The position numbers and the translations under genes are program-made. 64,000 nucleotides of DNA from Candidatus Nosocomiicoccus stercorigallinarum (GTDB lineage: Bacteria > Bacillota > Bacilli > Staphylococcales > Salinicoccaceae), in NCBI GenBank assembly GCA_019119225.1, contig DWXM01000071.1:1-64000 (forward strand). The letters run 5' to 3'. Below are positions 1 to 64,000 of the stretch, piece by piece (position 1 is the first letter of the stretch; every line of letters begins with the position of its first letter). A model generated the notes under the pieces. It ran no database searches and was not told where the DNA came from. It saw only the letters and a list, made by a program, of their open reading frames with translations.

Positions 1-17
1 TTTAATAAAATTGTCAT
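1..17 (-). CDS. 5' end of a CDS leaving the window on the left, controlled by the tandem T-box
   Basis: Minus strand reads AGGGAGAGTGATGACAATTTTATTAAA: an SD-like sequence then ATG (M-T-I-L-L-K...), directly after the T-box terminator. Confidence 0.45.
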
Positions 18-30
18 CACTCTCCCTAAT

Positions 31-330
31 AAAAAACCGCACATTTTGAATCCTAAAAAAGGACGCAAAATGCGCGGTGCCACCTATATTAACAGTAAAA
101 ACTGTTCACTCATTCAACTAAAAAAGCACCACGGAATAATTCGTAAGGACGATATTATTTCGCGGTGCCACCTTAATTGCTTCTCTTATTATTCAGTTAA
201 ATATTATTCGCCCAATTCAAAATAATATTGTACATGTTTCCATCAACCACATGTTTTCTGACTGCTACAGCTACTATTTTTACTTTTACGAATAAGTATA
301 TATTATACTAAAGGCTAAATTTTAAGTTGT
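31..330 (-). promoter_or_regulatory. T-box leader with two antiterminator/terminator modules in tandem
   Basis: Two AGGTGGCACCGCG T-box cores (revcomp at about 73-85 and 161-172). Each is followed by its own terminator hairpin and T-run (T-runs near 120-125 and 31-36). A TATAAT-like -10 lies near 310-325. Confidence 0.85.
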
Positions 331-401
331 CAACTGCTTTTATTTTTTATTTATAAGACAAAAGATGAAAACTGTAGTACACTTCAATTGTAATCAAATA
401 T

Positions 402-494
402 AAGCACATGGGGAGCTTCGGCTGAGAAAGGTAAGACCTGACCCACAACCTGATCTAGGTAATGCTAGCGTAGGTGTTGTGTATATCCATGCTT
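402..494 (+). promoter_or_regulatory. TPP (THI-box) riboswitch
   Basis: GGGGAGC...GGCTGAGA...GACC...ACCTGATCTAGGTAATGCTAGCGTAGG matches the THI-box core. AAGCACATGG/CCATGCTT can form P1. It lies upstream of tenA. Confidence 0.93.
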
Positions 495-516
495 ATTTCG
501 CATGTATTTATTTCAC

Positions 517-542
517 AAGCCTCCTCTAACGGAGCTTTTTTT
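517..542 (+). terminator. Riboswitch expression-platform terminator
   Basis: AGCCTCC-TCTAAC-GGAGCT followed by T-run. Confidence 0.7.
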
Positions 543-568
543 GTGCAAATAAAAGGAGAATATTTAAT

Positions 569-1240
569 ATGAAATTCAGTGAGAAAGCTCGCGAATTATC
601 AAAACAATTTTGGGACGGAAGTCATAAACATCCATTTGTGACTGGACTTGCAGATGGTTCATTAAGTGAGGAAACATTTAGGTATTATCTCATTCAAGAT
701 GGCTACTACCTCATCCACTTCTCTCGTCTTTTTGGAGAAATTAGAGATCGTGCAAAAAACAACGAAGTAAAAGACATTATGTCTAAAAACAAAGAAGACC
801 TAGAAGCGGGAGAAATTGCAGTTCGTGAAGAGTTCTTTAAAGAAAAAAACATTACTGATGAAGAGTATGACAACACAGAAATTGCACCAACCGCAAATCA
901 CTACATTGCTCATATGTATAGACAAATTGTAGAATCTGAAGACTATATCGGTGTTGCAGTTGCTGGACTATTACCATGCCCGTGGTTATACCAAGATATC
1001 GGTGCAAAATTAATTAAACATAAATCACCTGTACCAATTTACCAAAGTTGGATTGATACGTACGTCACAGACGAATTTAACAACTTAACTGAAAGACATA
1101 TTGATTTATGCGATAAATTATACGACGAAGCAAATGATGACCAAAAAGAAAGAATGTTAAACGCGTTCTTTATGAGTGTGAGATTCGAATACTTATTCTT
1201 TGATATGGCATATAAACAAGAAGAGTGGATTAAATTATAG
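569..1240 (+). CDS. tenA: Thiaminase II / aminopyrimidine aminohydrolase
   Basis: TenA family sequence (FWDGSHKHPFVTGLADGSL...YLIQDGYYL), behind a TPP riboswitch. Confidence 0.9.
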   Translation: MKFSEKARELSKQFWDGSHKHPFVTGLADGSLSEETFRYYLIQDGYYLIHFSRLFGEIRDRAKNNEVKDIMSKNKEDLEAGEIAVREEFFKEKNITDEEYDNTEIAPTANHYIAHMYRQIVESEDYIGVAVAGLLPCPWLYQDIGAKLIKHKSPVPIYQSWIDTYVTDEFNNLTERHIDLCDKLYDEANDDQKERMLNAFFMSVRFEYLFFDMAYKQEEWIKL

Positions 1241-1241
1241 T

Positions 1242-1769
1242 ATGTCCACAAAGAAACTTACAATTATCGCCGTATGTATCGCGTTAAATACTGTATTATC
1301 TTCAATTATTAGAATTGAAGGTATGGCACCAATGTCGACAGTCTTTAACATTATATTTGCAACGTTTGGTACATTTTACGTGACACTCATTGCCCTTGTG
1401 ACAGCAATTTTAAGAATGATTATATTTGGAATTCCACCGCTAGCACTAACAGGTGCAGTATTTGGTGCAATTTTAGCTGGAATTGGCTATAAATTATCAA
1501 AATCAATCTTCGGTGCATGGTTCGGTGAATTTGTCGGTACAGGAATTATCGGTTCGATTATTTCAGTACCAGTTATGAAATTTTTTATGGACCTTGACTC
1601 AAATGCAGTATGGTTTTTATACACACCGAGATTCGTCGGCGCAACAATTATCGGTGGAATCATCGCGGTAGTCATCTATAGTAGTCTTAAAAATTCTAGA
1701 GCATTTAAAGATATACTAGAGTTATTCGATAAGGAACATAATCGTAATTCAACTTATCGGAAGTCATAG
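1242..1769 (+). CDS. thiW: ThiW-like ECF transporter S component (thiazole/thiamine precursor)
   Basis: Hydrophobic S-component with ThiW-like sequence, 1 bp after the tenA stop. ATG at 1242 (MSTKKLT). Confidence 0.75.
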   Translation: MSTKKLTIIAVCIALNTVLSSIIRIEGMAPMSTVFNIIFATFGTFYVTLIALVTAILRMIIFGIPPLALTGAVFGAILAGIGYKLSKSIFGAWFGEFVGTGIIGSIISVPVMKFFMDLDSNAVWFLYTPRFVGATIIGGIIAVVIYSSLKNSRAFKDILELFDKEHNRNSTYRKS

Positions 1770-1940
1770 TGAGGTATTACACTATCTTTTTGGTTAGCAG
1801 GTGATTTATCGTAAGTGATAGTGTCTTATTGCACTATCTCTTTGGTTAGCAGGCGATTTATCATAAGTGATAGTATCTTATTGCACTATCTCTTTGGTTA
1901 GTGGGTGATTTATCATAAGTGATATTCACCTATTACACCA
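1757..1940. repeat. 52-bp tandem repeat, about 3.5 copies, with an internal palindrome GATAGTG-N8-CACTATC
   Basis: AAGT(G/C)ATAGTG units begin at 1761, 1813, 1865 and 1917 (degenerate), exactly 52 bp apart. Confidence 0.92.
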
Positions 1941-1981
1941 ACTCTTTCGATAACGAATTAAACGATCTACAATACAAATAA

Positions 1982-2014
1982 AAAGAGAAGCACAACTAGT
2001 GCTTCTCTTTTTTA
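1982..2014. terminator. Terminator at the fem cluster end
   Basis: AAAAGAGAAGCAC-AACTA-GTGCTTCTCTTTTTT. Confidence 0.85.
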
Positions 2015-3253
2015 TCTTACTTTATCGATTAAGTTTTTCGCTTTATAAATGATTGGTCGATTTACAATTGAAAATGTTCCAGGAAGTTCTTCGATTGATG
2101 CGTTATATCCTTGTTTAAACTTAAATACACCGTAATCGCTTGCGTCTTCATGGAAATTACCTGTAATTCCGAACATATTAAAACGCTCAAGACCAAGCTC
2201 TTTTGCTTTTTTAATCATTTCCCATGTCACAAAGTTTGTCCCTAAATATTGAGAGTGTTCTGGGTAGCTTCCGCTGTATAAATAGACCATTTCATTGTTG
2301 TTGTAGTAATACATACCAACAGATAAATCGATTAAACCACCATATTGTTCTCGATGTTCCTCAGCTGATTTAAGTCTCTTCTTTCTACTTTTCACGAGAT
2401 TTTTTTGTTCGTTTAATCGTTTCTTTTCACCGCGCGTAATACTTTCTTTTTGTTCTATTTCTTCTAATGATTCGGTTAATTCTTTTAACTCTTCTGTTAA
2501 CTCATCGATATATTGGTCAAGGTCAATTTGTGATAACACGATATACGCTTTATCTTGTAAACTTTTTAATTGTGCTTTAATTCTCGACTCTGGAATTTCG
2601 TCAAATCCTAGTCTTTTTTCTGTATCTTTATAGATTTCTATGAAGCGGTCATATTCTGATTCGTCGAGATATTTAAGTTTTAACGGTAGCATTTCACTTT
2701 GCCGCGTGTTATAGCGAGTCGTTCGGTCCATATTTTTTAAAATTTCATCAAGACTATCACTGATATCCACAACAGATAGGAATCTAATACTTTCTCCGAA
2801 AATCATTTGTTTCGTAAACCCGTGGTGCTTAAACCCGTTTCTAGAGAAAATTCTTATAATCTCTTCGTTATTTTTTGGATCATCTTCTATTACATTTCCA
2901 TCTCTATCTCTCATTTGATAGATTGTATACGGAGAAAATGTAAGAGTAACTGCACCTTTAGATTTTGCGAAATCATCAATTCCTTTTATAAAGCGTTCTA
3001 ACTTTTCATTTGTAAAATCTTCAATTACAGGACCAGAATGTGTGGACATCGCGTTAAATGATCTTAAAAAAGGATACTCACTAATTAATGATACGCCGAT
3101 AAGATTTGCTTCTTCTTTTAAGCCGAGTAAATATGTTTTTGTATGTTCTTTAACATAATCATAATATAATTCGTCGTGCATAAAATGATACATATCATTA
3201 TAGTTTTTCATAAACGTATAAAATTCTTGTTCAGAAATTTCTTCAACTTTCAT
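2012..3253 (-). CDS. FemABX-family aminoacyltransferase, third paralogue
   Basis: FemABX-like N- and C-terminal GNAT-like halves with a charged coiled-coil insertion. Diverged from FemA/FemB; possibly FmhA-like. Confidence 0.75.
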   Translation of the reverse strand: MKVEEISEQEFYTFMKNYNDMYHFMHDELYYDYVKEHTKTYLLGLKEEANLIGVSLISEYPFLRSFNAMSTHSGPVIEDFTNEKLERFIKGIDDFAKSKGAVTLTFSPYTIYQMRDRDGNVIEDDPKNNEEIIRIFSRNGFKHHGFTKQMIFGESIRFLSVVDISDSLDEILKNMDRTTRYNTRQSEMLPLKLKYLDESEYDRFIEIYKDTEKRLGFDEIPESRIKAQLKSLQDKAYIVLSQIDLDQYIDELTEELKELTESLEEIEQKESITRGEKKRLNEQKNLVKSRKKRLKSAEEHREQYGGLIDLSVGMYYYNNNEMVYLYSGSYPEHSQYLGTNFVTWEMIKKAKELGLERFNMFGITGNFHEDASDYGVFKFKQGYNASIEELPGTFSIVNRPIIYKAKNLIDKVR

Positions 3254-3270
3254 TAGACTCGCACCCTTTA

Positions 3271-4548
3271 CTATCTTTTACCGAGTTTTTGCTCTAACTT
3301 CACTTTTACTTTAAACGCATTATGAACGAGAGGATTAATTACTTTTACAAAGTCACCAACAAGCTCTTCAATTTCAGCATTAAATCCACGTTTGAAGCGG
3401 TATACACCGTAGTCTTCTCCGTCCTCACTAAAATCACCGGATACACCGTAGAAGTTATAGCGGGCAATGCCATGAACCATTGCATATTTCATCATCTCAA
3501 GATGCATCATATATGGTCCAACAAACATATTAAACTCTTCACTTGACGCTCCTGCGTTATAGACGAGTTCGTAAGGTGTTACAAAGTATACTCCACTACC
3601 GAGATTTAATACGTTGCCGTGATTTTCTTTAAATTCTTTCGATTTTTCAAGATCATTCACGTGACCTTCGATGTTTCTTTCTAACTCTTTAATTTTATTT
3701 AATGTTTTTTTGTTTTGGTTTTCTTTTTGTTCTTGCTTTTCTTTTTGTTTTTCTAGTTTATCAATTTCTTTTTCAGTTTGGTCGATAAATTGATCTAATT
3801 CAATATAAGCAAGTGGGACAAGTACTTTATCGCCATATGCCTTTTTAAACTGCTTAAAGTACTTTTCAGGGTCTTCATTCACAAAGAAATCTTGACGCTC
3901 TGCAGTGTGTAAATACATATCGACAAAGATGTCCATTTCATCTACTTCTAAGAAACGAACTTTAACACCAAAACGTTTTGCTTTTCGGATATTTCTTCTA
4001 CGTAAGTTATCAAAAGATTTTACTAATTCATCTTCATTATTAAATTTACTCACATCTAAGACACTCATCCAACGTGCTTGTGACGTATTTGAGTAACCTC
4101 TTGTAAATCCTTGGTGAATATAACCCATATTTTCTAATAACTGAATAACCTCATCACGGTTTTCATAATCATTATACGGTTCAACGTCCTTATCGTATTT
4201 CTTATAAATCCAGTTCGGGTCAACCTTTACGTAAGACGCGTCATTTTCTTTTAAATATTCTGTTAAACCAGCAAAATATGCACGTACTAAACTTAAGTTA
4301 TCATAGTCAAGTACAGGACCACGGTTAGAATAATAGAAATATTTGCCTAAAATTGTCGGCTCTTTTGTAAATAGTCCTGCTGCTAAGACGTTTCCATCAT
4401 TATCTTTTAACCCGAGTAATTCTACCTCAAAACGTCCGTCATTTAAGCGGTTATCTTTATTTTCAATCATCTGGAAGAAGGCACTTTCGTGTCCTCCATG
4501 TTCAATAAAATCTGCATATTCTTTATTTGTTAATTGTACGAACTTCAT
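3271..4548 (-). CDS. femB: FemB-like aminoacyltransferase (peptidoglycan interpeptide bridge)
   Basis: Resembles S. aureus FemB (YYSNRGPVLDY, LNLGSGVYFVTPYELVYN, FYGVSGDFSEDGEDYGVYRFKRGFN). Confidence 0.85.
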   Translation of the reverse strand: MKFVQLTNKEYADFIEHGGHESAFFQMIENKDNRLNDGRFEVELLGLKDNDGNVLAAGLFTKEPTILGKYFYYSNRGPVLDYDNLSLVRAYFAGLTEYLKENDASYVKVDPNWIYKKYDKDVEPYNDYENRDEVIQLLENMGYIHQGFTRGYSNTSQARWMSVLDVSKFNNEDELVKSFDNLRRRNIRKAKRFGVKVRFLEVDEMDIFVDMYLHTAERQDFFVNEDPEKYFKQFKKAYGDKVLVPLAYIELDQFIDQTEKEIDKLEKQKEKQEQKENQNKKTLNKIKELERNIEGHVNDLEKSKEFKENHGNVLNLGSGVYFVTPYELVYNAGASSEEFNMFVGPYMMHLEMMKYAMVHGIARYNFYGVSGDFSEDGEDYGVYRFKRGFNAEIEELVGDFVKVINPLVHNAFKVKVKLEQKLGKR

Positions 4549-4560
4549 TATATTCTCTTC

Positions 4561-5799
4561 CTACCTTTTTAATAAGTGATATAACTTATCTAATGTTCCG
4601 TTAATCGGTTTTACAAAGTCACCAATATATTCGTTAACTGTTGCGTTAAATCCTTTTTTAAATTGGATGACACCGTAATCTTCAGCATCTTCAGTAAATT
4701 TACCACTAATACCATAGAAGTTATAAATATCTACATTATGCTCTAAAGCGTATTTGATCATTTCCCACTGAATTGCGTAACTTCCAGCAAAGTGTCTAAA
4801 CTCATTTGCTGTACCACCAGCTAAATACGCAACTTCGTGTGGAGTATTAATATAATAGCTCGCTGCAACTGGGAGTTCTTTACCGTGCGTTTCACGTAGT
4901 TTAACCCCTTCATCAAGTTTTTTCTCGATATTAGCGAGTTGTTCGTTAAAGTTTTTTACTTTATTTTGTGCTTTTTTGTTATCAGGATGACGATCTGCTT
5001 GCTTCTTTGCTTTGTTTAAATCTTTTTGCATTTTAGCAACTTCTTTTTCTAAAGTATCAACGTATTCATCTAAATCAACATAAGCAAGTGGAATCATCAC
5101 GTTATCTTTAAAGTATTTTTTTCTAGACTTATAAAATGCTGGTCCACGGTCGAAGAATTCTTTCATTTCACTCGTGTCTTCCATAAAATCTGTAAATATG
5201 TCGATATCTTCTAAACCGAGGTATTTCACTTTAATACCATCTTTTTCAGCTCTACGAATGTTACGTTTACGTAGTTGGTCGAAATTTTTAAAAATTTCTT
5301 CTTCAGTTTTATCTTTTAAATCTAATGTTGAGTGCCATCTAATTTGAGTGTCTTTACTAAATCCGACAGTGAATCCGTCGTGTGTGTAACCAAGTGCTTT
5401 AAACCAATCAAATAATTGTACACTTTCTTTTTCTTCTAAAATATTACCATCGTGGTCACGTACGTTTAATACAACATATGGATCTACACGAAGATAAATA
5501 ACCTTTTTATCTTTTAAAAATTCCTCTAACCCTCTAAAAAATGCTTTAACAATTCTTTGATCAGAATAATCGAGTACAGGGCCTCTATTCGTATATGCAA
5601 AGTTAAAGAATTTCATGACGCGGCCAAGCGTAACTAAACAGGCTGCTTTTACTTCACCGTTATGTTTTAAACCAACGAGGTAACTCTTTGTACCTTCTTC
5701 TACTTTTAAGCGGTAATTATCTAACGTTTGAGTAAAATGACTAAAGTGTTCAGTCGTATATTGCTCAAATTCTTTTTCAGTAAGTTCTACAAACTCCAT
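4561..5799 (-). CDS. femA: FemA-like aminoacyltransferase
   Basis: Resembles S. aureus FemA (SHFTQT, AYTNRGPVLDY, AGGTANEFRHFAGSYAIQWEMIKYAL, FYGISGKFTEDAEDYGV). Start placed at MEFVELTEKEF. Confidence 0.87.
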   Translation of the reverse strand: MEFVELTEKEFEQYTTEHFSHFTQTLDNYRLKVEEGTKSYLVGLKHNGEVKAACLVTLGRVMKFFNFAYTNRGPVLDYSDQRIVKAFFRGLEEFLKDKKVIYLRVDPYVVLNVRDHDGNILEEKESVQLFDWFKALGYTHDGFTVGFSKDTQIRWHSTLDLKDKTEEEIFKNFDQLRKRNIRRAEKDGIKVKYLGLEDIDIFTDFMEDTSEMKEFFDRGPAFYKSRKKYFKDNVMIPLAYVDLDEYVDTLEKEVAKMQKDLNKAKKQADRHPDNKKAQNKVKNFNEQLANIEKKLDEGVKLRETHGKELPVAASYYINTPHEVAYLAGGTANEFRHFAGSYAIQWEMIKYALEHNVDIYNFYGISGKFTEDAEDYGVIQFKKGFNATVNEYIGDFVKPINGTLDKLYHLLKR

Positions 5800-5936
5800 T
5801 AATTTCAATCCTTTTTCGAATGCTCTCTTTAAATTCCGTTTAAAGTATAGCATTTTTTCACTACTCTATTCTATTCAAAGCTAAATTTCTAAGTGAATAT
5901 CCAATCTATTATTATAGCATAATTCATGTGAAGTTT

Positions 5937-7193
5937 TTAGCGCTTATGTCCTGCAATAAGTCCCTCTCTTAGTTTTAAAGTCGAAGCTTCTGTCATACTT
6001 AATGCGCGCATCACACTTAATGTTCCGTATTTGATTTTTAGTTCATCGATTGTTTTTAATAACTGTTCGCGTTTTTCATCGTTTTCTTTAAATAAGTTTC
6101 CTTGAATATACTTGTTGCTAATTAAGTTCGTTAAACTTACACTAATCGTTCGGTACAATGCACTCTCATCTGCAATCTTTTTAAGGCGAATCCAAATACC
6201 AAACATCACTTCGTTTTCGTCATGCGTCCCTTCGTCAATTGTAAATTGCTGACGATACGACTTACCATATTTTGTAGTCACTTGAAATTGAATCGTACGC
6301 GCAAAACGATTCATTAACCGAAGTCTATGAACAACTTCATCGACGTGTTCAAGTATGACGACATATAATTCATGAAACTCATAATCTCTCATTAAAATTT
6401 GACTCTTAGCGATTGTTGGACTTTTTGCATTGTATTTTTCGCTTAACTTACTAAAATCTAAGCCGTTAGCGTGCATATGCCAATCGATTCCGATGACACC
6501 GAAATCTTTTTTTAAATATTCTACCGGGTAAAGAGCTAAATCTTTTACTGTATAAATACCACGCTGATTTAATTTCTTTTCTGATCGTTTATTAATACCA
6601 AAAAAATTCCTAAGGGGGGAAATCGGCCATAATTTTTCAGGAATATCGTGATATCGCCACTCTGTAATACCATTTGGCATCTTTTTGGCTTCAATATCTA
6701 GTGATACTTTACTTAACAAAACGTTATCGCCAATACCAATCGCACATTCAATGAGTGTTTCTCTATAAATATGTGCTTTTAAAATTTCTGCAAGTTCATA
6801 CGGTGTTTCAGCAAAGAGATGATAACTGTCTGTCACATCCATAAAAAACTCATCGATAGAATATTGATGAAAATCTTCAGGTGCAACATATTGTAACGCA
6901 ATTTCAGTTATTTTTTTTGAATACGTTAAATATGTTTTCATCGACGGGTTAATCACTTTAATGTGGTCCGCTTTTGGAATTTCAAAATGTCTAGACCCTG
7001 TTTTAATACCGATTTCTTTCATTTTTGGTGTCGCTGCTAAAACAACAGAACCTTTTTCTTCAACATCACCAACGACCGCAAGATACGTTGTTTTCGGATC
7101 CCATCCATTCATCAAGCAAGATACACTCGCGAAAAAACTCTTTTGGTCGATGCAAAATATCTCTCTTTTTGGACATAAATAATAGTTATACAT
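5937..7193 (-). CDS. Y-family DNA polymerase (UvrX/UmuC-like)
   Basis: FCIDQKSFFASVSC...YSIDEFFMDVT catalytic motifs. SOS-type box upstream. Confidence 0.85.
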   Translation of the reverse strand: MYNYYLCPKREIFCIDQKSFFASVSCLMNGWDPKTTYLAVVGDVEEKGSVVLAATPKMKEIGIKTGSRHFEIPKADHIKVINPSMKTYLTYSKKITEIALQYVAPEDFHQYSIDEFFMDVTDSYHLFAETPYELAEILKAHIYRETLIECAIGIGDNVLLSKVSLDIEAKKMPNGITEWRYHDIPEKLWPISPLRNFFGINKRSEKKLNQRGIYTVKDLALYPVEYLKKDFGVIGIDWHMHANGLDFSKLSEKYNAKSPTIAKSQILMRDYEFHELYVVILEHVDEVVHRLRLMNRFARTIQFQVTTKYGKSYRQQFTIDEGTHDENEVMFGIWIRLKKIADESALYRTISVSLTNLISNKYIQGNLFKENDEKREQLLKTIDELKIKYGTLSVMRALSMTEASTLKLREGLIAGHKR

Positions 7194-7214
7194 AGACGTT
7201 CTCTCCTTAAAAAG

Positions 7215-7228
7215 CGAACATATGTTCT
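7215..7228 (-). promoter_or_regulatory. LexA (SOS) box upstream of Y-family polymerase
   Basis: CGAACATATGTTCT matches the Gram-positive CGAAC-N4-GTTCG operator, 22 bp before the start codon. Confidence 0.85.
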
Positions 7229-7333
7229 ATATAAGAATAACACATTTTAACTAAGATGAAATACCTTATCTTTTGTATATCGCTAGTTAATATAGTATTC
7301 TTAAAGCAAATTTATATATGAGAGGTATGAACT

Positions 7334-8305
7334 ATGAAAAAGTGGTTGCTTATTTTAACATCTCTTTTACTTACATTTAGTTTATCTTCTAAAGCATTTG
7401 CTGCTTCAGAATGGAAAGAAAGTGTAACTATATATGGTGCAGGATTAGAAAACTCACCGGACAAAGAAAAAATGACTGAGTTACTTGGTACGAAAGACTC
7501 AGATGTTATCGACTATGTTTACGGTAATGATACTGAAAAGTATATTAACTATAGATATGACGATAGTATTTTATTCTCAAGTATTCGTATTATGGAGAAA
7601 AACTCCGGCGGGTTAACAATTGATATCGACGAAACATACGGTAAAATCACACAAATTAGCCCACAAACTTACCAAAATGCTCTAATCACAGCTGGCGTCA
7701 CTGATGCAGACGTAACAATCGCTGCACCACACGACGTTACAGGAGAATCAGCGTTAACAGGCATCTATAAAGCATACGAAGTTCAAGGTGAAAGTTTAAA
7801 TCCTGAGTATACGAAAAATGCTCAAGATGAACTAAACACAATCTCAGACATCACGTCTGAAAACGAAGGTAAAGATGGTTACAGTGAATCTCAGTTAAAT
7901 AAAGCCATTACTGAAATTAAAATTACGATCATTAACCAAATCAACGATGGTAAAGATTTAACTGAAGATGATGTTCGTCAAATTGTTGATGAAAAACTTA
8001 AAGACAATGGTTTACAAGACGTCATCACAGATAATCAGAAAAACCAAATCATTAATATCATCATTCAAATTAAAAACTCAGGATTCTTTAATGAAGATTC
8101 TGCAAATAAGATTTTAGATAGCTCAAAGGACTTACTTAACCAAATTAAAGACAGTGGCGCGTTTAAAGACGCAAAAGAGCAAGCAAAAAACTTAGGAAAT
8201 GACATTAAAGATTTCTCTCAAAGTGAAGAAGGCCAAGGACTTATTGAGTCTATCAAGTCATTCTTTAGATCACTGTTTGAATCAATTAAAAACTTATTTA
8301 ACTAA
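7334..8305 (+). CDS. Secreted DUF1002-family protein
   Basis: Signal peptide MKKWLLILTSLLLTFSLSSKAFAA. The body resembles DUF1002 proteins. Confidence 0.75.
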   Translation: MKKWLLILTSLLLTFSLSSKAFAASEWKESVTIYGAGLENSPDKEKMTELLGTKDSDVIDYVYGNDTEKYINYRYDDSILFSSIRIMEKNSGGLTIDIDETYGKITQISPQTYQNALITAGVTDADVTIAAPHDVTGESALTGIYKAYEVQGESLNPEYTKNAQDELNTISDITSENEGKDGYSESQLNKAITEIKITIINQINDGKDLTEDDVRQIVDEKLKDNGLQDVITDNQKNQIINIIIQIKNSGFFNEDSANKILDSSKDLLNQIKDSGAFKDAKEQAKNLGNDIKDFSQSEEGQGLIESIKSFFRSLFESIKNLFN

Positions 8306-8308
8306 ACA

Positions 8309-8344
8309 AAATGCCGATGGGAATTATTCCTATCGGCATTTTTG
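8309..8344. terminator. Terminator between convergent genes
   Basis: AATGCCGATGGGAATTATTCCTATCGGCATTTTT. Confidence 0.9.
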
Positions 8345-9556
8345 TTACATATTTTTCATCTTTTTAATTGATTTTAATATACTAGAATCATTCATTAATA
8401 TGTTGCGTTTGTAAACAGTCGTCGTTAAGAAGAGTATCAATACGACTGAAATAGCGAGAATTACGATACTGATATATATTACACTCATCGGCGTATCTAA
8501 GTTAAGTAGTCGTACTGGCATTGTAAATGGTGTGAAGAATGGGAAGTAACTACTTATTTTTAATAAAGTTCCGTCACTATTCATAATGTTAAATAGACCG
8601 ATATAAAATCCACCAATTGAAATAAATGTTAGTGGCATAAGTCCTTGTTGTAAGTCTTCCATACGTGAAATAAATGAACCGAGTAACGCTGCAAATATTA
8701 AGTATAATAATAATCCGAGCACTAAAAATACGATAGAGTATACAATAATTGGTACAGTTTGCTCATTTGAAACTAATTCAAAGTCTGATAACGTCTTTTG
8801 TAAAGAAGACGTTTTAAATGCAATGAGTCCTGAACCAATCACAATGAGTATTTGTGTGAAAGATACGAGTATAATCGCGCTTACTTTCGCTAAAACATGT
8901 CGCGTCGGTGATATACTAGACACGATCATTTCAATCACTCGTGATGATTTCTCATGTGCAACTTCCGTTGCGATTTGACTCGCATATCCCATGATGATAA
9001 AAAACATAAGCATAATAACAGCGTAAATAATGACTATATTGAGTAAGTTCTCACTTTCAAAAAATCCGACATCGTCTGTTTCACCGTCAGGGTCACTACT
9101 TTTTACTGTTAAATCTGCAGTTGAATCAAGTAAAGCTAAATCTTCTTCAGAAATATCAATCGCATTTGACACGTATATTTTGTTTAACTCATCGAGTGCA
9201 ACTTCTATCGCTTGGTGGTTATCGTTAGATAGCTCATTGTCAGTAGTTAACGTCGCTTTAATCGGTAACTCTTCAGAGTCAATTGTGAGTACATTGTTAG
9301 AATCCGGCTCTATAATAATCGTATCATCGAACGATGTAATGACATCCGTAACGACTTCTCTATCTTCCTCTGTCGCTTCTATCGTTAGGACCGTTTTTTC
9401 ATCTTCACTGTCAAATAAATTTAAAATTTTGTCGAAGTTCATACCTGCAAATACGAATAGGATAAGTAATAGTGTCGTAATTATAAAAGATTTTGATTTA
9501 ACTTTTTGTGTATACGTCGACAGTAATGTCACTAAAAACTTATTCATCGCGCTCAC
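8345..9556 (-). CDS. ABC transporter permease (NatB/ABC-2 type)
   Basis: Large extracytoplasmic loop and C-terminal membrane helices (EVAHEKSSRVIEMIVSSISPTRHVLAKV), next to an ATPase gene. Confidence 0.85.
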   Translation of the reverse strand: MSAMNKFLVTLLSTYTQKVKSKSFIITTLLLILFVFAGMNFDKILNLFDSEDEKTVLTIEATEEDREVVTDVITSFDDTIIIEPDSNNVLTIDSEELPIKATLTTDNELSNDNHQAIEVALDELNKIYVSNAIDISEEDLALLDSTADLTVKSSDPDGETDDVGFFESENLLNIVIIYAVIMLMFFIIMGYASQIATEVAHEKSSRVIEMIVSSISPTRHVLAKVSAIILVSFTQILIVIGSGLIAFKTSSLQKTLSDFELVSNEQTVPIIVYSIVFLVLGLLLYLIFAALLGSFISRMEDLQQGLMPLTFISIGGFYIGLFNIMNSDGTLLKISSYFPFFTPFTMPVRLLNLDTPMSVIYISIVILAISVVLILFLTTTVYKRNILMNDSSILKSIKKMKNM

Positions 9557-10439
9557 CCACTTTACTTATAAATATTTCGTTTAACGTCGGATCTTTTACG
9601 CTAAACTCGCTAAAGTAACCAAGTGGTGTAATACGCTCATAAATTGGTTGTGCGATTGTTTCATCTTCAATTTTTAACGTTACTAAATCATTTGACTTAT
9701 TATAAGATAAAACACCTGGATGATCTTTTAAAAATGATACGTCATGCGTACCACGAATCAATATCGTTTTTTGTTTATAGTCATCTTTAATTGACTGAAT
9801 CGAACCTTCCGCGACTTGTGTGCCACGTTTTAAAATACAAATCGATTCACATAATTCTTCGACATGTTCCATACGATGCGTACTAAAAATAATCGTCGCA
9901 CCGTTTTTGTTTAACTCTTTAACAGCTTCCTTTAACAACTCCACGTTGACCGGGTCTAATCCAGAAAACGGCTCATCGAGTATAACTAGCTTCGGATCAT
10001 GAATAATACTCGCAATAAGTTGAATCTTTTGTTGATTCCCTTTAGATAATGCACCGATTTTTTTCTTCATGTTTTCAGATACGTTAAAACGTTCCAGCCA
10101 ATATTCTAGTTGCTTTTTAGCATCTTGTTTTGACATGTTTTTAAGTTGCGCAAGATAAAGCACTTGCTCCTCGACTGTCAGTTTCGGATGTAATCCACGT
10201 TCTTCAGGTAAATAACCGATGTAATCCGTAAAATTATAATCGATTTTTTTATCGTTAAACGTCACAGAGCCACTTGTCGGCTTTAATATATTTAAAATCA
10301 TACGAAACGTTGTCGTTTTCCCTGCACCGTTTCCACCGAGTAAACCGTACATTTCACCATCTTGAACATTAAAATTTAAATTATCCACGGCAGTATAGTT
10401 ACCGAATTCTTTCGTCAAATGTTCAATTTTAAGTCCCAT
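9540..10439 (-). CDS. ABC transporter ATP-binding protein (NatA-like)
   Basis: Walker A GGNGAGKTTTF, signature LSKGNQQK, Walker B LVILDEPFSGLDP. Confidence 0.93.
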   Translation of the reverse strand: MGLKIEHLTKEFGNYTAVDNLNFNVQDGEMYGLLGGNGAGKTTTFRMILNILKPTSGSVTFNDKKIDYNFTDYIGYLPEERGLHPKLTVEEQVLYLAQLKNMSKQDAKKQLEYWLERFNVSENMKKKIGALSKGNQQKIQLIASIIHDPKLVILDEPFSGLDPVNVELLKEAVKELNKNGATIIFSTHRMEHVEELCESICILKRGTQVAEGSIQSIKDDYKQKTILIRGTHDVSFLKDHPGVLSYNKSNDLVTLKIEDETIAQPIYERITPLGYFSEFSVKDPTLNEIFISKVGERDE

Positions 10440-10516
10440 AAGCATCATCCTAATTCTTTTTGTATATTATTTAGTATAACGTGAAATACCTTCAATATAA
10501 AAGTTCTCTAGGTGTA

Positions 10517-10891
10517 TTATTTATCATTTAATTTTTTGTTAATTTCTTTACTATCACGAATTGCCAAGATAATAAATATACTTTGGATGATTAGAATAAT
10601 GACAACGATTGAAGCGGCGTAGAATAAAATGTCTGTCAGATTTGCTGATATCCATCCGTTCATTACTGCTACAGTAGTGAAAGCACCAGTACCGACAACA
10701 AGTTGTATGAGTCCAGCAAGATATGGTGGCATTTTAGTTAAATGTGCACAAGTGGCAAGCCCGATCATTAGAGATGCAATCCACACTGACATAATCTCCC
10801 GAGAAGGCTCTAAAATCATAAGTGAAACTAAATAGATGAAGCTCCCGATTAGTACAGATTGAACCATAAACTTTAATGCATTTCCTAACAT
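10517..10891 (-). CDS. DUF3021-like membrane protein
   Basis: Four-helix small membrane protein directly downstream of a LytTR regulator, the usual DUF3021 context. Confidence 0.75.
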   Translation of the reverse strand: MLGNALKFMVQSVLIGSFIYLVSLMILEPSREIMSVWIASLMIGLATCAHLTKMPPYLAGLIQLVVGTGAFTTVAVMNGWISANLTDILFYAASIVVIILIIQSIFIILAIRDSKEINKKLNDK

Positions 10892-11335
10892 TTAAATCCC
10901 CAACCTTTCTTTTAAAATAGATACAAATCGTCTTGAAATATTGACCTTTTGTCCGTTCGACATGACTGCAATTAAATTTCCTGAAAAAGAAGGCTCGACT
11001 TTTTTGATCATCTGTATGTTCAACAACTCAGACTTCGATACTTGCATAAACGTATTCGAGTTCAATTCATCTAAAAATGTCGTCAGACTTTTATACGTTT
11101 GTACTGATTCTTTATTCGTATAAATCGTCAGGATTTTATTATGGATTTCCGCACAAACGATATCCATCTTTTTAATGACGGTAAATTCATCATCCGATTT
11201 CACAGTGATGTTTTCCTTATCTTTCGTAAAATGGTCGACATACGACAACACTCGTGCGCCAACAGTAGCATTTTGTGCATGTACTTGTACTTCATCTTCT
11301 TCTAAACTACAATTAATAATAAGATCAACCTTCAC
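10892..11335 (-). CDS. LytTR-domain DNA-binding regulator
   Basis: LytTR fold sequence (FMQVSKSELLNIQMIKKVEPSFSGNLIAVMSNGQKVNISRRF). GTG start behind GGGAGGGG. Confidence 0.87.
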   Translation of the reverse strand: MKVDLIINCSLEEDEVQVHAQNATVGARVLSYVDHFTKDKENITVKSDDEFTVIKKMDIVCAEIHNKILTIYTNKESVQTYKSLTTFLDELNSNTFMQVSKSELLNIQMIKKVEPSFSGNLIAVMSNGQKVNISRRFVSILKERLGI

Positions 11336-11437
11336 ATTCGACCCCTCCCTCACTTCTTAAATTCAGTATACAATTATCTTTAAAATTACAGTTAAAAAAT
11401 TCGTAAGTGGTAAAAATATCGGTACAACCGGTAAAAA

Positions 11438-11466
11438 AAGCACTCCTCTAATAAGAGAAGTGCTTA
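11438..11466 (-). terminator. Terminator downstream of the 154-aa ORF
   Basis: Minus strand AAGCACTTCTC-TTATTA-GAGGAGTGCTTTTTTT. Confidence 0.8.
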
Positions 11467-11653
11467 TATTTAACATATTTATTATTTTTAGTTCGATTTT
11501 TGTTAAATAAACAGTTTTATTTAACACTTTTTAGTTGTTTGCATTCAACTTTGTTAGATAAAAAAATATATTTAACAAAAATCAGTCCTACAATCATAAA
11601 TATGTTAATTATCCTGATATATCTAACATATTCCGAGAATTTTTGTTAAATAA
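11465..11653. repeat. Palindrome array block 1: three 26-bp near-palindromes plus flanking half-sites
   Basis: 26-mers TGTT...AACA at 11501-11526, 11552-11577 and 11603-11628 (51-bp period). In-register right half-site at 11465-11475; left half-site from 11644. Confidence 0.93.
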
Positions 11654-11674
11654 GTTTAGATTAAGCTAGCAACC

Positions 11675-12139
11675 TTACCTAAACTTCTCTTTATGATGTT
11701 CAATGATATCCGGATGACTATTCAACATGTCTTCACCCTTTTGAGTTAACACATTTTCTTCATCAACAAAATCTAAAGTCTTTAACCACTTTAATTCATC
11801 TTTAAATTTCAACCCATACTCTTGTGAGAAAAACTTCGGAATTCGTTTACGATTCACATTCTTAAGCCACCAAAGCATAACAACGTGACCGAATACTAAC
11901 TCGTCGTCATTAATGAACGTCATATATGATTTATGCGGCAATAATGTTTTAGATAATTTAATTTGCTTTAACAGATTATGCGCATCCCCTTCAGAGGCAA
12001 TATACGGAATCTTATCGTATCCATCTTCACGATAATCCTGTTCTAGCTTCTCTCTAAGCGATAAAACACCATCACGCTCACGATCCTCACGACTCTTTTT
12101 AGAAAAGAAGAAATCTAAAAACTTTCCCACTACCTTCAC
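11675..12139 (-). CDS. Uncharacterised 154-aa protein with possible winged-helix C-terminus
   Basis: Intact ORF flanked by the two palindrome arrays. C-terminus ...LKWLKTLDFVDEENVLTQKGEDML resembles a wHTH wing/LTxKG motif (inference only). Confidence 0.7.
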   Translation of the reverse strand: MKVVGKFLDFFFSKKSREDRERDGVLSLREKLEQDYREDGYDKIPYIASEGDAHNLLKQIKLSKTLLPHKSYMTFINDDELVFGHVVMLWWLKNVNRKRIPKFFSQEYGLKFKDELKWLKTLDFVDEENVLTQKGEDMLNSHPDIIEHHKEKFR

Positions 12140-12215
12140 CTCTACTGAAACACTGTTAATTATAATGATAGCACATCTTTTATATAGTTTAACTAATGCT
12201 TCATAGTGGTATTTT

Positions 12216-12402
12216 TTTATTTTACAAAATCAAAGTCTCAATAAGGTATTTGTTAATTAAATACTTTTATTTAACATATTCATCTATTAATCCATATTTT
12301 TGTTAGATAAAATGATTTATTTAACAAAAATCAGTATAAACAACCAAAATTTGTTAATTATCCACGGATATCTAACAAAATCGCACATTTTTTGTTAAAT
12401 AA
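12216..12402. repeat. Palindrome array block 2, copy of block 1 offset by 750 bp
   Basis: 26-mers at 12251-12276, 12301-12326 and 12352-12377. Half-sites at 12216-12226 and from 12393. Offset from block 1 is 749-751 throughout. Confidence 0.93.
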
Positions 12403-12463
12403 AAGTCAAATCTATCATCAACTTCTCAACACTTCCTACCCTTCATCCTTTTAAAAAAATAAA

Positions 12464-12497
12464 AACCCCTAAAACTAGACTTCTAGTTCTAGGGGTT
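12464..12497. terminator. Terminator of the GMC oxidoreductase operon
   Basis: AACCCCTAAAACTAGACTTCTAGTTCTAGGGGTT. Confidence 0.88.
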
Positions 12498-12507
12498 AAA
12501 TAATATA

Positions 12508-14262
12508 TTAAGCTTTTGCTGCTTTTTTCTCTTTTACTAATTGTCCGCCACCGTCGTCTAAGTATTTAAGAATACCTTCTGACGCACGGTATGCGAGTGC
12601 ACCGATTGTTGGTGTTGGGTGGTGTCCTCCAAATTGAGGGAATGCTGATCCACCGACTACGAATAGGTTATCAACGTCCCACATTTGTAGGTAATTGTTG
12701 ACTGCTGAAGTTTCACTTGATTCACCCATGATTACTCCACCTGTGTAGTGTCCACCTTCATACTGGTGGTTAAATTCATCTGGTACTTCGTCGTCTTCGA
12801 TGTGGTCTGCACCCATCGCATCTAAGATTTCATGACATTTTTCTACACCAAACTTCGCAATGTTACGTTCGTTGTCACCGAATTTGTAAGTGACGCGTAA
12901 TAACGGATCACCAAACTCATCTTTATAAGTTGGGTCTAGGTCTGTGTAGTTATGGTAGTAAGATAATGCTGTTGCTGAGTACCAAACGTGTAACATACTG
13001 TACGCATATTTTAGTGATTCTTCCTTGAACTCTTTACCCCAGCTAGGTGTGTCATCTTTAACGTTTTGTCCACTTGCAATCGCACCGAATCCATATTGTC
13101 TTAATTCGATACATCCTCCACCGATAAAGTCGAGGTCTGAGTGGTCAAAGTTATCCGCTTGGTAGTCGTTTAAGCACGCACCAAGTGCTCCTGCACCCAT
13201 GTAAAGGTTGAATTTCTTATCGTCAAAGAATCCTCTCGCACCAACAAATGCTGAGTTATATTGTCCGTTGAAGTTACGTCCAATTACACCTTTACGCGTT
13301 TCTGGATCGTACTGTTCGCCGATATCTGAAAGCATAAGTAGACGGTTATTTGAAATTGCAAATGCAGCTAATACAACAACGTCTGATGGCTGCTCGTATT
13401 CTTCACCTGTTACTAGGTCAGTATATAAAATACCTTCAGCTTTTTTAGAATCTTTGTCATAAATTACACGACGTGCTAAAGAGCTTGTACGTAACTCGAA
13501 GTTATCGTGTTTTAAAGCTGTAGGAATGACTGTAGCGAGTGGGTCAGATTTCGCACTAAAGTCACATCCTGCACGCGTACAGAATGAACAGTACATACAT
13601 TTATTAAGTTTTTCACCATCTGGGTTCTCATAGTTTGCAGACATGTTACCTGATGCCATTTGGAATGGGTGTAAACCTAATTCTTTTGCCGCATCTTTAA
13701 ATAATTTTAATGGTGGTGTCTCCTCCATTGGCGGGTTTGGCCATTCCATTTTACGCTCTGGCGCTAATGGATCTTGCTCTCCACCGATACCTGCAGTTTT
13801 TTCCCATTTTTCATAGTATGGCTCTAATTCATCATAAGTAATTCCCCAGTCTTGAATAGACATCTCTTCAGGAATTTTATCTTTACCATAGCGTTCTTCT
13901 GTCATACTACGAATTTCAAAGTCATACGGCCAATAACGATATGTAGAACCTGCCCAGTGCACACTTGCACCACCAACGTCTACACCGAGTTGGAAGTCTT
14001 TCATTGTACGAACTGGCAATGCAGTTTCGTCAAGTTCGTTACGTGACGTCACTGTATCACCTTTAAGGTTTTGCATAATTTCGAATCTATTATCAAAACG
14101 TAACTCATCTTTTACACCGATGTAGTCTTCACGATTTGCGTTTTCACCACGTTCTAGTGTAACTACTTTTTTACCAGCTTTTGCCATTTCTGCACTGACA
14201 ACACCGCCAGCCCAGCCGGTACCTACGACTACTACGTCTACTTTATCTAATTTCTTAGCCAT
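12508..14262 (-). CDS. GMC-family FAD oxidoreductase (gluconate 2-dehydrogenase large-subunit-like)
   Basis: N-terminal VVVGTGWAGGVVSAEMAKAG Rossmann motif. C-terminal GGHHPTPTIGALAYRASEGI. Paired with a subunit-3 gene. Confidence 0.87.
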   Translation of the reverse strand: MAKKLDKVDVVVVGTGWAGGVVSAEMAKAGKKVVTLERGENANREDYIGVKDELRFDNRFEIMQNLKGDTVTSRNELDETALPVRTMKDFQLGVDVGGASVHWAGSTYRYWPYDFEIRSMTEERYGKDKIPEEMSIQDWGITYDELEPYYEKWEKTAGIGGEQDPLAPERKMEWPNPPMEETPPLKLFKDAAKELGLHPFQMASGNMSANYENPDGEKLNKCMYCSFCTRAGCDFSAKSDPLATVIPTALKHDNFELRTSSLARRVIYDKDSKKAEGILYTDLVTGEEYEQPSDVVVLAAFAISNNRLLMLSDIGEQYDPETRKGVIGRNFNGQYNSAFVGARGFFDDKKFNLYMGAGALGACLNDYQADNFDHSDLDFIGGGCIELRQYGFGAIASGQNVKDDTPSWGKEFKEESLKYAYSMLHVWYSATALSYYHNYTDLDPTYKDEFGDPLLRVTYKFGDNERNIAKFGVEKCHEILDAMGADHIEDDEVPDEFNHQYEGGHYTGGVIMGESSETSAVNNYLQMWDVDNLFVVGGSAFPQFGGHHPTPTIGALAYRASEGILKYLDDGGGQLVKEKKAAKA

Positions 14263-15052
14263 AAGTTACGCCTCCTCCTTGGTAATCTCTTAAACTTTCA
14301 GGCTCTAATTCTAAGAAGTCTTCTGAAGCAATATCGTTTTCCCATCCCATACGTGGACCAGGATATCCGATCATCTTCCAACCTTCCATGTTTCTATTAC
14401 CACCATAAGCTGGGTCAGAATACACACCTTCAATAACAAGGTCTCTTAACAAGCCGAAGAATGCTTCTGAACGCATACCTGGTGTTTCAACATCACCTGA
14501 TTCAAATTTTTTCAAGATATCAATCATCTGATCTTCTTCTAGTTCATGGAATTTTTTGTCATGTTCTTCTTGACTCACATCAGATAATTTTCTTAAACCA
14601 ATAATCATCATTTCGCCACGTGTAATTCTCTCTTGGCGACCATGAGTATCTGATTTCATTGGTTCAAATGGCCCTTGACGGTAATCAGTTGCGTTATGAC
14701 CATAATGTCCATACATTTGTCTATCGATAAAGTACGGCACACCAAGTTCAGTTGCACCTGGACCATTATCATCCTCTGGATATATTATGTCAGCTGCTGC
14801 TGCTAAGTTTTTAAAATCATCTTGACGACTAATATATGTACGTGCATCTTCAATTGGTAACGTGTCCGCTTGATTATCACCATTGCTTCCGCTACTGTCG
14901 CCGCCTTGGCCACTACCTGACTTATCATCATCTAAATTAAATCCAATAAGTCCACCAAGTAATGACCCACCGATTATACCACCGGTAGCCACACCAGTTG
15001 TTTTCAAGAAATCACGTCTTGAAAACTGCTTTTCATTTTTATTTTCTGGCAT
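14255..15052 (-). CDS. Gluconate 2-dehydrogenase subunit 3-family protein with Tat signal
   Basis: SRRDFLKTTGVATGGIIGGSLLGGLIG is a twin-arginine signal. The body matches subunit-3 proteins. 8-bp overlap with the GMC gene. Confidence 0.85.
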   Translation of the reverse strand: MPENKNEKQFSRRDFLKTTGVATGGIIGGSLLGGLIGFNLDDDKSGSGQGGDSSGSNGDNQADTLPIEDARTYISRQDDFKNLAAAADIIYPEDDNGPGATELGVPYFIDRQMYGHYGHNATDYRQGPFEPMKSDTHGRQERITRGEMMIIGLRKLSDVSQEEHDKKFHELEEDQMIDILKKFESGDVETPGMRSEAFFGLLRDLVIEGVYSDPAYGGNRNMEGWKMIGYPGPRMGWENDIASEDFLELEPESLRDYQGGGVTYG

Positions 15053-15117
15053 GTTAATTTCCCCCTTTTCATTAACATACATCTACTTTAAACCACTTAC
15101 ATTAAAAGTACAATATG

Positions 15118-15150
15118 AAAAAGGCATTAACTATAAGTTAATGCCTTTTT
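15118..15150. terminator. Terminator downstream of parC
   Basis: AAAAAGGCATTAACTATAAGTTAATGCCTTTTT. Confidence 0.88.
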
Positions 15151-15155
15151 ACATT

Positions 15156-17567
15156 TTAGGAATAAATAGAAAAAATAATCTTCTCTATTTCCCCAAATGT
15201 ATCTTCATCTACTATAAATGATCCGTTAGAGTACATTTCTGATAAACGAATATCCATCGCCTGTATATTTTCTCGGTTTTCGCCACTTAATAGTGATACT
15301 GTAAAGTCTTCTGTAAATAATCTTGCACGTAATACTTCGTGTGGTTTTGACTTCACGTTTTTATATAACGCTCGGCCAACTTGACTACGTTTTCCAATTT
15401 CAAATTCTTTAAGACTCGTACGTTTCACAGCTCCGCGGTTTGTTACAGATAATACGTAATCTTGATTTGATGTTAAATTTCCGCTAATAACCGCATCGTT
15501 TTCTTTAAGTGAAATTCCTTTAACTCCTTTAGTTCTAAGGCCCGTATTTGAGACTTCATTAATGTTAAACATTAGTGAGAGTCCTTGTTTCGTTAATAAT
15601 AATATATTTGAATCGTCTTTAACTACATCAACACTAACAACCTCGTCATCTTTACTTAAGTTAATTGCGCTAATTGCTCGATTAATTCTCGTCATTTCAT
15701 GGTCCTTTAATGACGTACGTTTCACTTGGCCGTTTTTAGTTGTAATCACAATCGATTCATCGATATCAAACGATTCAATTTCATATGCAAATATTGGGTG
15801 CTCTTGACTATCTAAATTATATTTACTCGATAAATGAACCCCATGATCTTTCCAGCGAATGTCTTCTAACTCATGGACGGGTATAATCATATAATTTCCT
15901 TTATTTGTAAATACGAGTAACGTTTCTAGCGTATGCCCTTCTTTAAAGAATAAAAGCTCATCGTCGTCTTTTTTACCGAGCTCTTCAAAAGGACTTGCAC
16001 TAAAGCTTCTCGGGCTTGTACGTTTAATGTAACCATCACGAGTGACTGTCACTACTGTATCTTCCTCACGGATAAGCATTTCACGACTCACTTCAAGGGA
16101 TTCTATTTTTTCTTCAATCACTGTAAGACGTTCAGACTTAAATGTCTTTTTAACGTCTCTAAGTTCTTTTTTAATCACTTTTTTAAGTGTGTTTTCATTT
16201 TCAATAATATCTTTTAAAGTATTAATTTCGTACTCAAGATCGATATGTTCGTTCTCTAAATCAACAATATCTGTATTCGTTAAACGATATAACTGTAACA
16301 TAACGATTGCTTCTGCTTGCTTTTCAGTGAAATCATAAGCATTCATTAAGTTTTCTTTTGCGCTACGCTTGTTTTCTGATTCACGAATTATTCGAATCAC
16401 TTCATCTAAAATAGACAATGCACGCATTAAACCTTCAATGATATGCATTCTTTTTGAAGCAGTATCAAGTATATACTTAGATCGTCTTAAAACGACTTCT
16501 TTTTGATGGTCGACATACGCGACAAGTATATCTTTTAAACTTAATAGTTTCGGACGTCTGTTGTCGATTGCAACCATGTTGAAGTTATAAGAAATTTGTA
16601 AGTTTGTTTTCTTATATAAGTAGTTTAGAATTGCATCGACATTAGAATCTTTTCTTAATTCTATTATGACTCTTAAACCGTCACGGTCAGTTTCATCTCT
16701 CACTTCTAGCATACCATCGACAGCTTTATCGATAATAATTTCATCGATTTTTTTAACTAAATTTGCTTTATTGACCTCAAAGGGTAATTCAGTAATGACT
16801 AGTTGTACTTTGTCTCCACGCATCTTTTCAACATCTACTTTAGCGCGTACAACAATTCGACCTTGTCCAGTTTCATATGCTTTTTTTAATTCTTTTTTAC
16901 CTTGAATAATACCACCTGTTGGGAAATCTGGTCCTGGCATAATTTCAAGTAACTCGTCAGTTTTAACTGTCGGTTTATCAATCACTTTTAGTGTTGCATT
17001 AATTACCTCTTCTAAGTTATGTGGTGGGATATCTGTGGCGTAACCTGCTGAAATACCTGTTGATCCGTTCACTAAAATATTTGGGAATTTAGAGGGTAAT
17101 ACAGTAGGTTCTTGTGTCGTATCATCAAAGTTATCAATAAAATCGACCGTATCTTTATTGATGTCACTTAATAATTCTTGAGATAAATGTGATAAACGTG
17201 CTTCAGTATAACGCATCGCTGCTGGTGGATCACCGTCTACTGACCCTTTGTTTCCGTGAATTTGAACGAGTTCTTCACGCATCTTCCAGTCTTGACCGAG
17301 ACGAATCATTGCGTCATAAATACTAATTTCTCCGTGTGGGTGGTAGTTACCAATAACATTACCAACCGTTTTTGCAGATTTACGGTATCCTTTGTCAAAG
17401 GTGTTACCATCTTTATACATCGCATACAAAATACGACGTTGTACTGGTTTTAAACCGTCACGAACATCTGGAATTGCACGGTCTTGAATGACATATTTAC
17501 TATACCGCCCAAAACGATCTCCAATTACATCTTCAAGCTTTAATTGCTGAATTTGTTTATGCATCAC
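15156..17567 (-). CDS. parC: DNA topoisomerase IV subunit A
   Basis: GDRFGRYSKYVIQDRAIPDVRDGLKPVQRRILYAMY, catalytic AAMRYTEARLS; overlaps parE. Confidence 0.96.
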   Translation of the reverse strand: MMHKQIQQLKLEDVIGDRFGRYSKYVIQDRAIPDVRDGLKPVQRRILYAMYKDGNTFDKGYRKSAKTVGNVIGNYHPHGEISIYDAMIRLGQDWKMREELVQIHGNKGSVDGDPPAAMRYTEARLSHLSQELLSDINKDTVDFIDNFDDTTQEPTVLPSKFPNILVNGSTGISAGYATDIPPHNLEEVINATLKVIDKPTVKTDELLEIMPGPDFPTGGIIQGKKELKKAYETGQGRIVVRAKVDVEKMRGDKVQLVITELPFEVNKANLVKKIDEIIIDKAVDGMLEVRDETDRDGLRVIIELRKDSNVDAILNYLYKKTNLQISYNFNMVAIDNRRPKLLSLKDILVAYVDHQKEVVLRRSKYILDTASKRMHIIEGLMRALSILDEVIRIIRESENKRSAKENLMNAYDFTEKQAEAIVMLQLYRLTNTDIVDLENEHIDLEYEINTLKDIIENENTLKKVIKKELRDVKKTFKSERLTVIEEKIESLEVSREMLIREEDTVVTVTRDGYIKRTSPRSFSASPFEELGKKDDDELLFFKEGHTLETLLVFTNKGNYMIIPVHELEDIRWKDHGVHLSSKYNLDSQEHPIFAYEIESFDIDESIVITTKNGQVKRTSLKDHEMTRINRAISAINLSKDDEVVSVDVVKDDSNILLLTKQGLSLMFNINEVSNTGLRTKGVKGISLKENDAVISGNLTSNQDYVLSVTNRGAVKRTSLKEFEIGKRSQVGRALYKNVKSKPHEVLRARLFTEDFTVSLLSGENRENIQAMDIRLSEMYSNGSFIVDEDTFGEIEKIIFSIYS

Positions 17568-19530
17568 TATCTCCGTCCTCTAAAATATCAATTTGATCAC
17601 TATCTAAAATAGAAATGTCATCACCTAAAGTGAAACTAACATTTTCTTCAATCCAGTCACGACGAATCGAAACATTATCTCCCATTAATGTCGATACACG
17701 TTTTAATGATAGTGCCTCATCATCAACAAGTACTTGAATTAACGTACGGTTTTCTGGATCCATTGTCGTTTCCCATAACTGGTCAGCCATCATTTCCCCG
17801 AGACCTTTATAACGCTGAATTTCAACGTTATCATTTAGTTCTTCTCTCATTTCAAGTAGTTCTTCTTCTGTCCATACATATCGTACATCTTTTTTCTTAC
17901 CACGCTTAGATTCTAATTTGAATAACGGTGGTAGTGCGATGTAAATTTTACCTGCTTCAAATAACGGACGCATATAATTAAAGAAGAAAGTAAGTAATAA
18001 CACTTGAATATGTGCACCATCTGTATCAGCATCAGTCATTATGATGATTTTGTCGTAATTCACTTCGTCAATATCAAACTCGTTACCGACTCCAGCACCT
18101 ATCGTATGAATAATCGTATTAATTTCTTCATTTTTAAAAATATCTTCAAAGCGCGCACGTTCCGTATTAATAACTTTACCTCTTAAAGGTAAAATCGCTT
18201 GGAATTTTCTATCTCTACCAAGTTTTGCTGATCCTCCAGCAGAATCTCCCTCAACTAAAAATAGTTCGTTTTTCTTTCTATTTCTACTTTGAGCCGGCGT
18301 TAATTTACCAGATAAAAGCGCATCTTTACGTTTAGATTTTTTACCACTACGCATATCTTCACGCGCTTTGCGTGCAGCTTCACGTACTTGTCTTGCTTTC
18401 ATTGCTTTTTTCACAAGTTCAGAAGAAACAACACCGTTTTCTTCTAATACATATGGTAAATTCTCGTTTAACACGTAATCCATTAACTGTCTTGCTTCAG
18501 GCGTTCCGAGTTTACCTTTCGTTTGCCCTTCAAATTGAAGCAGTTCTTCAGGTATCTTAACTGATATAACTGCGGTTAACCCTTCGCGAATATCATTACC
18601 TTCTAAGTTTTTGTCTTTTTCTTTTAACTCGCCAATTTTGCGCGCAAACTCATTAAAAATACGTGTAAATGCCGATTTAAAACCAACTTCATGCGTTCCC
18701 CCGTCTTTAGTTCGGACGTTATTAACAAAACTCATGACTGTTTCTGTATATTGATCGTTATATTGGAACGCAACATCTGCTTGCATACCGTTATAGCTAC
18801 CACTAAATGCAACTGGTGTACCGAAATTCTCTTTACCTTCATGTAAGAAATTAATAAAAGAAATCAAACCTTCTTCGTAATGAAATTCTTCAGTACGGTC
18901 AGTTTTTTCATCTTTAATAGATACTTTTAAGTTCTTTTCTAAAAATGCAGATTCTCTCATACGTTCAACTATCGTCTCAAAGTTAAACTGAACGCCAGAT
19001 TTAAAAACTTCTTGATCTGGTTTAAATGTTACTGACGTACCTGTACGGTTTGTATTGCCTATTTCTTTAAGGGGTTCGTTTACATGGCCACCGTTTTTAA
19101 ACGACATAAAATGTTTTTTTCCGTCTCTAAAGATTTCGAGTTCTAACCATTCAGATAATGCGTTTACTACAGATGCACCAACACCGTGAAGGCCTCCTGA
19201 CGTCTTATATCCACCAGAACCAAATTTACCTCCAGCGTGTAGCACTGTAAAAATAACCTCAGGTGTCGATTTACCACTATTATGTTTACCTGTCGGTAAC
19301 CCACGTCCATTATCCGTAATCGTAATACTATCGTCTTTATGAATTGTAATATCTATTTTGTCACCAAAGCCGTTAATAATCTCATCAACAGCGTTGTCTG
19401 TAATCTCATATACTAAATGATGCAGACCTCTAGCGTCCGTCGAACCAATGTACATACCTGGACGTTTACGAACCGCATCTAGACCTTCTAAAATTTGGAT
19501 GGAATCATCCGTATAATTTGAATTCGCCAA
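17557..19530 (-). CDS. parE: DNA topoisomerase IV subunit B
   Basis: GHKL ATPase and TOPRIM motifs (EGDSAGGSAKLGRD, IIIMTDADTDGAHI). TTG start inferred from GTAGGAGGAACACTTTTG. Confidence 0.95.
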   Translation of the reverse strand: MANSNYTDDSIQILEGLDAVRKRPGMYIGSTDARGLHHLVYEITDNAVDEIINGFGDKIDITIHKDDSITITDNGRGLPTGKHNSGKSTPEVIFTVLHAGGKFGSGGYKTSGGLHGVGASVVNALSEWLELEIFRDGKKHFMSFKNGGHVNEPLKEIGNTNRTGTSVTFKPDQEVFKSGVQFNFETIVERMRESAFLEKNLKVSIKDEKTDRTEEFHYEEGLISFINFLHEGKENFGTPVAFSGSYNGMQADVAFQYNDQYTETVMSFVNNVRTKDGGTHEVGFKSAFTRIFNEFARKIGELKEKDKNLEGNDIREGLTAVISVKIPEELLQFEGQTKGKLGTPEARQLMDYVLNENLPYVLEENGVVSSELVKKAMKARQVREAARKAREDMRSGKKSKRKDALLSGKLTPAQSRNRKKNELFLVEGDSAGGSAKLGRDRKFQAILPLRGKVINTERARFEDIFKNEEINTIIHTIGAGVGNEFDIDEVNYDKIIIMTDADTDGAHIQVLLLTFFFNYMRPLFEAGKIYIALPPLFKLESKRGKKKDVRYVWTEEELLEMREELNDNVEIQRYKGLGEMMADQLWETTMDPENRTLIQVLVDDEALSLKRVSTLMGDNVSIRRDWIEENVSFTLGDDISILDSDQIDILEDGDSDA

Positions 19531-19544
19531 AAGTGTTCCTCCTA

Positions 19545-19558
19545 CAAACATACGTTCG
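19545..19558 (-). promoter_or_regulatory. LexA-type box in the parE 5' region
   Basis: Minus strand CGAACGTATGTTTG, one mismatch to CGAAC-N4-GTTCG. Confidence 0.65.
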
Positions 19559-19653
19559 AATTAAAAATCTCTTCTTATATTTTATAGCACTTAAATGATT
19601 TTGCAAACCATATATATAAAAGTTAACATAATTATATTATTGACACTTCATAA

Positions 19654-19675
19654 ATTAATAAAATATTTTATTAAT
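19654..19675 (+). promoter_or_regulatory. 22-bp perfect palindrome overlapping the predicted plsY -10 region
   Basis: ATTAATAAAATATTTTATTAAT, downstream of TTGACA at 19640-19645. Confidence 0.6.
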
Positions 19676-19688
19676 CTATGTTAAAATA

Positions 19689-19705
19689 TTATTACCTAGT
19701 AATAA
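19689..19705 (+). promoter_or_regulatory. Putative FapR operator upstream of plsY
   Basis: TTATTACCTAGTAATAA matches 15/17 of TTAGTACCTRGTACTAA, with symmetric differences. Confidence 0.6.
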
Positions 19706-19719
19706 AATGAGGGTGGAAT

Positions 19720-20331
19720 ATGGAGTTTTCAACAATAGCATTATTAATTCTTTCGTATTTAATTGGATCTATTCCATTTGCTTTAATTATCGGTAAGACT
19801 TTTTTTGATATAGATATAAGAAATCATGGTAGTGGAAATATTGGCACGACAAACACGTTTAGAATTTTAGGAAAAAAAGCTGGTATCATCGTACTCATTT
19901 TAGACTTTTTAAAAGGTATGATACCCGTTTATATTGCAATGCTAGTAAATACTGAGTTACCACTAATTTTAGTTGGACTATGTGCAGCACTTGGACATGT
20001 TTACTCTATCTTTTTAAAGTTTAAAGGTGGTAAAGCTGTCGCTACAGGTGCTGGGGTTATACTTGCAGTCCAACCATTAATATTTTTAGTCTTACTGACC
20101 GCATTTTTAATTACATTATACATATTTAAATACGTGTCGCTTGGAAGTATCGTCGGTGTCACAACTTTATTCATATTGTCATTATTTACAGATGACTTAA
20201 CATTTAAGATCGTATCATTACTATTATTAATTATTATCATCTATAAGCATTTATCAAATATAAAAAGAATTATGAATAAAACAGAGCCAAAAGTTAAATT
20301 ATTTAAAAAAGATAATATAGGTTCAAATTAA
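19720..20331 (+). CDS. plsY: Glycerol-3-phosphate acyltransferase PlsY
   Basis: SYLIGSIPFALIIGK, GSGNIGTTNTFR, FLKFKGGKAVATGAGV. Confidence 0.95.
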   Translation: MEFSTIALLILSYLIGSIPFALIIGKTFFDIDIRNHGSGNIGTTNTFRILGKKAGIIVLILDFLKGMIPVYIAMLVNTELPLILVGLCAALGHVYSIFLKFKGGKAVATGAGVILAVQPLIFLVLLTAFLITLYIFKYVSLGSIVGVTTLFILSLFTDDLTFKIVSLLLLIIIIYKHLSNIKRIMNKTEPKVKLFKKDNIGSN

Positions 20332-20358
20332 AAAGCCAAGACATTTGTCTTGGCTTTT
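20331..20358. terminator. Bidirectional terminator
   Basis: AAAAGCCAAGACATTTGTCTTGGCTTTT between convergent genes. Confidence 0.9.
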
Positions 20359-20363
20359 ATATA

Positions 20364-23057
20364 TTATTCAGCAAGTTTTTTTCTTAGTACCATTTGTAGA
20401 ATACCACCATTACGATAGTAATCAACTTCTACTTCAGAGTCGAATCTTGCTTTTACATCGATATCTACAGTACTACCATCTTCTTTTGTAGCAGTGATTG
20501 TAATGATATCACCTGGTTTAACATTTTCATCTACAGGAATGTTAAACGTTTCGTTACCTTCTAAACCATAGTCATCTGAGTTTTTACCTTCAACGAATTG
20601 AAGCGGTAATACACCCATCATCACTAAGTTTGAACGGTGAATTCTTTCATAAGATGCAGCAAGTACTGCTTTAACTCCAAGTAAATTTGTTCCTTTAGCT
20701 GCCCAGTCACGACTTGATCCCATTCCGTAGTCGTCACCAGCAAGTACTACTAAGCCTGTATCGTCTTCTTTGTACTTCATTGCAGCGTCGTAAATACTCA
20801 TTACTTCACCAGTTGGCCAATATGTTGTATATCCACCTTCAGTACCTGGTGCAATTTGGTTACGAATACGAATATTTGCAAATGTACCTCGAACCATTAC
20901 TTCATGGTTACCACGTCTAGAACCATATGAGTTAAAGTCACGTGGTGAAACACCTTGCTCGATTAACCATTTACCTGCAGGTGTATCTTTACCGATTGCA
21001 CCTGCTGGAGAAATGTGGTCAGTTGTTACTGAATCACCGAATTTCGCAAGCACTTTTAAATCATTTAAAGGTTTTACTGAGTCCACTTCTGCTGGTAAGT
21101 CATTAAAGAATGTTGGATTTTGAATATACGTTGAATCTTCATTAAAGTCGTATAATGGAGCATCTGTGACGTTGATGTTATTCCAAGTTTCGTTAGAAGT
21201 GAACACTGTTTCATATTCTTTTTTGAATAATTCAGGTGTTACTGTTTCATGCACAGCATCTCTAACTTCTTGGATAGATGGCCAAATATCTTTCATGAAG
21301 ACGTCGTTACCCTCTTTATCTTGTCCGATTGGATCTTTGTAAAGATCGATATCGACAGTACCAGCTAGTGCGTATGCAACTACAAGCTGTGGTGATGCTA
21401 AGTAGTTTGCTTTAACTAATGGGTGAATACGCCCTTCGAAGTTACGGTTACCTGATAATACTGATGAAACGAGCATATCGTTGTCACTAATTGCCTCTGT
21501 AATCTCATCACGTAATGGACCTGAGTTACCAATACATGTCGTACAACCATAACCAACTAAGTTAAATCCAAGTTGATTTAAGTACTCTTGAAGCCCTGAG
21601 TTTTCAAGGTATCCAGTAACTACTTTAGAACCTGGTGCAAGTGATGTTTTCACGTGCTTAGGTACTGTTAATCCTTTTTCAACTGCCTTTTTCGCAACTA
21701 ATCCAGCACCTAACATAACATATGGGTTAGATGTGTTTGTACATGATGTAATTGCAGCAATGACTAAGTCACCTGTTTTAAGCGTCTCTTTTCCACCATC
21801 ATTATATTCAACTTCAACTTCTTGATCGAAAATTTCTTTAGAATAACCGTGACCATGGTTACCGTTTTCTCTCGTTACAGAAGCCTCAAATTCGTCTTTC
21901 ATGTCTGAAAGTAAGATTAAATCTTGTGGACGTTTTGGACCAGATAATGAAGGCTCTACTGTAGATAAATCTAACTCGAGTACTTCTGAGTATACTGGTT
22001 CTTTTTCTGCATTAAAGAATAGGTCATTTTCTTTTAAATACTTTTCAACGAGGTCGATATGTTCTTCAGAACGACCTGTAAGTTTTAAGTAACTTAATGT
22101 TTCTTCGTCAACAGGGAATAATGCATTTGTTGCACCGTACTCTGGCGCCATGTTTGAGATTGTGGCACGGTCAGCAAGTGGTAAGTTAGACACCCCTTCA
22201 CCGAAGTACTCAACGAATTTACCAACGACTCCGTGTTCACGTAACATTTGAGTAATACGTAACGCTAGGTCTGTTGCTGTTGCACCTTCAGGTAATTGGT
22301 TGGTTAGTTTAACACCAATAACTTCTGGTAATGGGAAGTAACTTGGTTGTCCAAGCATTCCTGCTTCAGCTTCGATACCACCAACACCCCAACCAAGAAC
22401 ACCTAAACCGTTGATCATAGTTGTGTGTGAGTCCGTACCAACCAGTGAGTCTGGGAAGATAACATCATCACGATCATGTACAACGTTTGCTAAGTATTCT
22501 AAGTTCACTTGGTGAACGATACCTGTTGCTGGAGGTACTGCTTGATAGTTATCAAACGCTTCAGCTGCCCAGCGTAAAAATTCATAACGTTCTTTGTTTC
22601 TTTCAAATTCTAGCTCCATGTTTTTAACAAGTGCGTTATGTGTACCGTAAGCGTCTACTTGTACTGAGTGGTCAATGACTAAGTCAACTGGTACTTCTGG
22701 GTTAATTTTTTGAATATCCCCGTCTTTGTCATTCATTGCTTTACGAAGTGACGCTAGGTCTACAACTGCAGGTACACCTGTGAAGTCTTGTAAAATAACT
22801 CGTGAAGGTTTAAAAGGAACTTCTTTACCTGCTAAATCACCTTTGTCCCAGTTCGCAAGTGATTCGATATGTTTTTCTTGAATTGAATGTCCGTCATATT
22901 GACGTAAAACTGATTCTAACAGTACACGAATTGAATATGGTAATTTTTCAACATCACTATATCCAGCATCAGTTAAAGATCTAAGAGAATAGTATGTTTT
23001 TTCTTCACCATTTACATTCAATGTACGTTTAGCATTTTCTTGTAAATTTTTTGCCAT
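20364..23057 (-). CDS. acnA: Aconitate hydratase
   Basis: Aconitase motifs [54 protein letters not shown]. Confidence 0.96.
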
Positions 23058-23278
23058 TATATTTCCCCCCGGAATGTGGTCGTTAATCTTATTGTAACTG
23101 TTTTCAGTACTTTTTTAAACTTGTATGTATGATTTATTTATACAAACTATCTATATTCATCTATAAGTTTTAGTTATTGAAAATTAAATAACGATAATTT
23201 TTACTTTATATTTAAAATTATATAGCCCATAAAGTGTTTTTTGTGTACAATAGAAAGATATTATTATGAGGTGAAAAT

Positions 23279-23680
23279 ATGATTAAAGAATTTAAAGAAT
23301 TTATGATGCGTGGAAACGTATTAGATCTTGCAGTTGCTGTTGTTATCGGGGCTGCATTTGGTAAAATCGTTGACTCATTAGTTGGTAATATCATTATGCC
23401 ATTAATTGGACTATTATTTGGTGACACAGACTTCGCGTCTTCTTGGCAGTGGAATGGTGTTACGTACGGAGTATTCATACAGTCAATTATCGACTTCTTA
23501 ATTATCGGTTTTGCAGTATTCATGTTTGTTAAAATTGTAAATAAAGTCACTTTGGGTGCATTTGAAGAAAGAGAAGAAGAAGAAACTGCTGAAGAAGTCT
23601 TATTATTACGTGAAATTTTAGATGAGTTAAAATTACAAGATGCTAAAGAAGAACAAAAATATATACGTGAAGAAGAGTAA
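23279..23680 (+). CDS. mscL: Large-conductance mechanosensitive channel
   Basis: [44 protein letters not shown]. Confidence 0.96.
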
Positions 23681-23685
23681 AAATA

Positions 23686-23714
23686 ATCCCAAATTAGAAT
23701 TTCTAATTTGGGAT
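23686..23714. terminator. Bidirectional terminator
   Basis: ATCCCAAATTAGAATTTCTAATTTGGGAT plus T-run. Confidence 0.9.
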
Positions 23715-23723
23715 CTTTTTTAT

Positions 23724-24989
23724 TTATTTATTTGAAAAATGTTGTTTAATATAACTGATAAAGTACAAGCTACCTGTACAAAGTAATACATCTCCGTCGA
23801 ATTCATCGACAAATTTTATATAATCATCCACTTGTTTTACATTTTGATGATTGACTGATTCTAAAATCTTATCGATTGGCATCCTTCTGTAAAAATCAAA
23901 TTCTGTAACGACAAATTCATCTGCGATAGCCTCTAATTCATCGACCATATATTGAATCGGTTTACCTTCTACTACTGAAAATAATACAGTAATTTTACGA
24001 TCTGTATAGTTTTCTTTCATCGTCTTAATCAAGACATCAACTGCTTCTTTATTGTGCGCGCCATCTATAATAATCGTCGGGTTTTCTTGGAGTATTTCAA
24101 TTCTACCTGGCCAAGTAACAGACTCAACACCTTGCACAACTTTGTTCATATCTAAATTAACAATTTTTAAGTCATGCATTTCAAGTAGCGCTGCGAGTGC
24201 TAAACTTGCATTTTGTTGTTGATGATATCCGAGCATTTTTAACTGGATATCATTAAAATCATAGTCCTTATATTTAAATGAGAATTCATGATTGTTACTA
24301 AGTAAGACAATATCTCGTCCAAGTTCAATACCTTTAGCATGCTTTTCATCTAATACTTTATAGATGACATGTTTTGACTCTGTGTCATCTATACTAAAGA
24401 CTAGCGGTACATTTTCTTTAATTACACCTGATTTGTCTTTAGTAATTTCAACTAAAGTTTCACCTAATATATCAGTGTGGTCCTTGCCGATACTTGTTAA
24501 CACAGTCATTACAGGATTAAATACATTTGTCGAATCATGCGTTGCACCGAGTCCTGCTTCTACTAATACGATATCAACAGGGTGAATATTGCCGAAATAA
24601 ACAAACATCATCGTCGTAATAATTTCAAATTCAGTTGCTGGACCGAGATCTGTCTCTTCAGTAAGTTGTTCACTTACAGGACGAACGATACTCGCAACTT
24701 CACTAAGTGCATCGTTAGAAATTGGTGTGCCGTTAATTGAAATTCTTTCATTAAAGACTTCAATATATGGCGACGTAAACGTACCGACTGAGTAGCCATT
24801 ATCATTTAATGCCCCTCTCATATACGATACGACAGAGCCCTTACCATTTGTTCCTACAATATGAACACCTGTAACTTTCTTTTCTGGATTACCGAGTTTT
24901 TCGAGCATCCAAACCATGCGTTTTACGCCTGGTTTGATGCCGAATTTACCTCGATTATGAATCCAGTCTAATGTTTCATCATAATTCAT
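23724..24989 (-). CDS. folC: Folylpolyglutamate/dihydrofolate synthase
   Basis: Mur ligase-like: VGTNGKGSVVSYM, FTSPY, IIDGAHNKEA; downstream of valS. Confidence 0.93.
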   Translation of the reverse strand: MNYDETLDWIHNRGKFGIKPGVKRMVWMLEKLGNPEKKVTGVHIVGTNGKGSVVSYMRGALNDNGYSVGTFTSPYIEVFNERISINGTPISNDALSEVASIVRPVSEQLTEETDLGPATEFEIITTMMFVYFGNIHPVDIVLVEAGLGATHDSTNVFNPVMTVLTSIGKDHTDILGETLVEITKDKSGVIKENVPLVFSIDDTESKHVIYKVLDEKHAKGIELGRDIVLLSNNHEFSFKYKDYDFNDIQLKMLGYHQQQNASLALAALLEMHDLKIVNLDMNKVVQGVESVTWPGRIEILQENPTIIIDGAHNKEAVDVLIKTMKENYTDRKITVLFSVVEGKPIQYMVDELEAIADEFVVTEFDFYRRMPIDKILESVNHQNVKQVDDYIKFVDEFDGDVLLCTGSLYFISYIKQHFSNK

Positions 24990-24990
24990 A

Positions 24991-27618
24991 TTACTTACCT
25001 CTTAACTCGTTCAGTCTCGAATTCACGTCTTCATATTGTTCTAAATATGAAGCTTGTTTTTCTTTTTCTTGATTTACAATTTTTTCTGGTGCATTTTGAA
25101 CGAATTTTTCATTGCTTAGCTTACCTTTAACACGTTTTAACTCTCCGTCTAGACGCTCAAGTTCTTTTTCTAAACGCTCGATTTCTTCATCTAAATCGAT
25201 TAGTCCTTCGAGTGGAAGTACAACTGTCGCACCTTTAACGACTTGAGTTTTTGCGTCATCTTCAATGTTAATTTTTTCTCCAATTTCAAGTGTTTCAGGA
25301 TTAGTAAATCGAGTAATGTAATGTGTGTTTTCTTCGATTAATTGTCGACTTGTACTATCTTTAATTTCAATTTTAATATCGATTGGTTTAGAAAGTGGTG
25401 TATTCACTTCATTTCTCGTTTGACGGACTGATTTGATAATATCTACGAGTAAACCCATCGTATGGTTACTTTCTTCATTCGATAATGCCTCATCGACTGT
25501 TGGCCATTCACTAACAACAATTGATTGACTGCTATCAATTGCTTGGTAAATCTCTTCAGTAACAAATGGCATAAATGGATGTAGCATTTTTAAGATTTTG
25601 TCGAGTGTGTAAAGTAGTACTGAACGCGTCATTTGTTTTTCTTCTTCAGTACCTTCATTCATTGAGATTTTAGACATTTCAATGTACCAATCACAGAAAT
25701 CATCCCAAATGAAGTGGTATAAAATACGACCAACTTCACCAAACTCATATTTTTCAAATAGACGTGTGACTTCACGAATAGTGTCATTTAAGCGTGTTAA
25801 GATCCACTCGTCTGCAAGTGTTTTTTCACCCTCTAAATTAATGTCTGAGTGTTTAAAATCTGAACCGATATTCATTAACGCAAATCTTGATGCGTTCCAA
25901 ATTTTGTTGATAAAGTTCCAGATTGACTCTACTTTTTCGTCACTATAGCGTAAGTCTTGACCTGGTGTTGATCCTGTAGATAAGAAGAATCTAAGTGCGT
26001 CTGCACCGTACTTATCAATAACGTCCATTGGGTCTACACCATTACCTAGAGATTTAGACATTTTGCGATTTTGTTCGTCACGAACAAGCCCATGTAGTAA
26101 TACATCATTAAACGGACGCGTGTCAGTTTGTTCAAGTCCAGAGAAAATCATACGTGATACCCAGAAGAATATAATGTCATATCCAGTGACGAGTACGTTT
26201 GTTGGATAATATTTTTTAAGTAAATCAGTTTCTTCTGGCCAACCTAACGTAGAAAATGGCCATAATGCACTTGAGAACCATGTATCTAATACGTCTTTAT
26301 CTTGCGTCCAATTTTCAATATCTTCTGGTGCTTCTTCACCGACGTACATTTCACCAGTTTCGTTGTGATACCATGCTGGAATTTGGTGCCCCCACCATAA
26401 TTGTCTAGAAATCACCCAATCATGAACGTTTTCCATCCAACGGTTAAATGTACCTTCAAAACGATTAGGTACGAAGTTAACTCTATTATTTGTTTCTTGG
26501 TTTTCGAGTGTTTCATCTCTAAGTGGTGCCATTTTAACGAACCACTGTGTCGATAAATAAGGCTCTACAATTGCGTTACTACGTTCTGAGTGTCCAACGC
26601 TGTGCATGTGAGATTCAACTTTAATTAGCTGATCTGTTTTTTCTAATTCTTCGACAATAGCTTTACGTGCTTCAAAACGGTCCATTCCAACGAATTTACC
26701 ACCGAGTTCGTTAATTGTACCATCTTCATTCATAACGTTAATACGCTCTAAATTATGACGATTTCCAAGATCAAAGTCATTTGGGTCGTGTGCAGGTGTT
26801 ACTTTCATTGCACCTGTTCCAAATTCCATATCGACGTAATCATCAGTAATTACAGGGATTTCACGGTCCATCAGTGGTAAAATTACTGTTTTACCAATAA
26901 TATCTTGATATCTCTCATCATCTGGGTGAACGACAACCGCAGTATCACCGAGCATTGTCTCTGGACGAGTCGTTGCAATTTCTAAATAACCGCTGCCATC
27001 AGTATATGGATATTTTACATGGTAAAACTTACCTTCAATTTCTTTATGAACAACTTCAATATCACTTAATGCTGTACGTGTTTCAGGGTCCCAGTTAATA
27101 ATGTATTCTCCGCGGTAGATAAGTCCTTTGTTATACATACTTACAAAAGTTTTACGTACTGCTTTAGATAGACCTTCATCTAACGTGAATCTTTCTTTTG
27201 TATAGTCAAGACCAAGACCTAATTTTTTCCATTGATCGCGGATGTGACCAGCATATTCTTCTTTCCAGTTCCATGCGTGAGATAAAAATTCTTCACGTGT
27301 TAAATCGTGGATGTCAATACCTTCTTCTTTCAGACGTTGAACAACTCGTGCTTGAGTCGCAATACCTGCATGGTCCATACCAGGTAAGTATAACGTGTCA
27401 AAACCTTGCATACGTTTTTGACGTGTAATAATATCTTGCAACGTCGTATCCCAAGCGTGCCCTAAATGAAGCTTTCCTGTCACGTTTGGTGGTGGAATAA
27501 CAATTGTATAAGGGGGTTTTTCAGAGGTAACATCTGATTCGAAATAACCTGCTTCTACCCACTGTTCATATTTACCTTTTTCAACTTCTGTTGGATTATA
27601 CTTTGTTGGCATATCCAT
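24991..27618 (-). CDS. valS: Valyl-tRNA synthetase
   Basis: [29 protein letters not shown]-terminal coiled coil. Confidence 0.97.
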
Positions 27619-27654
27619 AAGTACTTCACTCTCTTTCTAATTAATTAAATAAAA

Positions 27655-27865
27655 CAAAAAATCCCATCCTAATAATAGGACGGGATAACCGTGGTACCAC
27701 CTAAATTTGGCATAATTATGCCACACTTAACTATGATTAACGCTCATTAAACGTTTATCTTTACTATTATTTCGAGACAAATTATTCATAGACTACTTCA
27801 CATTACGCTGCCATATGCTTTCACCAGACGCATACTCTCTAAAGACTTATATAATGTTACTACTT
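27655..27865 (-). promoter_or_regulatory. T-box leader of valS (specifier GTA)
   Basis: Minus strand AGAGAGTATGCG...GGTGAAAGC...GTGAA-GTA-GTC...TAGGTGGTACCACGG and a terminator ATCCCGTCCTATTATTAGGATGGGATTTTTT. Confidence 0.92.
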
Positions 27866-27915
27866 CTATTATCTATATTTAACTATGTTAATTTTATTGT
27901 ATTCTTGAATGTAAG

Positions 27916-28968
27916 TCAACTTTTCTTAAACTCACGATCCGTAAGAAACTTCGCAACTATCGGAACGACAACTAATATAATAAAAAATATTCTAAATATA
28001 TGATAACTTGAAATCATCGCGATATCTCCGCCACTTTCCATTGCAATTACAATAATTTGCGCAAGACCACCTGGTGCTGCTGATAAGAAGAGATTCGTAA
28101 ATTCATGTGATGTAAAGATAATATACACTGAAACGATAATAAAAGTACCTAAGATTAAGCCCACATTTTGAATAACAATTGCTAAAATATCTTTTAATGA
28201 TAATTCTTTCATAAGTGTCGTAATTTGTAGTCCGATTCTAATACCGAATAGAATCTGTGCAAATGCAATTAAAAACTGATCTAACGTAAAGGTAATTTCT
28301 GTAGTCAAATTCCAGGCAATTGTCACAAAAATAGGACCAAGTAGTAATGCAGCTGGGAATTTTATCTTTCTTAAAAGCACGTAAAGTATATACCCCATGA
28401 CTGGAACGAGTAGTATATATGGGTTTTTAATTTCAGTAATATTTAAAACATCTGGAAGATGACCAATACTATCTTCAGGAAAGAAATGCGTAATAATTGG
28501 TACAAGTGTGACAATAAAAATAATTCTAGATGTCTGAGTGAGCGAGACAAGTAGAAGATTTGCGTTTTTATTTTCCTCTGCCATTATTATCATTTGACTT
28601 AAAGCACCTGGGACACTCGCAAGAACTGCGGTCTCTACGGTTGTATTTGTAAGTTTACGAAATGGGATCGACAATAAAAGTGCTAGACCAATCGTAAATA
28701 ACGTAATAATGACAATGTTATACCAGTCTTCAGTCATTTTAATAATCGCTGGCAACGTTAAAGATGTTCCGATTTGAATCCCCATTATAAAAACACCAGA
28801 GTTACTTAAAATTTTTGGGAACCATATATCATTATCAATGACTCTAATAAATATTAACGTTCCTATCATTGATCCAAATAAGTAGCTGAGTGGTAAGTCA
28901 ATCAGTTGGAGTATATTCGCAACTAATATAATAAAAATAATGAGAGAGATGAGTTTTATAATTCTCAC
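27916..28968 (-). CDS. AbrB-family putative membrane transporter
   Basis: Duplicated hydrophobic domain with VPGALSQMIIMAEE and APGGLAQIIVIAMESGGDIAMISSYHIFRIFFI motifs. Confidence 0.82.
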   Translation of the reverse strand: MRIIKLISLIIFIILVANILQLIDLPLSYLFGSMIGTLIFIRVIDNDIWFPKILSNSGVFIMGIQIGTSLTLPAIIKMTEDWYNIVIITLFTIGLALLLSIPFRKLTNTTVETAVLASVPGALSQMIIMAEENKNANLLLVSLTQTSRIIFIVTLVPIITHFFPEDSIGHLPDVLNITEIKNPYILLVPVMGYILYVLLRKIKFPAALLLGPIFVTIAWNLTTEITFTLDQFLIAFAQILFGIRIGLQITTLMKELSLKDILAIVIQNVGLILGTFIIVSVYIIFTSHEFTNLFLSAAPGGLAQIIVIAMESGGDIAMISSYHIFRIFFIILVVVPIVAKFLTDREFKKS

Positions 28969-28991
28969 GTAATCACTCCGAGTATATAAAA

Positions 28992-29016
28992 ATACCTCGA
29001 GAAACTCCCGAGGTAT
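28992..29016. terminator. Terminator
   Basis: ATACCTCGAGAAACTCCCGAGGTAT. Confidence 0.8.
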
Positions 29017-29022
29017 ACAAGA

Positions 29023-29136
29023 TTATAAATGATAAATAAGTACTGGTAATAGTAAAAGAAATGCTACTAGTGGCATTAACCAATAAACAACTCTTTCTGA
29101 AGCAGGTTGTCTCTTATTGTTCTTTTGAATTGGCAT
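29023..29136 (-). CDS. Small 37-aa single-pass membrane protein (below ORF-track cutoff)
   Basis: ATG...TAA: MPIQKNNKRQPASERVVYWLMPLVAFLLLLPVLIYHL. Basic N-terminus, one TM helix, followed by a terminator. Confidence 0.5.
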   Translation of the reverse strand: MPIQKNNKRQPASERVVYWLMPLVAFLLLLPVLIYHL

Positions 29137-29204
29137 AGCTACCCTACTCTCTTTAACTTGTTTATATATTAAATTATGCACATTTTCTATAGTTAAATCA
29201 ATAC

Positions 29205-30491
29205 CTATTTAACAATACGTGATAACGCATTTCTAAATGCTTCAATTGTAAATTTAATATCTTCTTCAGTGTGTTTTGTCGAAATAAACATTCCTTCAAA
29301 TTGTGAAGGTGGTAAGTACACGCCTTCCTTAATCAATTCAGGATATAGTTTTGCAAATAAATCTAAGTCAGCACCATTCGCATCATCAAAGTTTTCTACT
29401 GGTCCATCAGTTAAGAAGAAACCAATCATAGATCCTGCACGGTTTACTGTAAATGGTACATTAAACTCTTTAAACACTTTAGTTAGCCCTTCTTCAATCA
29501 TATCACCGAGTTTATTAAAGTGAGTATAGCTATCTTCATTAAGTTGTTTTAATGTGTGTAATCCAGCTGTCATCGCAAGTGGGTTACCAGATAATGTACC
29601 TGCTTGGTAAATATCTCCTGCAGGTGCGATACGTTCCATAATTTCTCTTTTACCACCGAACGCACCAACTGGTAATCCACCACCAATTACTTTACCTAAG
29701 CACGTAATATCTGGATCAATACCAAAATATCCTTGTGCACAGTTATAGCCAACTCTAAAACCAGTCATTACTTCATCAAAGATTAATAATGAACCGTATT
29801 CTTTTGTAATGTCACGAACGAATTGTAAGTAGTCATTCACCGGAGGAACGACACCCATGTTACCTGCAACAGGCTCCATAATTACTGCTGCGATTTCATC
29901 ACCATAGTGTTCAAACGCTAATTTTAAGCTTTCTTTATCGTTAAAAGGAACAGTCACTGTGTTTTTTGCCGTTCCTTCAGGCACACCAGGTGAGTCTGGT
30001 AAACCGAGTGTTGCGACACCACTACCTGCTTTAATTAGAAGTGAGTCACTGTGACCATGGTAGCAGCCTTCAAATTTTAAGATTTTATTTCTATTTGTGT
30101 AACCTCTAGCAAGTCTAAGTGCAGCGAGTGTTGCTTCGGTACCTGAAGATACAAAGCGTAACATCTCAACTGAAGGTACTCTGTCAATGACGAGTTTCGC
30201 TAATTCATTTTCAACAGCTGTTGGTGCACCGAATGATGACCCTTTTTCAGCTTGAGTTTTAATTGCTTCAACGACTTCATCGTCAGAGTGACCTAAAATT
30301 AACGGTCCCCAGCTTAAAACGTAATCTAGATATTCATTACCATCGACGTCTTTTACACGAGCGTCTTTTGCACTTTCAATAAATAATGGATCCATATTTA
30401 CTGATTTAAATGCACGGACCGGTGAGTTTACCCCACCAGGCATTAAATCAACAGCTTCATCAAATAACTTCTTAGAATTCTCGTACATCAT
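29205..30491 (-). CDS. hemL: Glutamate-1-semialdehyde 2,1-aminomutase
   Basis: [50 protein letters not shown]. Confidence 0.96.
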
Positions 30492-31471
30492 TAAATTTCT
30501 CCTTTGTCGATTTTTTTACATAATTCTTTAGCGAAGTAAGTCATGATCATATCTGCACCTGCACGTTTAATTGATAGCATCTGTTCGATAATCACTTCTT
30601 CATCAAGTAAACCTTGCTCAATTGCATTGACTGTCATTGCGTATTCTCCACTTACGTTATATGCAATAATCGGTAAGTTAGAATGATTTCTAACGTCACG
30701 AATAATATCTAAATATGATAATGCAGGTTTTACAATCATCATATCAGCACCTTCGCGTGTATCACTTTCTAATTCTCTTAACGCTTCTAAGCGGTTTGCT
30801 GGATCCATTTGATACGTTCTTCTGTCACCGAATGACGGTGTAGATTCTGCAGCATCTCTAAATGGTCCATAAAATTTAGATGCATATTTAATACCGTAAC
30901 TCATAATTGGTACATCGTAAAATCCAGCGTTGTCTAACCCGTCACGAATTTCAGTTACAAATCCATCCATCATGTTAGACGGTGCAATGATATCCGCACC
31001 AGCTTTTGCTTGAGAAATTGCTGTTTCAATTAGAAGTGGGAGTGTTTTATCGTTATCGACGTCTTTAGTATGTTCGTTTATAACTCCGCAGTGTCCATGG
31101 TCTGTATATTCACATAGACAAGTATCTAAAATAACGATTAAGTCTGGATATAGCTTTTTAGCAAGTTTACATGCTTCTTGCACAATACCATTTTCGTCAT
31201 ATGCACCACTACCAACGTCGTCTTTATGGTTTGGTACGCCGAAAAATATCACTGACTTAATGCCGAGTTCGTAAACTTCTTTTAACTCTTCTTCAAGTAA
31301 ATTTAATGAGATTTGGTAGATACCCTTCATTGAAGGAATTTCTTTTTTAACGTCATCTTTTTCAACGACAAAAATTGGATAAATAAGATCTTCTTTTTTA
31401 AGTGACGTTTCTCTCACTAAATCTCTCATAAACTCTGACTTTCTTAAACGACGATGTCTATCAAATTTCAT
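30491..31471 (-). CDS. hemB: Delta-aminolevulinic acid dehydratase
   Basis: [32 protein letters not shown]. Confidence 0.96.
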
Positions 31472-32159
31472 TTTGAAACTCCTCTTCCATTAGTTTAATC
31501 ATCGATTCTAACGTTGCTTCTTTAGGAATATGAGTGTGTATACCGTAGCTCATTAACGCCTTTTGAGTAACGTGTCCAATCGAAACAACTTTAATGTGTG
31601 CTAAATCCGCTTTATTAAAATATTTCATAAAAGCGTGAACACCTGACGGACTAGAAAACGTTAAACCGTCAATATTTTTTAATTCTTTTTTTAATTGATT
31701 AATTGATTCCTTATTCGGTGCGGGTTGATATAACGCGATTTCTGTTAAATTCGCACCTTTTTCTATAAAATAATCTCTCATAATCGAACGTTTATCTTTA
31801 CTTGCTGGATAAAGAACTCTAGTATCTCTTTTAACATCAAACTCTTCTTTAAATCCTTCTTGGGTATAATCACTCGGTTCAAAGTCAACATGAAACCCAG
31901 CATCTTTTAATGCTTCAGTCGTCGTTTTCCCAATCGAAGCGATAGATTTAACGTTCAATGTTTTTAATTCATTATAGAAAAATTTAACGGTGTTTTTACT
32001 CGTTATAACTACCCAGTCATAATCAATATTTAATTTTTCACGATTATATTCTAACTTTTCAAATGTAATAATCGGAAGGTGCAGTAACCCTAGAGATGTA
32101 TTTACATCTCTAAAGTGACTTTGAGTGACGATGACTTTACTTATTTTTGTTGATTTCAT
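31461..32159 (-). CDS. hemD: Uroporphyrinogen-III synthase
   Basis: HemD-like ORF between hemC and hem[16 protein letters not shown]. Start placed at MKSTKISKV. Confidence 0.82.
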
Positions 32160-33060
32160 CAATAATTTCTTTTGCACCCATTTTTTCCATTTCGTCTGCA
32201 ACGAGGTTACCGAGTGTTACCGGATCATCGTTAGATTTTTTCACGAGATACTTTTCACTGCCATCTTCACTCATTATTAATCCTGTTAAATATAATTCGT
32301 CATCGACAAATTGTGCGCTCGCACCAATCGGTACTTGACAACTTCCGTCCATTCTTTTTAGGAATGTACGCTCTGCCGTTGTTTCAGTCGCAGTAACATC
32401 GTCATGAATCGTAGATAAGATTTCATGAACTTCACGGTCATCATCTCTAATTTCTACACCTAAAGCACCTTGTGCAACAGCTGGGACAAATTCTTCTGGG
32501 TCAAAGTATTCTGTGACAATATCGTCACTCCAACCCATTCTTTTTAATCCTGCAGCTGCAAGTATAATCGCGTCGTATTCACCGTCACGCATTTTTTGAA
32601 TACGTGTATCTATATTTCCACGAACCCAGTTCACTGTAATATCATCACGTAATTCTTGAAGTTGTGCTGCGCGGCGTAAGCTTGATGTGCCGACAATCGC
32701 ACCCGATGGTAACTCTTTAAACGGAATATTATCGTTAGATAAAAATGCATCGCGTCGATCTTCACGAATCGGTACTGCGGATAATTTAAAGCCGTCAGGA
32801 AGTTCACTTGGTACATCTTTTAATGAATGAACAGCCATATCGATGTCGCCAACTTTTAAAGCATGTTCAATCTCTTTCACGAAAAGTCCTTTCCCACCAA
32901 CTTTACTTAACTGGCGGTCAACAATTTTGTCACCTTTAGTGACAATTTCTTTAACTTCAAAGTTTACATCTGGATTTTTCTTTTTTAATGCTTCAATTAA
33001 TTGAAGTGTTTGAGTTTTTGCAAGACCACTACGTCTTGTACCTACTACAACTGTTTTCAT
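32137..33060 (-). CDS. hemC: Porphobilinogen deaminase
   Basis: GTRRSGLAKTQT, HSLKDVPSELP, GSCQVPIGASA. Confidence 0.96.
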   Translation of the reverse strand: MKTVVVGTRRSGLAKTQTLQLIEALKKKNPDVNFEVKEIVTKGDKIVDRQLSKVGGKGLFVKEIEHALKVGDIDMAVHSLKDVPSELPDGFKLSAVPIREDRRDAFLSNDNIPFKELPSGAIVGTSSLRRAAQLQELRDDITVNWVRGNIDTRIQKMRDGEYDAIILAAAGLKRMGWSDDIVTEYFDPEEFVPAVAQGALGVEIRDDDREVHEILSTIHDDVTATETTAERTFLKRMDGSCQVPIGASAQFVDDELYLTGLIMSEDGSEKYLVKKSNDDPVTLGNLVADEMEKMGAKEIIDEINKNK

Positions 33061-33067
33061 AATGTGC

Positions 33068-34414
33068 CTACTTTCTAATCGGTTGTTTTTCTCTTCTTAA
33101 TTGCTCTCTTCTTTTGTACTCTTCATTATGTCTTTCGTGAATGTCTTCTACAATTTGTTCAATTCCAAAAATGTGTTCGAGCTCTGTTAATTGAACTGCA
33201 CCTTTTCGTTCATCGGCAAGTTCTTTTGTATACGTAATAGGATCACGTAACATTTGGTTAATAATACTCTTCATATGTTTAGAGATAATTGTTTTTTCAC
33301 GTTTTGATAAATCGAGTTTGTTATTAATACTATTAAATGTCGATTCGTGAATATTTAATGCTTTCGTACGCATCGCTTCAATTACTGGAAGTACACCTTG
33401 CATTTCCACCCAGTTTAGATATTCAGCAGTCGATTGATCTATCATTGATTCAATCTTTTTTGCTTCTTCTTTTCTTTTTTCTAAATTGCCATCTACAATA
33501 CCACTTAGGTCATCGACGTTATAATAGTATACATTATCGATATAACCAACATTTGGATCGATATCTCTCGGTACTGCGATATCAATTAAAATAAGTGAAC
33601 GTTCTTCATTGTTACCTTTGATTTTTTCAATCATATCTTCAGTAATAATAAAGTCCGGTGCACCAGTACTTGAAATAACAATATCTGTATCCTTTAAAGC
33701 ATCTTCTAGTTCATCTAACGGTCTATAATTTCCTAAATATTTCTCCGCAAGTGTACGTGCATTATCCGGGTTACGGTTAACGACTGTAACATCAGTTACA
33801 CCATTAGACGTTAAATTTAATAATGATTCTTCCGACATCTCTCCTGCACCGAGTACTAATACTTTTAAGTCTTTGATATTTTTAAAGATATTTTTCGCAA
33901 GTTCTACTGCTGCATAAGACATAGATACTGCATGTTTAGAAATTTCTGTTTCATTGTGTCCACGTTTAGCAACAGTAATTACTTCTTTAAATAACTTGTT
34001 AAATATTTTACCTGTCGTATGCTCCTCTTGTGCGAGAATAAACGCATCGCGAATTTGACCTAAAATTTGTGTCTCACCAAGCACCATTGAATCGAGTCCT
34101 GCTGCGACTCGGTATAAATGTCGTATCGCATCTTCATTTACTTTAATTTCAGTAATGTTTTTTATTGTATCGAGAGAAACATTAAAATGTTCACTTAAAA
34201 AGTTTCTCGTATAATATGCGCCTGTATGAATTTGATCAGTAACAACATATAACTCTGTACGATTACATGTTGAAAAAATGACTGCTTCTAAAATACTTTT
34301 TTGATCTCTTAAAGTATGAAGCGCTGGCACGATTTCATTATCTTCAAAATTCAGTTTCTCACGTTCTTCGACGCTTGCTTTTCTATAATTTAGACTAAGT
34401 GCAATAACATGCAT
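33068..34414 (-). CDS. hemA: Glutamyl-tRNA reductase
   Basis: FSTCNRTELYVV, GLDSMVLGETQILGQ. Confidence 0.96.
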   Translation of the reverse strand: MHVIALSLNYRKASVEEREKLNFEDNEIVPALHTLRDQKSILEAVIFSTCNRTELYVVTDQIHTGAYYTRNFLSEHFNVSLDTIKNITEIKVNEDAIRHLYRVAAGLDSMVLGETQILGQIRDAFILAQEEHTTGKIFNKLFKEVITVAKRGHNETEISKHAVSMSYAAVELAKNIFKNIKDLKVLVLGAGEMSEESLLNLTSNGVTDVTVVNRNPDNARTLAEKYLGNYRPLDELEDALKDTDIVISSTGAPDFIITEDMIEKIKGNNEERSLILIDIAVPRDIDPNVGYIDNVYYYNVDDLSGIVDGNLEKRKEEAKKIESMIDQSTAEYLNWVEMQGVLPVIEAMRTKALNIHESTFNSINNKLDLSKREKTIISKHMKSIINQMLRDPITYTKELADERKGAVQLTELEHIFGIEQIVEDIHERHNEEYKRREQLRREKQPIRK

Positions 34415-34510
34415 TTAGATTGCCCCTTACCTAGCTTTTTTCAATACTCTATTAATACTATCAGATAAAACCGTGTCTTTGATGGTTTTAACACAAAGTT
34501 CAAAAATTTG

Positions 34511-35107
34511 TTAAAGTCTCTCCTCAATTGCGTGTAAAACTTTATCTACATTGTATTTTTCAGTCGAAGAAAATGGAATAATAACATCTTCGTCTTCTAA
34601 TTCTAATTCTTTTCGAATAATTGAAACATGTTTTTGAAGTCGACTTTTAGAAATTTTGTCTGACTTTGTTGCTACAATAATTGTTTTAATATCAAGTTGC
34701 TTTAAAAAATCATACATTAAAATATCATCGTCAGTTGGTGGGTGACGTAAATCGATGATTTGTACACACGCTTCTAAAGTTTCTCTATGTATAAAATAAT
34801 TTTCAATCATCTCCGCCCATTTTTCACGTTCCTTTTTAGATTGTTTCGCATACCCATATCCTGGAACGTCTACAAATACAAACTGATCATCAGCATTATA
34901 GAAGTTTAACGTTACTGTTTTACCTGGTTTACTTGAAATCCTTGCGATATTTTTTCGTCCTGTAATCGCGTTAATAAAACTAGATTTACCGACGTTAGAG
35001 CGTCCAGCCATCGCAACTTCTTTTAATCCTGTATTAGGATATTGTTCTTTTTGTACTGCTGATATTAAAAACTCAATATTATTTGGATTTAATTTCATTA
35101 TTTTCAC
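34511..35107 (-). CDS. engB: Ribosome biogenesis GTPase YsxC/EngB
   Basis: [32 protein letters not shown]. Confidence 0.95.
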
Positions 35108-35118
35108 CTCTAAAAAAA

Positions 35119-35143
35119 GGCCGTCTTAAATTAAGACAGCCTC
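35119..35143 (-). terminator. Terminator downstream of clpX
   Basis: Minus strand GGCTGTCTTAATTTAAGACGGCC then T-run. Confidence 0.7.
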
Positions 35144-35151
35144 GATTAAAT

Positions 35152-36432
35152 TTATGCACTTTGTTTATTTAAAGTTATTTCGTTACCTTCTTTGTCGTAC
35201 ACTAAAGGATCTGTCTCATTGACAATTGTATCTTTAGTAATACGTACTTTACTAATATTATCATTTGAAGGTACATCAAACATAATATCTACCATACGCT
35301 CTTCGATAATTGAGCGTAATCCACGTGCACCTGTTTTTCTTTCGATTGCAAGTTCTGCAACCGCAACAAGTGCTTCTTCGTCAAATTCTAACTCAACATC
35401 ATCTAACTCAAGCATACGTCTATATTGTTTTACTAACGCATTTTTAGGCTCAGTTAAAATAGAAGTTAATGCGTCAGCATCTAATTCTTCTAAGTTCGCA
35501 ATGATTGGTACACGTCCAATAAACTCTGGTATTAAACCGTAGCTTTGAAGATCATCTGGACGCACAAGCGCCATTAACTCATCTTCAGTTTCAACACTTT
35601 CTTCGCTACTACCAAAACCGATAACTTTCGCACCGATACGACGTTTAATAATTTCGTCAATTCCATCGAATGCTCCACCTAAAATGAATAAGATGTCTTT
35701 CGTATCCACTTGAATTGATTCTTGGTTCGGATGTTTACGTCCACCTTGTGGTGGGACACTTGCAACCGTGCCTTCAAGTATTTTTAATAGCGCTTGTTGT
35801 ACACCTTCACCTGAAACGTCACGTGTAATTGACGTATTTTCACTTTTACGTGCGATTTTATCGATTTCATCGACATAGATAATACCTTTTTCAGCGCGTT
35901 CAATATCATAGTCTGCAGCTTGAATTAAACGTAATAGAATATTTTCTACGTCATCACCAACATACCCTGCTTCAGTTAAACTTGTCGCATCTGCAATCGC
36001 AAATGGTACTTCTAAAGTACGCGCTAAAGTTTGTGCGAGTAACGTTTTACCTGAACCAGTTGGTCCGATTAAAGCGATGTTACTTTTTGAGATTTCAACT
36101 TCATCATCACTTTCATGATTCACACGTTTATAGTGGTTATATACTGCAACACTCAATGCACGTTTTGCTTTCTCTTGGCCAATGACGTACTCATCAAGCG
36201 CTGCTTGAATTTCACCTGGTTTAGGAATATCTGTTAACAATTCCTTTGGTGAGTCTTTTAATTCTTCTTCTATAATTTCATGGCATAAATCAATACATTC
36301 ATTACAAATGTAGACGCCACTACCGGCAATTAGTTTCTGAACTTGATCTTGGTTTTTCCCACAGAAACTACATGTCAGATCTTGATTATCTTCATTAAAT
36401 TTAAACATGTATTGCACCGACCTTTCGCTCAT
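35152..36432 (-). CDS. clpX: ATP-dependent Clp protease ATP-binding subunit ClpX
   Basis: Zinc finger [11 protein letters not shown]...[23 protein letters not shown]. Confidence 0.97.
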
Positions 36433-36529
36433 TCGTATATTACACTAGTATAACTACTCTTTCAAATAAATTGTACTGATAAAAAGATGCCCTACACATC
36501 TTAATGTATAGAGCATCTGAATGAAGCAA

Positions 36530-37828
36530 TTATTGTTTTCTGTTATCTACTAAGAATTCAATTGCTTTTTGGTTTCTAATGTCATTTTCAATAACAGTTA
36601 AATCACCAAGTACATTTTTAATATCTTCTTTAGCCATTTGGAATTGTTCAGCTAATTTTTGTAATTCATTGTCGATATCTTCTTCACTTGCTTCGATATT
36701 TTCAGCATCTGAAATTGCTTGTAAAGTAAGTCCAGTACGTACACGTTTGAATGCATCGTCTTTCATTTGTTCAAGTAAATCTTCTTTTGACTGACCAGAG
36801 ATTTGCTCGAATAATTCTAAGTTAAGACCTTGTTGTGCAAGACGTTGTTCGTATTCTTGTAACATTCTTTGTTGTTCGCTTTCTACCATCGCTTCAGGAA
36901 TTTCCATTTTTGCGTTTTCAGAAGCTTGAACAACTAGTGACTCTCTTAATTCGAAGTCTTTCTCTTGTTCTTTGTATGCTTTTAAGTCTTCAGTGATTTT
37001 TGCTTTAACATCTTCAGCTGTTTCAGCATCGTCAAAGCCTTCTAGTTCTTCTTTAACGAAGTCATCGTTAAATTCTGAAGTTTCTTTTTCTTTTACTTCG
37101 TTAACTTTTACTTCGAATGTTGCTTCTTTACCTTGAAGTTCTTCTGCTTGGTACTCTTCAGGGAAAGTTACTTTTACATCTTTTTCGTCTCCTGCTTTAA
37201 GTCCAACAAGTTGTTCTTCAAATCCAGGAATGAATGTACCGCTACCGATTTCAAGGTCGTGACCTTCTGCTTCTCCACCTTCAAATGCTTCACCATCTAC
37301 GAAACCTTTGAAGTCGATGTTTGCTACGTCACCTTCAGCTACTTCACCATCTTTAACGACAAGTTCAGTATACTGAGCAAGTAAAGCTTCGATTTGTTCG
37401 TTAACGTCTTCTTCAGTAACTTCTGCATCGATTTCTTTACCTTCTAGACCTTTATATTCCCCAAGTTCAACTTCTGGCTCTACAGTTACTTCTGCAGTAA
37501 GCACTAAGTCTTTACCTTGTTCGATTTCTTTTACGTCAACTTGTGGTTGATCAACTGGTTTAATACCTGTTTCTTCAACTGCTTTACCGTACGCTGTTGG
37601 TAAAATAATGTCTAAAGCATCTTGATATAATGCTTCTACACCAAAACGTTTGTCAAACATTTGACGAGGAATTTTACCCTTTCTGAATCCAGGTACTTGA
37701 ATATCTTTTTTTACTTTGTTGAACGCTTGATCTAATGCGTTATCGAATTCTTCAGCAGGTACTGTAATTGTTAATGTACCTACATTTCCTTCTTTCTTTT
37801 CCCAAGTTTGTGTTTGAGACATAATCAT
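36530..37828 (-). CDS. tig: Trigger factor
   Basis: VPGFRKGKIPRQMFDKRFG ribosome-binding signature; PPIase and C-terminal domains. Confidence 0.96.
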   Translation of the reverse strand: MIMSQTQTWEKKEGNVGTLTITVPAEEFDNALDQAFNKVKKDIQVPGFRKGKIPRQMFDKRFGVEALYQDALDIILPTAYGKAVEETGIKPVDQPQVDVKEIEQGKDLVLTAEVTVEPEVELGEYKGLEGKEIDAEVTEEDVNEQIEALLAQYTELVVKDGEVAEGDVANIDFKGFVDGEAFEGGEAEGHDLEIGSGTFIPGFEEQLVGLKAGDEKDVKVTFPEEYQAEELQGKEATFEVKVNEVKEKETSEFNDDFVKEELEGFDDAETAEDVKAKITEDLKAYKEQEKDFELRESLVVQASENAKMEIPEAMVESEQQRMLQEYEQRLAQQGLNLELFEQISGQSKEDLLEQMKDDAFKRVRTGLTLQAISDAENIEASEEDIDNELQKLAEQFQMAKEDIKNVLGDLTVIENDIRNQKAIEFLVDNRKQ

Positions 37829-37900
37829 TTCCTCCGTTAATTACATATTTTCATTTAACCAATACATTGTAACATATTCAAATTTCTAATCAAAGTTACA

Positions 37901-38893
37901 TTAGCTGCGAATTTCATCTTCTATTTTTAATATCCATTCTGCAACATGTCCATAAAAAGATTGGACGGATAATTCATTATTTAACACCTTAGTATATGAT
38001 ATGAACCCTTTTGCGAGTTCTTTCGGTGTAAATGGCACTTTTAGAGGATACCACAAGATACTAATGTTTAAAAACATTTCGATTGCTTGCTCAATTCTCT
38101 CTTCGTTATCTAATCGTATATTACCATCTTCGACAATCCATTTTATCGTCTGACTAATTTTTGCGGACGTTTCAAACGGCTTAAATTCGCTCGTATGATG
38201 CTTAAATGCTTCCCCAAACTTATTTACTTCTATAACTGCATCGTATTCTATTTCTTTTAAATAAATAATCATCATAGAAGATACACTTATTGCTGTTTCC
38301 TTTTTTAACAATGAGTAAACATCTTGACCATATGAATCGTCTTTTTTATCGATTAAATATTCGAGTGCGGTAATTACTAATGCTTTGTTTGAAGAATATA
38401 AACTTTTGTCGATGTCAATGTCTTCACTCGATGCTTCAGAGATGTCTTCGCTGTGGACTCCGTTAGCCATTTGTTTCGCTGCATACTCTTTACAATGTTT
38501 CGCAAATTTTAGTAAAGACGGTGTAATCCCACTACTTTCTCCAGTGGCAACGATAATTTCTGACCACTCAAGTAGTACTTCATACATACCAAGATTAAAA
38601 AGTGACTGAAGAATCATATTAAAGTGAATTTCAGCTTCTTCTCTTGTCATTTCTTTCGTTTGGAAATTTTTCTCAGCGTATTGATACATCAATTCATATT
38701 CTTTTTTACTAATTAAAATATGATAAAACATTTCAATTAAGTCTAAATTTATATTTGAAGTAACTGTTTCATATTCATTGAAACGTTCTATAAATGAATC
38801 GTAATCATTATTTGTATACAAAAATTCTAGATCTTTTTCTAACTTTCTTATAAATCTCGGGTGTGTAGTGATTTTATCTTTCATATAAATCAC
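37901..38893 (-). CDS. Conserved hypothetical protein, helical/TPR-like
   Basis: Intact ORF between tig and the NUDIX gene. No motif identified. Confidence 0.6.
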   Translation of the reverse strand: MIYMKDKITTHPRFIRKLEKDLEFLYTNNDYDSFIERFNEYETVTSNINLDLIEMFYHILISKKEYELMYQYAEKNFQTKEMTREEAEIHFNMILQSLFNLGMYEVLLEWSEIIVATGESSGITPSLLKFAKHCKEYAAKQMANGVHSEDISEASSEDIDIDKSLYSSNKALVITALEYLIDKKDDSYGQDVYSLLKKETAISVSSMMIIYLKEIEYDAVIEVNKFGEAFKHHTSEFKPFETSAKISQTIKWIVEDGNIRLDNEERIEQAIEMFLNISILWYPLKVPFTPKELAKGFISYTKVLNNELSVQSFYGHVAEWILKIEDEIRS

Positions 38894-39488
38894 GAATTAT
38901 TAATTCACTCCAAGACTCATAATCACCAAGGTCAGTTAATTTGTTTTCTTTAGACCAAATTAGTTCTAACGTGTCTTCTTCATTTGAATAAACCTTATCT
39001 TTGTCGACTTCAACTTTAAACACTAATCCGATGTGAACACGTCCTACAGCGTTGTTATCGTCGTTAATTAGACCGATTAACTCGAAGTCTTTTAAATCAG
39101 ATTTACTCATTGCAATTTCTTCTTCAAGTTCTCTCGCTGCATTTTCAAACATTTTTTCTTTAATATCACTTTCTGATTCAATATCATTCATATGGCCACC
39201 AACACCAATTGAATTTAACCCGTGTAAACGAGACTCCCCGCCACCTGTTAAGCGTTTATAAACTAAGATCTCGTCATCACTTTCAACAATTGTATAAGAA
39301 ACAAGTTGTTTAAATGATTCATCTTCTTCCATATCTCCGCGACGTTTAACCTCAAAGTCTTTAAGTGACGCAGTAATTTTATTAAATAAATCATCTTTTT
39401 GACTTAAAAATCCATTAAAAGCATATGCTTCATTATTAAATAACTGTTCTCTATTTACGACTAAAATCATTTCATCAAATTTACTCAT
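38874..39488 (-). CDS. NUDIX-domain hydrolase
   Basis: Nudix-box-like GVGGHMN...NAARELEEEIA. Confidence 0.8.
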   Translation of the reverse strand: MSKFDEMILVVNREQLFNNEAYAFNGFLSQKDDLFNKITASLKDFEVKRRGDMEEDESFKQLVSYTIVESDDEILVYKRLTGGGESRLHGLNSIGVGGHMNDIESESDIKEKMFENAARELEEEIAMSKSDLKDFELIGLINDDNNAVGRVHIGLVFKVEVDKDKVYSNEEDTLELIWSKENKLTDLGDYESWSELIIRDLYER

Positions 39489-39565
39489 GTTATAACTCCT
39501 ATAATTTTATTATTCTTATTATACTATAGTAATCTTTAACACGTTTTGCTATAATTTTTCAAAGA

Positions 39566-39604
39566 TAACAGGTTCGAAAACTTCCCTGTATAAAAAACTA
39601 AGGA
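39566..39604 (+). promoter_or_regulatory. preQ1-I riboswitch
   Basis: AACAGGTTCGAAAACTTCCCTGTATAAAAAACTAAGGA matches the class I aptamer. It overlaps the SD of the queT GTG start. Confidence 0.88.
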
Positions 39605-39612
39605 GAATTCAT

Positions 39613-40071
39613 GTGAATCAAAATGGAAAATATCTTGCGATTAATGCAGTGATCGCTGCATTATACGTTGTACTTACAACGATAAATCCGATTGGTCACG
39701 GAATGATACAGATCCGCGTATCTGAAATGCTTGCGATAATTCCTTTCATCAATAGGAAATTTATCCCCGGCATTTTAATCGGAGTAACAGTAGCAAACTT
39801 CTTTTCACCGCTCGGTTACATCGATGTTTTAGTCGGTTTAAGTTGTGCGATTGTTTCTTACACGATAAGTTATTTCATTAAAAACTTATGGATCAATATT
39901 CTGCAGTATGCTATCGTATGCGGACTAATCGTTTCATTAATGTTGAAATATGTTTTAGGTATTCCATACTGGCCGTCAGTCGTTGCAATATTTTTATCAA
40001 CATTAATTGTCGGTTTAATTGGTGCGATAATATTTAATACACTTAAAACACGTTTAAAACTTATTGATTAA
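39613..40071 (+). CDS. queT: QueT-like ECF transporter S component (queuosine precursor)
   Basis: QueT-like hydrophobic protein downstream of a preQ1 riboswitch. GTG start; the ATG at 39611 reads ATG-TGA. Confidence 0.87.
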   Translation: MNQNGKYLAINAVIAALYVVLTTINPIGHGMIQIRVSEMLAIIPFINRKFIPGILIGVTVANFFSPLGYIDVLVGLSCAIVSYTISYFIKNLWINILQYAIVCGLIVSLMLKYVLGIPYWPSVVAIFLSTLIVGLIGAIIFNTLKTRLKLID

Positions 40072-40180
40072 ATATATTGTCTACTGAAATTGTTTCAGTA
40101 GACATTTTTAATGAAAACGGTATTATTATTTATTTTTCTGATATAATTTACGTATATCAATTTAGAGAGGAGTTTATAAT

Positions 40181-41671
40181 ATGGAATCTAAAAAAAGTTT
40201 TAATGTTGCTCAGATGATTGGACTTATACTTGGGCCATTATTATTCGTTTTAATTTTAGTATTTATGAAAACGGATTCTTTATCGAGCGAAGCAGTATTT
40301 GTTTTTGGTGCAACCACTTGGATTGCCATTTGGTGGATTACTGAACCAATCCCAATTCCAGCAACATCTTTACTTCCACTTGTCTTGTTCCCATTAGGAG
40401 GAGTTATGAGTGCTGGAGATACTGCTTCAAACTACGGAGCAGACATCATCTTTCTATTCTTAGGTGGTTTTATGTTAGCGATTGCAATGGAGAGATGGAA
40501 TTTACATACTAGAGTTGCTTTAACGATTATTAATTTAATCGGAACGACAACTTCTAAAATCGTTTTCGGTTTTATGTTAGCCACTGGTTTAATGAGTATG
40601 TTCGTCTCGAACACAGCAGCAGTTATGATTATGATTCCAATCGGTTTAGCACTAATTTTAGAAGCACAAAGCCTAACTGATGAAAAAGATCATAAACATC
40701 TCGTTAAATTTGAAAAAGTTCTAGTATTATCTATCGGTTATGCTGGTACGATTGGTGGACTTGGTACATTAATTGGTACACCTCCACTCATTATTTTATC
40801 TGGTCAAATGAGTGAGATTTTTGGATTTGAAATAAGTTTCGCTCGGTGGATGCTTGTTGGAGTCCCAACAGTAATTATTCTATTAATACTCGCGTGGGGA
40901 TACTTAAATTACTTCGTATTTAAATCAGATATGAAAAATTTACCCGGCGGTAAAGAAACAATTGAAAGAGAACTTAAAAAGTTAGGTAAAATGAGTTATG
41001 AAGAAATTGCGGTTTTAATTGTATTTTTACTTGCAGCTCTTTTATGGATTGTTCGAGGGTTTGTCAGTGATATCGAACTATTCTCACTCGTACAGGACGG
41101 TACAATCGCAATGTTCATTACAGTTCTATTATTTACAATCCCTGCTAAAGAAACTAATGGAAAACTATTAGACTGGTCAGCTGCTAAAGATGTTCCGTGG
41201 GGTGTATTATTACTGTTTGGCGCAGGTTTAGCGATTGCTAAAGCAATTACGACGTCAGAACTTGATAAATGGCTTTCTGAACAACTTGTTATTATTAATG
41301 GTTTACCTGTAATATTCATCGTTGCAATCGTTGCATTATTCATTTTATTATTAACAGAAATTACTTCGAATACTGCAACAGCCACAATGATTATCCCATT
41401 ACTCGCTGCTTTATCAGTAACATTAGACGTTCACCCAATGATTTTAATGGCGTCAGCTGCAATGGCAGCAAACTGTGCGTTCATGTTACCAGTTGGTACT
41501 CCTCCAAATGCAATTGTATTTGGTACAGGAAAAATCTCAATTGGAGAAATGGTCCGTGCAGGAGTATGGTTAAACTTAATTGCATGGGCAGTTATCGTCG
41601 TCATTGCATACTTATTACTACCACTCGTATTTGGTTTTGACGTATCACCATTTCCTATAAATTTAAAATAA
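40181..41671 (+). CDS. DASS-family sodium:dicarboxylate symporter (SdcS-like)
   Basis: SNTAAVMIMIPIG, GLGTLIGTPPLIILSGQ, SNTATATMIIPLLAAL, MLPVGTPPNAIVFGTG. Confidence 0.9.
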   Translation: MESKKSFNVAQMIGLILGPLLFVLILVFMKTDSLSSEAVFVFGATTWIAIWWITEPIPIPATSLLPLVLFPLGGVMSAGDTASNYGADIIFLFLGGFMLAIAMERWNLHTRVALTIINLIGTTTSKIVFGFMLATGLMSMFVSNTAAVMIMIPIGLALILEAQSLTDEKDHKHLVKFEKVLVLSIGYAGTIGGLGTLIGTPPLIILSGQMSEIFGFEISFARWMLVGVPTVIILLILAWGYLNYFVFKSDMKNLPGGKETIERELKKLGKMSYEEIAVLIVFLLAALLWIVRGFVSDIELFSLVQDGTIAMFITVLLFTIPAKETNGKLLDWSAAKDVPWGVLLLFGAGLAIAKAITTSELDKWLSEQLVIINGLPVIFIVAIVALFILLLTEITSNTATATMIIPLLAALSVTLDVHPMILMASAAMAANCAFMLPVGTPPNAIVFGTGKISIGEMVRAGVWLNLIAWAVIVVIAYLLLPLVFGFDVSPFPINLK

Positions 41672-41684
41672 TAGATAAATAAAA

Positions 41685-41714
41685 AAGCCTGTAACTTTTA
41701 AAGTTACAGGCTTT
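41685..41714. terminator. Terminator
   Basis: AAAGCCTGTAACTTTTAAAGTTACAGGCTTT. Confidence 0.9.
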
Positions 41715-41719
41715 AATTA

Positions 41720-41793
41720 CGTCCTGGGAGGGATTCGAACCCCCGACCGATGGCTTAGAAGGCCATTGCTCTATCCTGCTGAGCTACCAGGAC
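41720..41793 (-). tRNA. tRNA-Arg (anticodon TCT)
   Basis: Minus strand GTCCTGGTAGCTCAGCAGGATAGAGCAATGGCCTTCTAAGCCATCGGTCGGGGGTTCGAATCCCTCCCAGGACG folds as a cloverleaf with anticodon loop CTTCTAA. Confidence 0.95.
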
Positions 41794-41880
41794 CTATCAA
41801 CGAACACAATAACTATTATAATCAACTCGTATCCAAGATGTCAACATCTTTTTTTATAATTATACATTTTTTATAATCAG

Positions 41881-42360
41881 TTATTTCAATTCGATGATTT
41901 CAATTTGCTCGTGCTTTCTTGAATAGTAAGTCACTACATTTTTATCGGTATCTAAAATCGCATACGACTCTGGATATTCACTTCTAGATGATTGAATAGA
42001 TCCTGGATTAATGCAGTACACGTCGTTAATCTTTTCGACTTTAGAAACATGTGTATGACCGTATAATGCATATGTTGCACCAAGTGCTTTTGCTTTAGCT
42101 GCGAGCATATCTCGGTTACTATTTACGTTATATAAGTGTCCATGTGTAAAGAAAATACTTCCATTATATAAATCCTCATCTTTAAACTGCATATCAAAAT
42201 CTGTATTACCTCTTACACAGTGAAATGCTTTTAAAATATCATCCTCATAAGAAAATTCACTATCTCCTAAATGCAAGTATAGATCTGCATGTACTATTTT
42301 AGGTAATGCTTCGATAATCTTTCTTTCATTATGGTTATCACTTACGATTAACACTTTCAT
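41881..42360 (-). CDS. YfcE/MJ0936-family metallophosphoesterase
   Basis: LIVSDNHNE, LHLGDSE, RGNTD, THGH, YGHTH. Confidence 0.92.
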   Translation of the reverse strand: MKVLIVSDNHNERKIIEALPKIVHADLYLHLGDSEFSYEDDILKAFHCVRGNTDFDMQFKDEDLYNGSIFFTHGHLYNVNSNRDMLAAKAKALGATYALYGHTHVSKVEKINDVYCINPGSIQSSRSEYPESYAILDTDKNVVTYYSRKHEQIEIIELK

Positions 42361-42368
42361 TTGATCAC

Positions 42369-42959
42369 CTATTTTTGAAGTTTTTTAAATAACTCTTCAT
42401 CTTTGAGTAATTTATCAATTGCATTTTTTCGGTGAGAAATTTCTGATTTTTCATCTGTTGAAATTTCACCAAACTTAATACCGTCTAGCGTCTGAAATAA
42501 AGGATCATATCCAAATCCGTTGTTGCCAACTGGTGCTTCTAATATTTCACCAAATACCGCACCTTCATAAGTTGAAGTTGTGCCGTCTGGGAAGGCAACA
42601 GCAATTACAGAAGTAAAATATGCTGAACGATTTTCTTTTCCTTCAAGTAAATCGAGTAGTTTTTTATTATTTTCATCATCTGTTGCATGCTCACCAGCAA
42701 ATCTTGCAGATTTAATGCCTGGTTTTCCTTCTAACGCTTCTACTGATAATCCAGAGTCGTCGCTTACGACTGGTAAATTCGTACGTTTAGCTCCTTCTAT
42801 TGCTTTAATTAACGCATTCTCTTTAAATGATTGACCATCTTCAACTGGCTCAAAATCATCGAGCAATGTTTTAATACCAATGACTTCAAATTCTTTAAAT
42901 ATCGATTTAAAATCGTTAATTTTACCTTCGTTACCACTTGCGATTACAATTTTTTTCAT
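42369..42959 (-). CDS. rdgB: XTP/dITP diphosphatase (RdgB/HAM1)
   Basis: IASGNEGKINDF, VSDDSGLSVEAL, NNGFGYDPLF. Confidence 0.94.
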   Translation of the reverse strand: MKKIVIASGNEGKINDFKSIFKEFEVIGIKTLLDDFEPVEDGQSFKENALIKAIEGAKRTNLPVVSDDSGLSVEALEGKPGIKSARFAGEHATDDENNKKLLDLLEGKENRSAYFTSVIAVAFPDGTTSTYEGAVFGEILEAPVGNNGFGYDPLFQTLDGIKFGEISTDEKSEISHRKNAIDKLLKDEELFKKLQK

Positions 42960-42968
42960 ATAAATCTC

Positions 42969-43769
42969 CTATAGTTCTACTGATTGTATTGTGTATTTAA
43001 AGTTAGGCATCCACTCATTTAAAATTTGTTCAAACTGTTTATAATCACCGTGAACATAAATATCGTGGATAACTTCACCTTTACGGTTACTGAGTAATTT
43101 TTTAAACTCAAGTAACGTACTCACATCTCTTGCAGTTTCAAATCCTGAGTCGACGATGTTTTTTTCATTGTTAAAATAATCATTAATATAATTACTGATT
43201 AAAGGATAATGTGTACAGCCGAGTATTATGGTATCTGCTGAAATCCTTTTTAAAGTATTTAACGTTTCATCGATGACTTTGTCTCGAATTTCTTTGATCT
43301 TATAGTCTCCAGATTCTATTAATGGAACAAACTTCGGACAAGCAATTTCTAACACGTTCGCATGATCGTTAATCTTTTGAATCGTCGATTTATACTTATG
43401 AGAATTTTTCGTTCCACGTGTTGAGAGTACAACAATGTCGTTATTATTAGATATTTGTAACGCTCTTCTAGAGCCCGGCATAATCACACCAATAACTGGT
43501 ATATTTGTAATCTCTCTAATCTTACTAATTGCTGCAGCCGTTGCGGTGTTACAAGCAATGATAAACACTTTAATATCTTTACGACTTAAAAATTGAAAGA
43601 TTTCTTCTGTAAAATCCATAACTTCCTCTGTAGATCGTTCACCATAAGGACATCTCACACTATCTCCAAAATAAATAATCTTTTCTTTTGGAAGTTGTCT
43701 GACTAATTCTTTAACTACTGTCAGTCCACCGACACCGGAATCCATAACACCAATTGCTTTATTATTCAT
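42969..43769 (-). CDS. murI: Glutamate racemase
   Basis: GVMDSGVGGLTVVKEL, YFGDSVRCPYG, IACNTATAAA, LGCTHYPL. Confidence 0.96.
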   Translation of the reverse strand: MNNKAIGVMDSGVGGLTVVKELVRQLPKEKIIYFGDSVRCPYGERSTEEVMDFTEEIFQFLSRKDIKVFIIACNTATAAAISKIREITNIPVIGVIMPGSRRALQISNNNDIVVLSTRGTKNSHKYKSTIQKINDHANVLEIACPKFVPLIESGDYKIKEIRDKVIDETLNTLKRISADTIILGCTHYPLISNYINDYFNNEKNIVDSGFETARDVSTLLEFKKLLSNRKGEVIHDIYVHGDYKQFEQILNEWMPNFKYTIQSVEL

Positions 43770-44217
43770 AGCGGACCGACTCGCTTTTGTCCATCATTTT
43801 TTCAAGTAGTTTTGTTAATAATTCTTTTTCATTTAAATCTAGATCTTGCGTAATTTCTTCGATAAACTCAATACGTTTTTCAATAACTCTTTCAATCAAT
43901 TCTAAACCTGTAGGTTCTATTTTAACTTGTACAAGTCTTTTATCAGTTTCGCTACGTTCTCGTCTTACAAAACCATTTTTTTCAAGTCTATCGATAATAT
44001 CTGTTGTTGTTGAATATGCTAAATCTAGATTTTTAGCAACTTGTCCAATTGTGATACCACTTGAATCATTTACCCATTGTAAAGCTATAAATTGAATTTT
44101 TGATAACTTGTATTCTTTTAGTATTTCACGACCATATAATCTTAACTGTACAGATAGTTTTCTTAACGATTTTTCAATAGATTCGTTACTACTGGCAAAA
44201 GACATAATATTCCCCAC
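43762..44217 (-). CDS. MarR-family transcriptional regulator
   Basis: MarR wHTH: ITIGQVAKNLDLAYSTTTDIIDRLEKNGFVRRERSETDKRLVQVKI. Confidence 0.9.
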   Translation of the reverse strand: MGNIMSFASSNESIEKSLRKLSVQLRLYGREILKEYKLSKIQFIALQWVNDSSGITIGQVAKNLDLAYSTTTDIIDRLEKNGFVRRERSETDKRLVQVKIEPTGLELIERVIEKRIEFIEEITQDLDLNEKELLTKLLEKMMDKSESVRYE

Positions 44218-44268
44218 CTTAAACGATATGGGTACATTATATCATTAAATGAAAATTGAAATAAAAAA

Positions 44269-44290
44269 AGATGTGCCGAAACACATCTTT
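44269..44290 (-). terminator. Terminator downstream of sdhB
   Basis: Minus strand AAAAGATGTG-TTTC-GGCACATCTTTTTTT. Confidence 0.8.
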
Positions 44291-44296
44291 TAGTTA

Positions 44297-45061
44297 TTAT
44301 TCTACTTCGTGATCACTACCAAAGAAAGATTTAAACATATGGAATGTTGTCTCTCTTTGCATAGAAGCGATTGAAGTTGTTAATGGAATACCTTTTGGAC
44401 AAGCTTTTACACAGTTTTGTGCCATACCACATTCTGATACTCCACCTTTACCCATAAGCGCATCTAATCTTTCATCTTTGTTCATACGACCTGTTGGGTG
44501 TAAGTTAAATAAACGTACTTGTGAAATTGGTGCTGCACCAATAAAGTCAGACTTATCATTAACGTTTGGACATACTTCTAAACATACACCACACGTCATA
44601 CATTTAGATAATTCATAAGCAGCTTGACGTTGTTTTTCAGGCATACGAGGTCCTGCACCTAAGTCATATGTACCGTCAATTGGTACCCAAGCTTTCACAC
44701 GTTTTAAGCTATCAAACATACGTGAGCGGTCGACTTGTAAGTCTCTTACAATCGGGAATGTGCTCATCGGTTCTAACGTGATTGGTTGAGTATACTGATC
44801 GATTAATGCAGTACATGATTGACGCGCATTCCCATTTATAACCATTGAGCACGCACCACATACTTCCTCAAGACAACTCATGTCCCAAGTAACAGGTGTT
44901 GTTTTTTCTCCTTTAGCATTTACTGGATTTCTTTGAATCTCCATAAGCGCACTGATGACGTTCATATTCGGTCTGTAAGGAATTTCAAAGTCTTCCCAGT
45001 AACTTTGTGATTCTGGGTTTTCTTGGCGTTTTATTTTTAATTTAATTGTTTCTTTTGCCAT
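44297..45061 (-). CDS. sdhB: Succinate dehydrogenase iron-sulfur subunit
   Basis: CLEEVCGACSMVINGNARQSC, CMTCGVCLEVCP, CVKACPKGIPL. Confidence 0.95.
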   Translation of the reverse strand: MAKETIKLKIKRQENPESQSYWEDFEIPYRPNMNVISALMEIQRNPVNAKGEKTTPVTWDMSCLEEVCGACSMVINGNARQSCTALIDQYTQPITLEPMSTFPIVRDLQVDRSRMFDSLKRVKAWVPIDGTYDLGAGPRMPEKQRQAAYELSKCMTCGVCLEVCPNVNDKSDFIGAAPISQVRLFNLHPTGRMNKDERLDALMGKGGVSECGMAQNCVKACPKGIPLTTSIASMQRETTFHMFKSFFGSDHEVE

Positions 45062-45081
45062 TATTAAATACTCCTTTCAGA

Positions 45082-46827
45082 TTACTTAGTATAGTCACGT
45101 ACGCGTGGTTCGATTAAGCTAACATCGACATCTTCATACTCAAAACGTGGTGCTTCTGTAGGACCTTCATAGTGGGCTTTCGTAGTTTTTAGCCACTCTT
45201 CGTCATTACGGTCAGGGAATTCTGGTTTGTAGTGTGCACCACGTGATTCGTTACGGTTTAATGCACCGATTGTGATTACACGCGCTAACACGAGCATATT
45301 CCATAATTGTCGAGTGAAGAACGCCGCTTGGTTACTCCACTGTTTTGTATCGTCCATGTTGATATTATGATACCTTTCCATGAGCTTAACGATTTCTTTA
45401 TCAGTTTCTACTAATTTGTCGTTTTCACGTACAACCGTTACGTTGTGTGTCATTAACTCACCAAGTTCACGATGTAGTTGATATGCGTTCTCTTCACCTT
45501 TCATATTTAGAATGTTGTGCCAACGATCTTCTTCGTGCTTAACTGCATCGTCATAGATTGAAGCGTCAACATCTTCATATGATTTTTCTAAAGAATTTAC
45601 ATATTCAATAGCATTTGGCCCTGCGACCATACCACCGTAAATTGCTGATAATAATGAGTTTGCACCTAGTCTGTTTGCACCGTGTTGTGAATAATCACAT
45701 TCACCTGCAGCAAATAGTCCAGGAATATTTGTCATTTGATCGTAATCTACGTATAATCCACCCATTGAATAGTGAACTGCTGGGAAGATTTTCATTGGAA
45801 CTTTACGTGGGTCATCTCCAGTAAATTTCTCGTAAATTTCGATAATTCCACCTAATTTAACATCTAACTCATGTGGATCTTTGTGTGATAAATCAAGGTA
45901 AACCATGTTTTCACCGTTAATACCTAATTTTTGATTCACACATACATCGAAGATTTCACGAGTTGCGATGTCACGCGGTACTAAGTTACCATAGTTTGGA
46001 TATTTTTCTTCTAAGAAATACCAAGGTTTACCGTCTTTATATGTCCAAATACGTCCACCTTCACCACGTGCAGATTCACTCATAAGACGTAACTTGTCAT
46101 CTCCAGGAATTGCTGTTGGGTGAATTTGGATAAATTCACCGTTCGCGTAAATTGCACCTTGTTGATAAACGATAGATGCCGCTGAACCTGTATTGATCAT
46201 TGAGTTTGTAGACTTACCAAAGATGATACCAGGTCCACCAGTTGCCATAATTACAGCATCTCCACCAAATGATTTAATTTCACCTGATTTAATATTTTGA
46301 GCTGTAATTCCTCTCGCACGTCCTTCAGAATCTTTAACAATTCCTAGGAATTCCCATCCTTCAAATTTATTAACTAATCCTTCAACTTCGAACTTTCTTA
46401 CTTGCTCATCAAGAGCATACAGTAATTGTTGACCAGTCGTTGCACCAGCAAATGCAGTACGGTGGTAAAGTGTTCCACCAAAACGACGGAAGTCAAGTAA
46501 ACCTTCTGGCGTACGGCTGAACATAACTCCCATACGATCAAGTAAGTGAATGATTTTTGGTGCTGCTTCTGTCATAGCTTTTACAGGTGGTTGGTTTGCT
46601 AAAAAGTCTCCACCATAAACTGTGTCGTCAAAGTGTTTATATGGTGAGTCACCTTCACCTTTAGTATTGACGGCACCGTTAATTCCACCTTGTGCACATA
46701 CTGAGTGCGATCGTTTTACTGGAACGATTGAAAATAGATCGACCTGTGCACCACTTTCCGCTGCTTTTATCGTTGCCATAAGACCTGCAAGTCCTCCACC
46801 GACAACGATAACTTTATTATTTGCCAT
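45082..46827 (-). CDS. sdhA: Succinate dehydrogenase flavoprotein subunit
   Basis: VVGGGLAGLMATIKAAE, HSVCAQGGINGA. Start placed at MANNKV behind AGGAGTG. Confidence 0.95.
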   Translation of the reverse strand: MANNKVIVVGGGLAGLMATIKAAESGAQVDLFSIVPVKRSHSVCAQGGINGAVNTKGEGDSPYKHFDDTVYGGDFLANQPPVKAMTEAAPKIIHLLDRMGVMFSRTPEGLLDFRRFGGTLYHRTAFAGATTGQQLLYALDEQVRKFEVEGLVNKFEGWEFLGIVKDSEGRARGITAQNIKSGEIKSFGGDAVIMATGGPGIIFGKSTNSMINTGSAASIVYQQGAIYANGEFIQIHPTAIPGDDKLRLMSESARGEGGRIWTYKDGKPWYFLEEKYPNYGNLVPRDIATREIFDVCVNQKLGINGENMVYLDLSHKDPHELDVKLGGIIEIYEKFTGDDPRKVPMKIFPAVHYSMGGLYVDYDQMTNIPGLFAAGECDYSQHGANRLGANSLLSAIYGGMVAGPNAIEYVNSLEKSYEDVDASIYDDAVKHEEDRWHNILNMKGEENAYQLHRELGELMTHNVTVVRENDKLVETDKEIVKLMERYHNINMDDTKQWSNQAAFFTRQLWNMLVLARVITIGALNRNESRGAHYKPEFPDRNDEEWLKTTKAHYEGPTEAPRFEYEDVDVSLIEPRVRDYTK

Positions 46828-46840
46828 TAATGACACTCCT

Positions 46841-47452
46841 TTAAATAAATGCGAATAATGTTTGAACTCCGATAAATCCAACGATAACAAATACGATAAT
46901 TGCTACGTAGCTCATCACTTGTTGTGATTTAGGAGATTGCGTAATACCCCAAGTAATCATAAATGACCATAATCCGTTCGCAAAGTGGAATACTACTGAA
47001 AGTACTCCGATTACGTAAAATACAAACCAAAATGGATTTTCTAGAATATCAGCCATCATGTCAAAGTTAACCTCTGCACCGAACAATACTTGGAAACGTG
47101 TTTGGTACACGTGTATCGCAATGAATACAAAAGCAAGAATACCTGTAATTCTTTGGAGTAAGAACATCCAGTTTCTATATGTACCGTAACGTCCGACGTT
47201 GTTTTTAGCCGTAAACGCGATGTAAACCCCATAAATTCCGTGGAATAAAATTGGTAAGTAAATTACAAATGTTTCTAATACTAAAACAAATGGTAAGTTA
47301 CCCATGACACCAGCCGCTGTGTTGAACGCTTCTGGTCCTCGTGTCGCAAAGTTGTTAATCACTAAGTGTTGGACTAAGAATACACCTAGTGGTATAACAC
47401 CAAGCAATGAATGCAATCTTCTCACAAAATAGCTCGAATCTTGTTTAGACAC
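46841..47452 (-). CDS. sdhC: Succinate dehydrogenase cytochrome b558 subunit
   Basis: FVRRLHSLLGVIPLGVFLVQHL. GTG start behind GGGGGG. Confidence 0.93.
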   Translation of the reverse strand: MSKQDSSYFVRRLHSLLGVIPLGVFLVQHLVINNFATRGPEAFNTAAGVMGNLPFVLVLETFVIYLPILFHGIYGVYIAFTAKNNVGRYGTYRNWMFLLQRITGILAFVFIAIHVYQTRFQVLFGAEVNFDMMADILENPFWFVFYVIGVLSVVFHFANGLWSFMITWGITQSPKSQQVMSYVAIIVFVIVGFIGVQTLFAFI

Positions 47453-47543
47453 TATTGTCCCCCCTAACCAAATTAACAAATCATAGTGTTGCTTATTATT
47501 TTACGACTCCTCATTACTTAAATCAAGATTGATTAAAGCCTTT

Positions 47544-49328
47544 TCACTTATTATTCTGAAGTTTTTCAACGATTCTCTCAGCGACGTTTTCAGGAATTCC
47601 AATTCTTTTAAAGTCTTCAACTGATTTAGTTTTTATATTTTCAACGGAACCAAACGCTCGTAATATCGATTGTTTACGTTTTGGTCCTAAACCTTCAATA
47701 TCATCTAGCGCTGAGCGAAATGCTGATTTTTTACGCGTATTTCTATGAAATGATATCGCAAACCTATGGACTTCATCTTGTATTCTTTGGAGCAAATAAA
47801 ATGTCTGTGAGTTTTTCTTAAGGGGAACAATTTCAGCATTATCACCATACAATAATTCTGCTGTATTATGCTTATCGTCTTTTTTAACTCCTGCTACGGG
47901 GATAAAAACTCCAAGTTCATCTTTTAAAATGCTTTTTGCAGCATTCATTTGACCAATTCCACCATCGACAATGATAAGATCTGGAAGCGGCGATCCTTCA
48001 CGTAGTACACGGCTATAACGACGTCTGATGACTTCTCGCATCGATTCATAATCGTCCGGCCCTTCAACAGTTTTAATTTTATATTTTCGGTATGATTTTT
48101 TATCTGGTTTACCATCTATAAATGTGACCATCGCACTAACGGGATCTGCGCCTTGAATATTAGAGTTATCAAACGCTTCGATATGTCTTGGTGCTTCGAT
48201 GTTTAATACGTCACCGAGTGTATCTATTGCTTCAACCGTTCGCGCTTCGTCTCTAGCAATAATTTCAAAACGATTTTTAATTGCGATTTCAGCATTTTTA
48301 TTAGCAAGATCTACCATTTCTCGTTTACTTCCACGTTTTGGCGTGATAACTTTCATCGGTAACGCTTCTTTTAAGATTGACGGGTTAATTGCTACTGGTA
48401 AATGAACTTCTTTTGGCTTCAAGTTAGAATCTAACTCATAAAACTGATATACAAAACGGTTAAATTCTTCTTCGACGGTGTCATTCATCGCAAACATTTC
48501 TGCTTTTTTCTCAATCAATTTACCATTACGTACAAGTAAAACGCTAATGGACATCCAACCATTATAAGTAAAATAGCCAAATGAGTCTCGAGCTGTCATA
48601 TCGCTTGTTAACATATTTTGTTTTTCCATCGTTGCATTTATATGATGAATTAAATCTCGGTATTCTTTGGCGCGCTCAAACTCTAACTCTTCAGCTGCCG
48701 TATTCATTTTATTCGTTAAATCATCCACGACAGATTTCGTATCACCATTTAAAAAGTTCGTAATGCCTTGAATCATTTCTCGATTTTGTTTTTGAGTGAC
48801 CTCATAGACACAAGGTCCCAAACATTGACCGATATGATAATAAAGACATAAGCGGTCTGGCATCGTATCACATTTTCTTAACGGATAAATACGGTCAAGA
48901 AGACGTTTTGTTTCGTGTGCACTATATGCGTTTGGATACGGCCCAAAATATGTCCCATTACTTGGCTTAACTGTACGCGTGACAAGTAGCCTCGGATGCT
49001 TTTCTTTTGTAATTTTTATAAATGGATAACTTTTGTCGTCCTTTAAAAGTATGTTATACCTTGGTTGATGTTTTTTAATGAGTGTATTTTCAAGTAATAA
49101 TGACTCAACTTCAGAGTCTGTGACAACAAAATCAAAATCGACGATGTCGCTTACAAGTCTCATCGTTTTTTCATCGTGAGCACCGGTAAAATATGATCTT
49201 ACTCGATTTCTTAAATTTTTAGCTTTACCGACATAAATAATTACATCGTTTTTATTTTTCATTAAATAACAACCAGGTTCTTTTGGTAAAACTGAAAGTT
49301 TTAGTCTTAATTGTGAGTTGTCTGTCAT
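47544..49328 (-). CDS. uvrC: UvrABC system protein C
   Basis: GIY-YIG domain [43 protein letters not shown]-terminal HhH. Confidence 0.96.
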
Positions 49329-49381
49329 ACATCATCCCTCAATTGATATAAAAAAAGCCGCTGATGCGGCTTAAAAATTTA

Positions 49382-49696
49382 TTAGATATGTTTTTCAATT
49401 AGAGAAACAAGTTGTTCTTTCGGTTGGAAACCTACAACTTTGTCCACTTCTTCTCCGTCTTTCATTAAGATAAGTGTTGGAATTGACATTACACCATAAT
49501 CAGCAGCTGTTGCTTGGTTTTCGTCAACGTTAACTTTAACGATGTCCGCTTTACCTTCAACCTCAGTTGCTACTTCTTCTAATACAGGTGCAATCATTTT
49601 ACAAGGTCCACACCATGGTGCCCAGAAGTCAACAAGTTTTACACCTTCACTAATTGTTTCTTTAAATTCTGCATCATTTGCTTCAATAATTGCCAT
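49382..49696 (-). CDS. trxA: Thioredoxin
   Basis: VDFWAPWCGPCKMIAPVLEE. Confidence 0.96.
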   Translation of the reverse strand: MAIIEANDAEFKETISEGVKLVDFWAPWCGPCKMIAPVLEEVATEVEGKADIVKVNVDENQATAADYGVMSIPTLILMKDGEEVDKVVGFQPKEQLVSLIEKHI

Positions 49697-49770
49697 TTGA
49701 TTTGCCTCCAAATTTTATTGTTCTTTTATTATAACAGTTTTTATTATATAGAAAAATATTATGCTTACAC

Positions 49771-49878
49771 TTATTGGAATACTGTTAAATATAATATTCC
49801 AGATATAAACATAATAATCGCAAAAGCAATTAATACTTTTGCTAGTCTATACATATCAAAGTTATCTATTTTAAACAC
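49771..49878 (-). CDS. Small 35-aa membrane protein abutting the mutS2 stop
   Basis: GTG start immediately after the mutS2 TAG: (M)FKIDNFDMYRLAKVLIAFAIIMFISGILYLTVFQ. Alternative ATG at 49854 gives 27 aa. Confidence 0.4.
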   Translation of the reverse strand: MFKIDNFDMYRLAKVLIAFAIIMFISGILYLTVFQ

Positions 49879-52200
49879 CTACTTCATTGTAACAATAGTT
49901 ACACCAAATCCGCCTTCATTTGGCATCCCTTGTCTAAATGATTTTACTTTACTATGTCGCCTTAACGTCTTTTCTACCGCTTCTTTTAAAGCGCCAGTCC
50001 CTTTACCATGAATAATTTCTACTTCATTTAAATTCGATAAAACAACTTGATCTAAATATCTATCTAATCGAATCACAGCGTCTTCATATCTCTCACCACG
50101 TAAATCTAAACTTGATGAAATACTTTGACTTCTTACACGTCTAGAGACTACTGGCTTTTGCTTTTTCTCTTTACGTTTCTTTAACTCATTACGTGGGACT
50201 TTCATTTTTATAATACCCATTTGTACAGAGATTTCGTCACCTTCAATATCGATGACTTCACCTTTTTGACCGTATGATAGTACATCTACAGAATCTCCGA
50301 TTTCTAATGTTGAAGTGTCGTCAGACTTTACATCTTTTTTAATATCTTTTTCGTAATAACTGTCTGTTAATTCTTTTTTAGCGTCAATGAGTTTATGTGA
50401 CTCGATATGGTCGACACCGAGTTCTTTCATTAGCTCTAATTCCTCAATGATGCGAGATGCTTTCTCTTCTGATGCTTTAATAATACGATTTGCTTTTTCT
50501 TCAGCCGCTTCAACTAGTCGTTCTTTTTGATTTTCATAATCTTTTAAGTAAATATTTAACTCTTTATATAATGCTTTAGTATTTTCGAGTAACTCGTACG
50601 TTTGTCTTTCATTTTCTCTCGCTTCTTTCGTATGAGATTCTAGCGATGATATCATCTCATTAATTTCATAGTTATCTCGACCAGATAACTCTTCTGCTCG
50701 TCGAATCACAGATTGTTCTAAACCGAGTTTTTCAGAAATTTTAAACGCATTTGACTTACCTGGTATCCCCATCATCAGTCTATATGTTGGAGATAACGTA
50801 TCGACGTCAAATTCCATAGAAGCATTTATAACGTCATCACGACTATACGAAAATGATTTAAGTTCTTTATAGTGAGTCGTTGCGATTGTACGTATATTTT
50901 GATTTAACAGGAATTCTAATATACTAATCGCAAGAGCTGCACCTTCTTCAGGGTCTGTACCCGCACCTAACTCATCCAGTATGACTAAACTATTTTTTGT
51001 TGCGACGTTTAATATATGACTAATATTTGTTAAATGACTAGAGAATGTTGAGAGTGACTGTTCAATCGATTGTTCGTCTCCAATATCTGCATAGACGTTA
51101 TCAAATATCGGCAGTCTTGATCCGTCCATAGCTGGAATTGGAATACCACTTTGTGCCATTAAGACACATAAGCCAATTGTTTTAATTGTCACTGTTTTAC
51201 CACCGGTATTCGGTCCAGTAATAATAACAGATAAGTCATCGATAAACACATCATTTTTAACAACTTCATCGATATCGATTAGTGGATGATACGCTTGAGA
51301 TAGATGAAAATCTATATCTCTATCGACTCTTGGTATTGTCCCTTTAATTGAATTACCGTATTTTGCTTTTGCGTGAATTAAATCGAGAGTGTGTAGTATA
51401 TCGTCAATACGTAATAGTTCTTTTTCTTCAGCAACGACACGATTTGTCAGTTCTGCTAGAATCTTTTCAACTTCTACGTTTTCTTTCTCCCTTAATCTAG
51501 AAATCTTATTTGATAACTCGACAATTGCCATCGGTTCGATATACACCGTTTGCCCAGTCGCACTCACGTCATGGACAATCCCTTTGACTGAACTTTGTGA
51601 GTCTGCTTTAACAGGTAATACGTATCTGTTATTTCTCATCGTAATAATTGAATCGCTTAAATGTTTACTCGAACGTCTTAAAATATCATTTAGTCTCGTA
51701 CGAATCGAACTTTCTTCACGGTTAATTTGTCGTCTAATTTTTAACAACTCGTTAGATGCGTGATCGAGTACACCATTTTCGTCTACTGTACTATTAATTT
51801 CTTTATAGAGTGCTTTATCTTCAGGAAGTTCGTTTGTATATACTTCAATCGATGAAAGTTCTATGTCATCTTCTTTAAATGCTTCAATCGTATCAATCAG
51901 CATATCTTTACGATTTAACATACCTTTAATTTTTAGAAATTCGCTAACTGTTAATACGCTACCGATTTGTGCACGCTTAACGAATCCTTTAATATCCGTA
52001 ATGCCTGCCATCTCTAAATGTTGGTGTCTAAGAATCGTTAAAATATCATCTGTTTCGTTTAAATTACTTTTAACGACTTCAGGTGATGTTTGAAATAAAT
52101 CGACGGATATTTTACTTTTTGTCTTATCACTTACTGCATAGTCTTTCACACGCTCGAGTATTTTATTATATTCTAATGCGCGAATTGAACGCTTATTCAT
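49879..52200 (-). CDS. mutS2: Endonuclease MutS2
   Basis: Walker A ITGPNTGGKTVTIKTIG, VILDELGAGTDPEEGAALA, C-terminal Smr domain LDLRGERYEDA...IIHGKGTGAL. Confidence 0.96.
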   Translation of the reverse strand: MNKRSIRALEYNKILERVKDYAVSDKTKSKISVDLFQTSPEVVKSNLNETDDILTILRHQHLEMAGITDIKGFVKRAQIGSVLTVSEFLKIKGMLNRKDMLIDTIEAFKEDDIELSSIEVYTNELPEDKALYKEINSTVDENGVLDHASNELLKIRRQINREESSIRTRLNDILRRSSKHLSDSIITMRNNRYVLPVKADSQSSVKGIVHDVSATGQTVYIEPMAIVELSNKISRLREKENVEVEKILAELTNRVVAEEKELLRIDDILHTLDLIHAKAKYGNSIKGTIPRVDRDIDFHLSQAYHPLIDIDEVVKNDVFIDDLSVIITGPNTGGKTVTIKTIGLCVLMAQSGIPIPAMDGSRLPIFDNVYADIGDEQSIEQSLSTFSSHLTNISHILNVATKNSLVILDELGAGTDPEEGAALAISILEFLLNQNIRTIATTHYKELKSFSYSRDDVINASMEFDVDTLSPTYRLMMGIPGKSNAFKISEKLGLEQSVIRRAEELSGRDNYEINEMISSLESHTKEARENERQTYELLENTKALYKELNIYLKDYENQKERLVEAAEEKANRIIKASEEKASRIIEELELMKELGVDHIESHKLIDAKKELTDSYYEKDIKKDVKSDDTSTLEIGDSVDVLSYGQKGEVIDIEGDEISVQMGIIKMKVPRNELKKRKEKKQKPVVSRRVRSQSISSSLDLRGERYEDAVIRLDRYLDQVVLSNLNEVEIIHGKGTGALKEAVEKTLRRHSKVKSFRQGMPNEGGFGVTIVTMK

Positions 52201-52206
52201 AAATTA

Positions 52207-53913
52207 TCACTTACCATCTTCTATAAATTGTTTAAACTCTTTTCTAGTTTTTGTATTTAATACTTGTTCTTTGTTGATTAGCCCTTTTTGTAGTGTCGCG
52301 ATACCGTACTTCATAAATTCTAAATGATCGATGTGGTGGGCATCCGTATTTACTGTTAACATCACATCTTTACCATAAATAACGTCACTTGATAAGTCTA
52401 GACGCTGAGGATTTGCATTAACTTCTAATATTGTATTTGTCTCTTTTGCGAGTTTAAGTAAAGCTTCGATGTCTACTTTGTATCCCTCACGTCGACCAAT
52501 TAATCGTCCTGTTGGATGTGCAATATGTCTGACATACGGATTTTCCATCGCTGATTTTAAACGATGCATAATTTCTTCAGTCGTTTGATTAAAGTTTGAA
52601 TGGATACTTGCGATAACGTAATCTAACTCTTTAAGTATATCATCAGAGTAATCTAGAGTACCATCGGCTAAAATATCCATTTCTGTCCCAGCATATACAT
52701 CAATTTCACTATATTCATTATTAATTTTACGAATTTCTTCAATTTGTTTCATTAGTCTCTCATCACTTAAGCCATTAGCAACGGATAGGTTTTTTGAGTG
52801 ATCAGTAATCACTATATACTCATATCCACGTTCAATACATGCTTCAACCATTTCTCGAATATTAAATGCACCATCACTATATGTCGTATGCATATGGATG
52901 TCACCTTTAATATCGTCAAGTGTGACAATATTACTTATATCTGTATCAATTTCACTTCCATTTTCACGCATTGCTGGTGGGTAGAATGGTAAATCAAAAT
53001 GATTATAAAACTCCGTTTCACTTTTGAACGTAATAATCTCACCATCACGTTCAACGCCGTACTCATTAATCTTCTCATTTCTTTCTTTAGCAATCTGACG
53101 AAGTCTTACGTTATGTTCTTTACTTCCAGTAAAGTGTTGGAGTGTTGAATAGTACTCATCACCACTCACTAAACGAAAGTCGACTTGAATCTTTGTGAGT
53201 CCTTCTTCGTACATAATAGACGTTTTCTTTTCACCTTTAGCGATAAATAACTTAAAAAATCCAGCGGTTTCAATATCTTTTATAAACTGCTTTGCCTCAT
53301 CAGTTTTAATAATAAAGTCAATATCCCCACTCGTTTCGGCTAAACGTCTTGCGCTCCCGGCAATGTCGAACGTTTCAATATAATCTAGATTATTTAAAAA
53401 TTCTTCAATTGTTTCACTAATGTGAATTACAGTACTAATTGGGTAGCGTTTAACATCATTTAACTCTAGTAAACCATTTAATATATTTTCTTCTGTTTTC
53501 TTACCAAAACCAGGTAACTTTTGAAGCTTACCGTCACGTAAAAACTTTTCTAATTCATCTAACGTACTAATTCCAGTGGTTTCATATATCTTTGCTACTC
53601 TTTTCGCACCGAGTCCAGGTATTTTTGTCATATATGTGAGTCCAACAGGTGTTTCTTCTTTTAGCTCATTTAAAAGACTACTTTCTCCTGTTTCTATATA
53701 TTCCTCAATTACTTCTCTCGTTCCTTTACCGATTCCTTTAATATCAGAAAAACTTTCAATTTCTGAAAACGAACGCTGATCTCTTTCTAGTGCTGCTGCT
53801 GCTTTTCTATAGGCAGAAACTCTAAACCCGTTTTCTAAATTTAACTCTAAATATATAGCGATATCTTCGAGTAATCGGATAATATCTTTTTTCGTCATAA
53901 CTTTTTCCTCCAT
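52207..53913 (-). CDS. polX: DNA polymerase/3'-5' exonuclease PolX (Pol beta + PHP)
   Basis: HhH/Pol-beta-like N-terminus, GSARRLAETSGDIDFI, PHP DIKGDIHMHTTYSDG. Confidence 0.95.
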   Translation of the reverse strand: MEEKVMTKKDIIRLLEDIAIYLELNLENGFRVSAYRKAAAALERDQRSFSEIESFSDIKGIGKGTREVIEEYIETGESSLLNELKEETPVGLTYMTKIPGLGAKRVAKIYETTGISTLDELEKFLRDGKLQKLPGFGKKTEENILNGLLELNDVKRYPISTVIHISETIEEFLNNLDYIETFDIAGSARRLAETSGDIDFIIKTDEAKQFIKDIETAGFFKLFIAKGEKKTSIMYEEGLTKIQVDFRLVSGDEYYSTLQHFTGSKEHNVRLRQIAKERNEKINEYGVERDGEIITFKSETEFYNHFDLPFYPPAMRENGSEIDTDISNIVTLDDIKGDIHMHTTYSDGAFNIREMVEACIERGYEYIVITDHSKNLSVANGLSDERLMKQIEEIRKINNEYSEIDVYAGTEMDILADGTLDYSDDILKELDYVIASIHSNFNQTTEEIMHRLKSAMENPYVRHIAHPTGRLIGRREGYKVDIEALLKLAKETNTILEVNANPQRLDLSSDVIYGKDVMLTVNTDAHHIDHLEFMKYGIATLQKGLINKEQVLNTKTRKEFKQFIEDGK

Positions 53914-53943
53914 AAAAAATAGGGCCTTCTGGCCCTAGTTAAA

Positions 53944-54471
53944 TTATATTTGTGACCAGTCTTTTAACTTGTCAGAAATAATTAGCGTATGATCCATTAT
54001 AAACGTTGATAGTTGAGAATTTGAGATTGCTTCTTGTAGACCGGTAGACGGTATAGTTGCTAAAAAGAATATAATAACTGCTAGCACATAGATACATTCA
54101 ATTACTCCAATAATCGTACCGATAATTTTACTACGTTTTCTCTCAAATATAATTTGATTGACAAAGTCAAACACGCTAACGATGATTTGAATAATTAATT
54201 TAGAGACGATAAAAATGAATAAAAAAGCAGACATATAGTAATATGCTTGTTCTAAATTTTGAATAGTTGGTAAAACGACGTTTTCTACTTCAGACACACT
54301 CGACGGATATGGCATTATTAAATCCAGTTTTTTTCCGAGTGTTTCATAGTTCAGTCTTGCGATTACTAATGCTGAAACTGTGCCGAGAAAGTGTAATAGC
54401 TGTAATAATCCACCGCGTCTAAAACCGGCGATTCCACTTAGTATAATCAGTATTAATATAAGTAGTGTCAT
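53944..54471 (-). CDS. CvpA-family membrane protein
   Basis: CvpA-like protein between zapA and polX. Confidence 0.85.
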   Translation of the reverse strand: MTLLILILIILSGIAGFRRGGLLQLLHFLGTVSALVIARLNYETLGKKLDLIMPYPSSVSEVENVVLPTIQNLEQAYYYMSAFLFIFIVSKLIIQIIVSVFDFVNQIIFERKRSKIIGTIIGVIECIYVLAVIIFFLATIPSTGLQEAISNSQLSTFIMDHTLIISDKLKDWSQI

Positions 54472-54474
54472 AGA

Positions 54475-54732
54475 CTACTCCTTTAGCTCTTTTAGTTCTT
54501 TTAATACTTTATCATACTTTTCTTCGAGCTGGATATATTCGTCCATTAAATTCACGCATGTTAGAACTGCTTTACGATGTAGATCAAGTCCAGCATTCAT
54601 ACGCGCGACTTCACACAGCTTATCATCTACCGCTTCAGCAACATACTCTAAATATTCTTTATCGTTTGAACCAACTAACGTGTATTCACTATTGTAAATT
54701 TTTACAGATACTCTATTCTTTTTATTGTTCAT
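54475..54732 (-). CDS. zapA: Cell division protein ZapA
   Basis: RVSVKIYNSEYTLVGSNDKEYLEYVAEAVDDKL...VLTCVNLMDEYI. Confidence 0.87.
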   Translation of the reverse strand: MNNKKNRVSVKIYNSEYTLVGSNDKEYLEYVAEAVDDKLCEVARMNAGLDLHRKAVLTCVNLMDEYIQLEEKYDKVLKELKELKE

Positions 54733-54829
54733 AGTAATCTCTCTTTTTCTTTCAATAATTCATTTAAATTTATTTTAATTATACTGAACAGTGTGCGTAT
54801 TCACAACAATTCTAATTCAATTATTGAAA

Positions 54830-54853
54830 AAAGAGGCAATTATGCCTCTTTTT
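54830..54853. terminator. Terminator downstream of pheT
   Basis: AAAGAGGCAATTATGCCTCTTTTT. Confidence 0.8.
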
Positions 54854-57251
54854 ACTCGCGGATTGTAAATCCTTCTTTTTCAAATCTTTCTAACACTGGT
54901 TCATGTGCTTCTTTAACGTCGCTATCTTTAAGCGTATCTTCTTTGTTTTGATAAATTAAGTGTAATGCGATTGATTTTTTATCATTATCGATATGTTCAC
55001 CTTCATAGACGTCAAATGGATATATTTCGACTAAATAGTCTGGACGTAATGACCATACGAGGTCGATAATCGATTGTGATGTTACATCTCTAGGAACTTC
55101 TAAAGCAACGTCTCTAGAAATTGAAGGGAATTTAACAATCGGTTCATATATGATAGATTCACTCTTATCTAATACATGTTCTAAATCAATTTCTGCCACT
55201 GTCGTTTGACCTAAGTCATGTGCTTTACTATATGTCGGATGGAGTTCACCGATGACGCCGATATTAACATCGTTTAAATAAATATGTGCACTACGACCTG
55301 GGTGAAGCTCTTCGTAGTCAGTTGTTGCTTCAAAACGAACATCTTTTAATAAGTTAAACTCTGTAAAAATCGCTTCAACAATACCTTTTATATGATAAAA
55401 GTCAGGTTCATGACTCGTATTTAACCACTTCGTATCATTGACTTTTCCTGTTGATAGTACTGCAAGTTTTTGAATTTCATCTGGTAATTTAGTTTGACCA
55501 TTCGTTTTAAATATATTCCCGATTTCGAACAGCTCAATACGTTCTTGCATACGATTTTTATTGTAAACCGCATTATCTACAAGGTGTGGAATTAGACTTG
55601 TTCTTAATACAGAATGCATTTCACTCATTGGCATATTAAGCTTAAGTCCTTCGTTTAATGTCGTAAATTTACCGATATTTTCTTCACTTGTTAATGCATA
55701 GTTAATCGCTTGACTAAAACCGTTAGACATTAGTAACTCACGCATACTTCTCGTTTTAACTTGCGCATCTGTTAATTGACCTGGCGTAATCTTACTATAT
55801 TTAGGTAACGTTGACGGAATATTATCGTAACCGTAAATTCTCGCTACTTCTTCAGAAATATCTTCTTGAATTTTTAAGTCATCTCTTCTTGACGGAATGT
55901 AGCACGTTAGTTCGTCATCACCTTCAGCTTTTATACCGAGATGATCTAATATATCTTTCACTTCTTTAGAAGTTAACTCTAAACCGAGTCTTTTATTTAA
56001 GAAGCTCACTGATGTTTGAATAATAGTATCATCAAGGTTTAACGTTCCGTCAGATAAAAGTTGTGCTTCAACTTCACCACCTGCATACTTTTCAAGTAAG
56101 TGTGCTGCACGGTTTAATGCTTTTAAGACGAATACGTGAGATACTCCTTTTTCAAAACGTTGTGACGCTTCACTACGTAAATTTAAACGTGATGCAGTCT
56201 TACGAATACTCACTGGGTCAAAAAGAGCAGATTCAATCACGACATTTTTTGTATCATTTTTAACTTCAGAAAAGTCTCCGCCCATTACTCCAGCTAAAGC
56301 GACTGGTTCTTTACCATTAGTAACGACGATATCTGTATCGAGTAACTCGCGATCTTTACCGTCAAGAGTCGTCATTTTTTCACCATTTTTAGCATAACGC
56401 GTCACAATTTTTGTGCTACCGATTTTATCATAATCAAACATATGAATTGGTTGACCAAACTCAAGTAACACGTAGTTCGAAATGTCAACGACGTTATTAA
56501 TTGGACGAATGCCTGCTTTAATTAAACGAATTTGCATCCATAAAGGGCTTGGCTTAATTGTTACATTTTTAACGATACGCGCACCGTAATATTGTACACT
56601 CTCTTCATCATCAATCGAAACTGATAGTAGAGACGTGTCACTTGTTTCATTAAACGACTGATCTGGTTCAGTTACTTCTCCACCAAATAACGCGCGTGCT
56701 TCGTACGCACTACCAATCATTGATAATGCATCTTTTCTATTCGGTGTTAAGTCATACTCTAATACATAATCGTTTAAGTACAATGCGTCTAACGCATTTT
56801 GACCTGGCGTAATATTATCAGTTTCAGTAAAGATAAAGATCCCATCTTCAAATTCTTTCGGGCTTAAATCTTTTGGAATACCTAGTTCTTCTAAACTACA
56901 AATCATTCCTTCAGACTCTACACCACGAAGTTTTGCTTTACGAAGTTTAAGTCCAGGAATCTCTCCACCTACTTTAGCAACAATCACGTAAGTATCTGCT
57001 TGAATATTTGGTGCACCACATACGATTTGTACTGTTTCGTCACCAATATCAACTTTTGTAACATTTAATTTATCAGCATCAGGGTGCTTTTCACATTCTT
57101 TAACGTAACCAACGACGACATTTTTCACTGTTTCTCTATAGTCGATAATATCATCGACCTCAATACCGCTTCTTGTGATCGTTTCACTTAATTCGTGTTT
57201 TGAAACATCTAGCGGGATAAACTGATCTAACCACTCTTTAGATACTTTCAT
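54852..57251 (-). CDS. pheT: Phenylalanyl-tRNA synthetase beta subunit
   Basis: tRBD, B3/B4 and FDX-ACB domains ([25 protein letters not shown]). Start at MKVSKEWL. Confidence 0.96.
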
Positions 57252-58311
57252 GTTTAACCCCTCTTTCTTCAATATATTTAAACTGTTCTAAGAATTTTAA
57301 ATTGTTTGTGTACATATGACGGATGTCTTCAATTCCGTAATATAACATTGCGATACGGTCTGGACCCATACCAAACGCAAAGCCACTATACTCATTACTG
57401 TCAAACCCTGCCATTTCTAATACGTTCGGGTGCACCATACCAGCACCAAGTATTTCTATCCAGCCGGATTGTTTACATACGTTACATCCTTTACCACCAC
57501 ATTTAAAGCATGACACGTCGACTTCAACACTTGGTTCAGTGAACGGGAAGTAGCTTGGACGTAAACGAATTTCACGGTCTTGTCCAAAAATTTCTTTTAA
57601 AAATAACTCTAACGTGCCTTTTAAATCTGCAAGTGAAACATTTTTGTCAACTACAAGTCCTTCGATTTGAGTAAACTGGTGTGAATGTGTCGCATCATCA
57701 CTATCACGGCGATATACTTTACCTGGACAAATGATTTTAATTGGTCCTTCACCATTTGCTGCATTTAATACACGTGCTTGTACTGGTGAAGTGTGTGTAC
57801 GTAATAATGTTTCGTTTGAAATATAAAAAGAATCTTGCATGTCACGCGCTGGGTGAGTTTTTGGTAAGTTTAATGCCTCAAAGTTATAATAGTCACTTTC
57901 AACTTCATAACCTTCATATACCTCGTATCCGAGTCCAACAAAAATATCCTCGATACTATCGATAATATGTTGAAGCGGATGTTTACCACCAATTGGACGT
58001 TGTCTACCAGGTAGTGTCACGTCGATTGTTTCACGCTCTAACTTTTCTTTTAATAATCTCGCTTCAACTTCTTCAATTCCACTTTCTATTCTTTCTTGAA
58101 TTGATTGACGTAACTTATTCACGCGTTGACCGAAATCTTTTTTATCTTCATTTGGGATTTCTTTCATATGTTGCATTAACGTCGTAACAGTTCCTTTTTT
58201 ACCTAAAAACTTTACTCGTAGATCGTCGAGTTGTTTACGATCATTTACATCTTTAAATAGCGATTCAAATTTTTCTTTAATCGCGTCCATATCAATGTCT
58301 TTATGGTTCAA
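57238..58311 (-). CDS. pheS: Phenylalanyl-tRNA synthetase alpha subunit
   Basis: Class II aa[38 protein letters not shown]. The ORF-track start reaches into the T-box; a TTG behind GAGGTG (about 58311) is a likelier start. Confidence 0.92.
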
Positions 58312-58339
58312 TTCATTCACCTCATTATAATTTTTTGCA

Positions 58340-58550
58340 TATAAAAACTCCGTCCAAATAAATAGGACGGAGTTCCGTGGTACCACCTAAAATTCCTGTT
58401 AAACAGGCACTCTCATTTTATAAGGAAATGACCCTTTAACTTCATCTGTTAGGTGAACCCTGACTATAAGTATGAGAATACTTCCACCAATGTATTCACT
58501 CTCTGGTCATACTAATGTTGTCATTTATGCCTACTTCACTTGAAGTTATT
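58340..58550 (-). promoter_or_regulatory. T-box leader of pheST (specifier TTC)
   Basis: Minus strand AGAGAGTGAATACATTGGTGGAAGTATT...CAGGG-TTC-ACC...TAGGTGGTACCACGGAACTCCGTCC and a terminator. Confidence 0.92.
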
Positions 58551-58588
58551 ATTTAATTAAGTAAATTATACAATATTTTATAAAAAAC

Positions 58589-59305
58589 TTAAAGGCTATA
58601 CTGATGCATTAAAATTCCACCAGCAACGGAGACGTTTAAACTCTCTGCATTACCTGGCATATCAATTTTTACTTTATAGTTTGCATGACTTAATACGTCA
58701 TCACTTACACCTTGTCCCTCATTACCAAGGACAATCATTAATGGACCAGTGATTTTTTGACTACTTAGGGCCTCGCCTTGAAGATCTGTCGTTAATACAG
58801 TTCCATCGAAATCGTTCATGGTTTCGACTAAGTCCGTATCTTCTATCGACACGTGAAAGTGACTTCCTTGACTACTACGTAGAACTTTATCACTATACGG
58901 ATCGACAGTATCTTTTCCAATTAATATACGATTAAAGTTAAACGCATCAGCTGTTCGAATTAATGTACCTAAATTCCCTGGGTCTTGGATACCGTCTAAA
59001 GCAAGAATTCGATCACTATTAATAGTTTGAGTGTTCATTTCAACTACGGCGACAATACCAGGTGGTGTAACAAGTGTTGAGAGTGACTTCATAACGTCTT
59101 TAGTCACAACTGTCGTTTTTAAATCAAAGTTAAATTCACTATTTTCTAATACAAATAACTCTAATATATTTGCATTCCACTTTAGCGCTTCTTCAATTAA
59201 ATGCTCGCCTTCAATTAAAAATTGCTTGGCTTTTGTACGTTCCTTTTTCGTCAGGAGTTTACGTACAGCTTTAATACGCTTATTATCTTTAGACGTAATT
59301 ACCAT
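58589..59305 (-). CDS. SpoU/TrmH-family RNA methyltransferase
   Basis: LDGIQDPGNLGTLIRTADAF, IVLGNEGQGVSDDVL, SLNVSVAGGILMHQ. Confidence 0.93.
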   Translation of the reverse strand: MVITSKDNKRIKAVRKLLTKKERTKAKQFLIEGEHLIEEALKWNANILELFVLENSEFNFDLKTTVVTKDVMKSLSTLVTPPGIVAVVEMNTQTINSDRILALDGIQDPGNLGTLIRTADAFNFNRILIGKDTVDPYSDKVLRSSQGSHFHVSIEDTDLVETMNDFDGTVLTTDLQGEALSSQKITGPLMIVLGNEGQGVSDDVLSHANYKVKIDMPGNAESLNVSVAGGILMHQYSL

Positions 59306-60393
59306 TTAATTTCGTCAACGACTTCATCGTTTAATGATTTCACGATTTCAACGACAAGTTTAACTGCATTGTTAAAGTCATCACGGTGCATAATACTAAC
59401 GTTTGAGTGCATATATCTTAATGGTACACCAATCGCAAGTGATGGTACCCCGTCATGCACAGTATGGAAGCGTCCAGCATCAGTTCCACCACCAGGGATT
59501 GCTTGAAGCTGTACATCGATTCCTTTTTCTTCAGCGAGTTTTTGAACGTGTTTTCTAAATCCAACGTGACCGATATTTGTCGCATCTAAAATGACGAGTA
59601 ATGGACCATCGCCGAGTACTCCTACACCATCACTCGTTTGTAGTCCAGGAGTATCTGTGGCGATACCGACGTCAATCGCGATCGCGAGATCTGGATTCAC
59701 TTTATGTGCAGCAGTCTGTGCACCACGTAGCCCGACTTCTTCTTGAACTGTTGCACCACTCACTAAGTTAATGTCGATATCTTCATTTTTTAACTCGTTT
59801 AATACTTCAACAGATAATGCACAACCGAACCTATTGTCAAACGCTTTTGCTAAAATATAATCCTTATTTGCCATCTCCGTAAATTCAGTATAAGGTACAA
59901 TCATGTCGCCAGGTTTAACACCTAGTGATTCTGCTTCTTCTTTATCTTTCACTCCGATATCTAGATACATATCTTTAATATCGACTGTTTTGTTACGCGC
60001 TTCAGGTGATAACATATGAGGAGGTGTTGACCCAACTACTCCGACGTATTCACCGTTATCAGTAACAAGTGTCATTTTTTGAGATAAAATCACCTGACTC
60101 CACCAACCACCGATTGGTGTAAATTTAATGAATCCTTTATCGTCTATTTGAGTAACCATAAAACCAATTTCGTCTAAGTGACCACCGATTAAAATCGTAC
60201 GTGATCCGTTACCTTTTTTCTTACCAAAAACACTACCTAAGTTATCTTCAATAATTTCGTCTGATACTGGAGTTAAATATTCTTTCATTAATTTTTTTAC
60301 GTCATATTCAAAACCAGAAATTCCATTAACATCTGTCAGAGATTTTAATAATTCTAATTGTTTATCCATATGTATCCCCTTTCTTATATACAC
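59299..60393 (-). CDS. M42-family aminopeptidase
   Basis: GGHLDEIGFMVTQI, AKAFDNRFGCALSVEVL, VQEEVGLRGAQTAA, GGGTDAG. Confidence 0.92.
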   Translation of the reverse strand: MYIRKGIHMDKQLELLKSLTDVNGISGFEYDVKKLMKEYLTPVSDEIIEDNLGSVFGKKKGNGSRTILIGGHLDEIGFMVTQIDDKGFIKFTPIGGWWSQVILSQKMTLVTDNGEYVGVVGSTPPHMLSPEARNKTVDIKDMYLDIGVKDKEEAESLGVKPGDMIVPYTEFTEMANKDYILAKAFDNRFGCALSVEVLNELKNEDIDINLVSGATVQEEVGLRGAQTAAHKVNPDLAIAIDVGIATDTPGLQTSDGVGVLGDGPLLVILDATNIGHVGFRKHVQKLAEEKGIDVQLQAIPGGGTDAGRFHTVHDGVPSLAIGVPLRYMHSNVSIMHRDDFNNAVKLVVEIVKSLNDEVVDEIKW

Positions 60394-60429
60394 TTTATTT
60401 TAGCATATTATTATATTTTGTATAAAAAA

Positions 60430-60456
60430 ATCCACATTGAATGAATCAATGTGGAT
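60430..60456. terminator. Terminator downstream of rplT
   Basis: ATCCACATTGAATGAATCAATGTGGAT. Confidence 0.85.
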
Positions 60457-60463
60457 CGTTAAA

Positions 60464-60820
60464 TTATTTTAAAGCGTCTTTTGCTTTGTTTACTAATTCT
60501 TCGAATGCTTTTTCATCGTTAATTGCGATTTCAGAAAGCATCTTACGGTTCATTTCGATACCTGCAAGTTTAAGTCCGTTCATTAAACGGCTGTAGCTGA
60601 TGTCGTGTTGACGTGCAGCTGCGTTAATACGTGCAATCCATAATTTACGGAATTCACGTTTTCTATTTTTACGGTCACGGTATGCATACTGACCTGATTT
60701 AATTACTTGTTGCTTAGCAACTCTATATAAATTACCTTTGGCACCGAAGTAGCCTTTTGATTGTTTTAATAATCTTTTACGTCTTTTGTGAGTAGTTACT
60801 CCTCTTTTTACACGAGCCAT
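60464..60820 (-). CDS. rplT: 50S ribosomal protein L20
   Basis: [29 protein letters not shown]. Confidence 0.98.
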
Positions 60821-60840
60821 TATTGTTCCTCCTTAATGAA

Positions 60841-61044
60841 TTATTTACCAGCTCTAGCGAGTAAATGTTTTAGTCTTTTAGCGTCTGATTTCGCAACTAA
60901 TGCTGGTTGACGAAGTTTACGCTTTTGTTTTTTAGTTTTGTTTGCCATTAAGTGGCTAGTGAACGCTTGTGAGCGTTTGAAATTACCAGATGCTGTTTTC
61001 TTAACACGTTTTTTGTAACCTTTATGAGTTTTCATTTTAGGCAT
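60841..61044 (-). CDS. rpmI: 50S ribosomal protein L35
   Basis: [32 protein letters not shown]. Confidence 0.97.
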
Positions 61045-61069
61045 GATAAATTTCCTCCAAAATCAAGTA

Positions 61070-61587
61070 TTATTTTTCTTTTTTAGGTGCTAAAACAAGG
61101 AACATAGAGCGTCCTTCCATCTTTGGACGAACCTCAATTTCTCCTTCTTCTTTTAGCGCTTCAGCAAATTTAACAAGTACATCTCTTCCGATATCTTTGT
61201 GTGTAATTGCACGGCCTCTGAAACGAATTGAAGCTTTAACTTTATCACCTTTAGATAAGAACTTCTTCGCTTGATTTGCTTTAGTGTTAAAGTCGTGTTC
61301 TTCAATTGTTGGAGAAAGACGTATTTCTTTAACGTTAATGACACGTTGTTTTTTACGTGCTTCTCTTTCTTTTTTCTGTTGCTCATATTTGTACTTACCG
61401 TAGTCCATAATACGCGCAACAGGTGGTTTCGCATTTGGCGCAACTAAAACGAGGTCAAGATCTACTCTCTCTGCCATTTCTAGCGCTTCTTTTTTAGACT
61501 TAATACCGAGCTGTTCGCCATTTTGGCTGATTAATCGAACTTCTTTTGCACGAATACGATTATTAATAATTGCTTGGTCTTTTGCTA
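61070..61587 (-). CDS. infC: Translation initiation factor IF-3 (probable AUA start)
   Basis: [21 protein letters not shown]...[23 protein letters not shown] is 8 nt upstream of ATA at 61587. Confidence 0.9.
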
Positions 61588-61618
61588 TTGTTGACACCTC
61601 CAAAAATTTAACGAACAA

Positions 61619-61745
61619 AAAAGAGCGAGTGCATAGCTACACCCGCTCTCTGAAATAGACACTAATGTGTCCAGTCCCGAAAAACCCTTTTACCTTAGGC
61701 TTAGGGTGTGAAGCGGGAGCTTCAACTTGTCCGTTCAATTCAACT
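61619..61745 (-). promoter_or_regulatory. L20-type attenuator leader of infC-rpmI-rplT
   Basis: Structured leader with terminator AGAGCGGGTG-TAGCTATG-CACTCGCTCTTTTTT just before the infC SD. Confidence 0.75.
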
Positions 61746-61786
61746 CTTATAACTATATACTAAGTTTTAATATAAGTCAAATATTT

Positions 61787-62221
61787 TTATAAATTAAATT
61801 TCGCTTTGACTGCTTTTTTCTTTAACTCTTTTAAAAATGCTTCTTTTTCTCTCGGTGAAACTTTTACGTTATCATACACGCCACCTGTGTAGTCAATTTG
61901 TATCGCGTCTTCACTTTTTGCTGCTTTATTTCCACCGACGATAATATCCTCTGTCAGTTCGACATGTGTAATTGCATCATAATAAATTTTTGATTTTTTA
62001 ATCCCGTTATGAATAATCAATTGATGATCAGTAAACACATATTTTACAGGTTTAAATGTATTCACAAGTACGATAATGATAATGAGCAATATCGATACAG
62101 AAATTCGATATAACGAAATATCTCGAAACATTCCGAGTAAAAGTATAATAACAGTCGGTACAAAGAATAATAAAATGTTGTACCGAATGAATTTACTGCC
62201 GTATTTTGAATAATAGGTCAT
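61787..62221 (-). CDS. Small membrane protein with PH-like domain
   Basis: Two TM helices followed by YVFTDHQLIIHNGIKKSKIYYDAITHVELTED, bacterial PH-like. Confidence 0.65.
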   Translation of the reverse strand: MTYYSKYGSKFIRYNILLFFVPTVIILLLGMFRDISLYRISVSILLIIIIVLVNTFKPVKYVFTDHQLIIHNGIKKSKIYYDAITHVELTEDIIVGGNKAAKSEDAIQIDYTGGVYDNVKVSPREKEAFLKELKKKAVKAKFNL

Positions 62222-62236
62222 ATAATCACCCGCCGA

Positions 62237-64000
62237 TTATTTTTTTAGACGAATTTCATCGACAAGTTTGTATAAGAAGTCTTCTTTTTCGTAACTATTT
62301 TGTTCTTTCTCTCCATATTTACGAACGTTTACTTCTTTTGCTTCAACTTCTTTGTCACCAACAACGACTTGGTAAGGGACTTTACGAGTTTGTGCATCTC
62401 TAATTTTATACCCTAGTTTTTCATCGCGTGTATCGATGTCTGCACGAATTCCGTATGATTTCATTTCATCTAAAATTTCACGTGCGTAGTCGTAATGTAA
62501 ATCTAAGTTAACTGGAATAATTTGTACTTGTTCTGGTGCTAACCATAATGGGAATGCACCTTTATATTCTTCAATTAAGAATGCAACGAAACGTTCCATC
62601 GTTCCAACAACACCGCGGTGGATAACGACCGGACGATGATTTTGACCGTCTTCACCAATATAAGTGAGATCAAAACGCTCTGGTAATAAGAAGTCAAGTT
62701 GTACTGTTGATAGTGTTTCTTCAATACCTGAAGCTGTTTTAACTTGAACGTCAATTTTTGGTCCATAGAATGCCGCTTCATCGACTGCTTCAACATACTC
62801 TAGTTCTAAGTCGTCTGCCGCTTCTTTCAACATCTTTTCAGCCATTTGCCACATTTCGTCGTCATCAAAGTATTTCTCAGTGTTTTCTGGATCACGATAA
62901 CTTAATCTAAATGAGTAATTTTCAATGTTAAAGTCTTTGTAAACTTCTTCGATTAAATGAAGCACACGTTTAATTTCTTCTTTAATTTGATCTGGACGCA
63001 CGAATACGTGTGCGTCGTTTAAGACCATTCCTCTTACACGTTGTAATCCTGACACTGCACCTGACGCTTCATAGCGGTGCATCATTCCTAATTCTGCGAT
63101 ACGAATTGGGAGTTCACGGTATGAATGTCTTTCATTTTTATAGACCATCATATGGTGTGGACAGTTCATAGGTCGAAGGACTAATTCTTCATTACCGACT
63201 TTCATTGGTGGGAACATGTCGTCTTGATAGTGATCCCAGTGTCCACTTGTTTTATATAAATCACTGTTTGCTAAGATTGGAGTATATACGTGGTCATATC
63301 CAAGCGCGACTTCTTTGTCGACGATATAACGTTCAATCTCACGGCGAATTGTCGCACCGTTTGGTAACCAGAACGGTAGACCTGCACCAACGAGTTGTGA
63401 CGTATCGAAAATTTTCATTTCACGTCCAATTCTTCTGTGGTCACGTTCTTTTCTTTCTTCTAACATTTTTAAATGTTCTTCTAAATCTTTCTTTTTAAAG
63501 AATGCTGTACCGTAAATACGTTGAAGCATTTTGTTATCAGAATCTCCGCGCCAATATGCTCCAGCGATTGATAACAATTTAAATTCTTTAATTTTAGATG
63601 TTCTCGGTACGTGTACACCGCGGCATAAGTCTGTGAAATCGTCTTGAGTATATACAGTGACGAGTTCATTTTCAGGAATCGCATCGATTAACTCAAGTTT
63701 ATATTCGTCATCTTTAAATAATTCTTTAGCTTCATCTCTAGATAATACTCGACGTTCGATTGGAATATTTTCGTCGATGATTTGTTTCATTTCACGCTCG
63801 ATTTTAGGGAAGTCTTCTGAAGAAAGACTTTCATCCATATCAAAGTCATAGTAAAATCCGCCCTCGATGACTGGACCGACTCCGAATTTTACATCTTTAT
63901 AAAGACGAGTTAATGCGTGAGCAAGTAAGTGTGCTGTTGAGTGACGCATCACTTCTAATCCTTCTTCTGATTTATCTGTAAACAATTCAATTTCAGCATC
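62237..64000 (-). CDS. thrS: Threonyl-tRNA synthetase, 5' end beyond the window
   Basis: [39 protein letters not shown]. The frame stays open through 64000. Confidence 0.96.

Follow-up and report, generated by a model that had tools for sequence, protein, structure and literature searches.

The nearest known kinds of element to the arrays described here are the BOX, REP/BIME and MITE elements. BOX elements of Streptococcus pneumoniae and S. suis have been described by their extensive RNA secondary structure and by their transcription (PMC3049150). Like the arrays, they are intergenic, multi-copy and lineage-restricted, with copies that appear dormant (PMC3049150), and they consist of two end modules and variable inner modules, much as the arrays carry 1, 2, 3 and more palindromes between half-sites. 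In contrast to BOX, the arrays show no covariation that would support a conserved RNA stem-loop. Their inner unit, a 26-bp palindrome, recurs in a fixed 51-bp register, and each half-site takes one of two positions that differ by one helical turn. BIMEs have been reported as binding sites for several proteins, and REP/BIME sequences are also extragenic palindromes that occur in clusters with regular spacing (PMC2817692). However, REPs alternate in orientation and have an associated Y1 transposase, while no Y1 transposase was found in the Nosocomiicoccus genomes and the arms and layout of the arrays are unrelated to those of REPs. The STAR elements of staphylococci are interspersed intergenic repeats from the same bacterial order, but they are direct repeats, whereas the arrays are palindromes with spacers fixed in length and free in sequence (PMC3532100). 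MITEs resemble the arrays (PMC10969869) in being short, AT-rich and non-coding with inverted ends. They differ in that the internal sites of the arrays are under purifying selection, and no target-site duplication or parent transposon was found.

Plasmid or chromosomal centromere arrays (parS and the ParR/TubR type) are clustered sites in helical phase to which proteins bind cooperatively. The Nosocomiicoccus array works like such clustered phased sites, but no linked par operon was seen, copies occur over the whole chromosome in both orientations, and the site sequence does not match that of parS (TGTTTCACGTGAAACA). None of the Nosocomiicoccus papers that were retrieved deals with such repeats in its title or listed abstract. 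We file the array as a small interspersed repeat with an unusual constraint on duplex DNA.

The window, which is the whole 64,000-nucleotide stretch of Candidatus Nosocomiicoccus stercorigallinarum DNA that was analysed, contains two such elements, one on either side of a 154-aa open reading frame (ORF154). A repeat search returned two 104-nt copies, 79% alike and 749 bp apart, and four copies of a 31-nt palindrome. The features of the locus are:

11466-11475: left terminal half-site of element 1 (ATATTTAACA), 25 bp ahead of palindrome 1
11501-11526: palindrome 1 (M1) of element 1, TGTTAAATAAACAGTTTTATTTAACA
11552-11577: palindrome 2 (M2) of element 1, TGTTAGATAAAAAAATATATTTAACA, with an A-rich centre
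11603-11628: palindrome 3 (M3) of element 1, TGTTAATTATCCTGATATATCTAACA
11644-11653: right terminal half-site of element 1, TGTTAAATAA, 15 bp past palindrome 3
11675-12139, minus strand: ORF154, enclosed by elements 1 and 2
12217-12226: left terminal half-site of element 2 (TTATTTTACA), 24 bp ahead of palindrome 1
12251-12276: palindrome 1 (M1) of element 2
12301-12326: palindrome 2 (M2) of element 2
12352-12377: palindrome 3 (M3) of element 2, TGTTAATTATCCACGGATATCTAACA
12393-12402: right terminal half-site of element 2, TGTTAAATAA, 15 bp past palindrome 3

The palindromes and the lone left arms beginning at 11644 and 12393 lie exactly where a first-pass annotation of this DNA had placed them, and the block-to-block offsets of 749-751 bp that it gave were confirmed. 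It had also described a degenerate "module 0" ahead of each block; the right arm of this module is in register, but the sequence is the terminal half-site listed above and not a degenerate palindrome. The layout is not special to the enclosed reading frame, as ~15 copies are dispersed across the genome.

The palindromes follow the consensus TGTTARWTAW-N6-WTAWYTAACA, with 10-bp arms around a 6-bp centre. A complete element consists of a half-site, a gap of 15 or 25 bp, three palindromes separated by 25 bp each, a gap of 15 bp and a second half-site, with an overall length of ~180-190 bp; the half-sequences that close it are TTATTTA(A)CA on the left and TGTTAAATAA on the right. This architecture was measured in 46 three-palindrome elements from three Nosocomiicoccus genomes. 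Spacer 2 was 25 bp in all 46 elements, and spacer 1 was 25 bp in 40 and 24 bp in the other 6. Terminal half-sites stood at 15 bp from 61 of the 92 array ends and at 25 bp from 22, so that 83 of 92 ends carried the terminal inverted repeats at one of these two distances, while any other distance from 5 to 74 bp accounted for 0-2 half-sites each. The number of palindromes between terminal half-sites varies among elements and can be 1, 2, 3 or more. The 6-bp centres are AT-rich in the middle palindrome and more GC-rich in the outer two, most strongly in the third genome (G002), where G+C in the centre (of 6) was 0.50 for the middle palindrome against 2.25 and 3.88 for the outer ones. Mid-spacer G+C was 57% in G002 and 40-42% in the other two Nosocomiicoccus genomes. 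Another palindrome-like motif, TTTTTATC-N(5-10)-GATRAAAA, is found repeatedly at 15-50 bp beyond the terminal half-sites (L060, L110, L012:560-610 and L055:4800-4850).

Successive arms in an array are 20 or 30, 21, 30, 21, 30, 21 and 20 bp apart. At 10.2 bp/turn, the eight arms of each array give a phasing resultant of 0.987, which places all eight on one face of the DNA. The resultant falls to 0.58 at 10.5 bp/turn, where the arms would follow a slow twist, and the one-face arrangement therefore hinges on the helical repeat that is assumed. The proposal in the first-pass annotation that the sites share one face is supported by the conserved spacer length, the placement of half-sites at 15 or 25 bp and the resultant at 10.2 bp/turn. 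Runs of AAA/TTT also showed a 10.25-bp periodicity of 3.43, about ten standard deviations higher than the 1.39 +/- 0.19 of mononucleotide shuffles.

The 26-mer pattern, with up to two mismatches, matched the forward strand of the 1.39-Mb assembly 48 times against 1 match for a reversed-pattern control, which is more often than chance would give. Nearly all matches fall in triads with 51-bp spacing at ~15 intergenic loci, and isolated palindromes are nearly absent, since they occur always in arrays except for one weak match. The source genome carries ~15 array copies and a close relative 15-16; the third genome, of N. massiliensis type, carries more, often in tandem. The tandem arrays of G002 (L060, L059, L054, L055, L110 and L112) have a period of ~235-270 bp. 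A two-palindrome pattern at exactly 51 bp matched 27, 28 and 50 times in the three genomes of the genus, against 0 matches for the control. It was not matched in any of 154 other genomes of the order, and a looser version that allowed spacers from 15 to 40 bp found nothing in 399 other genomes sampled across the class. Within the genomes sampled, the element is confined to the genus Nosocomiicoccus. No arrays matched in viral contigs, plasmids or phages, and spread by phages or plasmids was rejected on this ground.

Array-bearing stretches of genome G000 align with G001 over long distances at ~85-96% identity with the arrays in place. In the third genome, arrays, or remnants of them at contig ends, are found at most loci common to the others, including hsp33-cysK, gltX-cysE, purC-MBL, moaB-moaC, recQ, glsB, corC-copZ, folE2 and others, and in G006, a genome of the sister genus, the loci compared contain plain intergenic DNA and no array. 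The element at the DUF1292-glsB locus is missing in G001 and present in the other two Nosocomiicoccus genomes, so not every copy is needed. Copies are intergenic, often near terminators and mixed in orientation, and most are flanked by ordinary conserved housekeeping genes with no cassette enclosed. Of 16 arrays, 9 lie between codirectional, 5 between convergent and 2 between divergent genes, compared to a background of 98, 17 and 15, respectively, so convergent sites are in slight excess at best. With this result and the mixed orientations, a preference for convergent genes or for a replication strand was rejected.

Substitutions were compared between two genomes at 13 orthologous array loci. 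Arms had changed at 29 of 779 sites (3.7%), against 94 of 647 in the spacers and 39 of 233 in the 6-bp centres (14.5-16.7%), and the arm rate was the lower one at 13 of 13 loci. For A/T sites alone, the arms had changed at 2.8% of sites versus ~12% (Fisher p=1.2e-10). Indels were found at 1 of 880 sites in spacers and centres and at 16 of 604 in the flanks (p=5e-6). The letters of the spacers are free to vary, then, while their length is nearly frozen, and these old fixed copies separate two constraints, one on the arm sequence and one on spacer length alone. Both arms and spacing are under selection, and local gene conversion could add to the conservation of the arms.

Taken together, the conserved arms, frozen spacer length, quantised half-sites and lack of covariation argue for a selected protein-binding array on double-stranded DNA and against RNA hairpins or dead repeats. 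The two blocks are a pair of copies of one intergenic element, ~180 bp long and specific to Nosocomiicoccus, which on balance probably serves as a multi-site double-stranded DNA docking array for a putative dimeric DNA-binding protein. Conserved half-sites and helically constrained spacing on double-stranded DNA, which are the marks of a phased protein-binding array, were both found. Each 26-bp palindrome would present two major-groove half-sites 21 bp, or two turns, apart; palindromes follow every 51 bp, or about five turns, and each end of the array is closed by one further half-site at a distance of two or three turns. With eight arms on one side of the helix, the protein might bridge or wrap the DNA cooperatively. 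We infer from this that the protein is a dimer, that it binds cooperatively along one face and that the role of the arrays is architectural.

Most copies predate the split of the three species and have stayed in place since then. Their scatter, in both orientations and at long-kept loci, is easier to reconcile with an architectural or chromosome-organising role than with the control of a single promoter. More tentatively, the ~15-25 phased arrays over the 1.5-Mb chromosome may form a genus-specific chromosome-organising system in which a putative dedicated dimeric protein bridges or anchors distant loci. Small interspersed repeats of bacteria have mostly been read as selfish or as RNA, and here the constraint suggests that a protein assembles on double-stranded DNA. 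Array sites at many loci of a very small genome could reveal a new chromosome-organising protein.

The strongest alternative is that the element is a selfish, non-autonomous mobile repeat, BOX-like or MITE-like, copied in trans by a recombinase or transposase without gain to the host; the arms would then be enzyme sites and the half-sites inverted ends. This would be consistent with a multi-copy, intergenic and genus-restricted repeat with inverted termini (TTATTTAACA...TGTTAAATAA), a varying number of modules (1, 2, 3 or more) and, in the third genome, tandem copies with a period of ~235-270 bp, and pneumococcal BOX elements have a like plan of two ends and variable inner modules (PMC3049150). 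Selfish elements also duplicate in tandem, as happens in N. massiliensis, and disperse in many copies, which counts against a docking array. However, a dead repeat would mutate evenly, yet at fixed old loci the rate of change in the arms is about a quarter of that in the spacers, and the spacer lengths are frozen; the neutral decay expected of a MITE after insertion is not seen at the orthologous loci. The Y1 transposase family (PF01797) is present in 0 of 3 Nosocomiicoccus genomes, and a REP-type transposase was rejected as the source for this reason. The tyrosine recombinases that score well above the others appear to be XerC/XerD-like, and the rest look sporadic. No target-site duplication was evident by eye around the ends, and neither a clean new insertion nor a parent transposon was seen; the boundaries of the one element-free allele, DUF1292-glsB in G001, do not align cleanly. 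We consider a purely selfish repeat unlikely.

A second alternative holds that the elements are recombination sites bounding mobile gene cassettes, in which a recombinase uses the palindromes as a core to insert or remove single genes. Three cases of a single gene or small insert between two elements were found: ORF154, a NERD-domain gene and a small peptide gene. The NERD-domain-like gene, assigned by eye, lies between two arrays in both G000 and G001 (L017:2029-3302 and L048:9455-10820). In G001, near-identical arrays flank a short hydrophobic, possibly bacteriocin-like 93-aa ORF together with a 59-aa ORF (L051:3330-4270), and G000 has a single array at the matching locus. The third genome has the LytTR, GMC and ORF154 genes apart. 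Its LytTR side shows a single expanded array followed by an IS3-type element, and on a different contig an IS3-type element stands beside the GMC oxidoreductase gene (G002 L108:1-1230), where G000 and G001 have ORF154; ORF154 itself is on yet another contig, next to an acetamidase gene and again between two arrays. The LytTR-side array in G002 (L052:295-600) contains extra 51-bp units, each made of spacer 1 and palindrome 2, and has thus expanded in exact 51-bp steps.

Two conserved arms of ~10 bp around a variable 6-bp centre would also resemble a recombinase core. The idea of cassette-boundary repeats, raised in the first-pass annotation, holds for these few copies, but most copies lie between conserved housekeeping genes and bound no cassette. 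The few moves can be explained by ordinary homologous recombination between repeats, and no matching recombinase was found. The tyrosine recombinases seen were presumed XerC/XerD-like enzymes and sporadic lower-scoring ones. Caution also applies to the gene moves in the third genome, a draft assembly whose contigs break at the elements. Dedicated recombination sites are therefore improbable. Recombination between copies seems to move or remove genes, for which homologous recombination is sufficient. In the docking-array reading, copies can lose or gain 51-bp units, duplicate in tandem and recombine, and a gene between two copies can be moved or lost in the process.

It was also suggested early on that the palindromes are tandem RNA hairpins, with each element encoding a structured RNA of three hairpins closed by a terminal stem. 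The folds of most single copies are indeed more stable than those of dinucleotide shuffles (z mostly -2 to -8), yet this excess is about equal on both strands, as expected of any inverted repeat. Under a three-hairpin model of 22 aligned elements, paired cells made up 85.0% versus 84.9% in shuffles, with covariation of 0.067 versus 0.066; a nested model scored slightly below its own shuffles with no covariation. The RNAalifold consensus energy was -4.4 kcal/mol with a covariation term of -0.33, Rfam gave no match to the element, and the spacers are free in sequence and fixed in length. A few modules do show paired symmetrical changes, such as TGTTA/TAACA to TGTGA/TCACA (L013:9623 versus L048:9607), and these count against the protein-array reading. 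With good folding energies that are alike on both strands and without covariation, the RNA-hairpin model was rejected as very improbable.

Least credible of all is an operator array for the 154-aa protein or the adjacent LytTR operon: the LytTR gene has element 1 upstream and ORF154 has element 2 upstream, but copies elsewhere occur in a variety of unrelated contexts, including the gaps between convergent genes. No Pfam domain was recognised in ORF154, and its predicted structure (mean pLDDT 50) is too poor for use. Regulon operators would be single or paired sites at promoters; these are arrays, 5 of 16 between convergent genes, and their dispersal in both orientations, mixed contexts and near-absence of isolated copies argue against a classical operator. 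A private operator of ORF154 was rejected because copies occur at many other loci, and the notion that the array serves the enclosed protein finds no support, as most copies do not flank it. ORF154 is cargo of the flanking elements and not a dedicated partner of the array, since arrays occur without it, and the two blocks are no private control device of one gene. The protein is ~30% identical to longer proteins in more distant relatives and 89% identical to an ORF of N. massiliensis NP2. Both other Nosocomiicoccus genomes carry ORF154, at 90-91% identity, together with the arrays; the refuting case set out in the first-pass annotation, close relatives with the reading frame but no palindromes, is not borne out by these two genomes.
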